Shown piece by piece: positions 1 to 64,000 of a stretch of DNA of 64,000 nucleotides. Below the pieces are notes generated by a model. It worked only from the letters and a program-made list of their open reading frames with translations. It did not search any database and was not told the origin of the DNA. This DNA is from Chryseobacterium limigenitum (GTDB lineage Bacteria; Bacteroidota; Bacteroidia; Flavobacteriales; Weeksellaceae), in the NCBI RefSeq assembly GCF_900114875.1, contig NZ_FPKW01000013.1:1-64000 (forward strand), given 5' to 3'. Numbering within the stretch: the stretch's first letter is position 1; every line of letters begins with the position of its first letter. A program made the position numbers and the translations under genes.

Positions 1-345
1 ATCAAAATAGAGAGCACGACCTATCATAAAAGTAAAAATAAAGAAACAAAAGATAAACGATATTACATTAGTAGTCAATTGAATACGCCTGAAATATTTT
101 TAAAACATACCAGAAATCATTGGCTAATTGAAAATAAATTACATTGGAGTTTAGATGTGATTTTAAAAGAAGATGAAAGCCGTAAACGGAACAATAATAT
201 AGCCGAAAACTTCTCAATTATACTAAAATTAGTGTTAAAATTATTGCAAGAAAAACAACTTAAAAACAAGAAAATAAGCATCAAAAGAATGAGAAAAATG
301 GCAGCTTGGAATTTAGATTATCTCATTGAAATGCTAAATTTTTAA
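1..345 (+). CDS. ISAs1-family transposase, C-terminal fragment (5' end outside the window)
   Basis: The frame is open from the first base of the window, so the gene is cut by the window edge and not necessarily broken in the genome. The visible 114 residues contain the features of the C-terminal half of ISAs1/H-repeat DDE transposases: YYISS, then RNHWLIENKLHW (the conserved HW.IEN.LHW block), LDV, and ED.SR.RN with the catalytic-region Glu. A TTG at 79 is not the true start because homology continues upstream. No other element gene follows. Whether the transposase is intact cannot be told from this window. Confidence 0.85.
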   Translation: MKIESTTYHKSKNKETKDKRYYISSQLNTPEIFLKHTRNHWLIENKLHWSLDVILKEDESRKRNNNIAENFSIILKLVLKLLQEKQLKNKKISIKRMRKMAAWNLDYLIEMLNF

Positions 346-363
346 TGCGTTTGGTCTGACATT
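346..363 (+). mobile_element. Probable right terminal end of the ISAs1-type element
   Basis: Directly after the transposase stop comes tgcgtttggtctgaca. ISAs1-type elements commonly end within a few bases of the transposase stop, in a sequence of this general form. The left end is outside the window, so the inverted repeat and target duplication cannot be verified. Confidence 0.4.
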
Positions 364-600
364 TAAGCCTTTCTCACTAATAATTCATTTATTTTACAAA
401 TAACAAAGCAATTATATGATTTGAATCATAAATAAAATAAAATTAACGAATTACAAATGAAAATATAGCATTCTTAAATTAAACAATACGAAAGTATGAT
501 AATTTTGATGAAAATATTTAACAAATAATCTGTTTTAAACAAATATTAATAACAATAAACCAATTATTAATATTTAATTTACAGTTTAAAAACAAAAAAA
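364..600. other. AT-rich non-coding gap
   Basis: About 240 bases of very AT-rich sequence between the IS end and the terminator of the polymerase gene. I see no ORF, repeat or recognisable regulatory element in it. Confidence 0.6.
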
Positions 601-640
601 AGAGAGACAATATTTTTATGTATTGCCTCTCTTTTTTTTA
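601..640 (-). terminator. Rho-independent terminator, probably bidirectional
   Basis: agagagacaata (601-612) pairs with tattgcctctct (621-632) with one G-T wobble and an 8-base loop. A-tracts and T-tracts flank both sides. It sits just downstream of the minus-strand EpsG-like gene. Confidence 0.8.
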
Positions 641-659
641 TAATAATTTGATTAAAAAT

Positions 660-1799
660 TTAAGGAAGAATATAGTTTTGGTAAAGATCTATTGTAAATC
701 TACCTGCAGTAATATTCCTAAAGCTTGAGAAGACCACAAAATTAAAAATAAATAAGGCTATAATAAAACTATATATTGCCGTTTTAGTACTTTTCGAAAC
801 TACATACATAGCATTCGGAATAATTAAAAAACCAAAACCGGTAAAAGCACCCACCAATCTGGAAGAGAAAACCGGATTATTCCTGAATATAAAATAGATA
901 CATATCCCCACAAGCGCGTAACTTCTATGGTATTCATAATATGGATATTTTTCAACCATTTTGGTATCAAAGAAAAAGAGGAAGAAGGTTAGAATCGCCG
1001 TCATAACTTCAGGAATACCAATCCCTCCATTAAGCCTTTCAGCCGTCTCCTCCATATAAGCATTAAAACCTCCAACAACCACACTATCTGAAGCAATACC
1101 ATCCAGAAAACTACCGAAGACCCTATACACCTCAAATGGAGACATTATGATAGAAACGATGATTGCTCCAAGCATAATCCCTTTATTTAGAGGAATACGG
1201 GCAATCCAGTACATTGGTAAAAACGCATAACATACATTATGAATCCCTCCCGCCAGATAAATACATAACAGATAATAGATAAGTTTTTTTTCTTTTATAA
1301 ACCTTACGGCAAAATACACCATAAAAACTCCTAAATTCTGCCTTATCTGCCCGGATTCTCCAACAAAAAAACCGGGAATAAACATAAACAGGATATAAGT
1401 AAACGGGTAAAATGTATTATCCTCTACATACCGCATTTTAAAGAAAATAGCCAACGCTGCTATTAATAGCGTAAGCATGTAGTAAGGCGCATTAAAAACA
1501 TTCAGAAGAATCTTATTAATAAGAATATACAACCACTCGATAACAATCGGCTGCGGGCTATCCAAATGCAGGCCTTTAAAAATAATGCTGATATAATCAA
1601 CAGTATCAGAATATACATAAATCCCTCTGTAACTACCGTAATCGGGACCAACTTCATTACGCAATCCGGCAACAATAACCAAAAAACCTCCTAAAAAGTA
1701 CAAGTACTTGCTTTCCACTTTCTGCCGAAACACTTCTTGGTAACTGAAAATGATCAGGAAAAAAATTGCAATTAGATAATATGGATGTAATAAACTCAT
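660..1799 (-). CDS. EpsG-family polysaccharide polymerase-like membrane protein
   Basis: A polytopic membrane protein of 379 residues with about ten hydrophobic segments. Near the N-terminus it has R47-N48, G51, D53 and Y54 after the second helix, the RN..G.DY signature of the EpsG family. These proteins are thought to polymerise exopolysaccharide or O-antigen repeat units at the inner membrane (family knowledge). It stands alone: no glycosyltransferases or flippase lie next to it, so the polymer concerned cannot be deduced. It has its own promoter and terminator. An O-antigen ligase-like role is an alternative. Confidence 0.75.
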   Translation of the reverse strand: MSLLHPYYLIAIFFLIIFSYQEVFRQKVESKYLYFLGGFLVIVAGLRNEVGPDYGSYRGIYVYSDTVDYISIIFKGLHLDSPQPIVIEWLYILINKILLNVFNAPYYMLTLLIAALAIFFKMRYVEDNTFYPFTYILFMFIPGFFVGESGQIRQNLGVFMVYFAVRFIKEKKLIYYLLCIYLAGGIHNVCYAFLPMYWIARIPLNKGIMLGAIIVSIIMSPFEVYRVFGSFLDGIASDSVVVGGFNAYMEETAERLNGGIGIPEVMTAILTFFLFFFDTKMVEKYPYYEYHRSYALVGICIYFIFRNNPVFSSRLVGAFTGFGFLIIPNAMYVVSKSTKTAIYSFIIALFIFNFVVFSSFRNITAGRFTIDLYQNYILP

Positions 1800-1894
1800 T
1801 ATTTCATATCTATGTGTATTTTAAAACATATCAAAAACCAAGTTTTTACTTAAAAGTTTTTATTATATTTTTCTTCATCAATTGGGAACTTCTG

Positions 1895-1924
1895 CAAAAG
1901 TAGATTTTTTTTTTATTTTGTCAA
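1895..1924 (-). promoter_or_regulatory. Bacteroidota-type promoter for the EpsG-like gene
   Basis: On the minus strand TTG (1924-1922), 19 bases, then TACTTTTG (1902-1895), matching TTG-N17-23-TAnnTTTG. It would give a leader of about 90 bases. Confidence 0.5.
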
Positions 1925-1967
1925 GAATATTTATTCATTGTAAGCTAAAACTTTATATATTAAATCT

Positions 1968-1997
1968 TTTGAACTTATACTTAAAAATTTAAATTTG
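1968..1997 (+). promoter_or_regulatory. Bacteroidota-type promoter for the flexirubin plus-strand operon
   Basis: TTTG (1968-1971), 18 bases, then TAAATTTG (1990-1997), an excellent match to the Flavobacterium/Bacteroides consensus. Initiation would fall near 2003, giving a leader of only about 15 bases before the ATG at 2019. Confidence 0.65.
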
Positions 1998-2018
1998 CAA
2001 ACTTGATTTCATAATGCA

Positions 2019-5000
2019 ATGCATCGGTTTTTTATATTTTTATATTATCTTATTTCCAGAAACAAAACACTTTCAGTATTTATTGCTTTAAGTATTGCCG
2101 TGATATGCGGATTTTTCGCCTCAAAAATCAATTTCGAGGAAGATATCAATCAGATAATCCCTAAAAACGAAAAATCCGACCTTACCGCAAAAGTTCTTAA
2201 ACAGCTTAATTTTTCAGACAAAATCATTGTCATTATTGAAAACACATCTAAAGAAGATCAATTTCAGCTTTCCGAGACCGCTGATACTTTTTTAACTAAA
2301 ATTGAACCTTTACAAAAATACATAGGCTCGGTTCAGGGGAAAGTAAATGATAATGAAATTTCGGAAACCTTTGATTTCGTCAATCAAAATCTTCCTTTAT
2401 TCTTAAATGAAAACGATTACAAGGAAATTGAAAGAAAGCTCCAAAAAGACAGTATCGCAAAACAGGTAGAAAATAATTATATTTCTTTGGTTTCCCCAAC
2501 AAGTCTGGTGACTAAAGATTTTATTAAAAAAGATCCGCTGGGAATCACATTTTTAGGAATCAAAAAACTGAATGCCTTAAATATCAGCAAAGATTTCAAG
2601 CTCGAAGACAATTACATCGTTACCAAAGACGGAAAAAACCTTTTACTTTTTATTGAACCTAAAAACAAAAGCAACGACACGAAGAACAACGAAGCATTTG
2701 TCAATCAATTAAATGAAATAAAAGACAACCTCAACAAACAGTTCAAAGGAAAAACTGAGCTTAGCTATTTTGGATCGCCAGTAATTGCCGTTGCCAATGC
2801 CCAACAGATTAAAAAAGACATTCAAAATACGGTCATGATTTCTATGACAGTGCTTTTGATATTGCTGATTTATTATTTCAGGAATTTCTTCACGCCGATT
2901 ATCGTTTTTCTTCCGACTGTATTTTCTGTTTTATTGGCTTTGTTGATTTTATATTTTACTAAAGACAAAATCTCAGCAATTTCTTTAAGCGTTGGCGCCA
3001 TTTTGATTGGAATTACGATAGATTATGCGTTACATATTTTGACGCATTACAAGCATAATAACAATATTGAAGAACTTTATAAAGAAATCACGCAACCGAT
3101 CATATTGAGTAGCGCAACAACTGCCGTTTCATTTCTATGTTTGGTTTTTGTCCGTTCCGAAGCTCTGAAAGATCTTGGCCTTTTTGCAGCGATTACGGTT
3201 ATTTTGTCCTCAATCACAGCATTGATTATCGTTCCTCAACTTTACAAGCCTAAAGATAAGGACGAAAAAGTCAGCGCCAATTTTATCGATAGAATAGGTT
3301 CGTATCCTTATGAGAAAAATAAGCCTTTAATTATTGGCTGTTCCATCATTATTATTGCCTGTATATTTAGCTTCAGGCATGTTGGTTTCAATGAAGATAT
3401 AGGAGACCTGAATTATATCCCAAAAGATTTAAAAATAAGTGAAGCGAAGTTGGAGAAACTTTCAGACATCACTTCAAAATCTATTTACACAATTTCTTAT
3501 GGAAATTCTGAGAACGAAGCGCTGGCAAGAAACTCCCAACTTTCTGAATTCCTTGAAAAAGAAAAGAAAGATGGGAAAATTTTAAGTTATAATTCCATTG
3601 GAAATGTTGTTTTATCCGAAAAAGATCAGCAAAAGAAAATTGAAATCTGGAACAAATTCTGGAACAGTCACAAAAAAGATCAAACCATTTCTGAATTAAT
3701 TGATAACGGAAACAGGTTCGGCTTCAACAGCTCCGCATTTAATCAGTTCAATGAAAATTTGAATAAAAACTATTCTACATTAAGCTTAAAAGACTACGAA
3801 AAAATAAAGGCATTGCAAATTTCTGAGTTTTTAAGTAATGAAAACGGCTTCTACACTGTTTCTAATGTAGTGAAAGTAGATGAAACCAAAAGAGATGCCT
3901 TCATCAAAGATGTTGAAAAGAAGCATGAAGCTTTAGCAATCGACCGCCAGCAGATGAATGAAAACTTTTTAGGTTTACTGAAAAGAGATTTCAACACGTT
4001 GATTAATTATTCCTTACTCGCCATCGTTCTAACAATTATTGTTTTCTTCAGAAATTTTGAATTAACGGTTCTTACAATGTTCCCAATTGTTTTAACAGGA
4101 GTCGTGACCGCCGGAATTCTCTATTTCTTAGGATTAGAATTAAATATTTTCAGTACCGTTGTGTGTACTCTAGTTTTTGGAGTTGGAGACGATTTCAGTA
4201 TTTTCCTTACGAAAGCTATGCAAAAAGAGCATACGACAGGAAAAAATGAGCTTCCAACGTATAGAACTTCAATCATTCTGGCCGTTTTTACAACAATTTT
4301 ATCCATTGGCTCGTTAATTTTCGCAAAACACCCGGCTTTACATTCTTTAGCTTTAGTTGCGTTGATCGGAATGTTTTCGGTAATTATAATCACCTCAACA
4401 TTATATCCGTTCTGGTTTAGGTTTTTAATTACCAACAGAGCAAAAAAAGGACTCTCGCCAATTACTTTCAGATTGTTCTTACGTTCCGTGATCTCGTTCT
4501 TTTATTACGGATTAGGCGGACTTTTCTTTTCTTTCTTCGGACATTTCTTCGTGAGAAAAGCAAAAGGAAAAACGTTGAGCAACATCAAAAAATCTATTGC
4601 TTTATTCTTAAAATCTGTTTTACATCTCACTCCGTTTGTTAAGAAAACAGTGATTACAAATCCTAACGAGGACTTCAGCAAACCGTCTGTTATTATTGCC
4701 AATCACACTTCTTTCCTTGATACTTTGGCGCTTGCAATGGCGACGCATAAAATCGTTTATTTAGTAAATGACTGGGTTTACGAATCTCCTGTTTTTGGAA
4801 AATTAGTAAAAGCTTTAGGCTTCTTCCCGGTTTCTCAAGGCATAGAAAACGGAATGGAGCAACTTCGAGAAAAAATAAATGAAGGCTATTCTTTAATGGT
4901 ATTTCCGGAAGCCGAACGTTCTTATACGAACGATGTAAAAAGATTCCACAAAGGAGCATTTTATATTGCCGAAGAATTTGGGTTGGACGTAGTTCCTGTT

Positions 5001-5672
5001 TACATCCACGGAAATTCTGAAGTACTCCCAAAAGGCGATTTCATTATTTATGACGGAAGCATTACCGTGAAAGTTGGTGACAGAATTCACAATGACGATC
5101 TTAGCTTTGGTAAAAATTATTCGGAAAGAACGAAAAAGATCAATGCTTACTTCAGAGATGAATTTGCAAAACTGAGAAATGAAATTGAAGATGAAGATTA
5201 TTTTAAAAAGAAATTATTTTTAAGCTTTTTATATAAAGAAACGGAAGTTGCAGATGAACTGAAAAAGGATTTCAAAACCAATAAATCTGTTTATTTTGAA
5301 TTGAATAAACACATCCCGAAAGACGCTGTTATCATGCATATTGCAGATGATTTCGGGCAAAAAGATGTTTTGCTAACCCTACAGGAAGCCAGCAGAAAAA
5401 TATTTAGTTTAATTAATGATCACGAAAAACGTGAGATTGCAAAACAAAGTTATATTGCAAAGAGAAGAAAGATTAATTATATCAACGACACCTCCGAAAT
5501 CAATAAAAAAACAGATGTACTTTTAATTTCTGACGAAAATTTTAATCTAAAAAATATCACCGAGCTTCCGGAAACTATTATTTTAATGAATATTAAAAAT
5601 TCTTCATTTGAAAATGATAATTATGAGCTCAAATTCAATTCTGAATCAATAAAAATATTTAGACCTAAATAA
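2019..5672 (+). CDS. MMPL/RND-type transporter fused to a PlsC acyltransferase (flexirubin cluster)
   Basis: 1217 residues. Residues 1 to about 800 form an MMPL-type exporter: one N-terminal helix, a periplasmic domain, a helix bundle with G326-G331-D335-Y336 (the GxxxxGxxxDY element), then a second half with VGDD at 722-725. Residues about 860-1080 are a PlsC/LPLAT domain with the HX4D motif (H896, D901) and FPEAERS near 962 in place of the usual FPEGTRS. The last 130 residues have no family I can name; the pattern IMHIADDFGQKD resembles a degraded Rossmann methyltransferase motif I (inference). In aryl polyene and flexirubin clusters such proteins are thought to move or attach the pigment lipid at the envelope. 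First gene of the operon. Confidence 0.85.
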   Translation: MHRFFIFLYYLISRNKTLSVFIALSIAVICGFFASKINFEEDINQIIPKNEKSDLTAKVLKQLNFSDKIIVIIENTSKEDQFQLSETADTFLTKIEPLQKYIGSVQGKVNDNEISETFDFVNQNLPLFLNENDYKEIERKLQKDSIAKQVENNYISLVSPTSLVTKDFIKKDPLGITFLGIKKLNALNISKDFKLEDNYIVTKDGKNLLLFIEPKNKSNDTKNNEAFVNQLNEIKDNLNKQFKGKTELSYFGSPVIAVANAQQIKKDIQNTVMISMTVLLILLIYYFRNFFTPIIVFLPTVFSVLLALLILYFTKDKISAISLSVGAILIGITIDYALHILTHYKHNNNIEELYKEITQPIILSSATTAVSFLCLVFVRSEALKDLGLFAAITVILSSITALIIVPQLYKPKDKDEKVSANFIDRIGSYPYEKNKPLIIGCSIIIIACIFSFRHVGFNEDIGDLNYIPKDLKISEAKLEKLSDITSKSIYTISYGNSENEALARNSQLSEFLEKEKKDGKILSYNSIGNVVLSEKDQQKKIEIWNKFWNSHKKDQTISELIDNGNRFGFNSSAFNQFNENLNKNYSTLSLKDYEKIKALQISEFLSNENGFYTVSNVVKVDETKRDAFIKDVEKKHEALAIDRQQMNENFLGLLKRDFNTLINYSLLAIVLTIIVFFRNFELTVLTMFPIVLTGVVTAGILYFLGLELNIFSTVVCTLVFGVGDDFSIFLTKAMQKEHTTGKNELPTYRTSIILAVFTTILSIGSLIFAKHPALHSLALVALIGMFSVIIITSTLYPFWFRFLITNRAKKGLSPITFRLFLRSVISFFYYGLGGLFFSFFGHFFVRKAKGKTLSNIKKSIALFLKSVLHLTPFVKKTVITNPNEDFSKPSVIIANHTSFLDTLALAMATHKIVYLVNDWVYESPVFGKLVKALGFFPVSQGIENGMEQLREKINEGYSLMVFPEAERSYTNDVKRFHKGAFYIAEEFGLDVVPVYIHGNSEVLPKGDFIIYDGSITVKVGDRIHNDDLSFGKNYSERTKKINAYFRDEFAKLRNEIEDEDYFKKKLFLSFLYKETEVADELKKDFKTNKSVYFELNKHIPKDAVIMHIADDFGQKDVLLTLQEASRKIFSLINDHEKREIAKQSYIAKRRKINYINDTSEINKKTDVLLISDENFNLKNITELPETIILMNIKNSSFENDNYELKFNSESIKIFRPK

Positions 5673-5713
5673 TAAATATGAAAAGCATATTTTTGTAACC
5701 GATAAAAAAACTA

Positions 5714-6628
5714 ATGCAAAAAAATATACTTGTAATATATTATTCACAAACCGGACAATTGGAGGATATTGTAAAGAATGTTGCCCAACCGTTTGAAAAT
5801 AATAAAGAAGAATATAACGTTACGTATTATAATATTCAGTTAAAGGAAGATTTTCCTTTTCCTTGGCCAAGTGATGTATTTTTCAATACATTTCCGGAGT
5901 CTTATTTGCAGATTCCGAGCGAGATACATCCGCCTTCGGAAAGCATTCTGAACAAAAAATATGACCTCATTATTTTTGGTTATCAGGTTTGGTATTTAAC
6001 GCCGTCCATTCCTATTATTTCGTTTCTGAAAAGTGGTTACGCAGAAAATATATTAAAAAACACTCCTGTGGTTACCATTTCTGCAACAAGAAACATGTGG
6101 ATGCTTTCTCAGGAAAAACTGAAAGTATATTTAAAAGACATGAAAGCCCAACTTGCAGGAAATATCGCTTTGGTAGACAGACACGATAATTATACAAGCG
6201 TATTAACCATTTTGCGCTGGCTAACCACCGGACAAAAAGAAAAATCAGGAATACTTCCCGCAGCCGGAGTTTCAGACGAAGAAATCACAGGTTCTGTAAA
6301 ATATGGCGAGGTTATTGAGAAGCATTTAAAAAACAATGATCTGGATAATCTTCAACCTGAGCTAATCAATAACGGAGCCGTAGAAATCCGTCCTTTTTTA
6401 GTAAGAGTAGAGAAAGTAGGAAACAAGATCTTCACCATTTGGTCTAACCTGATTATCAAGAAAAAAGAAAAACGACCATTGCTGATAAAATTCTTTAAGG
6501 TATATTTGATGGCAGCAATTTGGGTAATTTCACCCATAGTTTTGGTATTACACCTTCTGACGACCCCTATATTTTGGGTTAAAAGGCAGAAACAAAAAAA
6601 ATATTTACAAGGAATTAATTTAAAATAG
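5714..6628 (+). CDS. darA: DarA: flavodoxin-like dialkylresorcinol-forming enzyme
   Basis: 304 residues. The N-terminus NILVIYYSQTGQ (S11-T13-G14) is a flavodoxin phosphate-binding loop, so an FMN-binding Rossmann fold is likely. A strongly hydrophobic stretch near 255-285 is followed by a basic tail, suggesting membrane association. The gene lies one base before the KAS III-like gene, the usual darA-darB order. Published work on dialkylresorcinols assigns DarB the condensation to a cyclohexanedione and DarA its aromatisation, which fits an FMN-dependent oxidation. The symbol rests on recognised sequence and synteny; confidence is high for the family and moderate for the mechanism. Confidence 0.85.
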   Translation: MQKNILVIYYSQTGQLEDIVKNVAQPFENNKEEYNVTYYNIQLKEDFPFPWPSDVFFNTFPESYLQIPSEIHPPSESILNKKYDLIIFGYQVWYLTPSIPIISFLKSGYAENILKNTPVVTISATRNMWMLSQEKLKVYLKDMKAQLAGNIALVDRHDNYTSVLTILRWLTTGQKEKSGILPAAGVSDEEITGSVKYGEVIEKHLKNNDLDNLQPELINNGAVEIRPFLVRVEKVGNKIFTIWSNLIIKKKEKRPLLIKFFKVYLMAAIWVISPIVLVLHLLTTPIFWVKRQKQKKYLQGINLK

Positions 6629-6629
6629 A

Positions 6630-7769
6630 ATGTACGACGTATTTATAACAAAAGCATCAAAATACTTACCCAATGAGCCTGTTTCGAATGATGAAATGGA
6701 AACGTATCTTGGTTATATAAATGAGGCGAAATCTAAAGCGAAATCTATTATTTTAAGAAACAATAAAATCACCACAAGATATTACGCTTTAGACAAAGAA
6801 GGAAACCCTACACATACCAATGCTCAGCTTACAGCAAAGGCAATTGAAGGACTTTTTGACGAAAATTTCAAAAAATCAGATATGAAATTGCTTTCCGTAG
6901 GAACTACTTCTCCAGATCAGATTCAGCCTTCACACGCTTCTATGGTTCACGGGGAATTAAACATCGGGAAATCTATTGAGATTAACACCGCAACGGGCCT
7001 TTGTAATTCGGGGATGAATGCCTTGAACTACGGATTTCTTTCCATCAAAGCAGGAGTTCAGGAAACGGCCGTTTGTGCAGGTTCTGAGAGAATGTCTGCT
7101 TGGATGACAGCTGATAAATTCAACCACGAAGCAGAAAATTTAATTTTATTGGAAGAAAGACCCATTATTGCCTTCAAAAGAGAATTCCTTAGATGGATGC
7201 TTTCTGACGGAGCAGGAGCTTTCTTATTGGAAAATAAACCAAGAGAAAACGAAATATCTTTGAAAATTGATTTCATTGATTTCTATTCTTACGCCCACGA
7301 AATCGAAGCTTGTATGTATGCAGGTTGCGAAAAACAGGAAGACGGAAGTTTAAAATCTTGGGCAGATTATCCATCAGACGAATGGTTAAAACAGTCTATT
7401 TTTGCGATAAAGCAAGACACTAAAATCCTTGATAAATACATCTTGGTAAAAGGTGCCGAAAGTTTAAGATCATCTTTCGACAAGCACAGTTTAGATCCTG
7501 ATTCTATCGATCACGTTTTAGCTCATATTTCTTCAGGTTATTTTAAAGAAGGTCTTAAGAACGAGTTTGATAAAGTAGGATTAGATTTCCCTTGGGAAAA
7601 ATGGTACTACAATCTTTCTGATATCGGAAATATTGGAGCAGGTTCTATCTTCGTAGCTTTAGAAGAGCTAATGAATTCAGGAAAGTTAAAAAAAGGAGAA
7701 AAAATACTTCTTTGCGTTCCTGAAAGTGGAAGATTCGCTTATTCTTGTGCATTGTTAACCGTTTGCTAA
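6630..7769 (+). CDS. darB: DarB: beta-ketoacyl-ACP synthase III-type condensing enzyme
   Basis: 379 residues of thiolase fold. The Cys-His-Asn set of KAS III is visible: C125 in TATGLCNSG, His in LAHISSGY and Asn in NLSDIGNIGAG. In dialkylresorcinol biosynthesis DarB joins a beta-ketoacyl thioester to an alpha,beta-unsaturated acyl thioester and closes the ring (established for the family). It follows darA directly, and its TAA overlaps the next ATG (TAATG at 7767-7771), implying translational coupling. Confidence 0.88.
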   Translation: MYDVFITKASKYLPNEPVSNDEMETYLGYINEAKSKAKSIILRNNKITTRYYALDKEGNPTHTNAQLTAKAIEGLFDENFKKSDMKLLSVGTTSPDQIQPSHASMVHGELNIGKSIEINTATGLCNSGMNALNYGFLSIKAGVQETAVCAGSERMSAWMTADKFNHEAENLILLEERPIIAFKREFLRWMLSDGAGAFLLENKPRENEISLKIDFIDFYSYAHEIEACMYAGCEKQEDGSLKSWADYPSDEWLKQSIFAIKQDTKILDKYILVKGAESLRSSFDKHSLDPDSIDHVLAHISSGYFKEGLKNEFDKVGLDFPWEKWYYNLSDIGNIGAGSIFVALEELMNSGKLKKGEKILLCVPESGRFAYSCALLTVC

Positions 7770-8200
7770 TGGAAAACAAATTACCAACATCTGATCAAAA
7801 TTTTGTAGAAAGCTTAATTCCGCAAAGGTCTCCTTTTGTAATGGTGAATAAACTTGCAGAATATTCTGAAAATCATCTGATTTCAGGGTTTGAAATAAAA
7901 GAAGAAAATATTTTTGTTCAGAACGGAATTTTTCAGGCATCAGGGTTAATTGAACATCAGGCACAAAGTGTGGCTTTACACACCGGCTACAAATATTATC
8001 TTTTGGGGAAAGATGCTCCAACAGGATATATTGGCGCCATCAAGTCTTTTGAAGCTGAAGCATTGCCAAAAGTCGGAGATCATCTGAAATCGGAAGTTAC
8101 CATTCTTAATGAAGTAATGGGAGTTACCCTTGTCAATATTATTACAAAACTTAATGATGTTGAGATTGCCAACTCTCAAATGAAAACTGTTGTAAAATAA
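7769..8200 (+). CDS. ApeP/FabZ-like hotdog dehydratase, first of a tandem pair
   Basis: 143 residues from the ATG at 7769, which overlaps the darB stop; a TTG start at 7745 inside darB is unlikely. LIPQRSPFVMV and SGLIEHQAQ are FabZ/ApeP landmarks. The expected role is dehydration of 3-hydroxyacyl-ACP during polyene extension. Odd point: the position where FabZ carries its catalytic His (GHFP) reads VQNG here (Q51), whereas the next protein has VHNN (H49). E62 is kept. It may be a structural partner of the next subunit (inference). Confidence 0.78.
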   Translation: MENKLPTSDQNFVESLIPQRSPFVMVNKLAEYSENHLISGFEIKEENIFVQNGIFQASGLIEHQAQSVALHTGYKYYLLGKDAPTGYIGAIKSFEAEALPKVGDHLKSEVTILNEVMGVTLVNIITKLNDVEIANSQMKTVVK

Positions 8201-8205
8201 TTTTA

Positions 8206-8649
8206 ATGGAAATCAAGGAAGACAATATCATCAACATACACAATTTTCTGCCGCATCGCGAGCCGATGTTGATGGCTGATTATATTTTGGAACTGACCAA
8301 AGAAAAAGTCGTGACTTCCTTTGAAATACTTGAGGATAATATTTTTGTTCATAATAATGAATTTGTTGAAGCCGGTTTAATTGAAAACCTTGCTCAAACC
8401 TGTTCATCAATCCTTGGACAAAGTTTCTTCGAAAACCCTGAAGCTGATACAAAAGTGATCGGTTTTATTACCAATATCAAAAAAATTGAAGTTTTCGCGT
8501 TGCCGAAAGTGGGTGATAAGATCATTTCAAAAGCATCATTGATTTCTCAATACGAAAATATCTGCAATATCTTTTGTGAGACATTTAATAATGATGAATT
8601 GTTGATCAGAGCTGAAATCAATTTGTTTATTCAGGAAGTAAAATCTTAG
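8206..8649 (+). CDS. ApeP/FabZ-like hotdog dehydratase, second of a tandem pair
   Basis: 147 residues with FLPHREPMLM near the N-terminus and FVHNN...GLIENLAQ around 48-64, so both the His (H49) and the acidic residue (E60) of the dehydratase site are present. Its closest visible relative is the preceding gene, five bases upstream; the two look like an old tandem duplication. Likely an ACP-dependent 3-hydroxyacyl dehydratase for aryl polyene or alkyl chain formation. It ends the first cistron group: a terminator follows. Confidence 0.78.
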   Translation: MEIKEDNIINIHNFLPHREPMLMADYILELTKEKVVTSFEILEDNIFVHNNEFVEAGLIENLAQTCSSILGQSFFENPEADTKVIGFITNIKKIEVFALPKVGDKIISKASLISQYENICNIFCETFNNDELLIRAEINLFIQEVKS

Positions 8650-8669
8650 AAATTTACTTTAAATATATA

Positions 8670-8701
8670 AAAGCTGTACGTTTTGTGCAGCTTTTTGTTT
8701 T
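8670..8701 (+). terminator. Rho-independent terminator after the second hotdog gene
   Basis: aaagctgtac (8670-8679) pairs with gtgcagcttt (8685-8694), ten pairs with one wobble, five-base loop, followed by a T-rich tract. Confidence 0.8.
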
Positions 8702-8775
8702 TTAGACTCCCATGGATACCCAGATATTTAAGCTTTATTTTTAATTTATAAATTTTATCAATTTTCATTTTTCTC

Positions 8776-8811
8776 AATCATCTGTGTAAATTTGTGCAAA
8801 TCTGTGGTTAA
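8776..8811 (+). repeat. Dispersed repeat, copy 1 (AATCATCTGTG...CTGTGGTT type)
   Basis: Matches 39505-39539 (inverted) and 45682-45713. Copies share aatcatctgtg, a central aaatttg-like part and tctgtggtt. It lies in the 320-base gap before the DNA-binding-like gene. Confidence 0.6.
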
Positions 8812-8968
8812 TATAATAAATAAGAGAGGCATTAAAACTCACATTACACTATCACAGAATAATATGATTTACATATAATCTATTTTCACTATTTTAGCCG
8901 ATTGATAAAGTTAATCACAAAACAGATGATTTTTTTTCATTTGTAATCTAAAACTTAAAAATATTTAG

Positions 8969-9373
8969 ATGAAAAAGCAAGACCTTCCTCAAGACGAAAG
9001 CAATCTGAAATCGGCAAATATGACCGAGGTTTTGTACGTGACTGATGAAAATAACAATTATACAACGGCAAACAGCACTGGTTGGGATATTAAGAAAGCC
9101 GCTTTAGATGAATCTTTAGCATTGATTAATGAAAGAATAGAAGAAGCCAGACAAAATGTTGCCAATAATATTGCGAGTCCGATTGTTTATTTCATGGAAC
9201 TGAACAAAATGGATTTACAGGTTCTTGCTTCCTATGCCGGAATGTGGCAATGGAGGGTAAAGAGACACGCAAAACCAAAAGTATTTAAGACACTAAGCGA
9301 ATCCGTACTGAAAAAATATGCCGATGCATTCGGAATTTCGGTGGATGAATTAAAAAATTTCAACGGAAAATAA
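8969..9373 (+). CDS. Flexirubin-cluster protein with a helix-turn-helix-like C-terminus
   Basis: 134 residues. The N-terminal half is polar. The C-terminal half (about 75-132) has a conserved-looking block with GMWQWRVKRH, followed by KYADAFGISVDELKNF, which has the rhythm of an XRE-type helix-turn-helix domain. I know similar short proteins from flavobacterial pigment clusters but not their function. A regulatory role is inference. It starts a second transcription group after the 8670 terminator. Confidence 0.6.
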   Translation: MKKQDLPQDESNLKSANMTEVLYVTDENNNYTTANSTGWDIKKAALDESLALINERIEEARQNVANNIASPIVYFMELNKMDLQVLASYAGMWQWRVKRHAKPKVFKTLSESVLKKYADAFGISVDELKNFNGK

Positions 9374-9431
9374 TGAGATCAAAGCATATAATGCACATTT
9401 CATTAGACTAAGAAAAAAATGAAATATACTG

Positions 9432-10427
9432 ATGAAACTTAATTTCGAACACCATCAAACTGCGCATTGCGAAAACGGTGTTGCCTCTAATTTACTCATA
9501 AACAAAGGGCTAAAACTCAGCGAACCAATGATCTTCGGAATTGGTTCTGGGTTATTTTTTGTGTATTTACCTTTTTTAAAAGTAAATTTCGCCCCAGGTT
9601 TTAGTTACAGACCAATGCCCGGAGCCATTTTCAGCAAAGCAGCAAAAAGACTGGGAATTAAAATTAAAAGAGAAAAATTCTCGAACCCTAAGGATGCACA
9701 ATCGGCGTTAGAAAGAAATTTAGAAAATAATGTACCTACAGGTTTACAGGTTGGGGTTTTTAACCTTACCTATTTTCCTGAAGAATATAAATTCCACTTC
9801 AATGCCCACAACTTGGTCGTTTACGGAAAAGAAAACGGAAGATTTCTGATCAGTGATCCTGTGATGGATTATACCACTTCTCTTTCCGAAGCCGAATTAG
9901 AAAAAGTAAGATATGCCAAAGGCGCACTTCCTCCAAAAGGCCATATGTACTACCCTACTTACATCCCTGAAAATGTAAATATGGAAGAAGCCATCAAAAA
10001 AGGAATCAAAGATACCTGCAAAAATATGCTGGCTCCCGTTCCGATTATTGGCGTAAGAGCCATGAGATGGGTAGCAAAAAGCATCCCGAAATGGGCAGAT
10101 AAAAAGGGAACGAAAGTGACCAATCATTATTTGGGACAACTCATCAGAATGCAGGAAGAAATTGGAACCGGCGGTGGCGGATTCAGATTTATTTATGGAG
10201 CATTTTTACAGGAAGCTGCTGTAATTCTTAAAAATGATGAACTGAAAGAATTATCTAAAGAAATTACCGCAATTGGTGATCTTTGGAGAGATTTTGCCGT
10301 GGATATTGCAAGAGTTTACAAAAACAGAAATTCGAAAAGCAATATTTATAACGAACTGTCAAAATCGATGCTTCATATTGCTGATCTGGAAGAGGCTTTC
10401 TATAAAAAACTGAGAAAAGCAATCTAA
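9432..10427 (+). CDS. BtrH N-terminal-domain protein (papain-like fold) with DUF4872-like C-terminus
   Basis: 331 residues. The N-terminal part carries C13 in HCENGVASN, H126 in FNAHNLVVYG and D142 in LISDP, a likely Cys-His-Asp set as in BtrH and C39-like proteins. The C-terminal 150 residues are helical and match the arrangement of the companion domain. In butirosin biosynthesis BtrH moves an acyl group from an ACP to an amine; an ACP-linked acyl transfer is plausible here too (inference). It is followed immediately by an ABC transporter pair, suggesting a module that handles or exports an acylated product. Confidence 0.75.
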   Translation: MKLNFEHHQTAHCENGVASNLLINKGLKLSEPMIFGIGSGLFFVYLPFLKVNFAPGFSYRPMPGAIFSKAAKRLGIKIKREKFSNPKDAQSALERNLENNVPTGLQVGVFNLTYFPEEYKFHFNAHNLVVYGKENGRFLISDPVMDYTTSLSEAELEKVRYAKGALPPKGHMYYPTYIPENVNMEEAIKKGIKDTCKNMLAPVPIIGVRAMRWVAKSIPKWADKKGTKVTNHYLGQLIRMQEEIGTGGGGFRFIYGAFLQEAAVILKNDELKELSKEITAIGDLWRDFAVDIARVYKNRNSKSNIYNELSKSMLHIADLEEAFYKKLRKAI

Positions 10428-10428
10428 C

Positions 10429-11184
10429 GTGGAGAATATTATTGAAATAAAAAACCTGTATAAAAAATACAAGTCTGCAGAAGAATTTTCTGTAAATGAT
10501 ATCTCGTTGAATATCGATAAAAACGAAATCTACGGAATTCTTGGACCCAACGGAGCAGGAAAAACAACGTTGATTTCTATGCTTTCCGGATTGATAAAAC
10601 CAACTTCAGGAACTTTTAAAATCAACGGATTATCTCCTCAAAAAGATGGCTTTAAATTAAGACAGATTATCGGGATCGTTCCGCAGGAATATGCACTATA
10701 CCCTACGCTTACCGCAAAGGAAAACTTAATGTTTTTCGGAAGCCTGTATGGTTTACCTCATAAAAAATTAAAAACAGCGATTGATGAATCTTTAGAACTT
10801 ATGGGTTTATCAAAATTTGCGGATAAAAAAGTAGAACAATTCTCAGGAGGAATGAAACGTCGTTGCAATTTGATCGCAGGAACACTTCACAATCCTAAAG
10901 TTTTGTTTCTTGATGAACCAACTGTTGGTGTTGATGTTCAGTCTAAAAAAGCAATTATTGATTATCTTTTGGATTTAAATAAAAAAGGAACGTGCATCAT
11001 TTATACTTCTCATCACCTTTCTGAAGCAGAGGAATTCTGTACAAAAATCGCTATTATTGACCATGGAAAAATCCATGCTGTCGGAACGCCAGAAGAATTG
11101 GTGAACAGAGTTGCCAGTGCCGAAAACTTAGAAGATGTTTTCATTTCATTAACCGGAAAAGAATTAAGAGATGTTGTTGTATAA
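10429..11184 (+). CDS. ABC transporter ATP-binding protein
   Basis: 251 residues, GTG start one base after the previous stop. Walker A GPNGAGKTT (39-47), signature FSGGMKRR, Walker B VLFLDEPTVGVD and switch His in SHHLSE are all intact. This is the ATPase of an ABC-2-type exporter whose permease overlaps its 3' end by 14 bases. The substrate is not evident; the position inside the pigment operon suggests a role in envelope delivery. Confidence 0.9.
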   Translation: MENIIEIKNLYKKYKSAEEFSVNDISLNIDKNEIYGILGPNGAGKTTLISMLSGLIKPTSGTFKINGLSPQKDGFKLRQIIGIVPQEYALYPTLTAKENLMFFGSLYGLPHKKLKTAIDESLELMGLSKFADKKVEQFSGGMKRRCNLIAGTLHNPKVLFLDEPTVGVDVQSKKAIIDYLLDLNKKGTCIIYTSHHLSEAEEFCTKIAIIDHGKIHAVGTPEELVNRVASAENLEDVFISLTGKELRDVVV

Positions 11185-12442
11185 ATTGTGGAGAAGTTTC
11201 GTTAAGGAAATCCTTTTACTGAAAAGAGATATCGGAGGAATTGTCATCATTTTCGTGATGCCTTTATTGTTAATCATAACGATTACATTGATTCAGGATT
11301 CTACCTTTAAAAATCTGGAAGGTTCAAAAATTCCGATTATTTTTATTGATAACGACAAATCTGAAATTTCAAAAAATATAAAACAAGAGCTCGAAAATGG
11401 TAAGACATTTGAGTTAGTGACCAATTACACCGAAAAATCGGCTCAAGATGCAGTTTTTTCCGGAGATTATCAGATGGCGATCGTCATTCCTGAAAATTTA
11501 ACGAAAGATTTAAATGCAAATATTGATTCTAAGGTTCAGACCATTGTAAGCTCATTTGGAATTGAGGCAGATTCTGCTTCTGCAAAAAAGAATGTTGACA
11601 TAAAAGCCAAAGACATTCACTTGTATTTTGATCCGGCAACCAATATCGGTTTCAAAAACAATGTAATGAATGCCGTTAATAAAATGGTTTTTGAGATCGA
11701 AAACAAAAAGATTTACAAAGCTTTCCAGGATCAACTGGGAACGACCGAAAATCTGGATGAAAATAAAAACTTAATCAGCTTTAAAGAAATTACTCCTACG
11801 AAAGAAAAAATGGACGTGATACCGAATTCTGTTCAACACAACGTTCCGGCTTGGGCGCTTTTTGCGATATTTTTTATCGTCGTTCCGCTTTCTATTAATT
11901 TAGTGAAAGAAAAAAGTCAGGGGACGAGCGTGAGAGTTCGTGTGAGTCCAACGCCTTATTATATTCATATTTTAGGAAAAACGTGTACGTATTTGATCAT
12001 TTGTATCATTCAGTTTTTATTGATGGTTGCGGTAGGAATTTACCTTTTCCCTTATATGGATCTTCCGCAATTTGATGTGACAGGAAAAATGTTCCATTTA
12101 ATTATTGTTACTATTTTTGCAGGATTAGCAGCTATCGGATTTGGTGTTTTATTAGGAACTCTTGCAGATACTCAGGAACAGTCTGCGCCGTTTGGAGCAA
12201 CTTCTGTTGTTGTGTTGGCAGCAGTGGGAGGAATATGGGTTCCCGTATTCTTAATGCCTGAATTTATGCAGACGGTTGCCAAATTTTCTCCCATGAACTG
12301 GGGATTAAATGCCTATTACGACATTATTCTAAGAAACAGCGGAATCGCAGGTATAGCAAAAGAGCTGGCTTTATTATTTTTATTTTATATTGCCATGGTC
12401 ACTATTTCAATCTTTTATGAAAGGAAACAAAATGCAGTCTAA
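11171..12442 (+). CDS. ABC-2 type transporter permease
   Basis: 423 residues: one N-terminal helix (about 20-40), a large soluble segment, then five or six hydrophobic segments from about 225 to the end, typical of the ABC-2 / YhfR-like permease fold. KEKSQGTSVRVRVSP before the membrane bundle is the usual cytoplasmic coupling region. It overlaps both the ATPase gene and the thioesterase gene, so all three are probably translated together. Confidence 0.88.
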   Translation: MLLYKLWRSFVKEILLLKRDIGGIVIIFVMPLLLIITITLIQDSTFKNLEGSKIPIIFIDNDKSEISKNIKQELENGKTFELVTNYTEKSAQDAVFSGDYQMAIVIPENLTKDLNANIDSKVQTIVSSFGIEADSASAKKNVDIKAKDIHLYFDPATNIGFKNNVMNAVNKMVFEIENKKIYKAFQDQLGTTENLDENKNLISFKEITPTKEKMDVIPNSVQHNVPAWALFAIFFIVVPLSINLVKEKSQGTSVRVRVSPTPYYIHILGKTCTYLIICIIQFLLMVAVGIYLFPYMDLPQFDVTGKMFHLIIVTIFAGLAAIGFGVLLGTLADTQEQSAPFGATSVVVLAAVGGIWVPVFLMPEFMQTVAKFSPMNWGLNAYYDIILRNSGIAGIAKELALLFLFYIAMVTISIFYERKQNAV

Positions 12443-12857
12443 CGAGAAACCAATCCAGTGTACAGAGGAAGTACGAGTACGATTCAATGAGACAGATCCG
12501 TTGGGAATTGTTTGGCATGGACATTATATCGTGTATTTCGAAGACGGAAGAGAGGCTTTCGGCAGACAGCATGGTTTGACTTATCTTGATATTCAAAAAG
12601 CCGGATTTGTAACGCCTATCGTAAAAAGTACCTGTGAGCATTTTCTTCCTTTAAAATATGGAGAAACATTCAATATTGTAACAACTTTTGTCAACACAAC
12701 AGCTGCAAAGTTGATTTACAAATACGAACTTTTTAATCAGGACAATAAATTGGTCTGCAGTGGAGAAACCATTCAGGTTTTCTTAGATTCTGACAATAAT
12801 TTATGCTTGTATAATCCCGAGTTTTTTCAAGCTTGGAAAGATAAAATGGGATTATGA
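12432..12857 (+). CDS. 4HBT-type acyl thioesterase (hotdog)
   Basis: 141 residues when started at the ATG at 12432, preceded by AAGGAAA and overlapping the permease by 11 bases; the longer in-frame start at 12390 would add an unlikely tail. RFNETDPLGIVWHGHY is the 4-hydroxybenzoyl-CoA thioesterase motif with D22. It probably releases or edits acyl-ACP or acyl-CoA intermediates in pigment assembly. Its TGA overlaps the next ATG (ATGA). Confidence 0.85.
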   Translation: MQSNEKPIQCTEEVRVRFNETDPLGIVWHGHYIVYFEDGREAFGRQHGLTYLDIQKAGFVTPIVKSTCEHFLPLKYGETFNIVTTFVNTTAAKLIYKYELFNQDNKLVCSGETIQVFLDSDNNLCLYNPEFFQAWKDKMGL

Positions 12858-14008
12858 GAAAAGAAGTTTACATCACAGATTACAACTGCATCACACCTTT
12901 AGGTTTTGATGTTGCATCCAATTGGAATGCCTTACTTCAAGGAAAATCAGGCGTCACCAAACATAAAGTCATCGAAAATCAGGAAGCTTTTTACGCTTCT
13001 ATGATTGATTCTGAAAAATTGGAAGAAGAATTTAACAATAACTTCGACAATCAGGATTTCTCAAGGCTGGAAAAAATGTTTTTGTTAAGCTTAAAACCTT
13101 TGGCGGAAAGACATACCATTTCAGACGAAACTGCTTTTATTTTATCAACAACAAAAGGAAATATCAGTTTATTAAAAAACCAAGCAACTTTACCGGAAGG
13201 CGTTTATCTATCAAGTTTAGCACAAAAAATCGCAGACTTTTTCGGATTTAAAACAAAACCAATTGTAGTTTCCAATGCCTGTGTTTCAGGGGTAATGGCG
13301 ATTGCTGTTGCTAAAAATATGATTCAGGCAGGAATATATAAAGATGCGTTTGTACTTGCTGGAGATGAAATTTCAGAATTTGTGATTTCAGGATTTAATT
13401 CTTTTCAGGCCATCGGAAGCGAAGCTTGTAAACCTTATGACAAAAACCGCAGCGGAATCAATATTGGTGAAGCTACAGCGGCGGCTTTTATTACAAGTCA
13501 TTGCGAGGAACAAAGTGACGAAGCAATCTCAAACGAAAAATTTAGTTTTAAAATTTTAGGAGATTCGGCAATCAACGATGCCAATCACATTTCCGGGCCT
13601 TCAAGAACGGGAGACGGATTGTATGCAAGCATCAAAAATGCAATGACAGAAGCGAATGTTTCAGCAGAACAAATCAATTTTATATCTGCTCACGGAACAG
13701 CAACAATATATAACGACGAAATGGAAGCCATCGCTTTCAACAGAATGGAATTACAAAATGTTCCGCTAAACAGTATGAAAGGCTTTTACGGACACTGTTT
13801 AGGAGCATCAGGTTTATTGGAAAGTATTATTTCTATGGAAAGCGCCCTTCACAGTACTTTAATTTCATCTAAAAACTTTGAAGAAATGGGAGTTTCCCAA
13901 CCTTTACATATTATTAAAGAAAACCAACCTGCGGAAATCAAATATATTTTGAAAACAGCCTCAGGTTTTGGTGGGTGTAATGCAGCAATTGTTTTAGAAA
14001 AATGTTAA
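12854..14008 (+). CDS. Beta-ketoacyl-ACP synthase (KAS I/II type) with an in-frame repeat insertion
   Basis: 384 residues with a complete catalytic set: C143 in SNACVSG, H280 in SAHGTAT and H314 in YGHCLGAS. Likely an elongating ketosynthase of the aryl polyene pathway. Residues 216-226 read [11 protein letters not shown], encoded by a REP-type DNA repeat that translates in frame; the insertion lies between strands near GEATAAAF and the SFKILGD segment, a variable loop in the family. Shorter than FabF (about 410), as is usual for the specialised ketosynthases in these clusters. Confidence 0.88.
13497..13530 (+). repeat. REP-type repeat (GTCATTGCGAGGAAC family) inside the ketosynthase gene
   Basis: The bases gtcattgcgaggaacaaag continue to tgacgaagcaatctc. 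Elements of this form (TTGCGAGGAACGAAG...GAAGCAATC) are common in intergenic DNA of many bacteria. Here it is within a gene and keeps the frame. Confidence 0.7.
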
Positions 14009-14009
14009 G

Positions 14010-14552
14010 ATGATGAAGAAAACAGACATTTGCACCATAGAAAACTCAAAAATAACCGTCAACGAAGAAGTTATTTTCGAAAGCCCGGCTGAAACATTCT
14101 CAGAATTTGCCAAAGAAGCTTATAAAAGTTTAGAATTGAATTATCCAAAATTTCATAAAATGGATAATTTAAGCAAACTCGCTTTTCTCGCTTCCGAAAT
14201 GATTTTAAAAGACGGAGATCACAGCAAAACAGCAATTGTTTTGGCCAACAGATCATCAAGTTTAGATACTGATTTTAAATATCAGGAAAGCATCAATTCT
14301 CAGGAAAATTTCTTCCCGAGCCCGGCTGTTTTTGTGTACACATTGCCCAACATCTGCGTCGGTGAAATTAGCATCAGACATACAATGCAGACAGAGAATG
14401 CTTTTTTTGTTTTGGATGAATTTGATGAAAACTTTTTAAATGATTACTCAGAACAGATCTTACAGTCAGGAAAGGCTGAAAAGGTACTCTGTGGCTGGGT
14501 AGAACTATATCAGGAAAATTACAAAGCTTTTGTATATTTGCTGACTACGTAA
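14010..14552 (+). CDS. Half-length ketosynthase-like protein without active-site residues
   Basis: 180 residues. The middle and end resemble the N-terminal half of a ketosynthase: [31 protein letters not shown], then [18 protein letters not shown]. Where a ketosynthase has its nucleophile the sequence reads [13 protein letters not shown], with no Cys, and the C-terminal half with both His residues is absent. The frame is clean and there is no adjacent remnant, so it looks like a maintained short protein, perhaps a partner subunit (inference). Proteins like this are regular in flavobacterial flexirubin clusters to my knowledge. Confidence 0.65.
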
Positions 14553-14553
14553 T

Positions 14554-14638
14554 CTAACAATATAAAAATGTACCAGTTTACCAATTTTTAAATAATGCTA
14601 ATAATTATTGTTACATTGTTAAACCGATACATTGATCA
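14554..14638 (-). repeat. Cluster palindrome family, copy A
   Basis: Read on the minus strand it contains caatgtatcggtttaacaat followed by gtaacaataatt, matching copies B to D. It sits between the half-ketosynthase and the ACP gene. Confidence 0.65.
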
Positions 14639-14658
14639 ATTATAAATGAAATTTATTT

Positions 14659-14916
14659 ATGGAAAACTTACAAACTGAATTGAAGCACAAAATTATCGAA
14701 GTACTTAACCTCGAAGACGTTTCTGTAGAAGAAATCAAAGATACTGACCCGTTGTTCGGAGGCGGTTTAGGATTAGATTCTATCGACGCTTTAGAGTTGA
14801 TCGTTCTTCTTGACAAAGACTACGGAATAAAATTAGCCGATCCTAAAAAAGGAAAGGAAATTTTTCAATCTATCGATACGATGGCAAAATTCATCGAAGA
14901 AAACAGAACAAAATAA
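14659..14916 (+). CDS. Acyl carrier protein of the flexirubin cluster (first of two)
   Basis: 85 residues. The phosphopantetheine site is GLGLDSID with S41. The acidic helix II and overall length are typical of type II ACPs. It is framed by palindrome copies A and B, between two ketosynthase-family genes, and should carry the growing polyene or alkyl chain. Confidence 0.9.
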   Translation: MENLQTELKHKIIEVLNLEDVSVEEIKDTDPLFGGGLGLDSIDALELIVLLDKDYGIKLADPKKGKEIFQSIDTMAKFIEENRTK

Positions 14917-14924
14917 ATTAATCT

Positions 14925-14991
14925 ACCAATGTATCAATTTAACAGTCTAGCAATTATTGGTAAACTGTTAAATTGATACATTGTTACATTA
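14925..14991 (+). repeat. Cluster palindrome family, copy B (perfect 20-bp arms)
   Basis: caatgtatcaatttaacagt (14927-14946) is the exact reverse complement of 14964-14983, with a 17-base loop. It fills the gap between the ACP and the next ketosynthase. Confidence 0.75.
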
Positions 14992-15000
14992 TAAAATAAA

Positions 15001-16200
15001 ATGAGTCAAAAAATTGCCATAACAGGAATGGGCATCATTTCTTCTATCGGAAACAATGTGGAAGAAAATTTTATTTCGTTAAAAACCGGAAAACACGGAA
15101 TTTCAGACATCCAATTGTTTGAGACTCGTCACACCGGAAATATTAAAACCGGCGAGATAAAATTATCTAATGAAGAACTGGTACAAAAACTTCAGCTTAA
15201 TGAAGATAACAACGTGACCAGAACTGCTTTATTAGGTATGGTTGCTGCAAAAGAAGCTGTAGAAAGTGCCGGAATATCAGATATTAACGGCTACAAAACG
15301 GGTTTGATTTCTTCAACAAGCGTTGGCGGAATGGATATCACCGAAAAATATTTCTACACTTACGAAGATTTCCCTGAAAAGCAAAAATATATAGACTCTC
15401 ATGATGCCGGAAATTCATCATTAGCGATTGCAGATTATTTAGATCTGAAAGGCATGGTTTCTACCATCAGTACGGCTTGTTCTTCAGCCGCCAACGCTAT
15501 TATGATGGGCGCAAAATTGATTAAAAATGGAGTCTTGGATCGTGTGATTGTCGGCGGAACAGATTCTCTTTCAAAATTTACTTTGAATGGGTTCGGTACG
15601 CTGATGATTCTTACCGATTCTTATAATACGCCTTTTGATAATGACAGAAAAGGATTAAACCTCGGAGAAGCAGCCGCTTTTCTGGTATTGGAATCTGATG
15701 AAATTGTAAAAAAAGAAAATAAAAAAGTACTCGGTTATCTTTCAGGCTATGGAAATGCCAATGATGCCCACCATCAAACCGCTTCTTCGGAAAATGGGCA
15801 AGGCGCATTTCTGGCGATGGAAAAAGCATTGAAAGTTTCAGGTTTACAGAAAGAAAACATCAATTATATCAACGCTCACGGAACCGCAACTCCGAATAAT
15901 GATTTATCGGAAGGAATTGCGATGATCAGACTCTTTGGTGAAAACAATGTGCCGGAATTCAGCTCTACAAAAGCATTTACAGGTCATACTTTAGCTGCTG
16001 CTGCAGGAATTGAAGCCGTATATTCATTATTGGCCATTCAAAATAATATCATTTTTCCCAATTTGAATTTTAAGACGAAGATGGAAGAATTTGATCTAAC
16101 TCCCGTTACCGAATTAAAAGAGAAAAATATCGATCATGTACTTTCCAATTCGTTTGGTTTTGGAGGAAATTGTTCAACCTTAATTTTCTCAAAATCATGA
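15001..16200 (+). CDS. FabF-like beta-ketoacyl-ACP synthase
   Basis: 399 residues with the full KAS II triad: C160 in STACSSA, H293 in NAHGTAT and H329 in FTGHTLAAAAG. Its stop overlaps the next ATG (ATGA at 16197-16200). The pairing with a Cys-less partner immediately downstream is the KS-CLF arrangement of type II polyketide systems and of ApeO/ApeC in aryl polyene clusters, so this is the likely chain-extending ketosynthase. Confidence 0.9.
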   Translation: MSQKIAITGMGIISSIGNNVEENFISLKTGKHGISDIQLFETRHTGNIKTGEIKLSNEELVQKLQLNEDNNVTRTALLGMVAAKEAVESAGISDINGYKTGLISSTSVGGMDITEKYFYTYEDFPEKQKYIDSHDAGNSSLAIADYLDLKGMVSTISTACSSAANAIMMGAKLIKNGVLDRVIVGGTDSLSKFTLNGFGTLMILTDSYNTPFDNDRKGLNLGEAAAFLVLESDEIVKKENKKVLGYLSGYGNANDAHHQTASSENGQGAFLAMEKALKVSGLQKENINYINAHGTATPNNDLSEGIAMIRLFGENNVPEFSSTKAFTGHTLAAAAGIEAVYSLLAIQNNIIFPNLNFKTKMEEFDLTPVTELKEKNIDHVLSNSFGFGGNCSTLIFSKS

Positions 16201-17258
16201 GTGCAGTTTATATCAACAGTGCAGCCTGTATTTCAGTTCAGGACACTTTAAATGAAAGTTTCATTCAAAATCTTTCGCCTGAAAATTCAATTCAGGTTGT
16301 AAAAGCTATTGAACCTAATTACAAAGAATTCATTCCTCCCGCGATGAGCAGAAGAATGTCTAAAACGGTAAAAATGAGTTCGGTAGCCTCAAAATACGCT
16401 TTAAAAGAAGCCGGAATTGAAAATCCTGATGCGATTATTGTAGGAACAGGAATGGGTTGCTCACAAGACTCTGAAAAGTTTTTAAAAAATGTGATTGATA
16501 ATAATGAAGAGTTTCTGACCCCTACTTTTTTCATTCAATCCACTCACAATACGGTGGCCGGGCAAATTGCTTTAGCCTTACAATGCCACGCTTATAATTT
16601 CACGTATGTGAATACTTCTTCTTCATTAGAATTCTCTATGTTAGACGCCAAACTTCAAATTAATGATGGTGAAGCTGACAATGTTTTGGTAGGTTCAACA
16701 GACGAACAGACCGAAAGAACAATGGAATTGTATAAATTAAACAAAACCATTAAAAAAGAAGAAAATCTTCCCGTTGATTATTTACATTCAACAACAGAAG
16801 GTGTTATTTGGGGAGAAGGCTCAAGTTTTTTTGTTTTAGGAAAAGAGAAGAGGGAAAATTCTTACGCTCAATTGAGCGATATTAAAATCAGCAATAGACT
16901 AGAACAGGATGAAATTCAAAGCTTTATCGGAGATTTTCTAACGAAAAACAATCTTACCTTTGAAGAAATTGATGCTGTCATTTTAGGCTTCAGTGGAGAT
17001 TCCACATCGGATGCTTATTATACAAATGCCATGGATTTATTTTCAAATTCAGCTTTACTTTATTACAAGCATTTAAGTGGAGAATTTAATACAGCAAGTG
17101 GTTTCTCAACATTTATGGCTTGTCATATTTTGAAAGATCAGCAGATTCCGGTAGTGATGATGATTAATTCTGTAAAGAAAGAGGAGATTAAAAATATTCT
17201 GCTTTATAATCATTTAGGAGGAAGTGATCATAGTTTGGTTTTGTTGGAGAGAGTTTAG
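16197..17258 (+). CDS. Chain-length-factor-like ketosynthase homolog (no catalytic Cys)
   Basis: 353 residues from the ATG at 16197. Thiolase-fold landmarks are present (STHNTVAGQIA, GVIWGEGSSFF, LGGSDHSLVL), but the nucleophile region reads YVNTSSSLEF (about 138-146), with Ser in place of Cys. The AHGT element is replaced by LGFSGDSTSD. This is what a CLF subunit looks like: it would pair with the preceding FabF-like enzyme and set polyene length (family knowledge applied by inference). Confidence 0.82.
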   Translation: MSAVYINSAACISVQDTLNESFIQNLSPENSIQVVKAIEPNYKEFIPPAMSRRMSKTVKMSSVASKYALKEAGIENPDAIIVGTGMGCSQDSEKFLKNVIDNNEEFLTPTFFIQSTHNTVAGQIALALQCHAYNFTYVNTSSSLEFSMLDAKLQINDGEADNVLVGSTDEQTERTMELYKLNKTIKKEENLPVDYLHSTTEGVIWGEGSSFFVLGKEKRENSYAQLSDIKISNRLEQDEIQSFIGDFLTKNNLTFEEIDAVILGFSGDSTSDAYYTNAMDLFSNSALLYYKHLSGEFNTASGFSTFMACHILKDQQIPVVMMINSVKKEEIKNILLYNHLGGSDHSLVLLERV

Positions 17259-17288
17259 TTTTTACGTAGAGAATTAAGGCGCTCTGTT

Positions 17289-17363
17289 TGTCATTCTGAC
17301 GGAGGAAGAATCTCAACATCAATATTAGATTCTTCATTTCGCTTTGCTACATTCAGAATGACA
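17289..17363 (+). repeat. REP hairpin, TGTCATTCTGA family, copy 1
   Basis: tgtcattctga (17289-17299) and tcagaatgaca (17353-17363) are perfect 11-base arms; inside them gaagaatct and agattcttc pair as well. The right arm block is nearly identical to that at 28812-28848. Confidence 0.75.
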
Positions 17364-17418
17364 GAGCGAATGTACAGATTGAGAAAATTTTATACCAAAA
17401 ACTCAAAATAATAAAAAG

Positions 17419-18174
17419 ATGAAACACTATCTATTTATCCTATTTTATCTTTTCTGCAATGTATTTATTCATGCATTTCATGGGACTTTTTGGGTGTATT
17501 TGTTTTGCTTTTTACTTTTTTCGGCGGTGGTTGTTTGGGGATCGTTTGATATCCAGTTAGGATATTTTGTCAATAGTTTGACTCGTAAAAGAACAAAAAT
17601 CAAGGAAGTTGCTTTAACTTTCGATGATGGTCCGACTGAGTTTACCCCGAAATTTCTAGATCTATTAAAAGAAAACCAGATGAAAGCAACTTTTTTCTGC
17701 ATCGGAAAACAGATTGAAAAATATCCCGAAACTTTCCAGAGAATTATTGCGGAAGGTCATACGATTGGAAACCATACTTTTTCTCATTCAAACAATACCG
17801 GATTCTTATCTACTCCAAAAATGGTTGAAGAGATTGAAAAATGCGACGAAATCATTTATAAAATTGGAAATATAAAGACCAATTTATACCGCCCTCCTTT
17901 TGGCGTTACCAATCCTAATATCGCTAAAGCGATCAGACAAACTCACAAAAAAAGCATCGGCTGGAATGTCCGTTCTTTAGATACGATCACCAATAACGAA
18001 AAGACAATTTATAAACGAGTTACAAAGAATCTAAAAAAAGGAAGCATCATTCTTCTTCACGACACCTCCGAAAAAACGTACAATGTGTTGAAAGATTTAT
18101 TGCTATTTTTGAAGGATAAAAAATATTCAACTTTTACGGTTGATACCATTATTAAAAATCAAAACAATGATTAA
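17419..18174 (+). CDS. Polysaccharide deacetylase (NodB family, carbohydrate esterase 4)
   Basis: 251 residues. Two hydrophobic segments at the N-terminus (about 3-20 and 25-42) anchor it in the membrane. The NodB domain follows with TFDDGP (D69, D70), the metal ligands H119 and H123 (NHTFSH), RPPFG and ILLHD. It would de-N-acetylate an amino sugar or a related amide at the cell surface. Similar genes occur in flavobacterial flexirubin clusters, but a role in pigment formation is not shown. Overlaps the next gene by 8 bases. Confidence 0.85.
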   Translation: MKHYLFILFYLFCNVFIHAFHGTFWVYLFCFLLFSAVVVWGSFDIQLGYFVNSLTRKRTKIKEVALTFDDGPTEFTPKFLDLLKENQMKATFFCIGKQIEKYPETFQRIIAEGHTIGNHTFSHSNNTGFLSTPKMVEEIEKCDEIIYKIGNIKTNLYRPPFGVTNPNIAKAIRQTHKKSIGWNVRSLDTITNNEKTIYKRVTKNLKKGSIILLHDTSEKTYNVLKDLLLFLKDKKYSTFTVDTIIKNQNND

Positions 18175-18793
18175 AAATATTGCTTTCGGAGCATTTTTAT
18201 TAGTTTCAGGTTTCTTTTTTGCTCAAAATACAGCAATGACGGGCGCTGAAGCAAAAGCTTTTATGACCAAAGTTTCATCTGAAACGAAAGAGATCAAAAC
18301 ATTACAAAGTGATTTTACCCAAACCAAAAAGATGGATTTTTTGGATAAAAATATTGTGACCTACGGAAGAATGTCTTTAAAAACACCAAGCATTCTAAGC
18401 TGGAAATATACAAAGCCTTATCAGTACAGTATTATCTTTAAGGACAATAAAATTTTCATCAACGACCAAGGAAAAAAATCTTCTGTGGATGCCAAAAGTA
18501 AAACCTTTGAAAAGATCAATAAACTGATTGTAGGCAGTTCAAACGGACAGATGTTCAATGATCCTGAATTTTCAGTGGCTTATTTAAAAAATGGAAACTA
18601 CAACATCGCAAAATTTACTCCAAAATCTGCTCAATTATTGAAATATATTAAGCAAATTGAATTGAGTTTTCCTAAAGGTCAATCAACAGTTTCACAGGTC
18701 AATATGACGGAAGCTTCGGGAGATACTACTAATATTGTTTTCAAAAATACAAAGATCAATGCGCCGATTGCTGCCTCAGAGTTTTCTTTATAG
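18167..18793 (+). CDS. LolA-like outer-membrane lipoprotein carrier protein
   Basis: 208 residues from the ATG at 18167. A signal peptide (KNIAFGAFLLVSGFFFAQ) is followed by a LolA-type fold: LQSDFTQTKKMDFLD, GRMSLKTPSILSWKY and YSIIFKDNKIFINDQ are the usual landmarks. LolA homologs are constant members of aryl polyene clusters and are thought to carry the lipid-linked pigment across the periplasm. The start was chosen because the longer frame begins inside the deacetylase gene and lacks a signal peptide. Confidence 0.85.
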   Translation: MIKNIAFGAFLLVSGFFFAQNTAMTGAEAKAFMTKVSSETKEIKTLQSDFTQTKKMDFLDKNIVTYGRMSLKTPSILSWKYTKPYQYSIIFKDNKIFINDQGKKSSVDAKSKTFEKINKLIVGSSNGQMFNDPEFSVAYLKNGNYNIAKFTPKSAQLLKYIKQIELSFPKGQSTVSQVNMTEASGDTTNIVFKNTKINAPIAASEFSL

Positions 18794-19394
18794 TCTGATT
18801 TTTCTGCTGTTTGTTTCGTGTAAAACGTATCAGCTTGCAGATGTAAAATCAGTATCAAATTCTGAGAAAACAGTTGAAAATTTATACTTTTCTTCGAATG
18901 AAGATTACGTGTATAAATGTCAGATGGATATTTATAAAAACCATGTAAGCGGAATTTTAATTATTAAAAAACTCAATGACGCGACACACCGCGTTGTATT
19001 AACCTCTGATTTTGGAAATAAATTAATCGACTTTGAAATTTCTGAAGATAATTTTAAGCTTAATTATGTTTTAGCAGATTTAGATAAAAAGATTGTTATT
19101 AATTTTTTAAAGAATGATTTTCAGCAATTGTTAAAACAGAAATATCCTGTTACTGAAAGTTTTGAGAATGAAAAATCGAAAATTTATCTCTCAAAATTGG
19201 ATAAGAAACAATATTATTTGTTCTTCAATAAAGAAAATGGCTTGCTAAATAAGATCATTTATACCAAAAATAACAAGGAAAAAATCGATTTCACTTTTGA
19301 AGCAAAAAAACATATCTTCGCGGATATTTTGAATCTTCAACATAAAGATTTCAAGATCAATATAAAACTATTTCAAATAACCGAAGCCCAATAA
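18759..19394 (+). CDS. Small lipoprotein of the flexirubin cluster
   Basis: 211 residues from the ATG at 18759; overlaps the LolA-like gene by 35 bases. The N-terminus has a basic start, a hydrophobic run and LLFVSC, a lipobox. The body is polar and beta-rich with no motif I recognise. The position beside LolA-like and barrel genes suggests an outer-membrane partner in pigment delivery (inference), analogous to the lipoproteins found next to LolA in aryl polyene loci. Confidence 0.7.
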   Translation: MRRLLPQSFLYSLIFLLFVSCKTYQLADVKSVSNSEKTVENLYFSSNEDYVYKCQMDIYKNHVSGILIIKKLNDATHRVVLTSDFGNKLIDFEISEDNFKLNYVLADLDKKIVINFLKNDFQQLLKQKYPVTESFENEKSKIYLSKLDKKQYYLFFNKENGLLNKIIYTKNNKEKIDFTFEAKKHIFADILNLQHKDFKINIKLFQITEAQ

Positions 19395-19401
19395 ATTATT
19401 C

Positions 19402-20010
19402 ATGAAAAAATTAACTTTTCTGTTTATTGTCCTCATATCAAGCTTGTCTTTTGCACAGGTTACGTTTACGCCCGGAGTAAGAGGCGGAGTAAATTTTGCA
19501 AAATTTACAGAAACTGACGCCGGCATTTACAATTGGTTTGAAGCAAGTGATAATTATTGGGCAGATGAAGAAAAGGTACAAACGCGTTATATTACAGACT
19601 TTTATGTCGGTGCATTCGGTACAATCAGGTTTTCTAAGCTATATGCTTTGCAGCCGGAGATCAATTATTCTAGACAGGGAACAATTATGAAGACAAGCAC
19701 TCAGGAAGTAAAATCTGAGCTTTCTTATATTTCACTTCAGGCGGTAAATAAGTTTTATTTGAAGAAATTTAATTTACATGCCGGATTAAGTATTGATCTT
19801 TTGATCAGCGACAAAAATTTTGATCCTTACAATAAAAAAACTACCGACCTCGGAATTTTGGTTGGCGCAGGTTATGATATTACTAAAAACTTCGGTATCG
19901 AAGCAAGATTTAAAAAAGGTATGATTGCCCAGATAAAAACGACGAGTGAAGATCACACAAATCTACTTTTCCAAGCGGGAGTTTACTATACATTTAACAT
20001 GAAAAAATAA
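19402..20010 (+). CDS. Outer-membrane beta-barrel protein (PorT-like)
   Basis: 202 residues. Signal peptide MKKLTFLFIVLISSLSFAQ, then alternating strands beginning PGVRGGVNFAKF, the typical opening of PorT/OmpA-like small barrels, and ending in an aromatic C-terminal strand (FQAGVYYTFNM). It would sit in the outer membrane. Seven bases after the lipoprotein gene and four before a dehydratase gene, so part of the operon. Confidence 0.78.
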   Translation: MKKLTFLFIVLISSLSFAQVTFTPGVRGGVNFAKFTETDAGIYNWFEASDNYWADEEKVQTRYITDFYVGAFGTIRFSKLYALQPEINYSRQGTIMKTSTQEVKSELSYISLQAVNKFYLKKFNLHAGLSIDLLISDKNFDPYNKKTTDLGILVGAGYDITKNFGIEARFKKGMIAQIKTTSEDHTNLLFQAGVYYTFNMKK

Positions 20011-20014
20011 TTTT

Positions 20015-20395
20015 ATGCAGACTATTCTTACAGACTTTTATACCTTACAATCATCCGAAAAAGAAGAAAACGGACGCTTCATCGCGAATATCAGTTTAAA
20101 TAAAGAGCATGATATTTTTAACGGACATTTTCCGGGAAACCCTGTAACTCCGGGAGTTTGCATGATGCAGATCGTAAAAGAACTGACTGAAGAATTTACA
20201 GGCGCACAATTATTTTTAAAATCTGCTTCAAATGTGAAATTCATGGCGATCATCAACCCGTTTGAAACACCTGATCTAACTTTACAATTGGATATTACTG
20301 AAAACGAAGATGAAGTTAAAGTAAAGAATACCACTTCTTTTGGCGAGACTATTGCATTAAAAATGTCGGTAAACTATAAAAAATTGACATCATGA
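20015..20395 (+). CDS. FabZ-type 3-hydroxyacyl-ACP dehydratase
   Basis: 126 residues. Unlike the two hotdog genes near 8 kb, this one carries the textbook FabZ motif NGHFPGNPVTPGV with catalytic H38, followed by the MMQIV helix. It probably performs the dehydration step of polyene elongation. The stop overlaps the next start (ATGA at 20392-20395). Confidence 0.85.
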   Translation: MQTILTDFYTLQSSEKEENGRFIANISLNKEHDIFNGHFPGNPVTPGVCMMQIVKELTEEFTGAQLFLKSASNVKFMAIINPFETPDLTLQLDITENEDEVKVKNTTSFGETIALKMSVNYKKLTS

Positions 20396-20868
20396 AATTG
20401 ATTCTATCATTCATCACTGCTTTTATTTTATTCTTTCAAACTGATTTGGAAGCATTAAGAAACAGCTATTCAAAGGCTAATTCATCCAACGAAAATACGC
20501 AGGCATTTATCAATACTGCCGAAAAACAGTCAGGTTCTGATGCTGTGACGAATGGTTATAAAGCTGCAGCACAGATCATGGAAGCCAAAATTGTTAAACA
20601 CAACAGAAAAGCACTTGTAAAAGCCGGAGCCACCAATCTTGAAAGTATTATTAAATCAAATCCTAACAATATTGAATTAAGACTGATAAGATTAAGCGTT
20701 CAGGAAAATATCCCAAAAATCGTTGGATACAGAGGTGGTTTAAAAGATGATAAAGCATTCATTTTAAGCAATTACAGCAAGCAAAATGCAGCTATGAAAA
20801 GTTATATTAAAAAATTTGCTGTACAATCTAAAACCATGTCTGATACAGAAAAAGCATCATTAAAATAA
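20392..20868 (+). CDS. Small secreted protein of unknown function in the flexirubin operon
   Basis: 158 residues. The first 16 residues are a short hydrophobic signal (KLILSFITAFILFF). The body is helical, with repeated Asn/Lys/Ala and a segment ATNLESIIKSNPNNIELRLI that resembles a tetratricopeptide-like helix pair. I do not recognise a family. It is translationally coupled to the FabZ gene and four bases from the glycosyltransferase gene. Confidence 0.65.
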   Translation: MKLILSFITAFILFFQTDLEALRNSYSKANSSNENTQAFINTAEKQSGSDAVTNGYKAAAQIMEAKIVKHNRKALVKAGATNLESIIKSNPNNIELRLIRLSVQENIPKIVGYRGGLKDDKAFILSNYSKQNAAMKSYIKKFAVQSKTMSDTEKASLK

Positions 20869-20872
20869 AACA

Positions 20873-22045
20873 ATGACCCTTCCTGAAGTACAGAATGCCA
20901 TTTCCGAAAAGAAAACCTGCATTTTAATACCTACTTACAACAACGAGAAAACTCTGAAAAGAGTGATTGATGGTGTTTTAGATTATACCGAAAATATCAT
21001 CGTGATCAACGATGGTTCTACGGACTCCACAGCTCAAATTCTCGGTCATTACCCTCAAATCACAACTATTTCTCTGCCTGAAAATAAAGGAAAAGGAAAT
21101 GGACTTAAAACAGGCTTCAGAAAGGCAAAAGAACTGGGTTTTAATTATGCAATAACGATTGATTCCGACGGACAACATTATCCAGATGACATTCCTGTTT
21201 TTGCGGAAGCTTTATTGAATGAAGAACATGACGTTTTACTCATCGGAAACCGAAATATGTCGCAAGACGGAATTCCGAAGAAAAGCAGTTTCGGAAATCG
21301 TTTTTCTAATTTTTGGTTTTGGTTTGAAACAGGAATCAAGCTTGAAGATACACAATCCGGATATCGTTTATATCCTTTACATAAAATTCCGAAGAAATAT
21401 TTTACTCCCAAATTTGAATTTGAGATTGAAATTATTGTAAGAACAGCCTGGAGACACGTTCCTGTAAAAAATGTTCCTATAAAAGTGTTGTATGATCCTG
21501 CGGAAAGGGTTTCGCATTTCAGGCCGTTCAAAGATTTTACGAGAATCAGTATTTTAAATACGATCTTGGTAACGATCACTTTGCTTTATATTATTCCGAG
21601 AAACTTCATTAATAATTTCAGAAAAAAAAGCTTTAAAAGGTTCATTAAAGAAGATGTTTTAGAAAGTGACGGAAGCAACCGTACAAAGGCTTTTTCTATT
21701 GCACTCGGAGTTTTTATAGGATTATCTCCGTTATGGGGATTTCAGACCTTATTAACTATTTCTCTGGCAGTTCTTTTTAAACTGAATAAAGTCTTGGCTT
21801 TTGTGGCTTCCAATGTGAGTATACCTCCATTAATTCCTTTTGTCATTGCCGCTTCCCTATTTCTGGGCGCTCCTTTTGTGCATGGCGACAGTAATATTTT
21901 AAGCAGTGAACTTAATTTTGAACTGATTAAAAATAATCTTCTTCAATACGTGATCGGAAGTATGATTTTGGCGACTACAATGTCTATGATTTTAGGAATA
22001 GGTACTTTTCTCTTTTTGAATAAAGTGAGTCCTAATAATAATTAA
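20873..22045 (+). CDS. Family 2 glycosyltransferase fused to a DUF2062 membrane domain
   Basis: 390 residues. Residues 15-230 are a GT-A domain (LIPTYNNEKTL, INDGSTDST, DSDGQHYPDD, GNRNMSQDG). From about 270 the protein has three or four hydrophobic segments with GVFIGLSPLWGFQT, the DUF2062 signature. Such fusions are standard in aryl polyene clusters and are proposed to modify the head group or carrier lipid; the sugar or acceptor is unknown. Last gene of the plus-strand block. Confidence 0.85.
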   Translation: MTLPEVQNAISEKKTCILIPTYNNEKTLKRVIDGVLDYTENIIVINDGSTDSTAQILGHYPQITTISLPENKGKGNGLKTGFRKAKELGFNYAITIDSDGQHYPDDIPVFAEALLNEEHDVLLIGNRNMSQDGIPKKSSFGNRFSNFWFWFETGIKLEDTQSGYRLYPLHKIPKKYFTPKFEFEIEIIVRTAWRHVPVKNVPIKVLYDPAERVSHFRPFKDFTRISILNTILVTITLLYIIPRNFINNFRKKSFKRFIKEDVLESDGSNRTKAFSIALGVFIGLSPLWGFQTLLTISLAVLFKLNKVLAFVASNVSIPPLIPFVIAASLFLGAPFVHGDSNILSSELNFELIKNNLLQYVIGSMILATTMSMILGIGTFLFLNKVSPNNN

Positions 22046-22060
22046 TTCTACTCTTTTTTA

Positions 22061-22093
22061 AACAAAAACTGCAAAGCCTTTCGACCTTGCAGT
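22061..22093 (-). terminator. Rho-independent terminator for the FG-GAP protein gene
   Basis: Read on the minus strand, actgcaagg...ctttgcagt (22093-22068) forms a hairpin followed by TTTTTGTTT. On the plus strand there is no T-run after it, so it mainly serves the minus-strand gene. Confidence 0.7.
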
Positions 22094-22117
22094 GAGTTAT
22101 GAAGAATAAATTATGTT

Positions 22118-24130
22118 TTATTTTTTCGTTAGTTTCTGAGAATATGTTTTACCGTTCTTATCAGTCAAAACAAGCATATAAACACCTGAATTTAATTGTT
22201 TAACAGAAATTGAATTTCTTTCAACCTTTGTTTGTAAAACCAGTCTGCCTGTCATTTCATACACTTTTGCCTCGGTCGGAGTAAAATCATTTTTAGATTT
22301 AAAATTGATGATATCATCACTCGGATTTGGATAAATAGTGAATGCTTCCTGAGTAGTCTGAATCTCTCTGGTATTTAAGAATGATCCTTCAACAACATTT
22401 AATGTTGTGTTTGGGGTTACATTATAAATCGTATCAACAATACCTGAAGGCCATTTTATCACAACTTTTGTGATTGCTGTAGCCTGACCGATTCCGAAAT
22501 GAGCATTCAGTGTACTCATATTTCCAAATCCTGTTCCGCTCTGTACATCTCGGATTTGTTTTCCCCAAGCTCCGTAAATTTCAACTCTTGCTCCGATTCC
22601 GTTTCTGTTGCTTTGTGTTCCCTTTAAGGTTACTTTTAGCCATTTATTGGTATTTCCGGCATTCATTAGGATGGTATTTCCATTCTGAATATCAAGAAAA
22701 CCATCATGATTCAAATCTCCAATCGGGCGTTTTGTTGCATTTAAACTGTAAGTACTGGCGTTCGGGATAAAAGTAAAATCACCATTTCCAAACATGATTG
22801 TATTTCCTGCACCTAAAACATCCAAAAATCCATCATTATCAAAATCATAAGCAATATATTCTCTGCTCAAAGCATTTACAGTGTCATAACCTGAGCCTGT
22901 TGATTTATCGGTAAATGTACCGTCTCCGTTATTCTTCATCACTTTGCTTAGGCCATTGCTTGTAGAATTGATTCCTATTAAAGCATCCATCCATCCGTCA
23001 TTATTAAAATCTCCCCAAGCAGCAGACCATGTCTGGGTAGGATTAGCCATATTCGCAGTAAGAGCAACGTTGGTGAAAGTTCCGTTTCCGTTATTTCTGT
23101 GCAGTTCATCAATATTTCCTCCGGGACCGGAACCTCCTCCACTGCATTTCGCGATGTATAAATCCATATCACCGTCATTATCATAATCAATCCAGATAGA
23201 ACCGTAATTTCCGCCGGAAGGGAAATCTCCCATTCCTCCCTGATTATGATTCATATTTGTTCCGTCATTCATATAATATCTGTTCGGAGCATTATCATCA
23301 CAAACGAAAGCATCCAGTTTTCCGTCATTATTGATATCTATAAAATTCGTTCTCTGAACTAAAAAAGATTGAGGTTTTCTATCTGCAGTAAAGGCCGTTC
23401 CGTCAGCACTGGATTTCAAAAAAGCGATCCCGCTCCCAGAACCATACACGAGATCATTAAAGCCATTATTATCGTAATCTCCGGCAGCAATACTCCATGA
23501 AGGCAATACTGTCGTATTGGGAATTGTATACGTAACATCATTGAATCCGCCTCCCTGTTTTTGATACGAGATAACGATTTGAGTATTATTTACAACAGAA
23601 ACGATATCATCTAAATAATCTCCGTTCATATCTACCACACAGTTATTGTAACTACCGGCTACTGTAACCGGCTGAGAAGTAAATGAAAGTCGATTGATAA
23701 CAGGCGCCGATTCAGTTACATTAAAATTAAACCCTGAACCAGACCATCTGTTGTCGAACACTACATAATAGGTATTTCCCGCAACTGCTCCAAAGCTAAC
23801 CTGTGAAGAAGTCCCGGAAGAGTCATCATTTGCTGCAATACATGCTAATGCTCCACAACTTCCTGAATATACCATCACTCTTGTATCTACATTTTGCCCT
23901 GTTACTACCGAAGAAACAGTAACATTCTTATTGGCGGTAGCTGTATATTTATACCATACCGCTGCTGATCCGAGAGTTCCCAAATTACAAACTGTGGATG
24001 GTGGCGTTCCTGTAACTGCAGGTGCTGTATATGTTCCTACCGTAAGATTTACTGCAGAAGCACATGTAAGTTGTGCTATTCCCCATGTTATATTAGATAA
24101 TAAAACAAAAAAGGATAATTTTTTTCTCAT
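22118..24130 (-). CDS. Secreted FG-GAP/VCBS-repeat protein with ASPIC/UnbV domain and T9SS sorting signal
   Basis: 670 residues. Signal peptide at 1-19; a beta domain (about 20-145) with GTYTAP..., then several calcium-loop repeats of the form D-x-D/N-x-D-G-x-x-D (DMNGDYLDD, DYDNNGFND, DINNDGKLD, DYDNDGDMD, DFNNDGWMD, DFDNDGFLD) that should fold as an integrin-like propeller. An ASPIC/UnbV segment (NRNGIGARVEIYG) follows, then a C-terminal type IX sorting domain (IYPNPSDD...GVYMLVLTDKNGK...QKLTKK). It is exported to the surface. Nothing ties it to pigment synthesis. Confidence 0.88.
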   Translation of the reverse strand: MRKKLSFFVLLSNITWGIAQLTCASAVNLTVGTYTAPAVTGTPPSTVCNLGTLGSAAVWYKYTATANKNVTVSSVVTGQNVDTRVMVYSGSCGALACIAANDDSSGTSSQVSFGAVAGNTYYVVFDNRWSGSGFNFNVTESAPVINRLSFTSQPVTVAGSYNNCVVDMNGDYLDDIVSVVNNTQIVISYQKQGGGFNDVTYTIPNTTVLPSWSIAAGDYDNNGFNDLVYGSGSGIAFLKSSADGTAFTADRKPQSFLVQRTNFIDINNDGKLDAFVCDDNAPNRYYMNDGTNMNHNQGGMGDFPSGGNYGSIWIDYDNDGDMDLYIAKCSGGGSGPGGNIDELHRNNGNGTFTNVALTANMANPTQTWSAAWGDFNNDGWMDALIGINSTSNGLSKVMKNNGDGTFTDKSTGSGYDTVNALSREYIAYDFDNDGFLDVLGAGNTIMFGNGDFTFIPNASTYSLNATKRPIGDLNHDGFLDIQNGNTILMNAGNTNKWLKVTLKGTQSNRNGIGARVEIYGAWGKQIRDVQSGTGFGNMSTLNAHFGIGQATAITKVVIKWPSGIVDTIYNVTPNTTLNVVEGSFLNTREIQTTQEAFTIYPNPSDDIINFKSKNDFTPTEAKVYEMTGRLVLQTKVERNSISVKQLNSGVYMLVLTDKNGKTYSQKLTKK

Positions 24131-24155
24131 ATTCTTTCAGTTTGGTTATTCGTTT

Positions 24156-25256
24156 TTAAGGACAGTTTTGGTTGAGAGAATTGATCCATTGCTTTAAGAG
24201 TTCTACTCCTTCATCGTGCACGATAGTTCTCCCCAACAAAGGCATTCTATTACTCTCATCTACAGAATTAAGTCTAAAGCTCATCACCGATTTATTATGA
24301 TTTCCCGGTGTTATAATCTTCTCTAATGAAGGACCTTGCGGTTCATCTGCCAGCACACAGACTCCCATATTGGTAAGATTGGTAGTTTGGCTAAAACTCA
24401 GGCGTATAGCACGATAATCACAGCGGGCATTCTGTTGATGGCAATGCGCGCAGTTTATATCTAAATAAGACCGTAATCTTATGTCTACAGGTTTGCTGGT
24501 ATCTTTGTAATTAACTGTAGAAACAATATTAGAAGGATAACTTAAAAGATACCCTTCATTCACCAATTTTTGCAATTGATTTTTAACTCCTCCTTCGTAA
24601 TTGTATGTTGTGTTAAGATTTTGAGGTTTTACACCGATAGGAACCGGCTTGTTGTCTAATTTATGACAGGCATAGCATTCTGATTCTGAAGGAATTCTGT
24701 AATCAATATTCATGACTTCATTATTCTCTTTTTTGAAAGTTAAGTTTTTAGAACTTCCACTTGTAAAATCAGTTCCGGTAACCAGATTGGCTTCTGTCTG
24801 TTCGTCATTCCACATATATTCGGCAAAAATCCAACCAGTTGATTTCCTTATCATTAATCGTGTTTCCAGTATTTTGGTCGTATTATTAGGCTGTACTGTA
24901 TTATAGTAAAAGCTTTTTATTAAAACAGTTCCCACAGGAAAATTAAGGGTTTTATCGTCTGCGTCGTAAGTTGCTTTTACACCTTGAGGCATCCAGATAA
25001 ATCTCTTTTTAAGAGCGTAATCGGTAAACAGGGAACTTGCAGGCTCATAAGGAATTACCTTGCTTGATGGCGTTAAGTTTTTTAGTTCACCTGTGAAAAA
25101 AGCATAGGTTGATAATTTAGCGTAAGGAACCGCATTGATTTCAAAATTAACAAAAGAACTCTCTACTTCTACTCCTTCCATCTTCTCATCTTTACAAGAA
25201 AACAGCATCAATAAAAATATAAGAGATAAAAAATAGTTTTTTCTCATCCGTTTCAT
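24156..25256 (-). CDS. Diheme c-type cytochrome lipoprotein (SO2930-like)
   Basis: 366 residues when started at the ATG at 25256 (MKRMRKNYFL); the longer frame adds an improbable 15-residue tail. Lipobox Cys at about 21 (LLMLFSC). Two CXXCH haem sites: CYACH (about 194-198) and CAHCH (about 269-273). Length and arrangement fit the SO2930-type cytochrome family of unknown redox partner. It lies 25 bases upstream of the FG-GAP gene on the same strand; the pair may be co-transcribed, perhaps a surface redox module (inference). Confidence 0.8.
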   Translation of the reverse strand: MKRMRKNYFLSLIFLLMLFSCKDEKMEGVEVESSFVNFEINAVPYAKLSTYAFFTGELKNLTPSSKVIPYEPASSLFTDYALKKRFIWMPQGVKATYDADDKTLNFPVGTVLIKSFYYNTVQPNNTTKILETRLMIRKSTGWIFAEYMWNDEQTEANLVTGTDFTSGSSKNLTFKKENNEVMNIDYRIPSESECYACHKLDNKPVPIGVKPQNLNTTYNYEGGVKNQLQKLVNEGYLLSYPSNIVSTVNYKDTSKPVDIRLRSYLDINCAHCHQQNARCDYRAIRLSFSQTTNLTNMGVCVLADEPQGPSLEKIITPGNHNKSVMSFRLNSVDESNRMPLLGRTIVHDEGVELLKQWINSLNQNCP

Positions 25257-25301
25257 GGTTTTAAGGAAACGAATATAAATAATAAACCAACTATACGCCA
25301 A

Positions 25302-25481
25302 ATTTTTTCACATTAAAAAAGCGAAATCAATTAAAATAATAAAACAAAATAAACAATTAAAGATTAATAAATCAATATAAATACCATAAACACTTATAAA
25401 AACATAAAATATAGAAATTAAATAAAAAAAATCAGATCTATTGTTTATTATTGATAATTTGAGTTAAAATGTTAGCCTTAC
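25302..25481. other. Very AT-rich gap
   Basis: Almost pure A and T between two minus-strand genes. It must hold the promoter of the cytochrome gene, but I find no clear TTG / TAnnTTTG pair. Confidence 0.5.
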
Positions 25482-26735
25482 TTATTTTAAAATAAACTGA
25501 GCCAAATCTTTTAAAAATGCTTCATCAACATTTCCTTTAACCTCATACTCTTCCCAAGAAGCAACTCCAGAATGTTTAGCAAAAAAATGATTTAAAGAGG
25601 GATATAATTTGAACTCTGCTGATTTATTGTTTTTTAACTCATTTTTCCAAAGATTAAAATCTTTTTCTGTCACCTGATAATCTCTTTCGCCTTGTGCAAA
25701 AAACATTGGTACATTAATTTTTTTTATTAAATCGAGCGGTTTATAATCAAGTAATGACTTCCAATACGAAGCAGGTAAATCAAATGGAAGTTCCGATTTC
25801 TTAACGTCTAAATTAAATTTATCCGAGTTTAAAAACTCTACTTTCTTTTTAATATTCTGAACATCTTCAATTGGAATTTTCGAAGGAACAACTTTATGAA
25901 GATACTCAAACTGGTCAACAATAATATCTTGCAACGGTCTAGCATTTCCTGCCATGAAAATATATTTTGAAGCCTGAGCCTTTTCTGCAATTTTAGGCAT
26001 TAAATAAGCACCTTGACTATGTCCTAAAATTATAATTTGATATCCTTTAAAACTTTCATTTGCCTTAAAATAATTCGCAACATTTACAGCATCGTTGATG
26101 GTTTCCTGCTCAACGGTAGATTGGTCATTAAAAGTTTCAGGATTTGAATATGTTCTCTTGTCATATCTGTAAGAAGAAATTCCATTTTTGAAAAAATACT
26201 CTGCAATATCTTTGAAAGGTTTGTTCTCACCAATCGTTTCGTCTCTGTCTTGAGGGCCTGAACCATGTATGAAAATAACTAATTTCTTTTGATCACCTTG
26301 CGTTGGCTGTAAAAGTGTACCTTTTAACTCAATATCATCGCTTTTTATTTTTAAAGCCTTTTTGTCATCCGCTTTATCAAAAGTTTTGTGAGGAATAAAA
26401 TAAAAACCTATAATTTTATTTTCAGTATTAAACGTAATTTGAATATCCAGTTTGGATTTTTCAAAATCAGAATAAAAATAATACGTGTCTTTCTCGTTAT
26501 TTACCTCAATAATACTTTTAAATTCACCCATTTGCCCTTGAATTTGTGGATAAAGCTCTTTGAGATCATTCACAGAAACATGAGAAGCAACTAAAGGGTC
26601 AAAATACGCATGCGCTTTTTCTGCATTATGATCAGTAAATAGACTCTTGATAAAACTTCCTCCAATATCTGATCTAGACTGAGAAAAAAGGAATAGCGAA
26701 GTAAAAATTAAAATGGCAACTAAAAGTTTTTTCAT
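25482..26735 (-). CDS. Secreted alpha/beta hydrolase with N-terminal DUF3887-like domain
   Basis: 417 residues from the ATG at 26735, which gives a proper signal peptide (KKLLVAILIFTSLFLFSQ). Residues about 25-125 resemble the DUF3887 fold. The hydrolase domain has the oxyanion region FIHGSGPQDRDE, nucleophile elbow GHSQG, an Asp in QGERDYQV and His in NHFF. The substrate is unknown; ester or acyl bonds are likely. Seven bases after the small membrane protein gene, so probably one transcript with it and the C45-type gene. Confidence 0.82.
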   Translation of the reverse strand: MKKLLVAILIFTSLFLFSQSRSDIGGSFIKSLFTDHNAEKAHAYFDPLVASHVSVNDLKELYPQIQGQMGEFKSIIEVNNEKDTYYFYSDFEKSKLDIQITFNTENKIIGFYFIPHKTFDKADDKKALKIKSDDIELKGTLLQPTQGDQKKLVIFIHGSGPQDRDETIGENKPFKDIAEYFFKNGISSYRYDKRTYSNPETFNDQSTVEQETINDAVNVANYFKANESFKGYQIIILGHSQGAYLMPKIAEKAQASKYIFMAGNARPLQDIIVDQFEYLHKVVPSKIPIEDVQNIKKKVEFLNSDKFNLDVKKSELPFDLPASYWKSLLDYKPLDLIKKINVPMFFAQGERDYQVTEKDFNLWKNELKNNKSAEFKLYPSLNHFFAKHSGVASWEEYEVKGNVDEAFLKDLAQFILK

Positions 26736-26742
26736 ATTAAAA

Positions 26743-27108
26743 TTATTTATAAACAACATCCGAGAACAACAAAAGTGTTGTAAAAATAGTAACAAATATC
26801 GCAATAATCACCAAAACTAACTGTACTGTAAAAGTTTCTTTCTTGTGGTTTTCATCTTTATTCTCAAAAGTAAAATTGATTTTCCCCGGATTTTTGATGA
26901 TTTTCCAAATGAACAATAAAATGATCAGATTTAATATAATAGGAGAAAAAAGGAATAATTTGCTTCCGGATCCGCCTGTCGTTTTTCCATAACCTTGAAT
27001 AGGAATAATGTCCGGAATTGAACTGTATTTGCTCACCAAATACACAGAATAGCAAACGATTATCGCGAAAGGTATAGAAAATAAATACCGTATACTTTTA
27101 GGAATCAT
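26743..27108 (-). CDS. Small membrane protein resembling DUF1648
   Basis: 121 residues with three hydrophobic segments (about 8-26, 52-70 and 95-117). The segment SSIPDIIPIQGYGKTTGGSGSK matches the shape of the DUF1648 motif (LP..IP.H...G...GSK). It overlaps the stop of the upstream C45-type gene (27105-27108), which indicates coupling. Function unknown. Confidence 0.6.
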   Translation of the reverse strand: MIPKSIRYLFSIPFAIIVCYSVYLVSKYSSIPDIIPIQGYGKTTGGSGSKLFLFSPIILNLIILLFIWKIIKNPGKINFTFENKDENHKKETFTVQLVLVIIAIFVTIFTTLLLFSDVVYK

Positions 27109-28868
27109 TTTAATTTTTTTAGCGTTTTCTTCAAATATTCCTCAACATTTTCTTTATCGGGAACGGTTGTAATTTCTTTTGTCAATGCCTTTTCAAATTG
27201 AATTTTTCCTTTAGAATAATCTTTTTTATTGAAATAATACTTTCCTGCCTGATAATATAAGAACCAAAAATCAGGATTTAAAGATTGATAATTATTGATA
27301 AATTCATCAGAAAGAGTTTGCTGTTTATCATCAATCGCATCTTCAATCTGAGAACTCAATTTTTTATATTCTTCGTAATTTTTGTACTCTTGAGAATCAA
27401 TAAAAGTATCTTTAGCAATATTTAAATCTGACTTTGCGAATTCACCGTTTTTTAATCTTTTTTCAGAAAAAATTTCGTTTAAATCATAACATACAAATTC
27501 TCCCAACTGATAAGGATTCGCAGAAACCCAGACCAACTTTTTCTGAGGCGAAAAAATCACGGCATGATGTGCCAATAACTGATTAATTGCCTTTTCATTT
27601 CCATAACCGATCTTTTCTCCTTTCAAACCGGATTTATCTCTTAAAATAGCAGCCATTTTTTCAGGATTCAGTTGCTTATTTTCCTCTAAAAGCTCCTGAA
27701 GTTTTTCGTAACGGTATTCAGAATGGCTTTCCAGAATATGTTTCTGGTTTCTTTTATCATTTTTATAAGCTTCTGACTGAAAATGATTTGTACAAAAAAT
27801 ACGACTTGTATTTTCCACTTTGTAAACTCCAAAATTATCCGGTGAAACTTCAATAATCACTGCATTTTTGTCATTAGCGCTTCCTACCAAAATAGATTCA
27901 GAAACAAAAACCTTTCTCTTTTTCGCAATCGCAATGGCTTCATCGATGTTTTTCGCGTATTGTAAAATTTCTCGTGTCACCAAGGAAATGGGAGTCTTTG
28001 CTGTTAAAGGAATTTTAGATTTTCCGGCATTGATTGTCACCGTAATTCCCTCTTTATTCATCCCCGAAACCACACCGATCATTCCCGGCCAACTTACAGA
28101 CATATAAGGAATTCCTTGCTCAGGCTCTACAAATTCTATTAATTTATTTTTAGCAAAATCGTCTCCAACATAAAAATCGAAATTTCTCCCGATCAAAAGA
28201 TCTCCATCTTCCGTATTTTCATTCCAAACCGCAAGAGAAGTACAGCCAACGACCATCAAATCCTGCATCGCGTGCCCAATATCGTGGGCGCCGTGTAAGT
28301 ATAAGCTTCGTAAATATTTAGGTGCAATAAAATTATATTTATCGGATGCATATTGAGACAACCCAAACAATTCTGCCTGATAATCCTCCCTTACATTGAG
28401 ATACATTTTTCGGTTGTACCATTTTAAAAAACCTCTCAATATCTTTTGCTTAAACTTCGACGGAACAAAACCTTCTACTTTTGAAAAGAAAATTTCTTCC
28501 TGTTTCTGCATTAAATTTTGAGTCAATGCTCCATTGTTATAACCTAACTGTAAAGGGTTTCCTTTAATATACAACTCCCAAAGCTGCTGTTTGTTTTTGG
28601 TTAAATAATTTTGATTAAAACTAAAAGTAGAGTCATTAATTTTATCGACTTTCGGTATTTCTAATGAATATTGCTTTACGTCGGGAACGTGTTTTATTGA
28701 TTTTCTGACACCACAAGAGGTGAGATTAATTATTAGAAATAAATAAAATAAAGTTTTTATTTTTCGATATTTGTCATTCTGACGAAAGGAAGAATCTCTT
28801 TTTACAATTTTAGATTCTTCATTACGCGTTGCTCCATTCAGAATGACAGACTGTATATTATTTTTCAC
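27105..28868 (-). CDS. C45-family acyltransferase/hydrolase-like lipoprotein with a repeat-derived N-terminus
   Basis: 587 residues as the frame stands. A nucleophile region VGCTSLAVWN with C209, then NFDFYVGDD and VSWPGMIGVVSGMNKEG, are typical of autoproteolytic C45 acyltransferases; the C-terminal 100 residues are helical, TPR-like. A lipoprotein signal is present (KIKTLFYLFLIINLTSC, lipobox C52), but it is preceded by some 35 residues encoded by a REP hairpin. The only in-frame start is GTG at 28868, overlapping the previous gene by 11 bases. Homologs sit in flavobacterial flexirubin clusters, where an acyl-transfer step fits. Confidence 0.75.
   Translation of the reverse strand: MKNNIQSVILNGATRNEESKIVKRDSSFRQNDKYRKIKTLFYLFLIINLTSCGVRKSIKHVPDVKQYSLEIPKVDKINDSTFSFNQNYLTKNKQQLWELYIKGNPLQLGYNNGALTQNLMQKQEEIFFSKVEGFVPSKFKQKILRGFLKWYNRKMYLNVREDYQAELFGLSQYASDKYNFIAPKYLRSLYLHGAHDIGHAMQDLMVVGCTSLAVWNENTEDGDLLIGRNFDFYVGDDFAKNKLIEFVEPEQGIPYMSVSWPGMIGVVSGMNKEGITVTINAGKSKIPLTAKTPISLVTREILQYAKNIDEAIAIAKKRKVFVSESILVGSANDKNAVIIEVSPDNFGVYKVENTSRIFCTNHFQSEAYKNDKRNQKHILESHSEYRYEKLQELLEENKQLNPEKMAAILRDKSGLKGEKIGYGNEKAINQLLAHHAVIFSPQKKLVWVSANPYQLGEFVCYDLNEIFSEKRLKNGEFAKSDLNIAKDTFIDSQEYKNYEEYKKLSSQIEDAIDDKQQTLSDEFINNYQSLNPDFWFLYYQAGKYYFNKKDYSKGKIQFEKALTKEITTVPDKENVEEYLKKTLKKLK
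28772..28848 (+). repeat. REP hairpin, TGTCATTCTGA family, copy 2
   Basis: Arms tgtcattctga (28772-28782) and tcagaatgaca (28838-28848) are perfect; inner gaagaatct / agattcttc also pair. It lies inside the 5' coding region of the C45-type gene. Confidence 0.75.
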
Positions 28869-30396
28869 TTTTATTCTTATTAATCATTTGTGCCAAACGC
28901 CCATCAATAAGCTCTTTGCCCAAAATTTCAGCGCAAGTATTGAATGCGCCGATCGTACAGCCCAAAATCCCGTGCATATTGACGGATTGCCCTGTGAGAA
29001 AGAGATTATTGATTTTAGTTCTCGGAGAAACCATTGTTTTTAAAGGATTTTCCGAAATTTTCATATATCCGTACATATTTCCTTCAAAACTTCCGATATA
29101 ATCACGGTAAGATAACGGAGAAGAGGTGTACACTTTTTTAATAGACTGTCGCAGATCTGGAATTTTCTTTTCCAGCGCATCAATCATTTTTTCTGCTTTT
29201 TCAAGCTTGAATTTTTCATATTGCTGGCCTCTTTCCTCTTCATCAGCAAACGTATTGAAAGTATTTTGCCAATCCTTAACTTCATCAAAATCCATGTATG
29301 AAATTGCGGTTAAACTTTCAGCAAACTCAGGATCATGCTTTGATTGCGTTGAAGAAAGCATATACGTTTCCGGCCAGTCTTCTTTTTTGTATTGATAAGC
29401 ATTCCAAACGAGATCCTCCGAAGAATAATGATACAGATTATAGTTGAAATTCGGAAGTGAATGCGGTTTTAAGACTAAATAAACACTAAAACATGAAGAA
29501 ACAGGTTCCCAACTTAAAACTCTGTTTAAAAAGGATTTTTTCAACCTTTCTTCACCAATCAGTTTAATGGTTGAACGAATTTCAATATTTGAAATAATCT
29601 GTTTCGCAGAATATTCTTTTCCCTCTTTGGTTTTTACGCCACTTAAAACTCCGCTTTCATTGAAGGTCATTGCAGAAACTTCGGAATGTTTATAAACCTC
29701 CGCGCCGTGTTCCCTTAATTTTTTAATTAATAATTTTGAGATCTGGCTTCCTCCTTTCCCACATTTGTAAGCACTTTGAATGTAAGAATTTACCGTCAAA
29801 GCATGAACATAAAACGGAACATTTTCCGAATCTCCCGCGTAGAGAAAATTTGAGCCCAATAAAACTGACTGTAATTTTTTATTCGAAGTAATCGATTCTA
29901 TGAATCTTTTTGTATTTAAATGGAGAATTTCTTCATTATAACTATTGTTTCCGACAACATTATATCTCGGAAACAGGCTGCAAACCCGCTGAATTTCTTC
30001 ACAATAATTTTCAAGATTTTCTTTTTCGTCCGGAAAATATTGAGATAATTGTTCAACAAAATTTTCGTAGCCCTGAGCATGAGGATATTCGATTTCATCA
30101 TCATCGAAAGTGATTTTATCGTATCCGTCTTCATCCATTTTCTGAAGTTCGAGATCGTCTATGATTTCCAAATAAGAAAAGAATTGATGAAGATTTTGCC
30201 CTTTTGATAGTCCACCCAAATAATGAACTCCTGTATCGAAAATCAGTTTATCACGTGAAAATGTCTGTAAGTTTCCTCCGTATTGATTATTTTTCTCCAA
30301 GACACAGACTTTCAGACCTTCTTTCGCCAAAATTAGAGCCGAAACAAGACCTCCCAATCCACTGCCGATTACAAGTATGTCGTATTCTTTTTTCAA
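28858..30396 (-). CDS. CrtI/phytoene-desaturase-like FAD oxidoreductase of the flexirubin cluster
   Basis: The frame extends to an ATG at 30483, but residues upstream of YDILVIGSG are encoded by a REP element; a TTG at 30396 gives the family-typical start (L/M-KKEYDILVIGSGLGGL), which I prefer. An ATG at 30465 is within the repeat. Dinucleotide-binding GSGLGG, then the DTGVHYLGG block and a C-terminal LTGQSVNMHGILGC segment match the carotenoid isomerase/desaturase group. In the pigment pathway it could desaturate or isomerise the polyene. Overlaps the C45-type gene by 11 bases. Confidence 0.8.
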   Translation of the reverse strand: MKKEYDILVIGSGLGGLVSALILAKEGLKVCVLEKNNQYGGNLQTFSRDKLIFDTGVHYLGGLSKGQNLHQFFSYLEIIDDLELQKMDEDGYDKITFDDDEIEYPHAQGYENFVEQLSQYFPDEKENLENYCEEIQRVCSLFPRYNVVGNNSYNEEILHLNTKRFIESITSNKKLQSVLLGSNFLYAGDSENVPFYVHALTVNSYIQSAYKCGKGGSQISKLLIKKLREHGAEVYKHSEVSAMTFNESGVLSGVKTKEGKEYSAKQIISNIEIRSTIKLIGEERLKKSFLNRVLSWEPVSSCFSVYLVLKPHSLPNFNYNLYHYSSEDLVWNAYQYKKEDWPETYMLSSTQSKHDPEFAESLTAISYMDFDEVKDWQNTFNTFADEEERGQQYEKFKLEKAEKMIDALEKKIPDLRQSIKKVYTSSPLSYRDYIGSFEGNMYGYMKISENPLKTMVSPRTKINNLFLTGQSVNMHGILGCTIGAFNTCAEILGKELIDGRLAQMINKNKSEK

Positions 30397-30460
30397 AGGA
30401 GAAAATGCGTTTTTTTTAAAGATAAGAAATTCGGAGATTAAAAGTAAGCAAGTTCTCTTT

Positions 30461-30507
30461 GTCATGCTGAAAGATCTCAACATCGCCTAGATTCCTACGG
30501 AATGACA
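30461..30507 (+). repeat. REP-type element, GTCATGCTGA / AATGACA form
   Basis: gtcatgctgaaagatctcaac (split here by line) runs to attcctacggaatgacaa. It is a relative of the other TCAT..TGA hairpins and lies at the 5' end of the oxidoreductase frame. Confidence 0.6.
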
Positions 30508-30616
30508 AACTATGTGGATAGTAATTAGGTACAAAGAAAACTTAATAATTTTAACTTCTCAATCGATCTTATGCTTTGAGTTTTAAATATTAGTTTTCGA
30601 GGGTAAAAGTAGGAAA

Positions 30617-31501
30617 TTAATCTATATCATCCCAAAAATCAAAGTAATTGAACCATTGAAGAGGATATTTTTTGATCATAGACTCCAAATTTTGAGTATA
30701 AGAGTTTAAAAGTCCCTGCGCATCTCGTTTTTTAACTTGCTGAGCGACTCTTGCATACAAGTGATAATGAAGATTTTTTTCCTTCATCACATACACGTAC
30801 ACAACGGGAACGCCTAACCGAGAAGCAATAAGGAAAGGTCCGGCAGGAAATTTCGCACTTTTTCCAAGAAGATCGCCTTCTAAAAACTTTGAACCTTCAA
30901 AATAACGGTCTCCTGTAAAACAAATCAATTCATTTTTTGACAACGCTTCATTGATGTCGAAAATATGCGACATATCGTCTTTTACGTAAATGAATTTGAT
31001 ATTGCTTTTTTTAACAGTAACACTTTCAAGGTATTCTTTTATTACTGTAACTTCCTGATCTGTTGTGACTAAATTAATCTGACAATCAAAATCAATATCC
31101 GCGAAAAAGTGTTCTGCAATTTCAAAATTTCCGATGTGAGCGCTGATCAAAACTCCGCCTTTTTTTTCGGCTAAAAGATTTTTGAGGTTTTCAACGCCGT
31201 CAAATTCGTAAGTATATTTTTCTCTTAGCCCTGCGGAAATAGCTGTTTTGTCAATCAAAACTGTTCCGAAAGTGAAATAACTTTTAAATAATGAAATCTT
31301 TGTTTTCCAAAATCCGTAATTCAGTCTTTTTTGAAAGTAATACGTAAAGTATTTGTTGCTGTTTTTTTCGAATATAAAGTAATATAAAGCAACAAAATAA
31401 AGTACAAAATATGAACTTCTGATCCCGATATTTCTAATACACCAGACGAAAATTCTGTAACCCAGAATTGTGCCTTTAGATTTACCTTTCCACTTGTTCA
31501 T
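30617..31501 (-). CDS. LpxL/HtrB-like acyltransferase of the flexirubin cluster
   Basis: 294 residues. Hydrophobic N-terminus (about 25-45), then ISAHIGNFE giving the HX4E motif (H122, E127) of lipid A late acyltransferases, and later FTGDRYFEG and GPFLIASRLGVPVV. Flexirubins are esters of an aryl polyene acid with a dialkylresorcinol; an acyltransferase of this class inside the cluster is the best candidate for that bond or for membrane attachment (inference). It follows the ACP gene through palindrome copy C. Confidence 0.82.
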   Translation of the reverse strand: MNKWKGKSKGTILGYRIFVWCIRNIGIRSSYFVLYFVALYYFIFEKNSNKYFTYYFQKRLNYGFWKTKISLFKSYFTFGTVLIDKTAISAGLREKYTYEFDGVENLKNLLAEKKGGVLISAHIGNFEIAEHFFADIDFDCQINLVTTDQEVTVIKEYLESVTVKKSNIKFIYVKDDMSHIFDINEALSKNELICFTGDRYFEGSKFLEGDLLGKSAKFPAGPFLIASRLGVPVVYVYVMKEKNLHYHLYARVAQQVKKRDAQGLLNSYTQNLESMIKKYPLQWFNYFDFWDDID

Positions 31502-31510
31502 AATTTTAAT

Positions 31511-31585
31511 TTAGCAATGTATCAGTCTAACAATGTAACAATATTTTAAACATTGGTAAACTGCTAGATTGCTATATTGTTAGAG
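31511..31585 (+). repeat. Cluster palindrome family, copy C
   Basis: caatgtatcagtctaacaat and a degenerate inverted arm ending attgctatattgtta. About 17 of 24 positions pair. It fills the gap between the second ACP and the acyltransferase. Confidence 0.65.
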
Positions 31586-31602
31586 TAAATTTTAATCGAT
31601 AA

Positions 31603-31857
31603 TTAAGCATTTTTCTCGGTGATCTTGTTTTGAATAGTCGAATAAAAATCGTCAAAAGTGACCATTTTCTTGAAGTCTGCTTCCCCTAATTTCACTCCGA
31701 AATTAGATTCGATAACTACAACCATATCAATATAATCTAAGCTGTCTAAGCCTAAAGTTGTTTTTAAGTTTGCTTCATTGCTGATTTCATCGCCGTCTAC
31801 CTCGAATTCATTAACCAAAAAGTCGTTGACAATCGCAACAATTTTTTCCCTTTCCAT
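31603..31857 (-). CDS. Acyl carrier protein of the flexirubin cluster (second of two)
   Basis: 84 residues from the ATG at 31857; the longer TTG start at 31869 would overlap the preceding gene. The phosphopantetheine site is LGLDSLDYID with Ser39. It follows the ketosynthase by four bases. Together with the first ACP this gives the cluster two dedicated carriers, perhaps one for the polyene and one for the resorcinol chain (inference). Confidence 0.9.
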   Translation of the reverse strand: MEREKIVAIVNDFLVNEFEVDGDEISNEANLKTTLGLDSLDYIDMVVVIESNFGVKLGEADFKKMVTFDDFYSTIQNKITEKNA

Positions 31858-31861
31858 GTTT

Positions 31862-33082
31862 TTATTCAAATTTTTTTACAATTAGTGCCGAATTTGTTCC
31901 CCCAAATCCAAAAGAATTCGACAAAAATACGTCAATTTTTTGACTTTTTGTTTCGGCGATCAAATTTATCTTTTTGGCCTCATCGTCAGGGTTTTCCAGG
32001 TTGATATTTGGCGCTACGAAATCATTTTGCATCATCAGAATCGAGTAAATAACTTCACTTGCACCTGCCATCCAACATTCATGCCCCGTCATTGATTTTG
32101 TAGAGCTTACAGGAACTTCACTTCCGAAAATTTCGTAGATCGCTTTTGCTTCATTAGCATCTCCGATTGGTGTAGAAGTCGCGTGAGCATTAATATAATC
32201 AATATCTTTCACCTCTAAACCAGACTGTTGCAGGGCTCTGTTCATTGCTAGAGCCGGTCCGTCAACATTTGGAGTTGAGATATGCCCGCCATTTGATGAA
32301 AAACCGTAACCGACGATTTCAGCCAGAATATTTGCGCCTCTTTTTTGTGCAGATTCTAAACTTTCAACAATTAAAGATGCTGCTCCACCACTTGGAATTA
32401 AGCCGTCTCTATCTTTATCAAAAGGTCTTGATGCTTTTGTCGGTTCATTTTCTCTTACCGAAAAAACACCCAAACCGTCAAAACTCGCCATGGAATATTT
32501 GTTGGTTTCCTGAGCGCCACCACAAACGATCATATCCTGCATTCCACTTTTAATCATCATATAAGCTAATCCCAGCGAATGAGATCCGCTTGCACAAGCT
32601 GCGCTGATGGTCAAATTAATTCCTCTTAATTTAAATATTGTGGAAAGATTCATGGTAACCGTAGAATTCATCGATTTGAAAATCGCGCCAGAACCCATTA
32701 AAGTCGTATCTTTTTTCTCTCTCGCAATGTCGATTGATTCCACAACTGCCTGGGAAACACTGTCATTTCCATATAAAATTCCGACTTCGTTATGATCTAA
32801 GAAGTCCTGATCTATGCCAGCCTGCTGTAATGCATTAAGTGTTGCCAAATAGGCATATTCACTTTCTTCGCCCATGCTGATGCGTTGGCGCCTGTTTAAA
32901 AGACTTTTCAAATCCGGTTTTGGAACCACACCTGTAAGGCCTGATCTGAAACCAAATTCTTTTCTTTCGTCGACTAAAACAATACCGGATTTTCCTTGAT
33001 ACAGGGAATCTTTCACTTCTTCCAGAGAAGTTCCGATGCAAGAATAAATTCCCATTCCGGTAATTACAACCCTATTTTCCAT
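31862..33082 (-). CDS. FabF/FabB-like beta-ketoacyl-ACP synthase
   Basis: 406 residues with intact catalytic residues: C163 in AACASGSH, H300 in INAHATST, K329 and H334 in STKSMTGHE. The loop CWMAGASE after the second His follows the FabB subgroup. It lies between FabG and ACP genes, so it probably feeds the same elongation cycle as the plus-strand ketosynthases. Confidence 0.9.
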   Translation of the reverse strand: MENRVVITGMGIYSCIGTSLEEVKDSLYQGKSGIVLVDERKEFGFRSGLTGVVPKPDLKSLLNRRQRISMGEESEYAYLATLNALQQAGIDQDFLDHNEVGILYGNDSVSQAVVESIDIAREKKDTTLMGSGAIFKSMNSTVTMNLSTIFKLRGINLTISAACASGSHSLGLAYMMIKSGMQDMIVCGGAQETNKYSMASFDGLGVFSVRENEPTKASRPFDKDRDGLIPSGGAASLIVESLESAQKRGANILAEIVGYGFSSNGGHISTPNVDGPALAMNRALQQSGLEVKDIDYINAHATSTPIGDANEAKAIYEIFGSEVPVSSTKSMTGHECWMAGASEVIYSILMMQNDFVAPNINLENPDDEAKKINLIAETKSQKIDVFLSNSFGFGGTNSALIVKKFE

Positions 33083-33091
33083 TTTTATAAA

Positions 33092-33162
33092 TTTAACAAT
33101 GTATCAGTTTAACAATGCAACAATAATTGGTACACTGTCAATTGCTATATTGCTACATTATT
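33092..33162 (+). repeat. Cluster palindrome family, copy D
   Basis: caatgtatcagtttaacaat followed by gcaacaataattgg and an inverted arm attgctatattgctaca. It occupies the gap between FabG and ketosynthase genes. Confidence 0.65.
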
Positions 33163-33169
33163 TTATTAA

Positions 33170-33901
33170 TTATGAATAAATTCCACCGTTAATATTGATT
33201 ACCTCTCCTGTAATGTACGAAGATTTTCTTGAAGCTAAGAACGCAACAAGATCCGCAACTTCCTCAGCTTCACCAAATCGGTTGGCAGGAATCATTGCTT
33301 TTAATTCATCTTCATTAAAATCCTGGGTCATATCTGTTCTGATAAACCCCGGTGCCACCGCATTTACAGTGATATTTCTTTTCGCAACTTCCTGTGCAAG
33401 AGCTTTTGTAGCTCCAACCAAAGCACCTTTTGCCGCAGAATAGTTCGTCTGCCCCGCCGTTCCTTTCACTCCGGAAACAGAAACCATATTAATAATTCTA
33501 CCGTATTTATTACGCAACAATTTTTGAATAAAGAAATTTGTCACGTTGAAAAAACCATTTAAACTTGTATTAATCACAGCGTTCCAGTCTTCACTCTGCA
33601 TCCACATGAATAATCCGTCTCTTGTAATTCCTGCATTATTTACAATCACTTCGACTATAGAATCGGCATTTTTTTCCTGCCATTCTCCAAGAATGCTCAG
33701 CGTTTCTTCTGCATTTCCTACATCGAATTTCAGAATTTCTCCGGTAGATCCCAGTTCTTCCACTTTAGCTAAAGTTTCCTTTGCTGCAGCTTCGTTTGAA
33801 GTGTAGTTGATCAGTATATGATAGTTTTTTTCTTCTGCCAGTTTTATACAGATTGCTCTTCCTATTCCTCTAGAGCCTCCTGTTACAATTGCACATTTCA
33901 T
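33170..33901 (-). CDS. 3-oxoacyl-ACP reductase (FabG-type SDR)
   Basis: 243 residues. NADPH-binding TGGSRGIG (7-14), NNAGIT near 88-93, and the catalytic set S141, Y154, K158 (QTNYSAAKGA). Full-length with the usual C-terminal GEVINING. It supplies the ketoreduction step of polyene extension within the minus-strand operon. Confidence 0.92.
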   Translation of the reverse strand: MKCAIVTGGSRGIGRAICIKLAEEKNYHILINYTSNEAAAKETLAKVEELGSTGEILKFDVGNAEETLSILGEWQEKNADSIVEVIVNNAGITRDGLFMWMQSEDWNAVINTSLNGFFNVTNFFIQKLLRNKYGRIINMVSVSGVKGTAGQTNYSAAKGALVGATKALAQEVAKRNITVNAVAPGFIRTDMTQDFNEDELKAMIPANRFGEAEEVADLVAFLASRKSSYITGEVININGGIYS

Positions 33902-33996
33902 TGGTTGTTGTTTTTTACCAGATTATGGTTTTTATATTTCCATAGGTTTTACCTACGGTTATTATTGTTGAACCCTTCGGGTTCTCCTCAAACTGC

Positions 33997-35514
33997 TTAT
34001 TTTTTTAAATATTGCTTTACCTCCTCCAAATATGGGTACATTACCATATCATCTGAGAACGCGGGAATGATCTTTCTTATTTCATCGTACAGCTCTTTTG
34101 TTGATGATGACACTTTATCTTTAAAATCAAGATATTCAATTGCCTGAATAATCGTGATCGCTTCAATCGCCAATACTTCGAAAGCATTTTCAATTACCTT
34201 TCTGCAAATTACCGCAGCGTTGGTTCCCATGCTCACAATATCCTGATTATCATTATTATTAGGAATACTGTGAACGTACATAGAGTTCGATAACATCTGA
34301 CTTTCTGCTGTTGTAGAAGTTGCCGTGAACTGGACGCCCTGCATCCCGAAATTAAAGCCTAATTTACCTAAATTTACAAAAGGAGGCAAAATTTCGTTGA
34401 TTTTTGAGTTTAAAAGATAATTTAATTGTCTTTCTGCCAACATTGTCAGTTTTGTCACCACAATTTTAAGCTTATCCATTTCCAGAGAAATATAATCTCC
34501 GTGGAAATTTCCCCCGTGGTAAACGTGCTGACCCTCAACGTCTATAATTGGATTATCATTTGCTGAATTGATCTCATTTTCAAGAACTTTTTCCGTGTAT
34601 TCCAACGTATCTAAAACAGGTCCTAAAATCTGCGGAACACATCTTAACGAATAATATTCCTGAACTTTTTCCTTGAAAACCTTTTCCTGTTCTTCAAAAT
34701 GAGTATATAAGTGATCTTCTCTCTTTCTAATTAATTTACTGTCAGACAAATGCGCACGCATTCTTTCTGCAATCTTTTGCTGACCTGCATGAAGCTTTGT
34801 TCCGTTTAAAGCTTCGGATAAATGATCATCATATGCCTGAACAATTTCGTTAATCGCACAAGATAATTTAATGGAGATCTCAGTTAACTGATTGGCTTTG
34901 TATGCATTCACAATACCAATTCCTGACATGACAGAAGTTCCGTTCATTAAAGCGAGACCTTCACGGATCTCTACTTTTATAGGCTCTAATCCTTCAATTC
35001 CAAAAACTTCTTTTGTGGATCTTCTTTCACCTTTATAGAAAACTTCACCCTCACCAATTAAAACCAAAGCCAAATGTGCCAGCTGGACTAAATCTCCACT
35101 TGCGCCCACTCCACCGTGTTCGAAAATCAATGGTGTAACATCTCTGTTTATTAATTCTTTAAGTAAGTTAACTACCGAATGGTGAACGCCGGAATTCCCA
35201 AGAGACAATGTGTTTAATCTTGCCAACATACAAGCCTTAACTTCTTCCGGAGGTAATGGGTTTCCAATACCCGAAGAATGGCTTCTGATTAAATTATACT
35301 GTAGTTGGTGCGTATCTTCATCGCTGATCTTGAACTGAGCCATCGGCCCGAAACCAGTATTGACACCATATATCACTTTATTCCTAGAAAATTCTTTCAA
35401 AAACTGAAAACTCGCATCCACTCTGGCTAAAAGTGTATCATCCAGTTCTATTTTTTCATTATTTACGACGATATTCTGAAAATCTTTCAGTTCTAAAAAG
35501 CTATTTATTTTCAT
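33997..35514 (-). CDS. Tyrosine ammonia-lyase (HAL/PAL family)
   Basis: 505 residues from the ATG at 35514. The MIO prosthetic group would form from A138-S139-G140 in GGVGASGDL; catalytic Tyr lies in VIYGVNTGFGP. The substrate-selectivity region reads LIRSHSSG, which is SH-type like histidine lyases, but the whole sequence is very close, as I remember it, to the Flavobacterium johnsoniae enzyme shown to be a specific tyrosine ammonia-lyase. It would make 4-coumarate, the aryl starter of the flexirubin polyene. Confidence 0.85.
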   Translation of the reverse strand: MKINSFLELKDFQNIVVNNEKIELDDTLLARVDASFQFLKEFSRNKVIYGVNTGFGPMAQFKISDEDTHQLQYNLIRSHSSGIGNPLPPEEVKACMLARLNTLSLGNSGVHHSVVNLLKELINRDVTPLIFEHGGVGASGDLVQLAHLALVLIGEGEVFYKGERRSTKEVFGIEGLEPIKVEIREGLALMNGTSVMSGIGIVNAYKANQLTEISIKLSCAINEIVQAYDDHLSEALNGTKLHAGQQKIAERMRAHLSDSKLIRKREDHLYTHFEEQEKVFKEKVQEYYSLRCVPQILGPVLDTLEYTEKVLENEINSANDNPIIDVEGQHVYHGGNFHGDYISLEMDKLKIVVTKLTMLAERQLNYLLNSKINEILPPFVNLGKLGFNFGMQGVQFTATSTTAESQMLSNSMYVHSIPNNNDNQDIVSMGTNAAVICRKVIENAFEVLAIEAITIIQAIEYLDFKDKVSSSTKELYDEIRKIIPAFSDDMVMYPYLEEVKQYLKK

Positions 35515-35564
35515 CAATTAAAAGTAATAATAGATAATTTTATAAAATATTAATTAATTGTCAC

Positions 35565-35583
35565 TAATTTTGCGGCAAAGATA
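35565..35583. promoter_or_regulatory. Divergent overlapping promoter elements of lyase and halogenase-like genes
   Basis: TAATTTTG on the plus strand (35565-35572) and TATCTTTG on the minus strand (35583-35576) are both TAnnTTTG -7 elements, 3 bases apart. The -33 elements are weak (a minus-strand TTG lies 24 bases out). Predicted starts would be about 10 bases apart. Confidence 0.4.
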
Positions 35584-35612
35584 TAAGTTATTATTAAAAT
35601 AAAAAATCAAAG

Positions 35613-36857
35613 ATGAGCAAAGAATTTGTTGATGTTCTCGTAATCGGTGCTGGACCTTCCGGATGCGTATCTTCTTCATACTTAAAGAAGAACAATATCA
35701 ACGTAAAAGTTGTCGAAAAAACAAAATTTCCAAGATTGGTTGTTGGCGAAAGCTTAATTCCGAGAGTGATGGATCATTTTGATGAAGCGGGACTTTTTCC
35801 AGCTTTAGATAAAATGGGCTTCGAGAAAAAATTGGGAGCGCGTTTTTTGAGAGGTGACGAAGTTTGCATCTTTGATTTCAGTGATAAATTTGGAGAAGGC
35901 TGGGACTGGACGTGGCAGGTTCCGAGAGCTGATTTTGATAATACTTTGGCTCAGGAAGTCATTAATAAAGGAATCGACCTTGAGTTTGAAACGGAAGTTA
36001 TCGGTATTGAATTTAACGGAACAGATTCTATCACAACCGTAAAAAATAAAGATGGAGAAACTAAGGAGATTCATGCAAAATTTGTGATCGACTCCAGTGG
36101 TTACGGAAGAGTTTTGCCAAGGCTTTTAGATCTAGAAAAACCATCAAAATTATCTCCCCACTCAGCAATTTTTGCTCATGTAGAAGATATTAACAGAGAA
36201 GAAGGAACGGAAGGAACGTTGATTTCTTTTGATATCATTGAAACTGAAGTCTGGCTCTGGGTAATTCCTTTTTCGAATGGAAATACGAGCGTAGGAATTG
36301 TTGGTCCGACTGAATACATTGATAAACTATCTGAAAACGGCGATACAGCGGAAGCGTTGAGAAAAGCCATTTCTCTTTCGGATTATTATGTAAAACGTTT
36401 CGGAAATGTAGATTTTCTTTTTGAACCAAAACATTTAAAAGATTATTCTTGTTCGGTGAAAAAATTATTCGGAGACGGATTTGCATTGACGGGAAATGCT
36501 TCAGAATTCCTTGATCCTGTTTTTTCTTCGGGAATGGCTTTTGCCACAGAAGGCGGGATGACTGCCGCGAAATTGGCCTTAAGACAGCTAAATGGCGAAA
36601 AAGTTGATTGGCAAACAGAATTCGCAGATTATATCTTATATGGTGTTGATGTTTTCACAACTTATGTGAAAGAATGGTACACCGGAAACCTGCAGGAATT
36701 ATTTTTCCATCAACCGGAAAATCCTGATGTTAAGAAGAAAATCTGTGCGGTTTTGGCAGGATACGTTTGGAATAAGGACAATCCTTTTGTGAAAAAACAC
36801 GACACAGTCATAAAAAACCTTGCGAACCTCATCAAAATGGAGAAGCAACAACAATAA
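35613..36857 (+). CDS. Flavin-dependent halogenase-like oxidoreductase
   Basis: 414 residues. FAD-binding GAGPSG (12-17) and GESLIPR; a candidate active-site Lys at 72/73 (FEKKLGARF); W214-L-W-V-I-P219, the WxWxIP signature of halogenases; and F299-LDPVFSSG307, matching FxxPxxSxG. These three together favour halogenase over ordinary monooxygenase. Some flexirubins are chlorinated, so the aromatic ring is a plausible substrate (inference). Divergent from the lyase gene, terminated by a strong hairpin. Confidence 0.8.
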   Translation: MSKEFVDVLVIGAGPSGCVSSSYLKKNNINVKVVEKTKFPRLVVGESLIPRVMDHFDEAGLFPALDKMGFEKKLGARFLRGDEVCIFDFSDKFGEGWDWTWQVPRADFDNTLAQEVINKGIDLEFETEVIGIEFNGTDSITTVKNKDGETKEIHAKFVIDSSGYGRVLPRLLDLEKPSKLSPHSAIFAHVEDINREEGTEGTLISFDIIETEVWLWVIPFSNGNTSVGIVGPTEYIDKLSENGDTAEALRKAISLSDYYVKRFGNVDFLFEPKHLKDYSCSVKKLFGDGFALTGNASEFLDPVFSSGMAFATEGGMTAAKLALRQLNGEKVDWQTEFADYILYGVDVFTTYVKEWYTGNLQELFFHQPENPDVKKKICAVLAGYVWNKDNPFVKKHDTVIKNLANLIKMEKQQQ

Positions 36858-36890
36858 AAAATCGGTCTGAATTTCAGACCGATTTTTGTT
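36857..36890. terminator. Bidirectional rho-independent terminator
   Basis: aaaaatcggtctga (to 36870) and tcagaccgattttt (36874-36887) form a long perfect stem with a 3-base loop and A/T tracts on both sides, between two convergent genes. Confidence 0.92.
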
Positions 36891-37502
36891 TTATTTTACA
36901 GCTTTCTTGATATCCTTTCCAATATATTTTCCTATTGCTTCATACGCTGCAGCAATTCTTCCGTATTCCATAACAAATTCTTTATTATTTACGTATTTAT
37001 CAAATTTATTAAGTTCAACTACAGCTAAAACCTCTGATGGATTATTTGTTTCTATAAGCTTTACTGTCCCTGTAATTTCAGCCGTCATTCCAACCATTCC
37101 TCCATGCCAGCCTGGATAAACCCATTTTGTATCCAGTAATAAAGTATATTTTGCAGAACTTCCTTTTTTAAAAACAATATTTTTATATCCTTTATTTAAT
37201 CCTTTAGCAAAATAGTCTACATAATATTCATCTTTATATTTTTGCCATTCACCATTCCATTTCTGCCATCCAGCTTCTCCTCTTTTGGGATTTGCTAGAA
37301 GATCTCGTTTTCTGTTTTCAAGATATTGAGTTTCTGTATAATTTTCTTTCATTAATGTTACATTCTCAAATTTCAATTCTACATTTACTTCCGTTTGATC
37401 TTTTAAAGTAATAAAATTCCCTGAAGTAATTGTAAGCCTCTGATCTTGGGCATTAACAATCATAGTAACGCTCATAATGAGCATTAGAAATAATTTTTTC
37501 AT
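36891..37502 (-). CDS. Secreted protein of unknown function, tandem paralog 1
   Basis: 203 residues with signal peptide ending VNAQ. Similar throughout to the next gene upstream: both have ITSG/VISG-(N/D)-F/Y-x-x-LKDQ, a VxFxFE(G/N)VT strand, a WxxxWxxxKD/E helix and a YPGWHGGM / YQGWFAGI turn. No family I recognise. The pattern suggests a beta-rich periplasmic or surface protein. Not obviously related to the pigment genes on either side. Confidence 0.7.
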   Translation of the reverse strand: MKKLFLMLIMSVTMIVNAQDQRLTITSGNFITLKDQTEVNVELKFENVTLMKENYTETQYLENRKRDLLANPKRGEAGWQKWNGEWQKYKDEYYVDYFAKGLNKGYKNIVFKKGSSAKYTLLLDTKWVYPGWHGGMVGMTAEITGTVKLIETNNPSEVLAVVELNKFDKYVNNKEFVMEYGRIAAAYEAIGKYIGKDIKKAVK

Positions 37503-37539
37503 AGTTTATAATTTTTATTTTAAAGTTTATATAGAAGTA

Positions 37540-38139
37540 TTATTTTTTAGTATAATGTTCAACTTTTAAGGCGAGCATTTTCGAAGTTTTTGCATAGCAT
37601 TCTGCAATTCGGTCATTGTTATTTGGAATTCCGATTACATTGTCTCCAACTGCTTTTATACCTTCAACAACCATCAGAATATTATTAGGGTTTTCGGTTT
37701 CCACAAAAGTCATTCGGGTATTTAATTGGGCTGGATCATTCATTATTCCGGCAAACCAGCCTTGATAAATCCAGGTTGGCTCGACTATTAAAGTATATTT
37801 TGTTTTTTCAAATTTTGTGGACGCTTCAATTTTTGTGTTTTTATTCCAAGATGCCAGAAATTTATCCTGAAAAGTTTTATCTTTTGAATATTCCCAATCC
37901 GCTTTCCATTTTTCAGCTTCCTCTTTCCCACTAGCTTTCTCAATATCTTCCATTCTATCTGCAATATATTGATGTTCACTAATTTTTTTCTTGCCAAAAG
38001 TTACTCCTTCAAACTTGAAAACAACTTTAACGAATTTTTGATCTTTTAAAAAATTATAATCTCCTGAAATCACCTTTACTCTCTGAGCCATAACACTTAC
38101 GGAAAGTGCTATTAATAATAGAAATAACGTTTTTTTCAT
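37540..38139 (-). CDS. Secreted protein of unknown function, tandem paralog 2
   Basis: 199 residues with signal peptide (KKTLFLLLIALSVSVMAQ). It shares the layout of the preceding entry, with matching Trp residues and the GW(F/H)(A/G)G turn; the two arose by tandem duplication, with clear divergence since. Eight bases separate it from the ligase-like gene upstream, so it may be read on the same transcript. Confidence 0.7.
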   Translation of the reverse strand: MKKTLFLLLIALSVSVMAQRVKVISGDYNFLKDQKFVKVVFKFEGVTFGKKKISEHQYIADRMEDIEKASGKEEAEKWKADWEYSKDKTFQDKFLASWNKNTKIEASTKFEKTKYTLIVEPTWIYQGWFAGIMNDPAQLNTRMTFVETENPNNILMVVEGIKAVGDNVIGIPNNNDRIAECYAKTSKMLALKVEHYTKK

Positions 38140-38147
38140 ATCTGTTT

Positions 38148-39440
38148 TTATCTTAAATCAATAAACGTAATGGGCTTCCTACTGTTTGGATTAAAAACAG
38201 TTTTAGACAAAACATCAAAATCTATAATCTCAATTTTCGGACTCACCCTCAATTTTGCCCGGAAATGATCTCTCACTTCGTTTACAAAATTTTCAGAATC
38301 GCTGTTTGTGCTTATTTTAATGATAATTTCATCCAAACCAATTTCATTAGACTGAATAACGATCTGGTAACACAAAATATTATTAAAATCATTCAGAATA
38401 TCATTCATCGCAGGCGGATACAAGGTCGTTCCTTTATATTTGATCATCTGCTGCTTTCTCCCGACAACAGGGCCTAGTCTCATTGTATTTCTTCCACATT
38501 TACAAGGTTCGTAATGTGCTTTTACAATATCTCCGGTTTTAAATCTCAGCAGAGGAAGAGCTTCTACTCCTAAAGTTGTGATGGTTAATTCTCCGCTTTC
38601 TCCTTCCTGAACTATATTTCCATCGTCGTCAAGAATTTCCGTTATGATTAATTCCGGATGCTGATGCCCTCCGATTTGATGCTCACATTCTGTGAAAGCT
38701 GTGCTCATTTCTGTGGAAGCATAGGTTGAGAATAATTTAATATCCCATTTTTCTTTAATTTTTTGAGATAAAATATTGTCTGTAAAATCCTGATTTTTGA
38801 TGCTCTCGCCAATACAAACAGCTCCATAAACGCTGGAATTTTTATAATCGATTCCATGTTTTTCGGCATAATCGATCATTTTTAATAGAAATGACGGAAC
38901 GGTAATTAAATATTTTGGTTTATACCTAAAAATGGAATCCCATTGAAGCTCGGGAATCCCAGGCCCCATGCGGACAACACTTGCACCCATTTTTCTTAAA
39001 CCTAAAAAATAGGCAAGTCCGGCCATGAATCGTTTGTCAATCGTTGTAATCATCTGTACAACATCACCTTTCTGAACCCCTGCACACACAAAAGAAATTG
39101 CTTCATTGTACGCTAATCTCTCGAGATCATTATCTGACAGTCCGAAAGTTACCGGATCGCCCAACGTTCCTGAAGTTGTGCTGTAATCCACAATTTTATC
39201 AGGTGTGATACAAAAGAAATCATCGTTATTCTGCTGAATATCATTTTTCGTTGTCGTCGGGATTTTCTGTAAATCTTCCAACTTCTGAATATCAGCAATA
39301 TTGATATTATTTTCTTTGAATAATTTTTGATAAAATGGCGATTTTTTTTCAAGATAAGTCAGAAGCTCCTGAAGTTTTTTCTCCTGAAACTTTTTTATTT
39401 CCTGAATGTCTGATTTTTCGATTGATGGATAGAATTCCAA
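38148..39440 (-). CDS. Phenylacetate-CoA-ligase-like AMP-binding enzyme (probable coumarate activation)
   Basis: 430 residues. ATP-binding loop STTSGTLGDP (87-96), STYASTEM and TGD motifs of the PaaK-type ANL superfamily, plus CKCG near the C-terminal third, a metal-site-like feature of these enzymes. An in-frame stop precedes residue 1, so the start must be TTG at 39440. In flexirubin clusters such a ligase is expected to activate the aryl acid made by the lyase and load it on CoA or ACP (inference). Confidence 0.82.
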   Translation of the reverse strand: MEFYPSIEKSDIQEIKKFQEKKLQELLTYLEKKSPFYQKLFKENNINIADIQKLEDLQKIPTTTKNDIQQNNDDFFCITPDKIVDYSTTSGTLGDPVTFGLSDNDLERLAYNEAISFVCAGVQKGDVVQMITTIDKRFMAGLAYFLGLRKMGASVVRMGPGIPELQWDSIFRYKPKYLITVPSFLLKMIDYAEKHGIDYKNSSVYGAVCIGESIKNQDFTDNILSQKIKEKWDIKLFSTYASTEMSTAFTECEHQIGGHQHPELIITEILDDDGNIVQEGESGELTITTLGVEALPLLRFKTGDIVKAHYEPCKCGRNTMRLGPVVGRKQQMIKYKGTTLYPPAMNDILNDFNNILCYQIVIQSNEIGLDEIIIKISTNSDSENFVNEVRDHFRAKLRVSPKIEIIDFDVLSKTVFNPNSRKPITFIDLR

Positions 39441-39504
39441 TGGTTTTTATTTTAAGTGACAAATTTATTTAATTAAAATTAAAAGATTGCGTCATCTGAA
39501 ATTT

Positions 39505-39539
39505 TAACCACAGATTGATACAAATTTTCATAGATGATT
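39505..39539 (-). repeat. Dispersed repeat, copy 2 (AATCATCTGTG family, inverted)
   Basis: taaccacagattgatacaaa followed by ttttcatagatgatt, the reverse complement of the form at 8776-8811 with a few changes. Confidence 0.6.
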
Positions 39540-39575
39540 GTATTTCATCTAGTTTTATGAGAAGAAATTTAAGTT

Positions 39576-39624
39576 TTGGCTAAAGCCAATTGGAAACATC
39601 TTAAGTTAAGCGGGCTTTAGTCCG
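39576..39624. repeat. Inverted repeat around CTAAAGCC
   Basis: ttggctaaagccaa (39576-39589) and cgggctttagtccg (39611-39624) are each near-palindromic and also pair with each other. It looks like another short REP family. Confidence 0.5.
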
Positions 39625-39847
39625 TTCGTATTGATAAAAGACACAGAAATTTTCAAAAAACTTATTAAAATTATATTTAAAAAATTCACTCATTCATCAT
39701 CTACATTTCACATTTTAAACATCTCAACATTTATATTTATGAAACAGAACTTTTTAATACAAACTATCAAAATAAAACATATATTATAAACCGACAAATT
39801 TTAGTAAATTTGCCAACTTAATTAATCAACGATATTGAGATATTACA

Positions 39848-42800
39848 ATGAGCCAATTTAAAGAATACAAAAACCTCAACCTTATTGACGTAGCAGAGAA
39901 TGTAGCGGAATTTTGGAAACAAAATAAAACCTTCAATAAAAGTGTTGAGATTCGTGAAGGGAAACCTGAGTTTGTTTTTTATGAAGGTCCGCCTTCAGCA
40001 AACGGTATGCCCGGAATTCACCACGTTATGGCTAGAGCATTAAAGGATATTTTCTGTCGTTATCAAACTCAGAACGGGAAACAGGTTTTCCGTAAAGCGG
40101 GTTGGGATACACACGGACTTCCTGTGGAGCTAGGCGTAGAAAAAGAATTAGGAATTACTAAAGAAGATATTGGCTCAAAAATTTCTATTGAAGATTACAA
40201 CAAAGCTTGTCGTGAAGCGGTAATGCGTTACACCGATGTCTGGAATAACCTTACCGAGAAAATCGGATATTGGGTAGACCTTGAAGATCCATATATCACG
40301 TATAAGTCAAAATACATGGAGACGGTTTGGTGGCTGTTGAAACAGCTGTATGATAAAGGATTATTGTACAAAGGTTACACGATCCAGCCTTATTCTCCAA
40401 AAGCGGGAACAGGACTTTCTTCACACGAAGTAAATCAGCCCGGAGCTTATCGTGATGTGTCTGATACAACAATTGTTGCACAATTCAAGACATTACCGGA
40501 AACATTACCTTCATTTTTACAAGGTTTTGGAGACGTACATTTCTTAGCCTGGACGACAACTCCCTGGACGCTGCCTTCAAATACAGCTTTGACAGTAGGT
40601 CCGAAAATTGATTATGTTTTAGTGGAAACATATAATCAATATACTTTTCAAAAAACTTTAGTTGTTTTGGCTAAAGCTTTGGTGGAAAAACAATTTGGGA
40701 AGAAATTTGAGTTTTATGATAAAGATACTGACGATTTATTGTTTTCATCAAATGCTTTAAATATTTCACAAGGAGACAAAATCCCGTATAGAATCTTAGC
40801 AGAATTCAAAGGTGCTGATTTGGTCGGAATTAAATATGAGCAATTATTAGATTACGCCACACCTTACCAAAATCCGGAAAATGCTTTCAGAGTAATTTCA
40901 GGAGATTTTGTTACAACAGAAGATGGAACAGGTATCGTTCATACGGCGCCGACGTTTGGTGCTGATGATGCAAAAGTGGCTAAAGAAGCTACTCCTGAAG
41001 TTCCGCCAATGTTGGTTTTAAATGAAAACGGAAATCCGGTTCCTTTGGTAGATTTACAGGGGAGATTTACTTCGCAAATGGGAGATTTTGCAGGTAAATA
41101 TGTAAAGAACGAATATTACGATGCAGGAACAGCACCCGAAAAGTCTGTTGATGTTGAAATCGCAATTCGTTTAAAAGAAGAAAATAAAGCTTTCAAAGTA
41201 GAAAAATACGTTCACAGTTACCCACACAGCTGGAGAACTGATGAGCCACTTTTATATTATCCTTTGGATTCTTGGTTTGTAAAAATGACCGCTGTAAAAG
41301 ACAGATTGGTTGATTTAAACAAAGGAATCAACTGGAAACCAAAGTCAACAGGAGAAGGACGTTTCGGTAATTGGTTGGAAAATGTAAACGACTGGAATCT
41401 TTCCCGTTCAAGATACTGGGGAATCCCGTTACCGATCTGGAGAACTGAAGATTTGAAAGAAGAAATCATCATCGGTTCTGTAGAAGAATTATACAACGAG
41501 ATCGAAAAGTCTGTTGAAGCAGGATTTATGAAAGAAAATCCGTTCAAAGGTTTTGTGATTGGAAATATGTCTGAAGAAAATTATTCTTTGGTTGATCTAC
41601 ATAAAAACATTGTTGACAAAGTTATTTTGGTTTCAGAATCAGGAAGAGAAATGAAGCGTGAGAGCGACTTGATCGACGTTTGGTTCGATTCAGGATCGAT
41701 GCCTTATGCGCAGTTGCACTATCCTTTTGAGAATAAAGAATTAATTGACAATAATAAGGCATTCCCTGCAGATTTTATCGCGGAAGGTGTTGACCAGACT
41801 CGTGGATGGTTCTACACGCTTCATGCAATCGGAACGGCAGTTTTTGATTCAGTTGCTTATAAAAATGTAATGAGTAACGGACTCGTTTTGGATAAAAACG
41901 GGGTGAAAATGTCAAAATCCAAAGGAAATGGAATTGATCCGTTTGAAACATTAGCAGTTTACGGGCCGGATGCTACGCGTTGGTACATGGTTTCAAATGC
42001 GAATCCTTGGGAAAACCTGAAATTCGATATCGAAGGAATTGATGAAACGAGAAGAAAGTTCTTCGGAACACTTTACAACACGTATTCATTCTTTGCGTTG
42101 TATGCAAATGTTGACGGCTTCAATTATTCTGAAAAAGACGTTGAAAACAGACCTGAAATCGACAGATGGATTTTGTCTGAATTAAATTTATTAATTAAAG
42201 AAGTAAAAGCATTCTACGAAGATTACGAACCGACAAGAGTCGCAAGAACGATCAACACTTTTGTGAATGATAACTTAAGCAACTGGTACGTAAGATTATG
42301 CAGAAGACGTTTCTGGAAAGGAGATTACTCAGAAGATAAGATCTCTGCTTACCAGACTTTATATACTTGTTTGGAAACTGTTGCCAAATTATCCGCGCCA
42401 ATCGCTCCGTTCTTTATGGATCAATTGTATCAGGATTTAAATAAAGTAACAGGAAAGGAAAACGCGGAATCTATTCACTTAACAGATTTCCCGGTTGCTG
42501 ATGAAAGTTTAATTGATCAGGATTTGGTTGAAAAAACGCACTTGGCTCAAAACATTACGAGCATGGTCTTCTCTTTAAGAAAGAAGGAAAACATAAAAGT
42601 TCGTCAGCCTTTACAAAAAGTGTTGATCCCTGTTTTAGATAAAAAAACGGAAGAACAAATTTTAGCCGTTGGAGAGTTAATTAAACAAGAAGTAAATGTT
42701 AAAGAATTACAGTTAATAAATGCCGAAGAAGCATCACATTTAATTGTAAAACAGATAAAACCAAACTTCAAAACGTTAGGTTCAAGACTTGGAAAAGACA

Positions 42801-43255
42801 TGAAAACAGTTGGAGGAGAGATTGCAAATCTTACTGCTGAACAAATTTCAGGTTTAGAAAAAGAAGGAAAAATTGACGTTCAAGGTTACGAAATTACCCT
42901 TTCTGATGTTGAAATTTCAACAAAAGATATTCCGGGATGGACAGTAACTTCTGACGGGAAAACAACTGTGGCATTAGATTTGACACTAACAGATGAGTTA
43001 AAATCTGAAGGGATTGCAAGAGAATTTATCAACAGAATTCAGAATCTTAGAAAAGAGCAGAATTTTGAATTAACAGACAGGATAAACATCTTTGTGGAAG
43101 AAAATTCACCTTTCTTACATGATATTAAGAAAAATGAAGAATATATTTCATCAGAGGTCTTGTCAAATAAAATAGAAATTGTATCTTCACTTCCAAATTT
43201 TAACGAAATCGAAATAGATGAGGTTAAATTTAAGATAAATGTTGAAAAAAATTAA
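39848..43255 (+). CDS. ileS: Isoleucyl-tRNA synthetase
   Basis: 1135 residues, full length. Class I signatures: GMPGIHHVMAR (the HIGH site, H58/H59) and K687-MSKS-691 (GVKMSKSKGN). The editing domain lies between (TTTPWTLPSNTAL). The extended form with the C-terminal GW/DUF5915-like segment, as in many Bacteroidota, fits the length. Charges tRNA-Ile in the cytosol. It leads a run of closely spaced plus-strand genes. Confidence 0.97.
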   Translation: MSQFKEYKNLNLIDVAENVAEFWKQNKTFNKSVEIREGKPEFVFYEGPPSANGMPGIHHVMARALKDIFCRYQTQNGKQVFRKAGWDTHGLPVELGVEKELGITKEDIGSKISIEDYNKACREAVMRYTDVWNNLTEKIGYWVDLEDPYITYKSKYMETVWWLLKQLYDKGLLYKGYTIQPYSPKAGTGLSSHEVNQPGAYRDVSDTTIVAQFKTLPETLPSFLQGFGDVHFLAWTTTPWTLPSNTALTVGPKIDYVLVETYNQYTFQKTLVVLAKALVEKQFGKKFEFYDKDTDDLLFSSNALNISQGDKIPYRILAEFKGADLVGIKYEQLLDYATPYQNPENAFRVISGDFVTTEDGTGIVHTAPTFGADDAKVAKEATPEVPPMLVLNENGNPVPLVDLQGRFTSQMGDFAGKYVKNEYYDAGTAPEKSVDVEIAIRLKEENKAFKVEKYVHSYPHSWRTDEPLLYYPLDSWFVKMTAVKDRLVDLNKGINWKPKSTGEGRFGNWLENVNDWNLSRSRYWGIPLPIWRTEDLKEEIIIGSVEELYNEIEKSVEAGFMKENPFKGFVIGNMSEENYSLVDLHKNIVDKVILVSESGREMKRESDLIDVWFDSGSMPYAQLHYPFENKELIDNNKAFPADFIAEGVDQTRGWFYTLHAIGTAVFDSVAYKNVMSNGLVLDKNGVKMSKSKGNGIDPFETLAVYGPDATRWYMVSNANPWENLKFDIEGIDETRRKFFGTLYNTYSFFALYANVDGFNYSEKDVENRPEIDRWILSELNLLIKEVKAFYEDYEPTRVARTINTFVNDNLSNWYVRLCRRRFWKGDYSEDKISAYQTLYTCLETVAKLSAPIAPFFMDQLYQDLNKVTGKENAESIHLTDFPVADESLIDQDLVEKTHLAQNITSMVFSLRKKENIKVRQPLQKVLIPVLDKKTEEQILAVGELIKQEVNVKELQLINAEEASHLIVKQIKPNFKTLGSRLGKDMKTVGGEIANLTAEQISGLEKEGKIDVQGYEITLSDVEISTKDIPGWTVTSDGKTTVALDLTLTDELKSEGIAREFINRIQNLRKEQNFELTDRINIFVEENSPFLHDIKKNEEYISSEVLSNKIEIVSSLPNFNEIEIDEVKFKINVEKN

Positions 43256-43314
43256 TATATAGTTATTGTTTTTCAAATTCCATTTCATAATTTTATTAAA
43301 AAAGAGAAAAGAAC

Positions 43315-43695
43315 ATGTCAGACGAAAGAGTAAGATATAATGATTCTGATTTACAAGAGTTTAAAGCGATCATTAAAGAAAAAATAGAAAAAGCAGAAAG
43401 AGATTTGCAATTGATCAGAGAAAGCTTCATCAACGACCAGAATAATGGGACAGATGACACTTCGCCAACTTTCAAAGCATTTGAAGAAGGAGCTGAAACA
43501 TTAAGTAAAGAACAAAATTCTATTTTAGCAGGAAGACAGGAAAAATTCGTGCGAGATCTTAAGAATGCTTTAATCAGAATTGAGAATAAAACATACGGTG
43601 TTTGCCGAGTAACAGGAAAGCTGATTCCTAAAGAAAGATTATTGGCTGTTCCTCACGCTACTTTAAGCATCGAAGCGAAAAATATGCAGAAATAA
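43315..43695 (+). CDS. TraR/DksA-type zinc-finger-like protein
   Basis: 126 residues, coiled-coil N-terminal half (about 5-85) and a C-terminal globule YGVCRVTGKLIPKERLLAVPHATLSI, the DksA fold. The zinc finger is degenerate: only one Cys remains where the canonical form has four. Members probably bind RNA polymerase through the secondary channel. This short form is common in Bacteroidota next to ileS or lspA genes. Confidence 0.85.
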   Translation: MSDERVRYNDSDLQEFKAIIKEKIEKAERDLQLIRESFINDQNNGTDDTSPTFKAFEEGAETLSKEQNSILAGRQEKFVRDLKNALIRIENKTYGVCRVTGKLIPKERLLAVPHATLSIEAKNMQK

Positions 43696-43775
43696 CCGTA
43701 AGGTTTGTAAAATAAATTTGGGTTTATATCGTATTTCATGAAATACTTTATAAACCTAATTTTTAATTTATATCC

Positions 43776-44021
43776 ATGAACGAATTATTAATTTTAGGGG
43801 TCATTCTTATTGTAGTTTTAGGATTTTTTAATAGAGATTGGATCAAAAACAGGTTCTTTCCCGAAAAACACAGAAACTATACGATTGATGATGAATTTAA
43901 TTCCAATAAACGCGACAGGGAAAAAGAAATTGACCACCTTTTAAGCAAAATGGGCAAAAACGGAGTCAATGATCTGTCTGCTAAAGACAGAAAAAGATTA
44001 GACGAATTGTCTAGAAAGTAA
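43776..44021 (+). CDS. Small membrane-anchored protein (DUF6576-like)
   Basis: 81 residues. One N-terminal helix (LLILGVILIVVLGFF), then a charged tail ending IDHLLSKMGKNGVNDLSAKDRKRLDELS, a motif also seen at the C-terminus of some Bacteroidota rhomboid proteins. Function unknown. Confidence 0.65.
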   Translation: MNELLILGVILIVVLGFFNRDWIKNRFFPEKHRNYTIDDEFNSNKRDREKEIDHLLSKMGKNGVNDLSAKDRKRLDELSRK

Positions 44022-44039
44022 ATATTTAAATTAAGAAAA

Positions 44040-44231
44040 ATGGAGTCTATAATAGTACACACTAAAAATGCAATGGAATTGAATGCGCTGAAAAGTGTTT
44101 TAAAAGATATGAACATTCAGTTCGAAAAATTCCATACGAAGAACACATTCCATAATCAGAAAACGATTAAGAAAGTTATCGATAAGAAAAACGAGAAAAT
44201 CGGGAAACCTTATAAACCAAAAGGATTGTAA
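44040..44231 (+). CDS. Small basic protein of unknown function (DUF2683-like)
   Basis: 63 residues. The opening MESIIVHTKNAMELNALKSV and the following amphipathic helix resemble short Bacteroidota proteins labelled DUF2683. The C-terminus is strongly basic. It ends on the first base of the lspA start codon, so it is probably translated with it. No toxin-like neighbour is visible. Confidence 0.55.
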   Translation: MESIIVHTKNAMELNALKSVLKDMNIQFEKFHTKNTFHNQKTIKKVIDKKNEKIGKPYKPKGL

Positions 44232-44869
44232 TGAAGAAGATTGCACTTATCACTTTTCTTATTTTATTAATAGATCAGGCTTCGAAAATTTATGTAAAGA
44301 CGCATTTCAATCTAGATGACAGCGTTTCTGTTTTACCAGGTTTTAAACTTACATTCGTAGAAAACCCGGGAATGGCTTACGGGCTTCACTTTGGTGGTGT
44401 TATTGGCAAGTACTTTCTTGTTATTCTAAGAGTATTTTTGATTGGAGGCATGGTTTACATGTTCAAAAAGTGGCTACAACAAGGAGCATCCAACTATCTT
44501 ATTATCCCAATGGCCATTATTTTTGCAGGAGCAATAGGAAATCTTATTGACGGAATGTTTTACGGATTACTTTTCGACAGCGGAACAACTTATGATCCAA
44601 GTATAGACCGATGGATTGGCTATGGCGGGCTTTCCAAGCTTGTGCCTATCGGACAGGGCTATTCTACATTTATGAGAGGTTGCGTGGTTGATATGCTTCA
44701 CTTCCCAATGGTAGATTGGAACGTTCCTGAAAACGTACCGCTAATCGGAGGAAAACACCTTGAATTTTTCAAATACATTTTCAATGTTGCAGATTCAGCT
44801 ATTACGGTAGGAGCGGCTTTATTACTGGTTTTCAGAAAAAAAGCTTTCCCGAACGGTTTGGAATTTTAA
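44231..44869 (+). CDS. lspA: Lipoprotein signal peptidase
   Basis: 212 residues, four transmembrane segments. IDQASK near the N-terminus, VENPGMAYG, AGAIGNLIDG, and the catalytic aspartates D154 (CVVDMLHF) and D188 (FNVADSAI). It removes signal peptides from prolipoproteins in the inner membrane; at least seven lipoprotein substrates are predicted in this window. Longer than the E. coli enzyme because of an insert about 113-145, usual in Bacteroidota. Confidence 0.95.
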   Translation: MKKIALITFLILLIDQASKIYVKTHFNLDDSVSVLPGFKLTFVENPGMAYGLHFGGVIGKYFLVILRVFLIGGMVYMFKKWLQQGASNYLIIPMAIIFAGAIGNLIDGMFYGLLFDSGTTYDPSIDRWIGYGGLSKLVPIGQGYSTFMRGCVVDMLHFPMVDWNVPENVPLIGGKHLEFFKYIFNVADSAITVGAALLLVFRKKAFPNGLEF

Positions 44870-44884
44870 AAGATTTTACACTCG

Positions 44885-45529
44885 ATGAAAAAATTAATAA
44901 AAACTACATTTAAAATATTCCTGCTTCTTATTGTTGCAGGATTTATTTTTATCGCCTGGGCGAATTACAGCATCAAAAAAGAAAGTGATGCGTCTGTTTC
45001 CTATAATATGGCTGATGTTCCCGAAACAAAAACTGCTTTACTTTTAGGCACAAGCAAAAATTTAAACAGCGGGCTTCCCAATGCTTATTTCTACAATAGA
45101 ATACAAGCTGCGATAGACCTTTACAAAAGCGGAAAAATAAAATACATCATCGTAAGCGGGGACAACAGTACAAAAGACTATAACGAACCAGAAGATATGC
45201 TCTTGACCTTAATGAAATATGGAATTCCACAAGACAGAATTTTCTTGGATCATGCAGGTTTCAGAACATTAGATTCTGTTGTAAGAGCTAAAGAAATCTT
45301 CGGACAGACAAAACTGGTTATCATTTCACAAAAGTTTCACAACGAAAGAGCTGTCTTTTTAGCCAAGAAAAACGGAATTGAAGCATATGGCTACAATGCG
45401 AAAGATGTTAATAAATATGCAGGTTTTAAAACCAATATGAGAGAATATCTCGCTAAAGCCAAAGCCTATTGGGATCTTATTTTTGGAGTTGAACCTAAAT
45501 TCGGAGGGGAGAAGATTTTGATTCCTTAA
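44885..45529 (+). CDS. SanA/YdcF-like DUF218 membrane protein
   Basis: 214 residues. One N-terminal helix, then the DUF218 fold: TALLLGTSKNLNSGLPN, YIIVSGDNSTKDYNEP and LVIISQKFHNERAVFLAKKNG. SanA proteins influence envelope barrier function by an unknown mechanism. Sixteen bases after lspA. Confidence 0.85.
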   Translation: MKKLIKTTFKIFLLLIVAGFIFIAWANYSIKKESDASVSYNMADVPETKTALLLGTSKNLNSGLPNAYFYNRIQAAIDLYKSGKIKYIIVSGDNSTKDYNEPEDMLLTLMKYGIPQDRIFLDHAGFRTLDSVVRAKEIFGQTKLVIISQKFHNERAVFLAKKNGIEAYGYNAKDVNKYAGFKTNMREYLAKAKAYWDLIFGVEPKFGGEKILIP

Positions 45530-45681
45530 TTTTTTTTCTCTCGCAGATTTTTCTGATTGTGCAGATTTTTGACGCAAAGTTTTTAATTTGATAACAATTT
45601 ATTTGCCTTTGCCTTCTAAAAATAATAGATTTGGAAATAAAATCTTTGCGTTTAAATTAATTTCTAAATAAAGAAAAACAC

Positions 45682-45713
45682 AATCATCTGTGAAAATCTG
45701 TTCAATCAGTGGG
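45682..45713 (+). repeat. Dispersed repeat, copy 3 (AATCATCTGTG family)
   Basis: aatcatctgtgaaaatctg followed by ttcaatcagtggg. It precedes trpS in a 233-base gap that also contains a ctctcgcagattttt element (45539-45553) resembling the stem at 59099. Confidence 0.55.
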
Positions 45714-45721
45714 AAAATAAT

Positions 45722-45729
45722 TAAATTTG
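45722..45729 (+). promoter_or_regulatory. Candidate -7 element of trpS
   Basis: TAAATTTG, 33 bases before the ATG. I see no clear TTG at the right distance upstream. Confidence 0.35.
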
Positions 45730-45762
45730 CAATTCATTAATTTTTATAAATAATTTAAACAA

Positions 45763-46731
45763 ATGTCAAGAATTCTTACCGGCATACAAGCCACCGGAAC
45801 ACCACACCTTGGAAACTTGTTGGGTGCTATTATTCCTGCTATTGAGCTATCAAAACAGGAAGGAAATGAATCATTTTTATTCATCGCGAATCTCCATTCA
45901 TTAACGCAGATCAAAGACGCGAAAGAATTGAAACAAAACACCTACGAAATAGCTGCGGCTTGGCTTGCTTGTGGACTAGATACCGAAAAAACATTCTTTT
46001 ACAGACAGAGCGACATCCCTGAAACCTGTGAATTATCTTGGCATTTATCATGTTTTTTTCCTTATCAGAGATTAACGTTAGCGCATTCATTTAAAGATAA
46101 AGCAGACAGATTACAGGATGTAAATGCAGGCTTGTTTACTTACCCAATTTTGATGGCTGCCGATATTTTATTGTATGATGCAGAGATCGTACCTGTAGGA
46201 AAAGATCAGCTTCAACACTTGGAAATCGCCCGTGATGTAGCTTCGAGATTCAATAATCAGATGGGGGAAGTTTTTGTATTGCCTCAATCTGAACTTCAGC
46301 AAGATACAAAATATGTTCCTGGCGTTGACGGACACAAAATGTCTAAATCCAGAGGAAATATCATCAATATTTTCTTACCTGAAAAGGAATTGAAAAAGCA
46401 GGTAATGAGCATTGAATCTGATTCAAAATCATTGGAAGAACCAAAAGATCCGGAAACAGATAAAACATTTGCGATTTATCAGTTAGTTGCAACACCTGAG
46501 CAGACTGAAGAATTAAGATCTAAATATTTAGCAGGAAACTTTGGTTACGGGCACGCTAAAAAAGAACTCTTAGATTTGATTTTAGTAAGATTTGAGAAAG
46601 AAAGAGAGCTATTCTCTTACTACATGACTCATCTTGATGAATTGGAAACAAAACTGCAGGAAGGCGCTCAAAAAACGAGAGTAATTGCTACTGAAACCAT
46701 TAAAAGAGTAAGAGAAAGTTTAGGAATTTAA
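45763..46731 (+). CDS. trpS: Tryptophanyl-tRNA synthetase
   Basis: 322 residues. TGIQATGTPHLGNLLG is the HIGH-type motif and GHKMSKSRGN the KMSKS motif. Full-length bacterial class Ic enzyme. A terminator follows directly. Confidence 0.97.
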   Translation: MSRILTGIQATGTPHLGNLLGAIIPAIELSKQEGNESFLFIANLHSLTQIKDAKELKQNTYEIAAAWLACGLDTEKTFFYRQSDIPETCELSWHLSCFFPYQRLTLAHSFKDKADRLQDVNAGLFTYPILMAADILLYDAEIVPVGKDQLQHLEIARDVASRFNNQMGEVFVLPQSELQQDTKYVPGVDGHKMSKSRGNIINIFLPEKELKKQVMSIESDSKSLEEPKDPETDKTFAIYQLVATPEQTEELRSKYLAGNFGYGHAKKELLDLILVRFEKERELFSYYMTHLDELETKLQEGAQKTRVIATETIKRVRESLGI

Positions 46732-46752
46732 TTCAAACTTTTTAAAAATAAG

Positions 46753-46783
46753 AAAGCCTTTCACGTTGAAAGGCTTTTGTTTT
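46753..46783 (+). terminator. Rho-independent terminator of trpS
   Basis: aaagcctttc (46753-46762) pairs with gaaaggcttt (46768-46777), then a T-rich run. Confidence 0.88.
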
Positions 46784-46797
46784 GTAATTTTATCTTA

Positions 46798-47160
46798 ATG
46801 AAAAATACTTGGTTAATAATTCTTCTCGCTTTAGTTTCATGCAAAAAAGAAGCTCTTTACATCAATGTAAAAGATGAATTAATTTATAAGAATAAAAATG
46901 ATTTATTCTTAAAACATACCATAATTCTTATAAGCAGAAATCCAAAAGATTCGGGCAAGGTAAGTCGATTTTTCAATGGTGTTTTATATAAAGACAAAGT
47001 TCTTGCCTTAAAAGATTTCATTGATATAAAAACCTTTCATGAAGTTAAAAACAAATATAAAGACCGATTTATAGAAAGTGTATATGAAGATTCTAAGTAT
47101 CAGTATATTTTTAGAGATCATCCCACTTCATCTCCTAATATTTTAATTCAAGAAAAATAA
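46798..47160 (+). CDS. Small lipoprotein of unknown function
   Basis: 120 residues from the ATG at 46798; the longer frame starts in the trpS terminator. Lipobox LALVSC near residue 15. The remainder is polar with no motif I recognise. Convergent with the sensor kinase gene. Confidence 0.65.
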   Translation: MKNTWLIILLALVSCKKEALYINVKDELIYKNKNDLFLKHTIILISRNPKDSGKVSRFFNGVLYKDKVLALKDFIDIKTFHEVKNKYKDRFIESVYEDSKYQYIFRDHPTSSPNILIQEK

Positions 47161-47167
47161 ATTGCAA

Positions 47168-48445
47168 TTACTTTTTCGAAAGAATAAAATAATGCATTCC
47201 CTCATCAAACTCATAAGAAATATTCCATTTCGGATATTGTTTTATAATAGTCTTAATGATAGACAATCCCAACCCTGTAGATCCGTGATCTGAACCCTGT
47301 TTATAAAAACGATTAAAGATCTGAGATTTATCCAAAGGAATTCCTGAGCCCGTATTCTGAAATATCAGTCTTTCTTTTTCAGTGATAATATTGATAATTC
47401 CGTTTTGATTATTATATTTAACGGCATTTTTAAGCAAATTAGACAAAAGAATATTGGCAAGATCAGCATCAAAAGCCACTTCAAAAATTTCTTTTTCAAC
47501 AACATGGAGATCGATCTTTTTATAGTCAATAAAATCTTCATAGCTTTTCACCAAATCGTTGATCAATGCATTAAAATTGACATTGGATATTTTATTAAAC
47601 TGATTATTTTCAATCTTAGAAAGCATTAATAAAGATTTATTCAATCCTGCCATTCTTCTGAGATCGTTTTTAACATCATTCAAAAAGTTGAGGTTTTTCT
47701 TATCCAGTTCACCATTCTGAATGGAGAGATCAATTTTATTGATTACAATTGCCAATGGAGTCTGCAATTCATGAGAGGCATTTTCTATAAACTGTTTTTG
47801 CTGATGAAAAACAAGCTCATTACGCTCGATCATCTCATTAATTTCAACATTTAACTCCTCAAATTCTTTTATGGAATAATTTTGAGGTTCATTAAAAGAA
47901 GAAACACCAAACTGATATTTTTTAAGCTTATCTAAAATTAAGTAAAACGGCCGCATAGCTTTATGAAGCAAAAATCCGTTAACGGCAACAATACTCACCA
48001 CCAATAATAGATACAAAACAATCAATGCCGTTGTAAGGTCGTATACCAACTCATCTTCCTCTACAGTAGACGTTCTGACAGTCAATTGCTGATGTTTTCC
48101 AAATTGGTCTGTAAAATCAGTTGTAAGTACCCTGTACGGTTGTTCTTCATCATCATATTCCATATAATACATTTTATTATACAGACTGTTCTTATCTTTA
48201 TATTCTGAAGCCGAAATAGGATTTATCTTAAATTCATTAAAGCCAAATTCATTATTATGCAACAAATTTTCGTCAACATATGCAGCTTTAATGATCTGTA
48301 TTTTTCTGTTTTTTAAGCCATCATCTACATTATCGTACACTTCATCTAAAATATAGGCGTAAAACAGTGCAGCCCAAACAGCAATGATCAATAATAATAT
48401 CGTGATGAGGTACTTTATTGTATAATATTTTAGAGAGACTTTCAT
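47168..48445 (-). CDS. Two-component sensor histidine kinase
   Basis: 425 residues: transmembrane segments near 12-32 and 138-160 with a periplasmic loop between, HisKA box with H225 in ASHELQTP, then an ATPase domain with N box LLKNAVKYNNQ and GSTGLGLSIIKTI. It shares a base with the response regulator gene upstream, so the two form a coupled pair. The signal is unknown; PepSY-like proteins upstream may be the target or sensor partners (inference). Confidence 0.93.
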   Translation of the reverse strand: MKVSLKYYTIKYLITILLLIIAVWAALFYAYILDEVYDNVDDGLKNRKIQIIKAAYVDENLLHNNEFGFNEFKINPISASEYKDKNSLYNKMYYMEYDDEEQPYRVLTTDFTDQFGKHQQLTVRTSTVEEDELVYDLTTALIVLYLLLVVSIVAVNGFLLHKAMRPFYLILDKLKKYQFGVSSFNEPQNYSIKEFEELNVEINEMIERNELVFHQQKQFIENASHELQTPLAIVINKIDLSIQNGELDKKNLNFLNDVKNDLRRMAGLNKSLLMLSKIENNQFNKISNVNFNALINDLVKSYEDFIDYKKIDLHVVEKEIFEVAFDADLANILLSNLLKNAVKYNNQNGIINIITEKERLIFQNTGSGIPLDKSQIFNRFYKQGSDHGSTGLGLSIIKTIIKQYPKWNISYEFDEGMHYFILSKK

Positions 48446-49116
48446 TAAATAAATTTATAGCCAATCCCGTAAACAGCCTGAAAATCAGCTTTTGAATTGA
48501 GTGTTTTTAATTTTTTGCGAAGGTTTTTTATTTGTGAATAAATAAAATCCAAACTGTCTGCCTGATCGATATAATCTCCCCAAATTGCTTCTGCAAGCAT
48601 TGTTTTTTGCAACGTTTTTTCAGGATTTACAACAAAATAATAGAGAAGATCATATTCTTTACGATTAAGGATCAATTCGTTATCATCGATTTTCACAATT
48701 CTGCTTTCCGGATCAATATAAATATTTTTATAGCTGATCGTATTTTCACCATCCTGATTTTTTCTTCTGATGACAGATTTAACTCTTGCCATCAATTCCG
48801 CCAAGTGGAAGGGTTTTGCGAGATAGTCGTCTGCTCCGATTTCCAACCCGTTCACTTTATCATCTACAGAATCTTTAGCAGATAAAATAATTACCGGATC
48901 TTTTTTGTGCATGTTCTTAATTTCTTTCAGAAGATCCATTCCGTTTCCGTCTGGCAGCATAATGTCCAAAAGAATACAGTCATACTCGTAAGAAATGATC
49001 TTTTCTAACCCTGATTGATAATCATCAGCACATTCTACGATAAAATGTTCTGCTTCGAGAAAACTTTGTACTACATTTCTTAATTCCGGTTCATCTTCTA
49101 TAATTAAAATCTTCAT
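48445..49116 (-). CDS. OmpR-family response regulator
   Basis: 223 residues. Receiver domain with acidic pocket E7/D8, phosphoacceptor D51 in LLDIMLPDGNG and conserved Lys in ILSAKD; C-terminal winged helix (NRKEYDLLYYF...SLDFIYSQIKNLRKKL). Partner of the overlapping kinase. A minus-strand TATATTTG (49156-49149) may be its -7 element. Confidence 0.95.
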   Translation of the reverse strand: MKILIIEDEPELRNVVQSFLEAEHFIVECADDYQSGLEKIISYEYDCILLDIMLPDGNGMDLLKEIKNMHKKDPVIILSAKDSVDDKVNGLEIGADDYLAKPFHLAELMARVKSVIRRKNQDGENTISYKNIYIDPESRIVKIDDNELILNRKEYDLLYYFVVNPEKTLQKTMLAEAIWGDYIDQADSLDFIYSQIKNLRKKLKTLNSKADFQAVYGIGYKFI

Positions 49117-49165
49117 ATCTGCATTTTTTAATACATCTTAAGTTCAATCAAATATATAAAATTAA

Positions 49166-49187
49166 AACCTCCTGAAATGAGGAGGTT
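49166..49187 (-). terminator. Rho-independent terminator of the PepSY-like genes
   Basis: aacctcct (49166-49173) and aggaggtt (49180-49187) form a perfect 8-bp stem with a 6-base loop; on the minus strand a TTTTAATTT tract follows. Confidence 0.82.
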
Positions 49188-49198
49188 ACTTTATAAAT

Positions 49199-49462
49199 TT
49201 ACAAGTTTGTCTTTACATGTCTTCCTTTTGCATCAAATATAATGCTCAATCCATTCATCAAATTGATCTTAAATGCATTGCATCTTTCCTCAATAGATAC
49301 CACCCAACTTCCGGAGTGATTTCTTGTAATATAGCTTAGAATATTTTTTCTAACTGTTTTACCTCTCATTATGTTCCAATTTAGCATATCTTTAATTTTA
49401 TTTGTTGGTGTATAATTTTCGTTATTAATCATCAATTCGTTTAAAATTTCCATTTCTATCAA
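49199..49462 (-). CDS. Short ORF carrying a stray PepSY-like segment
   Basis: 87 residues, overlapping the end of the next entry by 38 bases in another frame. It has no signal peptide. Its last 45 residues (SYITRNHSGSWVV...AFKINLMNGLSIIFDAKGRHV) resemble the PepSY-like units of the neighbour. Either a separate coupled gene or a third repeat detached by a frameshift. The ATG at 49453 is an alternative start. Confidence 0.5.
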   Translation of the reverse strand: MIEMEILNELMINNENYTPTNKIKDMLNWNIMRGKTVRKNILSYITRNHSGSWVVSIEERCNAFKINLMNGLSIIFDAKGRHVKTNL

Positions 49463-49874
49463 ATTCCAGATCTATTCCGTTAGAAAGTTCGGCTTTATAA
49501 GACCAGCTTTTTCTTTCTATTTTTATGATATGAGTATTGGGAAAACTCTTAGCAACATAGTTTCTTATCGTTGCAGGAATGAATCCGTAAGGTACTTTTT
49601 GATGCTCACCATCAACTTCTTTCCAGTTACCTTTGCTGTCGAAATCAACTTTCATTCCGTTGGTTAGACGAACTTTATATTCATCAACTCCGAAAATTTC
49701 GCTGTCTTCTATAACAGAACTTGTTGTAACACCTTTGAAATTAGCTGCAAGAAAATTCTTGGCCGTTTTTGGTAATTGGCTGGTGCTTATTGCTCTGTCT
49801 TGCCCGTAAACACATCCCGTTATTAAAATAAGGACTACAGCTAATATAACTGTGATTTTACTTCTTGTTTCCAT
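49425..49874 (-). CDS. Secreted PepSY-like protein
   Basis: 149 residues. Signal peptide ending VYGQ; two PepSY-like/DUF2874 units, each with a (V/K)(R/E)L(T/S)NG(M/I)xx(D/E)FDxxGN(W/F) end. Such periplasmic proteins are commonly encoded next to two-component systems in Bacteroidota, as here. Function unknown; an inhibitory or sensing role is often suggested. Confidence 0.8.
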   Translation of the reverse strand: METRSKITVILAVVLILITGCVYGQDRAISTSQLPKTAKNFLAANFKGVTTSSVIEDSEIFGVDEYKVRLTNGMKVDFDSKGNWKEVDGEHQKVPYGFIPATIRNYVAKSFPNTHIIKIERKSWSYKAELSNGIDLEFDRNGNFKRIDD

Positions 49875-49959
49875 AATTTTTTATTGTTTGTTAATTATTA
49901 TGGAGCAAAGATCTATATCAAATTGGGAAAGAATTAGGAATGAATCACAAAAGCAGTTT

Positions 49960-50655
49960 TTATAAATACTCTTTGATCTGTAAAAGATGTGTAATTGATT
50001 TTAAACCCTCATCCTGTCTGTTCTCTTTATAAACATCAAAGAAAATAACATCAATACCAAAGTTTTGAGATCCTACAACGTCAGCGATCCAATCGTCACC
50101 AATTAAAATACTTTCTTCTTTTTGAGCATTTGCTAAGCCTAAAGAATATTCAAAAATTTCAGGATTCGGTTTTCTTACGCCTACAGAATCGGCGCTTGTA
50201 ATGGTATGGAAATAATGAGCAATTCCCGATAGAATACATTTTCTTTCCGTCACTTCCTTAAAGCCGTTGGAGATAATATGGAGTGTATAATGTTTAGACT
50301 TTAAATATTCCAAAATATATTCCGCACCTTCTACCAACTCGTTATGATTAAGAATTTTATCTAAAAAATGCTCTTCAAAATATATGGAAAGTTCTTTATT
50401 CTCAATTCCAAAATGTTTGAAGGTATCATAAAAACGGTGTTCTCTCAAATATTCTTTTCCAATGAGTCCGTCTCTTATGTCTTCCCAAAGTTTTTCGTTG
50501 ATATCGTGATAAACAGCGTGAAATTCTTCAAAATCAATATTGTATTTTAAAGTTATTTCCTGGGCTTCAAAAAGTGTTTTGATGGTAAGATAGGCGTTCT
50601 TGCGGTGATCCCAAAGTGTATTGTCGAGATCAAAAAAAATGTGCTGAATTTTCAT
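49960..50655 (-). CDS. YjjG-family noncanonical pyrimidine nucleotidase (HAD)
   Basis: 231 residues from the ATG at 50655 (MKIQHIFFDLDNTLWD); the longer start only adds MCC. HAD motifs: DLDNT, ISNG, K in VRKPNPEIF and GDDWIADV. The helical cap fits the YjjG group, which dephosphorylates unusual pyrimidine nucleotides. Confidence 0.88.
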   Translation of the reverse strand: MKIQHIFFDLDNTLWDHRKNAYLTIKTLFEAQEITLKYNIDFEEFHAVYHDINEKLWEDIRDGLIGKEYLREHRFYDTFKHFGIENKELSIYFEEHFLDKILNHNELVEGAEYILEYLKSKHYTLHIISNGFKEVTERKCILSGIAHYFHTITSADSVGVRKPNPEIFEYSLGLANAQKEESILIGDDWIADVVGSQNFGIDVIFFDVYKENRQDEGLKSITHLLQIKEYL

Positions 50656-50675
50656 ACAGCACAAAATTAATACTT

Positions 50676-50810
50676 TTAATTTTTAGAGATCGGATAATTC
50701 TTACTCTTGGTTTTAACTACATCAATATTTTTAGAAAAATTGAGCAAAAAGTCGATAATTTCTTTCTTAGGTTTCAAAGCTTTCACTTTTAAGGAATCAT
50801 TTTTTCTCAT
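50676..50810 (-). CDS. 44-residue conserved-looking ORF downstream of the sigma factor
   Basis: ATG at 50810, TAA at 50678-50676. The peptide begins MRKNDSLKVKALKPKKEIID and goes on to FLLNFSK with a basic tail. It is 44 bases after the sigma-factor stop. I recall near-identical small proteins in the same place in other flavobacteria, which would mean it is real; its function is unknown. Confidence 0.6.
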   Translation of the reverse strand: MRKNDSLKVKALKPKKEIIDFLLNFSKNIDVVKTKSKNYPISKN

Positions 50811-50854
50811 AGGCGATAAATGTTTTTCCTTAAAACGAGAATATCTGAGAATTA

Positions 50855-51445
50855 TTATCTCGTCAGGATGATATTATTCTCATCCATGATTTTTCTCAGG
50901 TTTATTAACGCATAACGCACTCTTCCCAACGTGGTATTGATACTCATATCGGTGTGATCTGCGATCTCTTTGAAGCTTAGTCCGTCGAAAAATCTTAATT
51001 TAATTACCTCCTGTTGGTTTTGAGGCAGAAACTGCAACATTCTCAATAAGTCTTCCTGAATTTGATTGGTAACCAATTGATCTTCAATATTCTCAGAAGG
51101 TTCTCTGATAAGATCAAAAATAGAATATTCGTCGGTCTCAAAAGTAGTTTCCGAAACTTTGATGTTCTTAGATTTTAGTCTGAAATGATCTATAATAAGA
51201 TTGTAGGCAATTCTTTTTGCCCAAAGGATGAATTTTCCTTCTTCGTTGTAACGGCCTTCCTTCAGCATTAAGATGATTTTCATGAACGTATCCTGAAAAA
51301 CATCATTAGCCAAGTCCTCATCATTAATTTTGTAAAAAATGAATGTAAAAAGCTCTCTTTGGTGACGGTGAATAAGCGTAGATAATGCCGATTCGTCTCC
51401 TTCCTGGTAAAGGGAAATTAATAAACTATCCGATTTTGATTTCAT
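50855..51445 (-). CDS. RNA polymerase sigma-70 family factor (ECF-type)
   Basis: 196 residues from the ATG at 51445. Region 2 at about 20-90 (YKINDEDLANDVFQDTFMKI...KFILWAKRIAYNLIIDHFR), region 4 near 140-190 (LPQNQQEVIKLRFFDGLSFKEIADHTDMSINTTLGRVRYAL). No anti-sigma gene is adjacent; only the 44-residue ORF follows. Confidence 0.92.
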   Translation of the reverse strand: MKSKSDSLLISLYQEGDESALSTLIHRHQRELFTFIFYKINDEDLANDVFQDTFMKIILMLKEGRYNEEGKFILWAKRIAYNLIIDHFRLKSKNIKVSETTFETDEYSIFDLIREPSENIEDQLVTNQIQEDLLRMLQFLPQNQQEVIKLRFFDGLSFKEIADHTDMSINTTLGRVRYALINLRKIMDENNIILTR

Positions 51446-51457
51446 AACTCTTCTCAA

Positions 51458-51644
51458 TAATAAAAAAATTTGTAGACAAACTTTCTTCCAGATAATTAAT
51501 CTGGTTTTAGCTGTAAATACAAAACAGTTTTCTAGAGTAAAGTAGAATCAATAGGCGGTACAATTTTTCTTGATGTAAATATAATAATTTTTTAATAACT
51601 GTTAAGCTATTATTAAATTTTTACAAGAAAAATATAAAAAAAAA
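51458..51644. other. AT-rich gap upstream of the sigma factor
   Basis: 187 bases; presumably the sigma-factor promoter region. I find no convincing element or hairpin. Confidence 0.4.
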
Positions 51645-52130
51645 TCACTTAAACATATCATGAATGAACACAGTAGGGATATTTAGTGTAAAATTAACAT
51701 TCAGACCTTTCATTTCTTTGCCGTTTAAATTGCCAATTGGGAAGGCATAACCTCCGGTAAGATCCAAAATTCCGAAAAGAGTGACTCCAATTTTCGGTGC
51801 AACGTACTTATTTGTTCCTTCCGCTCCGATTAAAAAATAATAAGAATGATAGAAATCTACATCTTTTTGAAAATTTAATAAAACATCAGCCTGCAATTTC
51901 GGCATTATGGCAAATTCAGAATGAGTAGATCCCATTAATGCAGAAGCTCCCAACCTGTAAATAACATCATCATTTTTCAGGAAAAGCAATTTCCCGCCCA
52001 GTTCTCCAAAGCTTTGATTTTGATAGGTATATCCAACGCTGATCATCTTATGCATCGTATATTGGGCTTTCATAAACGTACTTAGGAAAAATATAGACAG
52101 AATGGTAATTGCAAATCGAAAATTCATCAT
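51645..52130 (-). CDS. Predicted outer-membrane protein of unknown function
   Basis: 161 residues with a signal peptide ending MKAQ and alternating strands (SVGYTYQNQSFGELGGKLLFL..., KIGVTLFGILDLTGGYAFPIG) that suggest a small beta-barrel. I recognise no family. It lies between metK and the sigma factor, same strand. Confidence 0.65.
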   Translation of the reverse strand: MMNFRFAITILSIFFLSTFMKAQYTMHKMISVGYTYQNQSFGELGGKLLFLKNDDVIYRLGASALMGSTHSEFAIMPKLQADVLLNFQKDVDFYHSYYFLIGAEGTNKYVAPKIGVTLFGILDLTGGYAFPIGNLNGKEMKGLNVNFTLNIPTVFIHDMFK

Positions 52131-52212
52131 CTTTAAATTATTTAAGCGTAAAATTAAAAAAAACTGCCTTACCTGAAAGATAAAGCAGTCATTTATTATG
52201 TTAGAGAAAAAA

Positions 52213-53493
52213 TTAAATCCCGAAAGAAGCTTTAATTTCGTCTACTTTGTCAAGTTTTTCCCAGGTAAAGAATTCCAGCCCTGTAAGCGTTAATTCGTTC
52301 TTGTGACCTTTATTGAAAGTTTTATCAGCTACATAATGCTCTCTTCCCATGTGACCGTAAGAAGCTGTATCCTGATAAATTGGATTTCTTAATTTTAAGT
52401 TTTGCTCGATTGCATAAGGTCTAAGATCGAAAATTGTAGACACTTTTTTAGCAATTTCACCGTCGTGAAGATCAACTTTTGAAGTTCCGTAAGTGTTGAT
52501 ATATAAACCGCAAGGTTCAGCAACACCAATTGCATAAGAAACCTGTACCAAAACTTCATCAGCAACACCTGCAGCTACTAAGTTTTTAGCAATGTGTCTT
52601 GTAGCATAAGCAGCACTTCTGTCTACTTTTGAAGGATCTTTTCCAGAGAATGCACCACCACCGTGAGCACCTTTTCCACCGTAGGTATCAACGATAATCT
52701 TTCTTCCTGTAAGACCTGTATCACCGTGAGGGCCTCCGATTACGAATTTCCCTGTCGGGTTGATGTGATATTTGATCTGATCATTAAATAATGCCTTAAT
52801 TTCCTCAGTTTGTAAAGCTACAACTCTGGGAATTAAAATATTTTTGATGTCTTCACGAATTTTGTTCAGCATTTCTTCTTCAGCAGCAAAATCATCGTGC
52901 TGAGTAGAAACTACGATAGAATCAATTCTTACCGGTTTATGATCATCAGAATATTCGATGGTAACCTGGCTTTTTGCATCAGGACGAAGATATTTAATCT
53001 CAGAATCTTCTCTTCTGATCGCAGAAAGTTCTTTAAGAATAGTGTGTGCAAGATCTAAAGCCAAAGGCATATAGTTTGCCGTTTCGTTCGTTGCATAACC
53101 AAACATCATCCCTTGGTCACCTGCACCCTGGGCGTTTGCTTTAGCTTCGAAAGATTCGTCATTTACAGCTCTGTCAACACCTTGGTTGATATCCGGAGAC
53201 TGCTCGTGAATCGCAGAAATAACTCCACAAGAATCACCATTAAACATGTATTCTCCTTTTGTATATCCGATTCCGTTGATAACTTCTCTTGCAATAGTCT
53301 GTACATCTAAATAAGCATCAGACTTCACCTCACCTGCCAAAACTACCTGTCCTGTTGTAACAAGAGTTTCACAAGCTACTTTCGAGCTTTTATCGTATGC
53401 TAAAAAATGATCGATTAATGCATCAGAGATCTGATCGGCAATTTTATCTGGATGCCCTTCTGAAACTGATTCAGATGTAAATAAATAAGACAT
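52213..53493 (-). CDS. metK: S-adenosylmethionine synthetase
   Basis: 426 residues. [20 protein letters not shown] at the start, [14 protein letters not shown] and the P-loop-like [18 protein letters not shown] are all conserved. It makes SAM from methionine and ATP; the length reflects the Bacteroidota form. Regulated, very likely, by the SAM-II-like aptamer in its leader. Confidence 0.98.
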
Positions 53494-53574
53494 ATTATTC
53501 TATTTGTTTTTTTAGATTAAAAATATACGAAGAAAAATATGAATAAATTGCCAGAAAAGCTCAAAATAGAAATA

Positions 53575-53625
53575 CTGTTTTAGCTTTTTTTTATAGAGGT
53601 TGCAATCAGGTCAAATTTTTCCTCG
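53575..53625 (-). ncRNA. Candidate SAM-II riboswitch in the metK leader
   Basis: On the minus strand the RNA reads GAGG (53624-53621), then AAAAAUUUGACCUGAUUGCAA, then CCUC (53599-53596), then a U/A-rich linker and GCUAAAACAG (ending 53575). GAGG/CCUC is a P1 stem, AUUUGACC..AUUGCAA matches the SAM-II L1 core (AUUUAACC..AUUGCAA), and GCUAAAA is the conserved 3' strand; CUG of the loop can pair with CAG for the pseudoknot. A promoter lies just upstream and metK downstream. Confidence 0.72.
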
Positions 53626-53638
53626 TTCGTAAACAGTG

Positions 53639-53670
53639 CAAATTTAAGTACTATTTTTTTAATACTCAAA
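53639..53670 (-). promoter_or_regulatory. Promoter of metK
   Basis: Minus strand TTTG (53670-53667), 20 bases, TAAATTTG (53646-53639). Predicted start near 53633, about 10 bases before the riboswitch, giving a leader of about 140 bases. Confidence 0.6.
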
Positions 53671-53734
53671 ACTTTTGTTTACTAATTATAATTTTCTTTA
53701 AATTAATGATTTATCAATCTTTAAGAAAAATAAA

Positions 53735-54685
53735 CTATTGTGGTTTTATACTTACGAATTCTTTTGGACTTTCGTTGTAGTTTAATTTTTCCTTTAATGA
53801 TAATCGGATAGAATTCGATAATTCATCAATAATTTTTTGTTTGAAAGTAGGCTTATAATAAATAATACTTATCTCTCTGAAAGGGAAAGGCTTTTTAAAT
53901 CTAAACACATTTCCTTTTTGTTCTTCAGAAAGCTGACTTAAAGCTAATTCAGGCAAAATACTGATTCCTCCCACTTTATCCACCATATGCACCAAAGTCT
54001 GAATATTAGAAGCCAAGAAATCTAAATTCTTAGGTTTCAAAGTATTCTCTTTTAAATGACAGATATTTTCAAATTGGTTTCTTAAACAGTTTCCTTCCTC
54101 AAGCAACCAAACTTTTTCAACATTAAGATCTTCCGGAACAACGTAAGAATTTTTCTTATTAGCTTCAGTGTTTGAGCTGTAGATCATTAATTCTTCATTA
54201 AACAGGAAGTCCTGATAAAACTCGTCAGCGGTATCATAAGGTGTTGAAATAATTCCAGCGTCCAGTTCTCCGGCTTTTAAAGCTTTAATGATATTATCTG
54301 TCGTCATTTCTTTTACATTCATCTGAATTTTCGGGTTCTCTTCCAGGAATGCAAAAATTTCAGTTGGTAAAATGAATGAAGAAACAGTAGGAATAATACC
54401 TAGATTAATTGTTCCTCCTAAAATATTATTTAAAAGGTTCGCTTTATTCTTTAATTCATTGACAGATTCTATAATCACCTTCGCCTGATCAATAATCTGT
54501 AACCCGACATCCGTTGTACGAATCGGGTGTGTCGTTCTGTCGAAAACCTTTACATCCAGCTCATCTTCAAATTTCTGTATCATTGCACTCAATGTAGGCT
54601 GTGTAATGAAGCAGGCTTGAGCTGCTTTACCAAAGTGTTTATACTTATCTACGGCGATAAGATATTCCAATTGCTGAATGTTCAT
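53735..54685 (-). CDS. oxyR: OxyR-type LysR regulator of peroxide response
   Basis: 316 residues. N-terminal winged helix (MNIQQLEYLIAVDKYKHFGKAA), then the effector domain with C200 and C209 in GNCLRNQFENIC, the spacing of the redox cysteines of OxyR (C199/C208 in E. coli). It faces the catalase gene across a 132-base promoter region, the classic arrangement. Confidence 0.9.
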   Translation of the reverse strand: MNIQQLEYLIAVDKYKHFGKAAQACFITQPTLSAMIQKFEDELDVKVFDRTTHPIRTTDVGLQIIDQAKVIIESVNELKNKANLLNNILGGTINLGIIPTVSSFILPTEIFAFLEENPKIQMNVKEMTTDNIIKALKAGELDAGIISTPYDTADEFYQDFLFNEELMIYSSNTEANKKNSYVVPEDLNVEKVWLLEEGNCLRNQFENICHLKENTLKPKNLDFLASNIQTLVHMVDKVGGISILPELALSQLSEEQKGNVFRFKKPFPFREISIIYYKPTFKQKIIDELSNSIRLSLKEKLNYNESPKEFVSIKPQ

Positions 54686-54705
54686 CTGATTAATATTATC
54701 TATTA

Positions 54706-54755
54706 CAAAGATATGATGTTTTTGTTATTAGCAATCAAAATTTCAAGTAATTTTG
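54706..54755. promoter_or_regulatory. Divergent promoters of oxyR and the catalase gene
   Basis: Minus strand: TTG (54734-54732), 18 bases, TATCTTTG (54713-54706) for oxyR. Plus strand: TTTG (54721-54724), 23 bases, TAATTTTG (54748-54755) for catalase. The elements interleave, so binding here could control both. Confidence 0.5.
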
Positions 54756-54817
54756 ATAATTACTACCTTTACATATTGGTATATAAATAGTAAATCAATC
54801 ATTCAAATCATAACTAT

Positions 54818-56305
54818 ATGGATTCTAAAAAATTAACATTAAGTAGCGGTGCCCCATATTATGAGCATCAGGATTCCCAAACTGTTGGTCCAAGAGGTCC
54901 AGTATTGTTACAGGATTTTATACTTCAGGAAAACCTTGCTCATTTTGTAAGAGAAAGAATTCCTGAAAGAATTGTTCATGCAAAAGGTACAGGAGCTTAT
55001 GGAAAACTGACCATAACACACGATATTAGTAAATATACGAAAGCGAAATTATTCTCAAAGGTTGGGAATTCGTGCAAAATGTTTGCCCGCTTCTCTACTG
55101 TAGGCGGCGAAAAAGGAAGCGCAGATACGGCAAGAGACCCAAGAGGATTTGCTTTAAAATTTTACACAGAAGACGGAAATTGGGATTTAGTTGGAAACAA
55201 CACGCCTGTATTCTTTATTAAGGATGCTAAAAAGTTCCCGGATTTCATTCATACTCAAAAAAGAGTTCCAAAAACAAACTTAAAAAGCGCCACCATGATG
55301 TGGGACTTCTGGAGCTTAAATCCGGAATCGCTTCACCAGGTTTTAATATTAATGTCAGACAGAGGAACTCCTCACGGATTCAGACATATGCACGGTTTCG
55401 GATCTCACACTTTTTCAATGATCAATGCCAACAACGAAAGAGTTTGGGTGAAATTCCATTTTAAAACAAAACAGGGCGTTAAAAACTTCACGAATGAAGA
55501 TGCCGTAAAAATGGCAGGAGAAAATCCGGATTTTGCACAGGAAGATCTTTGCAACGCGATCGATAACGGAGATTTCCCGAAATGGACAATGTACATCCAG
55601 GTAATGACAGAAGATCAGGCAAGAGATTTCAGATGGAATCCTTTTGATATTACTAAAGTCTGGTTTCAGGGAGATTTTCCATTAATTGAAGTCGGAGAAA
55701 TGGAATTGAATGAAATTCCTGTTAATTATTTCGCTCACGTAGAACAATCTACTTTCTCACCAAGCAATTTGATTGATGGAATAAGCTTTTCTCCGGACAA
55801 AATGCTTCAGGGAAGATTATTTTCTTATCCCGATGCTCACAGATACAGAGTTGGAGTAAATGCTCACCAGCTAGAAGTAAACCGTTGTCCGTTTGCTGTT
55901 AATAATTATCAGAGAGATGGTTTTATGGCGGATTCAAGCCTGTATCAGGACAAACCCAATTATCACCCTAACAGTTTTGATGATATTACGGCAGATTCAG
56001 CCTATAAAAACTTCGAATATGAACTAGACAACAATCACGTTGCCAGCTATAACCGAAACGAAAATGATGATGATCATTACACTCAGCCAGGCTTATTATA
56101 TACAAAAGCAATGAATTCGGAAGACAGAGAAAATCTGGTTCACAACATTGTTGAAAGTATGAAAGGAATTGATGGCCCCAAGAGAGATGAAATTATAAAC
56201 AGACAACTGTGTCATTTTTTTAGAGCAAACATAGAACTTGGCATGAAAGTGGCTTCGCAACTACATGTTAACATTGATGCAAATATGATGAATCATTCCA
56301 AATAA
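54818..56305 (+). CDS. katA: Monofunctional haem catalase
   Basis: 495 residues. Distal His H54 in ERIVHAKGTGAYG, catalase core FARFSTVGGEKGSADTARD and proximal haem Tyr in RLFSYPDAHRYR. The length fits small-subunit (clade 3) catalases. Decomposes hydrogen peroxide; regulation by the divergent OxyR is expected. Confidence 0.96.
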   Translation: MDSKKLTLSSGAPYYEHQDSQTVGPRGPVLLQDFILQENLAHFVRERIPERIVHAKGTGAYGKLTITHDISKYTKAKLFSKVGNSCKMFARFSTVGGEKGSADTARDPRGFALKFYTEDGNWDLVGNNTPVFFIKDAKKFPDFIHTQKRVPKTNLKSATMMWDFWSLNPESLHQVLILMSDRGTPHGFRHMHGFGSHTFSMINANNERVWVKFHFKTKQGVKNFTNEDAVKMAGENPDFAQEDLCNAIDNGDFPKWTMYIQVMTEDQARDFRWNPFDITKVWFQGDFPLIEVGEMELNEIPVNYFAHVEQSTFSPSNLIDGISFSPDKMLQGRLFSYPDAHRYRVGVNAHQLEVNRCPFAVNNYQRDGFMADSSLYQDKPNYHPNSFDDITADSAYKNFEYELDNNHVASYNRNENDDDHYTQPGLLYTKAMNSEDRENLVHNIVESMKGIDGPKRDEIINRQLCHFFRANIELGMKVASQLHVNIDANMMNHSK

Positions 56306-56330
56306 GCATATTTGAATAATAATTTCAATT

Positions 56331-56366
56331 AAAAGGAAAAAAAGTTAAGATTTTTTCCTTTTTTTT
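56331..56366 (+). terminator. Rho-independent terminator of the catalase gene
   Basis: aaaaggaaaaaa pairs with ttttttcctttt around gttaaga, followed by a T-run. Confidence 0.78.
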
Positions 56367-56411
56367 GTAAAAAATTTATAATTTGCACAGAATAATATTT
56401 TAAAGTGGAAA

Positions 56412-57179
56412 ATGAGTTACGAAAATATATTATTAAATAAAGAAGATAAGTTATCAATAATCACAATAAACAGACCTGAAAGTCTAAATGCTTTAAATGC
56501 AAAGACAATTCAGGAAATAAGTTCAGCATTAGAAGAATTGAACTCTGACAGCACTTGCAGGGTGATCATTCTTACCGGAAGCGGAGAAAAATCTTTCGTT
56601 GCCGGAGCTGATATTAAAGAATTTAGTGATTTTGGACAAGAAAAAGCGGAAGAACTAGCCCGAAACGGACAAAACTTCCTTTTTAATAAAATAGAAAACC
56701 TATCCAAACCTGTAATTGCCGCAGTAAACGGTTTTGCATTAGGAGGAGGTTTAGAGCTTGCCATGGCATGCCACATCAGATACGCATCGGAAAATGCAAA
56801 ATTGGGGCTTCCGGAAGTTACCTTAGGATTAATTCCTGGGTACGGAGGAACTCAAAGGCTGCCGAAGCTTGTAGGAAAAGGCCTTGCCAACGAAATGATC
56901 TTCTCTGCCAAAATGATCCCAGCTCAAAGAGCCAAAGAGATCGGATTGGTTAATGAAGTATACCCTATCGAAGATTTATTAACAAAAACTAAAGAACTAG
57001 CAACCGTTATTGCCCGCAACTCACCGATGGCAATATCAAAGGCAATAAATGCCGTGAATTTATCTGATACGGAGAAAGGTTTTGAAACTGAAATCAAGTA
57101 TTTCGGAGAACTTTTTGAACTTAATGATAAAAAAGAAGGAGTTTCTGCTTTTATTGAAAAAAGAAAGCCTAACTTCTAA
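56412..57179 (+). CDS. Enoyl-CoA hydratase/isomerase (crotonase family)
   Basis: 255 residues. Oxyanion-hole segments AGADIKEF and NGFALGGGLELAMAC, and PEVTLGLIPGYGGTQRL with the catalytic-position Glu. Probably a 3-hydroxybutyryl- or enoyl-CoA hydratase of fatty acid degradation; the precise substrate cannot be read from sequence. Confidence 0.9.
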   Translation: MSYENILLNKEDKLSIITINRPESLNALNAKTIQEISSALEELNSDSTCRVIILTGSGEKSFVAGADIKEFSDFGQEKAEELARNGQNFLFNKIENLSKPVIAAVNGFALGGGLELAMACHIRYASENAKLGLPEVTLGLIPGYGGTQRLPKLVGKGLANEMIFSAKMIPAQRAKEIGLVNEVYPIEDLLTKTKELATVIARNSPMAISKAINAVNLSDTEKGFETEIKYFGELFELNDKKEGVSAFIEKRKPNF

Positions 57180-57221
57180 GAAAATTAATCCAATTATTTC
57201 GAAAAAAAACAATGACGCTGC

Positions 57222-57644
57222 ATGAATAAGTTTGATAAAGCTTATCTAAAAATGGCCCTCGAATGGGCAAAACTTTCCTACTGCAAACGAAAACAAGTAG
57301 GAGCTCTTATCGTAAAAGATAGGATGATTATTTCAGATGGTTACAACGGCACTCCTTCGGGATTTGAAAACTGCTGTGAAGATGACGACGGAAAAACACA
57401 CTGGTATGTACTGCACGCAGAAGCTAACGCAATATTGAAGTTAGCCTCTTCTACACAATCTGCAAAAGGAGCAACGTTATATTTAACGTTATCACCATGC
57501 AAAGAATGTAGCAAGCTCATTCTGCAGGCAGGAATTTCCAGACTAGTGTATATCAATGAATATTCGGACGATGATGGGATATCGTTCCTGAGGAACCATA
57601 ATATTGAAATAGAACAAATATCGGATTGTGAACTAAAAAAATAA
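57222..57644 (+). CDS. dCMP deaminase-like zinc enzyme (ComEB family)
   Basis: 140 residues. Zinc site HAEANAIL and PCKECSKLI, with ALEWAKLSYCKRKQVGALIV at the start, as in deoxycytidylate deaminases. Provides dUMP for thymidylate synthesis in the likely reading. Ten bases before xerD. Confidence 0.88.
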   Translation: MNKFDKAYLKMALEWAKLSYCKRKQVGALIVKDRMIISDGYNGTPSGFENCCEDDDGKTHWYVLHAEANAILKLASSTQSAKGATLYLTLSPCKECSKLILQAGISRLVYINEYSDDDGISFLRNHNIEIEQISDCELKK

Positions 57645-57653
57645 GCACAAACA

Positions 57654-58568
57654 ATGACTTGGGATGAAAAAATTAAGGATTTTGAAATATTTCTTCGATT
57701 CGAAAGAAATTTTTCAGAAAACACTCTCGACGCATACGTACGAGACATTAAGAAATTAAAAGAATACGCAGTAGAGGATCTGGAAAACATCGGTCCGGGT
57801 TCTATAGGGTATGATAACCTGCAAGAGTACATCTTCAACCTTTCCAAACAAAAATTCAGCGAAAGATCACAGGCAAGATGGATTTCTTCTATAAAAGCTT
57901 TCTTCAAATTTTTACTTGAAGATGAGTTTCGTGAAGACAATCCCGCATCTTTGCTTGAGGGTCCCAAGTTGGGATTATATCTGCCGGACACATTAAGCCT
58001 TCCTGATATCAATAAGATTATCAACGCAATAGAAGTGTCTTCAGATCTTGGAAAGAGAAACCTGTGTATCATTGAGGTACTTTACGGATGTGGGCTCCGC
58101 GTTTCGGAACTTATTGATCTTAAAATTTCAAACATCAACTTCGTAGAAAATTACATCAAAGTAAACGGAAAGGGTAATAAAACCCGTTTCGTACCATTGG
58201 CTGATTTTACTGCAGATCTGTTGAAAAGCTATATCGAAGACACTCGTTCGAAAAGCAAGATTAATAAGAAGTACGAAGATTCACTATTTCTGAACAGCAG
58301 AGGCACATCTATGTCCAGAGTAATAGTATTCTTAATCATAAAAGAGCTTACAGATAAAGCAGGTGTAAGCAAAAAAATATCTCCACACACGTTCAGACAT
58401 TCTTTTGCAACGCATTTATTACAAAATGGTGCAGATCTACGTTATATACAGGAAATGCTCGGTCATTCCAGTATTACAACAACGGAAATCTATACCCATT
58501 TGAAAACAGAAGAACTTCGCGATGTGATATTAAATTATCACCCGAGAAATATTAATATTGCTCAATGA
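57654..58568 (+). CDS. xerD: Tyrosine recombinase XerD
   Basis: 304 residues. SAM-like N-terminal domain (1-105), catalytic domain with R149 (GLRVSEL), H245 and R248 (HTFRHSF), H271 (LGHSS) and nucleophile Y280. Length and sequence fit the chromosome-dimer resolving XerC/XerD pair rather than a phage integrase, and the housekeeping context agrees. Overlaps the NUDIX gene by 4 bases. Confidence 0.9.
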   Translation: MTWDEKIKDFEIFLRFERNFSENTLDAYVRDIKKLKEYAVEDLENIGPGSIGYDNLQEYIFNLSKQKFSERSQARWISSIKAFFKFLLEDEFREDNPASLLEGPKLGLYLPDTLSLPDINKIINAIEVSSDLGKRNLCIIEVLYGCGLRVSELIDLKISNINFVENYIKVNGKGNKTRFVPLADFTADLLKSYIEDTRSKSKINKKYEDSLFLNSRGTSMSRVIVFLIIKELTDKAGVSKKISPHTFRHSFATHLLQNGADLRYIQEMLGHSSITTTEIYTHLKTEELRDVILNYHPRNINIAQ

Positions 58569-59080
58569 AAATATTGAAATATTGCCCAAGCTGTGGCAAA
58601 GAATCTCTACATTGGGATGGCGAAAAAAAATGGAGCTGCCCCAATTGTAATTTCAATCTTTACAACAATGTTGCCGGTGCAGTAGCAGTGGTCATAAGAT
58701 GTGGAGATGAGATTTATCTTACCAGAAGAAATCAGGAGCCCAAAAAGGGAAAACTTGATCTGGCAGGAGGTTTTGTAGATCCGAAAGAAAGCGCAGAAGA
58801 AACCTGCAAAAGAGAGCTTTTTGAGGAACTTCAGCTTGATATCAATATTTCAAACTTAAAGTATTTAACGAGTCTTCCAAACGTTTATCAATACAAGGAA
58901 ATTGATTATAATACGATCGATTTGTTTTATGAATACAATGTTTCGGAGAAATTTGAAGTGAATATTGCGTTGTCTGAGATCTCAGAAACACAATGGATTC
59001 GTTTAAATGAAATCAATCTCGATGATATCGCTTTTGATTCTCAGAAAATATTTTTTGAAAGGTATTTAAAGAATATTTAA
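58565..59080 (+). CDS. NUDIX hydrolase with N-terminal zinc ribbon
   Basis: 171 residues. A zinc ribbon CPSCGKE...CPNCNFN (7-30) precedes a NUDIX box GGFVDPKESAEETCKRELFEELQL, with all acidic residues kept. NudC-like NAD pyrophosphatases carry such ribbons, but the protein is shorter than NudC; substrate unknown. Confidence 0.88.
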   Translation: MKILKYCPSCGKESLHWDGEKKWSCPNCNFNLYNNVAGAVAVVIRCGDEIYLTRRNQEPKKGKLDLAGGFVDPKESAEETCKRELFEELQLDINISNLKYLTSLPNVYQYKEIDYNTIDLFYEYNVSEKFEVNIALSEISETQWIRLNEINLDDIAFDSQKIFFERYLKNI

Positions 59081-59098
59081 TTCTTTAAAATATATCAT

Positions 59099-59172
59099 CT
59101 CTCGCAGATTTTATGAATTAATGATAAAATAATTATCAGCTAAATTTGTAAAATCTGCGAGAGTTTTTTTTG
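59099..59172. terminator. Large bidirectional terminator hairpin
   Basis: ctctcgcagatttta (59099-59113) and its exact complement (59149-59163) form a 15-bp stem; the 35-base loop has its own small hairpin (tgataa/ttatca). A T-run follows on the plus strand. It separates convergent genes. Confidence 0.85.
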
Positions 59173-59179
59173 CATTAAA

Positions 59180-59638
59180 TTAATATGTTTTGTTTTTGAG
59201 CATTTCCTCAAAGTAAGAACCAATAAGCTTTCGTTCAGCATCAGAAAGATTGGCTTCTTTATGATAAGGAATATATCCCGGCATAGGCATCATTCTGTTC
59301 TGAACGCTTTCTGCGGCTCTGCTTAGCATATTTTCTTTCAGTTCTTTGTTATACGTTCCCCAAATTGAAAAATTAAGACGTTCTCTTCCTTCATTTACAT
59401 GGCTTTTTAGAGACCATGAAATCGGAGCAATAAAAGCGTATTTAGGATAAACCGTTTCATTGGAATGGCAGTCATAACAGGCGCCTTTTATCAAGTCTCT
59501 TATCTTTTGCGGAGTCTTTTTAACATCCACAAAATTCACCGCATGATTCACAGGTCTGTTAACTCTATCGATCGGAATAAACTGAATGATCGCAAAGCCC
59601 ACCAAACTCCAAAACACAATTTTCTTAAAAGTCTTCAT
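59180..59638 (-). CDS. Haem-binding domain protein (single CXXCH)
   Basis: 152 residues. One N-terminal helix (about 6-22) and a haem motif CYDCHSNETVYP, then IAPISWSLKSHVNEGRERLNFS, the signature of the Bacteroidota haem-binding domain family. Anchored at the periplasmic face; electron partner unknown. Follows the Ig-like lipoprotein gene by seven bases. Confidence 0.85.
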   Translation of the reverse strand: MKTFKKIVFWSLVGFAIIQFIPIDRVNRPVNHAVNFVDVKKTPQKIRDLIKGACYDCHSNETVYPKYAFIAPISWSLKSHVNEGRERLNFSIWGTYNKELKENMLSRAAESVQNRMMPMPGYIPYHKEANLSDAERKLIGSYFEEMLKNKTY

Positions 59639-59645
59639 AATTTTC

Positions 59646-61400
59646 TTACTTCACAGGAGTTAAAACAGCACCTCCTGATTTCAACTCACGGTTATTTGCA
59701 TCTTGTTTTACAGGTTTTTCCTGCGCATTAGGAAAAGGTGTTGCTGTTTTAGGAGCAGAGATCTTAGGACTGTCCAACGTTCTTGCATCTTTTAAATCCC
59801 ACGTTTCATTGGTTTCCCACAACGGTCTTATGACAGCGAGTTTGTAAAACACATAGGAATCTTCAGCAAAGACCTCTTTTAAGAAATCAGATTCATCCCA
59901 ATATTTATTTTCGTTATTATCAACCAATATTCGGACGATGTATTCGGCAGGTTTTAAGATGTCGAATTTAACTTCATTTCCTTTTGTATATTTCTGATAA
60001 ACAATTTTTTCTGATGCATCTAATAGCTGAACCCAATAGCTTGTAGCCGGTGCATTTTCAAGTTTTAATGTCAAATTACCGTAATTTTCAACCTTATCAG
60101 CTTCAAAATCGAAACGTTTTGAATCAGAATTTTTAGCATAAAAAGAAGAAACCGTTGTCTTTGGAACTGTTAATTGATATTTTTTACCTGCAATAAAGTC
60201 TGATTTAACTAAAATCTGATACGGATTGGTTTCAGAAATCTTAGCCGTAAACTCCTGAGTAGTTAAACTGTCGCTTTTCAGTACCCATTTTTCAGGATTT
60301 ATTTTATCGATAATATAATTTGAAGTGATCCTGAAATCCGTTTTTGGAGGTAACAAACCACCATCATTATTATAAATTTGCATTTCACTTTTAGCATTCT
60401 GCTTATAAAAAACGGACACTGTATCTTTTTTATTATCAACATCATAGCTGAATTTTAAATTTTCAGTTGTCCCTTGCCCAACGTTTTGTTTAAGAGCGTC
60501 AAACCAGATATTGATAGAATCTGATTTTGGTCGATGAGTAACTTTTATGTCCTGAAGCTTGTCATTTATTGAAAGAACTTTCACATCAGTAGGATTCCCT
60601 TCGAATGTCATTAAAATTCCGCCCGGAACTTCTTTCATTTCACCATATTTTAGGGCTTTTTTAGACGGATATATTTTTAAATTTAATCCTGAAACAGATT
60701 TTTCAACATCCACAGGTTCTTTCAGGAAACCAACTTTTTCTTTTCCGGGATCATACATTGAGTTTCCGTTTTCATCTTCAAAAGCAATGATCTTATATTT
60801 GCCCGGAGACAGGTAATTCAGTTCATAATAACCGTCTGTATCAACTTTAGTGATGTAATAAGGTTTTTGCTTATAATTAATGGTATCTTTTGCCTGATAC
60901 AACCCTACAACAAGTTTATTATCCGCACTTTCAGATTGTTTTTTTATCGCTAAGGGATCTTTAACCTCACCACTTATATATAAATCATCCAGCTTTTCTC
61001 CTGTGGAAAATGCAAAATTGAAATAACGAAGAACATTGGCTTCATTATTATCAACAATAGAATTTCCAAAATTGAAATTATAGGTCGTATTGGCCTGCAA
61101 AGTATCCGTCCATTGGATTAAAATATATTTATTGGCGATATTTGAAGGCAAAATACGCTTGATATTTTTAATTGGCGGAGAAATAATCAGGTTTTTATTG
61201 ATGTCTTTCAGTGTAATATATTCATCAAAATCAAGACGCAGTTCACGAATATCTCTTGAAACATTAATCCTCGTTGTATCAATATTTGAGCTTAAAAATT
61301 TTGGTGCCAAAGAATCTTTAGGTCCACCAACCGGAGAACCTACTCTTGCACACGATTGCAAAAGAAAACCAATAATAAATAAGAGAAGAAGTCTTTTCAT
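59646..61400 (-). CDS. Ig-like domain lipoprotein
   Basis: 584 residues from the ATG at 61400 (MKRLLLLFIIGFLLQSC); the longer frame overlaps the upstream gene. Lipobox FLLQSC. The region 25-125 (PKFLSSNIDTTRINVSRDIRELRLDFDEYITL...TTYNFNFGNSIVDNNE) is a bacterial Ig-like (BIG_5) domain; the rest is beta-rich with a carboxypeptidase-regulatory-like stretch (YYELNYLSPGKYKIIAFEDENGN). Surface-exposed structural lipoprotein likely. Confidence 0.82.
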   Translation of the reverse strand: MKRLLLLFIIGFLLQSCARVGSPVGGPKDSLAPKFLSSNIDTTRINVSRDIRELRLDFDEYITLKDINKNLIISPPIKNIKRILPSNIANKYILIQWTDTLQANTTYNFNFGNSIVDNNEANVLRYFNFAFSTGEKLDDLYISGEVKDPLAIKKQSESADNKLVVGLYQAKDTINYKQKPYYITKVDTDGYYELNYLSPGKYKIIAFEDENGNSMYDPGKEKVGFLKEPVDVEKSVSGLNLKIYPSKKALKYGEMKEVPGGILMTFEGNPTDVKVLSINDKLQDIKVTHRPKSDSINIWFDALKQNVGQGTTENLKFSYDVDNKKDTVSVFYKQNAKSEMQIYNNDGGLLPPKTDFRITSNYIIDKINPEKWVLKSDSLTTQEFTAKISETNPYQILVKSDFIAGKKYQLTVPKTTVSSFYAKNSDSKRFDFEADKVENYGNLTLKLENAPATSYWVQLLDASEKIVYQKYTKGNEVKFDILKPAEYIVRILVDNNENKYWDESDFLKEVFAEDSYVFYKLAVIRPLWETNETWDLKDARTLDSPKISAPKTATPFPNAQEKPVKQDANNRELKSGGAVLTPVK

Positions 61401-61425
61401 GAATATGTTTAAGCAAAAGTAAACA

Positions 61426-62682
61426 TTATTCTGTAACATCCTGCCCGCCATTTAAAGAATCTTTATTGTCATTCATCACACTGTGCAGCTTATCTTTCTG
61501 CACCGGAAAATCTTCAAATAACCCGGATAAAGCAAGCGCTGTATAGACTTTGGTTGAATATTTGTTCCCGATTGCCACAATGGTTACTTTTGATTTTAAT
61601 AAGTGGGCGAAAACAGAATTTGTTCCGTGCCACCATCCGTTATGGTAAGTCAATTTTTCTCCGTTATCAAAAATTTTCATTCTAAATCCTAAACCGTAAT
61701 TGTTCATTCCCGCCTTTTCATTGCTGTAAGGAGAGAAAACCATTTCCATCAACTCCGGTTTTAAGAAATCTTTTGAGAACATTGCTTTTGAGAAATTATA
61801 AAGATCTCTTGGCGTTGTATAAACGTTTTTATCGCCATAAATAAGGTCTAATCTATCTAAAGGATATAACTTACCTCCATAATAGAAAGACTGTGAAGCT
61901 GTAGGAATATCTTTTTCCTGGAAAATGTAAGTGTTTTTCATTTTCAAAGGATCAAAAACCATTTCCTTCATTGCCTGTGGAAAAGGAGTTTTGGTTACTT
62001 TCTCGATTAGCAAAGCCAACAATGCAAAATTGGTATTGCAGTACATGAAACCTGTGTCGGTATCTCTTGCCAGTTCAGGTTTGTATTTAATGATCATATT
62101 TAATACATCCTGATTGGTAATGTAAGGTTTTGCAAGTTCAGGTGATGCTGGTGGGATTTTAGCAATAAAATATTCATACTTTGGAAGACCGCTTCTTTGA
62201 TCCAATAAAGTCTGAACCGTCACATTTGGGTAAGGAAATCCCGGGAAAAACTGGGTCAAATGATCCGTAAATTTTATTTTTCCGGCTTCGATTAATTTCA
62301 TCATCGCCATCGCCGTTAATGTTTTTGAAACTGAAGCAACATGCAAAGGTGTATTTTTATCGATCGGCATTTGGTTGCCTTCTCTTCCAAAACCTCTGTA
62401 ATTTTCATATAAAATATCGTCACCTTTTGCTACTAATATTCCGCCACTAAGGTCGCTACCTTCCCAAATCTTTTTGTAATACTGATCTATATAACGAACA
62501 AGAGAGGCTTTGTCAGAAAGCTGTCCGTCACCTTTTGTGAAAACATTACTAAGATCTACGCTTCCATAATTGGGGAGATCGGTGGTATTTTCAGTTACAT
62601 ATTCTTTAGAGTCGGATTTTTTTTTACAGGAAAAAACAAGTAAAAAAACAGCTAAAATAAGTACAAAGTTACGCTTCTTCAT
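61426..62682 (-). CDS. Serine hydrolase lipoprotein (beta-lactamase/class C-like)
   Basis: 418 residues. Lipobox Cys at 19 (LLVFSC). Active-site SxxK is S117-VSK120 (HVASVSKTL), YxN is YCNTNF, and a HNGWWHGTNS motif replaces KTG. This is the penicillin-binding-protein-like hydrolase group, which includes esterases and peptidases; beta-lactam hydrolysis is not implied. Confidence 0.87.
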   Translation of the reverse strand: MKKRNFVLILAVFLLVFSCKKKSDSKEYVTENTTDLPNYGSVDLSNVFTKGDGQLSDKASLVRYIDQYYKKIWEGSDLSGGILVAKGDDILYENYRGFGREGNQMPIDKNTPLHVASVSKTLTAMAMMKLIEAGKIKFTDHLTQFFPGFPYPNVTVQTLLDQRSGLPKYEYFIAKIPPASPELAKPYITNQDVLNMIIKYKPELARDTDTGFMYCNTNFALLALLIEKVTKTPFPQAMKEMVFDPLKMKNTYIFQEKDIPTASQSFYYGGKLYPLDRLDLIYGDKNVYTTPRDLYNFSKAMFSKDFLKPELMEMVFSPYSNEKAGMNNYGLGFRMKIFDNGEKLTYHNGWWHGTNSVFAHLLKSKVTIVAIGNKYSTKVYTALALSGLFEDFPVQKDKLHSVMNDNKDSLNGGQDVTE

Positions 62683-62922
62683 GAGTTTCGAAAATGAGCG
62701 GCAATTTAATAAAACTCAAAATAAATATGGAATTCTTGCTGTAAATTATGAATTATTTAACATAAACTAGAGCGAAATCTTGAAATTGTAAAATGACAAC
62801 TTTCTTTTGAGATGCTTCGACTTCGCTCAGCATGACATTTCTAATACTAACCGTTTACTTTTAACAGAATAGTTGTAGCGATGTCATGCTGAGCGAAGTC
62901 GAAGTATTTAAACGAGATTTAT
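62683..62922. other. Intergenic region with a perfect REP hairpin
   Basis: About 240 bases between two minus-strand genes. It contains the inverted repeat listed separately and no ORF. Confidence 0.6.
62815..62904. repeat. Perfect 24-bp inverted repeat (CTTCGACTTCGCTCAGCATGACAT)
   Basis: Arms at 62815-62838 and 62881-62904 are exact complements, with a 42-base loop. The tip of the arm (CATGACAT) relates to the TCAT..TGA REP families in the window. Confidence 0.85.
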
Positions 62923-63852
62923 TTAAGTAAACTGAGCAACAATTTTATCAACGATAACCTGCGCCAGCTTTTCTTTGCTTTGATGCGTCCAGCCTGCAAT
63001 ATGAGGCGTTACGATTACCTTCTCAGAGTTTAAAAGATATTTCAAATCTTCATTATCGACTTCTAAATTTTCGAAAGATGATTTTTCGTATTCCAAAACA
63101 TCAAGACAAGCTCCTTTTACCTTTCCCGCCTTCAAAGCTTCAACTAAGCTTTTAGTTTCTATGTTTTTTCCTCTCGCTGTATTTACGAAATAGAAATCGT
63201 TTTTCATATCTGAAATGAATGGGCCGTCAATTAAATAATAAGACAAGTCCGTCAAAGGAATATGTAAACTTAAAACCTCCGCTTTTTCTTTTAATTCTTC
63301 CAAAGAAACCTGTGTCGCATATTCATCAGAAAGATCTGGTAAAATATCGTGGAAAATCACTTTACAGCCAAAACCGGAAAGTCTTTTTGCTGTAGCTTTG
63401 CCCATGTTTCCGTAGCCTATTAAACCAACCGTTTTTCCTAATAATTCGTCGCCACGATTTTCTTCACGCAACCAAATTCCGTTCTTCACTTCTTGGGATG
63501 CAATGAAAAGCCGGTTCATTAAGATCAACAACATTCCGACAACATGCTCGGCAACAGAATCTCTGTTTCCTTCGGGAGAATTTATTAACTGAATACCCAA
63601 TTTTTCAGCAACAGGAATGTCAATATTTTCCATTCCTGCTCCTACTCTTGCAATGAACTTAAGATTTTTTCCTTTCTCTAAAAAATTTTTATCTAAAGGA
63701 ATTCGGCTTCTGATAATGACTCCGTCGTAGCTTTCAATCTTAGCACAAACCTCATCATATGACGAAGAAAAATCTTCTTCCAAAATAAAGTTTTTTGCTA
63801 AAAGCTGATCGGTGATTAACGGGTGGTTTTTATCTAAAAGTAAAATTTTCAT
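62923..63852 (-). CDS. D-2-hydroxyacid dehydrogenase (SerA-like)
   Basis: 309 residues. NAD-binding GLIGYGNMG, substrate site RVGAGMENID, and catalytic Arg in NTARGKN and His in TPHIAGWT. No ACT or regulatory domain, so a short-form phosphoglycerate dehydrogenase or another 2-hydroxyacid dehydrogenase; the acid cannot be determined from sequence. Confidence 0.88.
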   Translation of the reverse strand: MKILLLDKNHPLITDQLLAKNFILEEDFSSSYDEVCAKIESYDGVIIRSRIPLDKNFLEKGKNLKFIARVGAGMENIDIPVAEKLGIQLINSPEGNRDSVAEHVVGMLLILMNRLFIASQEVKNGIWLREENRGDELLGKTVGLIGYGNMGKATAKRLSGFGCKVIFHDILPDLSDEYATQVSLEELKEKAEVLSLHIPLTDLSYYLIDGPFISDMKNDFYFVNTARGKNIETKSLVEALKAGKVKGACLDVLEYEKSSFENLEVDNEDLKYLLNSEKVIVTPHIAGWTHQSKEKLAQVIVDKIVAQFT

Positions 63853-63946
63853 ATTGTAAATATTTTATCCTAACGTAACGTTTGCGAAGATTTATTAAAC
63901 CTTTTTACACTTTTATTTTTTTCCACTAATTTTTTTCCATAAAGTT

Positions 63947-63970
63947 TGTCATGCTGAAAGCATCTCAACA
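63947..63970 (+). repeat. REP half-element (GTCATGCTGAAAGCATCTC)
   Basis: Resembles the left half of 30461-30507. The matching half may lie beyond the window end. Confidence 0.5.
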
Positions 63971-64000
63971 AAGTATTAGAAAATCACTAAAAAATTCGAG

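Follow-up and report, generated by a model that had tools for sequence, protein, structure and literature searches.

A SAM-II (long loop) aptamer ahead of metK in Chryseobacterium limigenitum and a putative leader switch between an anti-aptamer hairpin and start-region masking

In the 64,000-nucleotide stretch of Chryseobacterium limigenitum DNA analyzed here (the window), the gene for S-adenosylmethionine synthetase, metK, is preceded by a SAM-II (long loop) aptamer. We think it probable that this riboswitch turns down metK translation when SAM is plentiful, by way of a leader that alternates between an anti-aptamer hairpin and a helix that masks the start region. The aptamer itself is known and typical of its published family. 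What seems to be a new variant is the expression platform: searches of open-licence papers gave no account of a platform for RF01726 that combines an anti-aptamer with the start codon, although the additional files of PMC2864571 may contain one.

A cmscan of the 64-kb window against 4227 Rfam families at gathering thresholds matched only one family, RF01726 (SAM-II long loop), on the minus strand, with 66.4 bits against a cut-off of 44, an E-value of 1.3e-10 and the full model (1-60) covered (Table 1). Genome-wide this is the only RF01726 match above the cut-off, the five others scoring 19.6-28.8 bits. A first-pass annotation of this DNA had proposed a SAM-II aptamer from the order and spacing of its elements, and every element that it described is found in the sequence: AUUUGACC...GAUUGCAA lies between GAGG (53624-53621) and CCUC (53599-53596), and the CUG/CAG pseudoknot with the GCUAAAACAG strand is present. 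The Infernal search with Rfam models that the annotation had suggested as a check returned a SAM-II match both in this leader and in the leaders of relatives. Its class assignment stands as far as the SAM-II aptamer is concerned, but the form is the 'long loop' of Bacteroidetes, RF01726, and not the alphaproteobacterial RF00521; the latter had no match in the genome, a result of little weight as the control genomes gave none either. From membership in the family we infer that the metK leader binds SAM, and with RF01726 upstream of a gene that Pfam identifies as metK, the feedback loop on SAM synthetase that the annotation envisaged would be a logical one.

Table 1. Positions of the features discussed in the text (window coordinates unless a contig is named)
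Feature	Position	Strand	Basis
-33 promoter element TTTG	53667..53670	-	sequence; Bacteroidetes consensus TTTG/TAnnTTTG (PMC7366714); conserved in genus alignment
-7 promoter element TAAATTTG	53639..53646	-	sequence; 20 nt after TTTG
SAM-II (long loop) aptamer, RF01726	53570..53630	-	cmscan
P1 5' strand GAGG, pairs with 53596-53599	53621..53624	-	cmscan alignment; compensatory GUGG/CCAC in relatives
CUG, pseudoknot partner of CAG 53575-53577	53607..53609	-	sequence; relatives' loci
P1 3' strand CCUC	53596..53599	-	cmscan alignment; relatives' loci
GCUAAAACAG, strand carrying pseudoknot CAG	53584-53575	-	sequence
CAG, pseudoknot 3' strand	53575..53577	-	sequence; relatives' loci
Predicted anti-aptamer strand 3 UUUUgAGCUUUU, pairs with AAAAGCUAAAA 53578-53588 (hairpin of the first-pass annotation)	53555..53566	-	fold, 0.84-0.92
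Predicted anti-aptamer strand 2 GCAAUU, pairs with GAUUGC 53602-53607	53546..53551	-	fold, 0.99
Predicted anti-aptamer strand 1 AUUUUUCUUCGU, pairs with ACGAGGAAAAAU 53615-53626 (contains P1 5' strand), 12 bp	53527..53538	-	fold, mean pair probability 0.98; z -5.2
Masking strand CAUAUUuUUCU, predicted to partner the AUG region once SAM occupies the aptamer, otherwise within the anti-aptamer hairpin	53531..53541	-	fold, 0.84-0.85; group tests
Translation initiation region AGAAUAAUAUG, rich in A; by eye it has no Shine-Dalgarno	53491..53501	-	sequence, fold; A-rich rule (PMC7366714)
metK, S-adenosylmethionine synthetase	52213..53493	-	three Pfam SAM-synthetase domains above cut-off
SAM-I copies (L293-L295)	C43:48481-48587; C17:312824-312931; C17:184875-184971 (own genome G000)		RF00162

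A minus-strand gap of 241 nt separates metK from a LysR-family gene (53735-54685, minus strand), and within it TTTG-N20-TAAATTTG, the aptamer, a leader of ~80 nt and the metK AUG follow one another in that order. The MetK protein is 79-81% identical to the best named records listed, which are Chryseobacterium-like and other Flavobacteriales, with nearer records possibly absent. Directly upstream of the metK leader, the LysR-family regulator and a catalase gene stand divergently (53735-56305; Pfam), an arrangement resembling an oxyR-katA pair.

The metK leader promoter agrees with the Bacteroidetes consensus TTTG/TAnnTTTG (PMC7366714), and both of its parts are conserved. The pattern TTG-N17-23-TAnn(n)TTTG occurs no more than 70 nt 5' of P1 in 74/77 loci of the genus, 59/78 of the family and 11/41 at the level of order or class, compared with 0/77 and 1/74 in shuffled controls for the genus and family, and TAnn(n)TTTG is found within 45 nt 5' of GAGG in all 77 genus leaders and all 74 family leaders examined. 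These results support the placement of the promoter that the first-pass annotation had proposed, and transcription is predicted to start a few bases 3' of TAAATTTG, just ahead of P1. A start downstream of 53620, which that annotation had named as evidence against its reading, is unlikely because the promoter is kept 5' of P1 in relatives.

RF01726 scored above the cut-off in all 98 genomes of the genus sample (this one included), in 185 of the 197 genomes of the family sample (the genus again included; 29/33 genera) and in 57 of 395 genomes across the phylum, where 62 matched at E<=1e-5. At all 41 order/class loci checked, out of 53 such matches, the next gene is metK. For comparing the elements of the aptamer we parsed 196 of 201 loci (77 genus, 78 family, 41 order/class; L101, L103, L115, L172 and L199 remained unparsed). 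P1 is GAGG/CCUC in 184 of the 196 and GUGG/CCAC in 12, L138 among them, and judging from these sequences the helix is preserved in distant relatives through compensatory change. For the pseudoknot, at a fixed offset, all three CUG/CAG positions are able to pair in 77/77 genus, 71/78 family and 31/41 order/class loci, so that three pairs are possible in 179/196 (171 with CUG/CAG itself) while 17/196 keep two or fewer, and in a few loci of distant relatives the strands have changed yet still pair (UGG/CCA, GGG/CCU). Loss of either set of pairs among relatives, which the annotation had said would speak against a SAM-II aptamer, is thus not what we found. Many order-level aptamers have linker insertions between CCUC and AUGCUAAA, some of them hairpin-like (L127-L146, L071, L073, L086 and others), and some class-level aptamers have insertions between GAUUUG and GAUUGC together with a GUGG/CCAC P1.

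Four genera of the family (g6, g8, g16 and g17) had no RF01726 match; g17 lacked it in 9/9 genomes, and g6, g8 and g16 are represented by single genomes. Among seven RF01726-less genomes searched, metK was present in six (four of g17, one of g16, one of g8), and their metK loci gave no RF01726 match at E<=1. Since metK is there and the aptamer is not, the riboswitch has been lost or was never gained in g17, g16 and g8, in a pattern of clade-wise loss or replacement.

Each of the three aptamer strands has a complement in the part of the leader 3' of the aptamer; this part engages them in mirror order and is predicted to form with them an anti-aptamer hairpin of 100 nt (53626-53527). For the stretch 53631-53525 the folding energy is -27.0 kcal/mol (z -5.2), and none of 200 shuffles was as stable. 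The first-pass annotation had noticed a hairpin at about 53554-53587 in which the GCUAAAA strand finds an alternative partner. Such a helix is predicted (53588-53578 with 53566-53555), but it is the innermost helix and only the tip of the ~100-nt hairpin, and the GCUAAAA strand is engaged together with the 5' strand of P1 and the GAUUGC core. The idea that aptamer and downstream hairpin are mutually exclusive gains from this, as the predicted fold occupies the aptamer strands.

When the aptamer was kept and the leader alone was dinucleotide-shuffled, the natural leader was the more stable (p<=0.05) in 75/77 genus, 54/77 family and 29/41 order/class loci (L205 was dropped for N runs from this and the switch tests, leaving a family n of 77). 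For the C. limigenitum leader the values were -27.0 versus -13.8 kcal/mol (z -5.3, 0/100 shuffles). Because members of a genus are related, the firmer test takes 23 genera of the family, each represented by a single genome. Over these 23 the mean number of anti-aptamer pairs was 28.8, compared with 14.9 (sd 1.7) in shuffles, and 0/100 shuffles reached it. The aptamer also interacts better with its own leader than with swapped ones, by 3.21 kcal/mol (permutation P 2e-5, 0/100 shuffles), and in 23/23 genera the aptamer-leader duplex is more stable than the one with the reversed leader. Leaders are therefore complementary to their aptamers beyond chance over 23 genera. RNAalifold on 36 of the 74 distinct genus leaders returned a P1-side hairpin only and showed neither covariation nor the anti-aptamer. 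Leaders that are A/U-rich and gappy are hard to align, and for this reason we used alignment-free swap tests.

The anti-aptamer hairpin could instead be a mere stability element or low-complexity A/U pairing, with the aptamer a vestige. The region is indeed A/U-rich, and reversed leaders retain some composition signal against the aptamer (a smaller one, P 0.0075, over the 23 genera), but shuffles that preserve dinucleotides keep the composition and fail to reproduce the anti-aptamer. A vestige is also hard to reconcile with an aptamer above the cut-off in every genome of the genus sample and with a compensatory form of P1 in distant relatives, and we consider this explanation highly improbable.

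We modelled the SAM-bound state by forbidding aptamer pairs, with the pseudoknot left out. With the aptamer barred from pairing in this way, the leader strand CAUAUUuUUCU (53541-53531) is predicted to pair with AGAAuAAUAUG (53501-53491), the start codon included. Bacteroidetes mRNAs have no Shine-Dalgarno (SD) sequence and favor A at -3, -6 and -11 to -15 (PMC7366714), and the start region here, AAACAAAUAGAAUAAUAUG, follows this rule at -3 and -6 and over most of the stretch from -11 to -15. By analogy, a strand that pairs with the A-rich region and the AUG can be seen as the natural counterpart of SD masking. The annotation had argued that the 80 bases between the aptamer and the ATG speak against simple masking of the ribosome site; the argument does not hold up, given a leader strand whose predicted partner, with the aptamer occupied, is the AUG region, and which is matched to that region over 23 genera.

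As for the aptamer, the leader interacts better with its own start region than with swapped ones, here by 2.17 kcal/mol over the 23 genera (P 2e-5, 0/100 shuffles), compared with P 0.35 for sequence upstream of the promoter and P 0.999 for coding sequence, so each of the two leader pairings is better with the partner from its own genome than with a swapped or shuffled one. The masking partners differ from genus to genus with complementarity kept: AGUUCCUUUU/AAAAGGAAUU in g9, UGUGUGUUUU/AAAACACACA in g5, UUUCUUGU/ACAAGAAA in g12 and UAGUUUCUUUUGU/ACAAAAGAAAUUA in g18. A masking helix of at least 6 bp is by itself about as common in shuffles (19/23 genera versus 17.1), but one with half or more of its strand inside the ON hairpin is found in 16/23 genera versus 7.6 in shuffles (maximum 13 in 100), and this coupled geometry with the start region unpaired in the ON state in 12/23 versus 3.0 (maximum 7). 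The masking helix was not seen in g10, g23 and g28, it has just 5 bp in g33, and in g21, g24 and g31 most of the masking strand falls outside the ON hairpin. In 75/77 genus and 62/77 family leaders, blocking the aptamer makes the start region less open than it is in the free fold. Individually (p<=0.05, 40 shuffles each), the switch reaches significance in 38/77 genus and 26/77 family leaders, and closure alone in 21/77 and 9/77. Reversed leaders also gave a smaller signal with the start region (P 0.004), and the leader beats its own reverse there in only 13/23 genera; as reversed leaders are nominally significant against both start region and aptamer, part of the signal is composition. As a group over the 23 genera, leaders are complementary to their start regions beyond chance.

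The C. limigenitum leader by itself is not individually significant for masking: its free-minus-blocked opening was reached by 3/40 shuffles and its closure by 16/40, and in a separate run its switch was reached by 4/20. This is what one might expect if no specific masking helix were involved and the SAM-bound aptamer, or simply a long leader, altered the loading of the ribosome or of S1 at a distance, as a steric or standby-site effect. Action at such a distance has a precedent in S. meliloti metA, where an SD within the SAM-II riboswitch serves to control translation that begins at an AUG 74 nt downstream (PMC9373788). We regard such an effect as quite unlikely here, as it would not account for leader strands and start regions being matched genus by genus, above the level of swapped and shuffled partners, nor for the coupling of this match to the anti-aptamer. 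The genome-by-genome matching and the coupled geometry over 23 genera together point to masking at a distance as the mechanism that these models support best.

The switch that we propose would work as follows. Transcription would start just before P1, and the 60-nt aptamer, made first, would sample SAM. Without SAM, the ~40 nt that follow would invade the aptamer to give the 100-nt anti-aptamer hairpin, which would hold the masking strand and leave the start region, A-rich and SD-less, accessible (ON). With SAM bound, the aptamer would retain its own strands, and the freed leader strand (53541-53531) would pair with the AUG region at 53501-53491 (OFF). The binding of SAM, the co-transcriptional order and the block of initiation by pairing are the steps on which this model would depend. 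In MFE folds of growing transcripts, P1 is kept until the 3' end reaches 53535 and the anti-aptamer appears from 53530, so 35-40 nt would be transcribed after the aptamer, during which SAM could decide the outcome. Given how much more stable the anti-aptamer is than P1, such a switch would need to be under kinetic control.

Control could also be transcriptional, with a SAM-dependent structure stopping RNA polymerase in the leader, either intrinsically or through Rho, as has been proposed for many proteobacterial SAM-II riboswitches, which are predicted mostly ahead of terminators (PMC2258182, PMC1273637). The leader is U-rich 3' of the anti-aptamer hairpin, but a scan that demands 3 G-C pairs, and to which Rho-dependent stops are invisible, found no terminator-like site in 53400-53800. 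Moreover, an anti-aptamer hairpin acting as a terminator would shut metK off at low SAM, the wrong sign for feedback, and the matching of leader and start region in 23 genera is unexpected under transcriptional control. We consider transcriptional control unlikely and prefer the anti-aptamer/start-masking switch.

PMC2864571 lists SAM-II long loops (RF01726) among riboswitches, from Bacteroidetes and from marine samples, and what our leader shares with the published family is the sequence and structure of the aptamer. Rfam models a 60-nt aptamer for RF01726, and the anti-aptamer and masking leader falls outside the model. With canonical SAM-II (RF00521; PMC1273637) it has in common P1 and the pseudoknot, a promoter a few bases before P1 and an association with methionine/SAM genes. 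For SAM-II, PMC1273637, PMC2258182 and PMC6061858 describe platforms of two kinds, a terminator or an SD close to the pseudoknot, whereas the metK leader has no terminator-like site in the scanned region and no SD by eye. S. meliloti metA resembles it as a SAM-II that acts on translation starting ~75-80 nt downstream but requires an SD inside the riboswitch (PMC9373788), while the metK start site is SD-less and its AUG is the predicted partner of a separate strand. SAM-V, from marine alphaproteobacteria and Bacteroidetes, has a SAM-II-like pseudoknot aptamer and is a proposed translational OFF switch (PMC6061858), but it is proposed to mask an SD abutting the aptamer, unlike the masking by a leader strand suggested here.

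Among the weak RF01726 matches in this genome, the best (28.8 bits, ~54 nt, at 1501-1554 on the minus strand of locus L002) was considered as a second riboswitch candidate and rejected as conserved protein sequence because it lies inside a coding sequence, by eye that of ffh. Weak matches of ~54 nt recur in many genomes of the genus and, judging from the copy in this genome, are likely a recurrent false positive. At the loci of the other four below-cut-off matches (19.6-21.9 bits; one at 43808-43868 of the window), cmscan gave no SAM-II at E<=1. Elsewhere in the genome, a Flavo-1 RNA (RF01705) lies at 1529-1616 on the minus strand of locus L004 (G000:C13), its 42 bits equal to the gathering score of that family.

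The genome also has three SAM-I (RF00162) matches above the cut-off, at 63-82 bits. By eye, from the translations, the genes near these copies include a homoserine acetyltransferase-like (metX-type) gene followed by another gene, and two TonB-receptor-like genes. At least one SAM-I is present in each of 60/60 genus genomes, this one included, and all 60 are among the 98 with SAM-II. The text of a 2007 survey says that no species was found with both SAM-I and SAM-II (PMC2258182); contrary to that statement, this genus carries the two together.

On a broader view, to which we give about even chances, the metK SAM-II of Flavobacteriales, with their A-rich, non-SD start sites, has evolved a dedicated three-strand platform in which a full-length anti-aptamer forms and a freed strand pairs with the start-codon region; platform and start region would co-evolve in each genus, in cells that also have SAM-I on other genes. 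The masking model would explain why the aptamer is placed 80 nt from the start codon. We found little in the literature on the workings of riboswitches in a phylum that lacks Shine-Dalgarno sequences, and the metK leader offers a concrete, testable model at the level of nucleotides that is common to many genera. Since it carries both SAM-I and SAM-II, the genus also lends itself naturally to studying why two sensors of SAM are used in the same cell.
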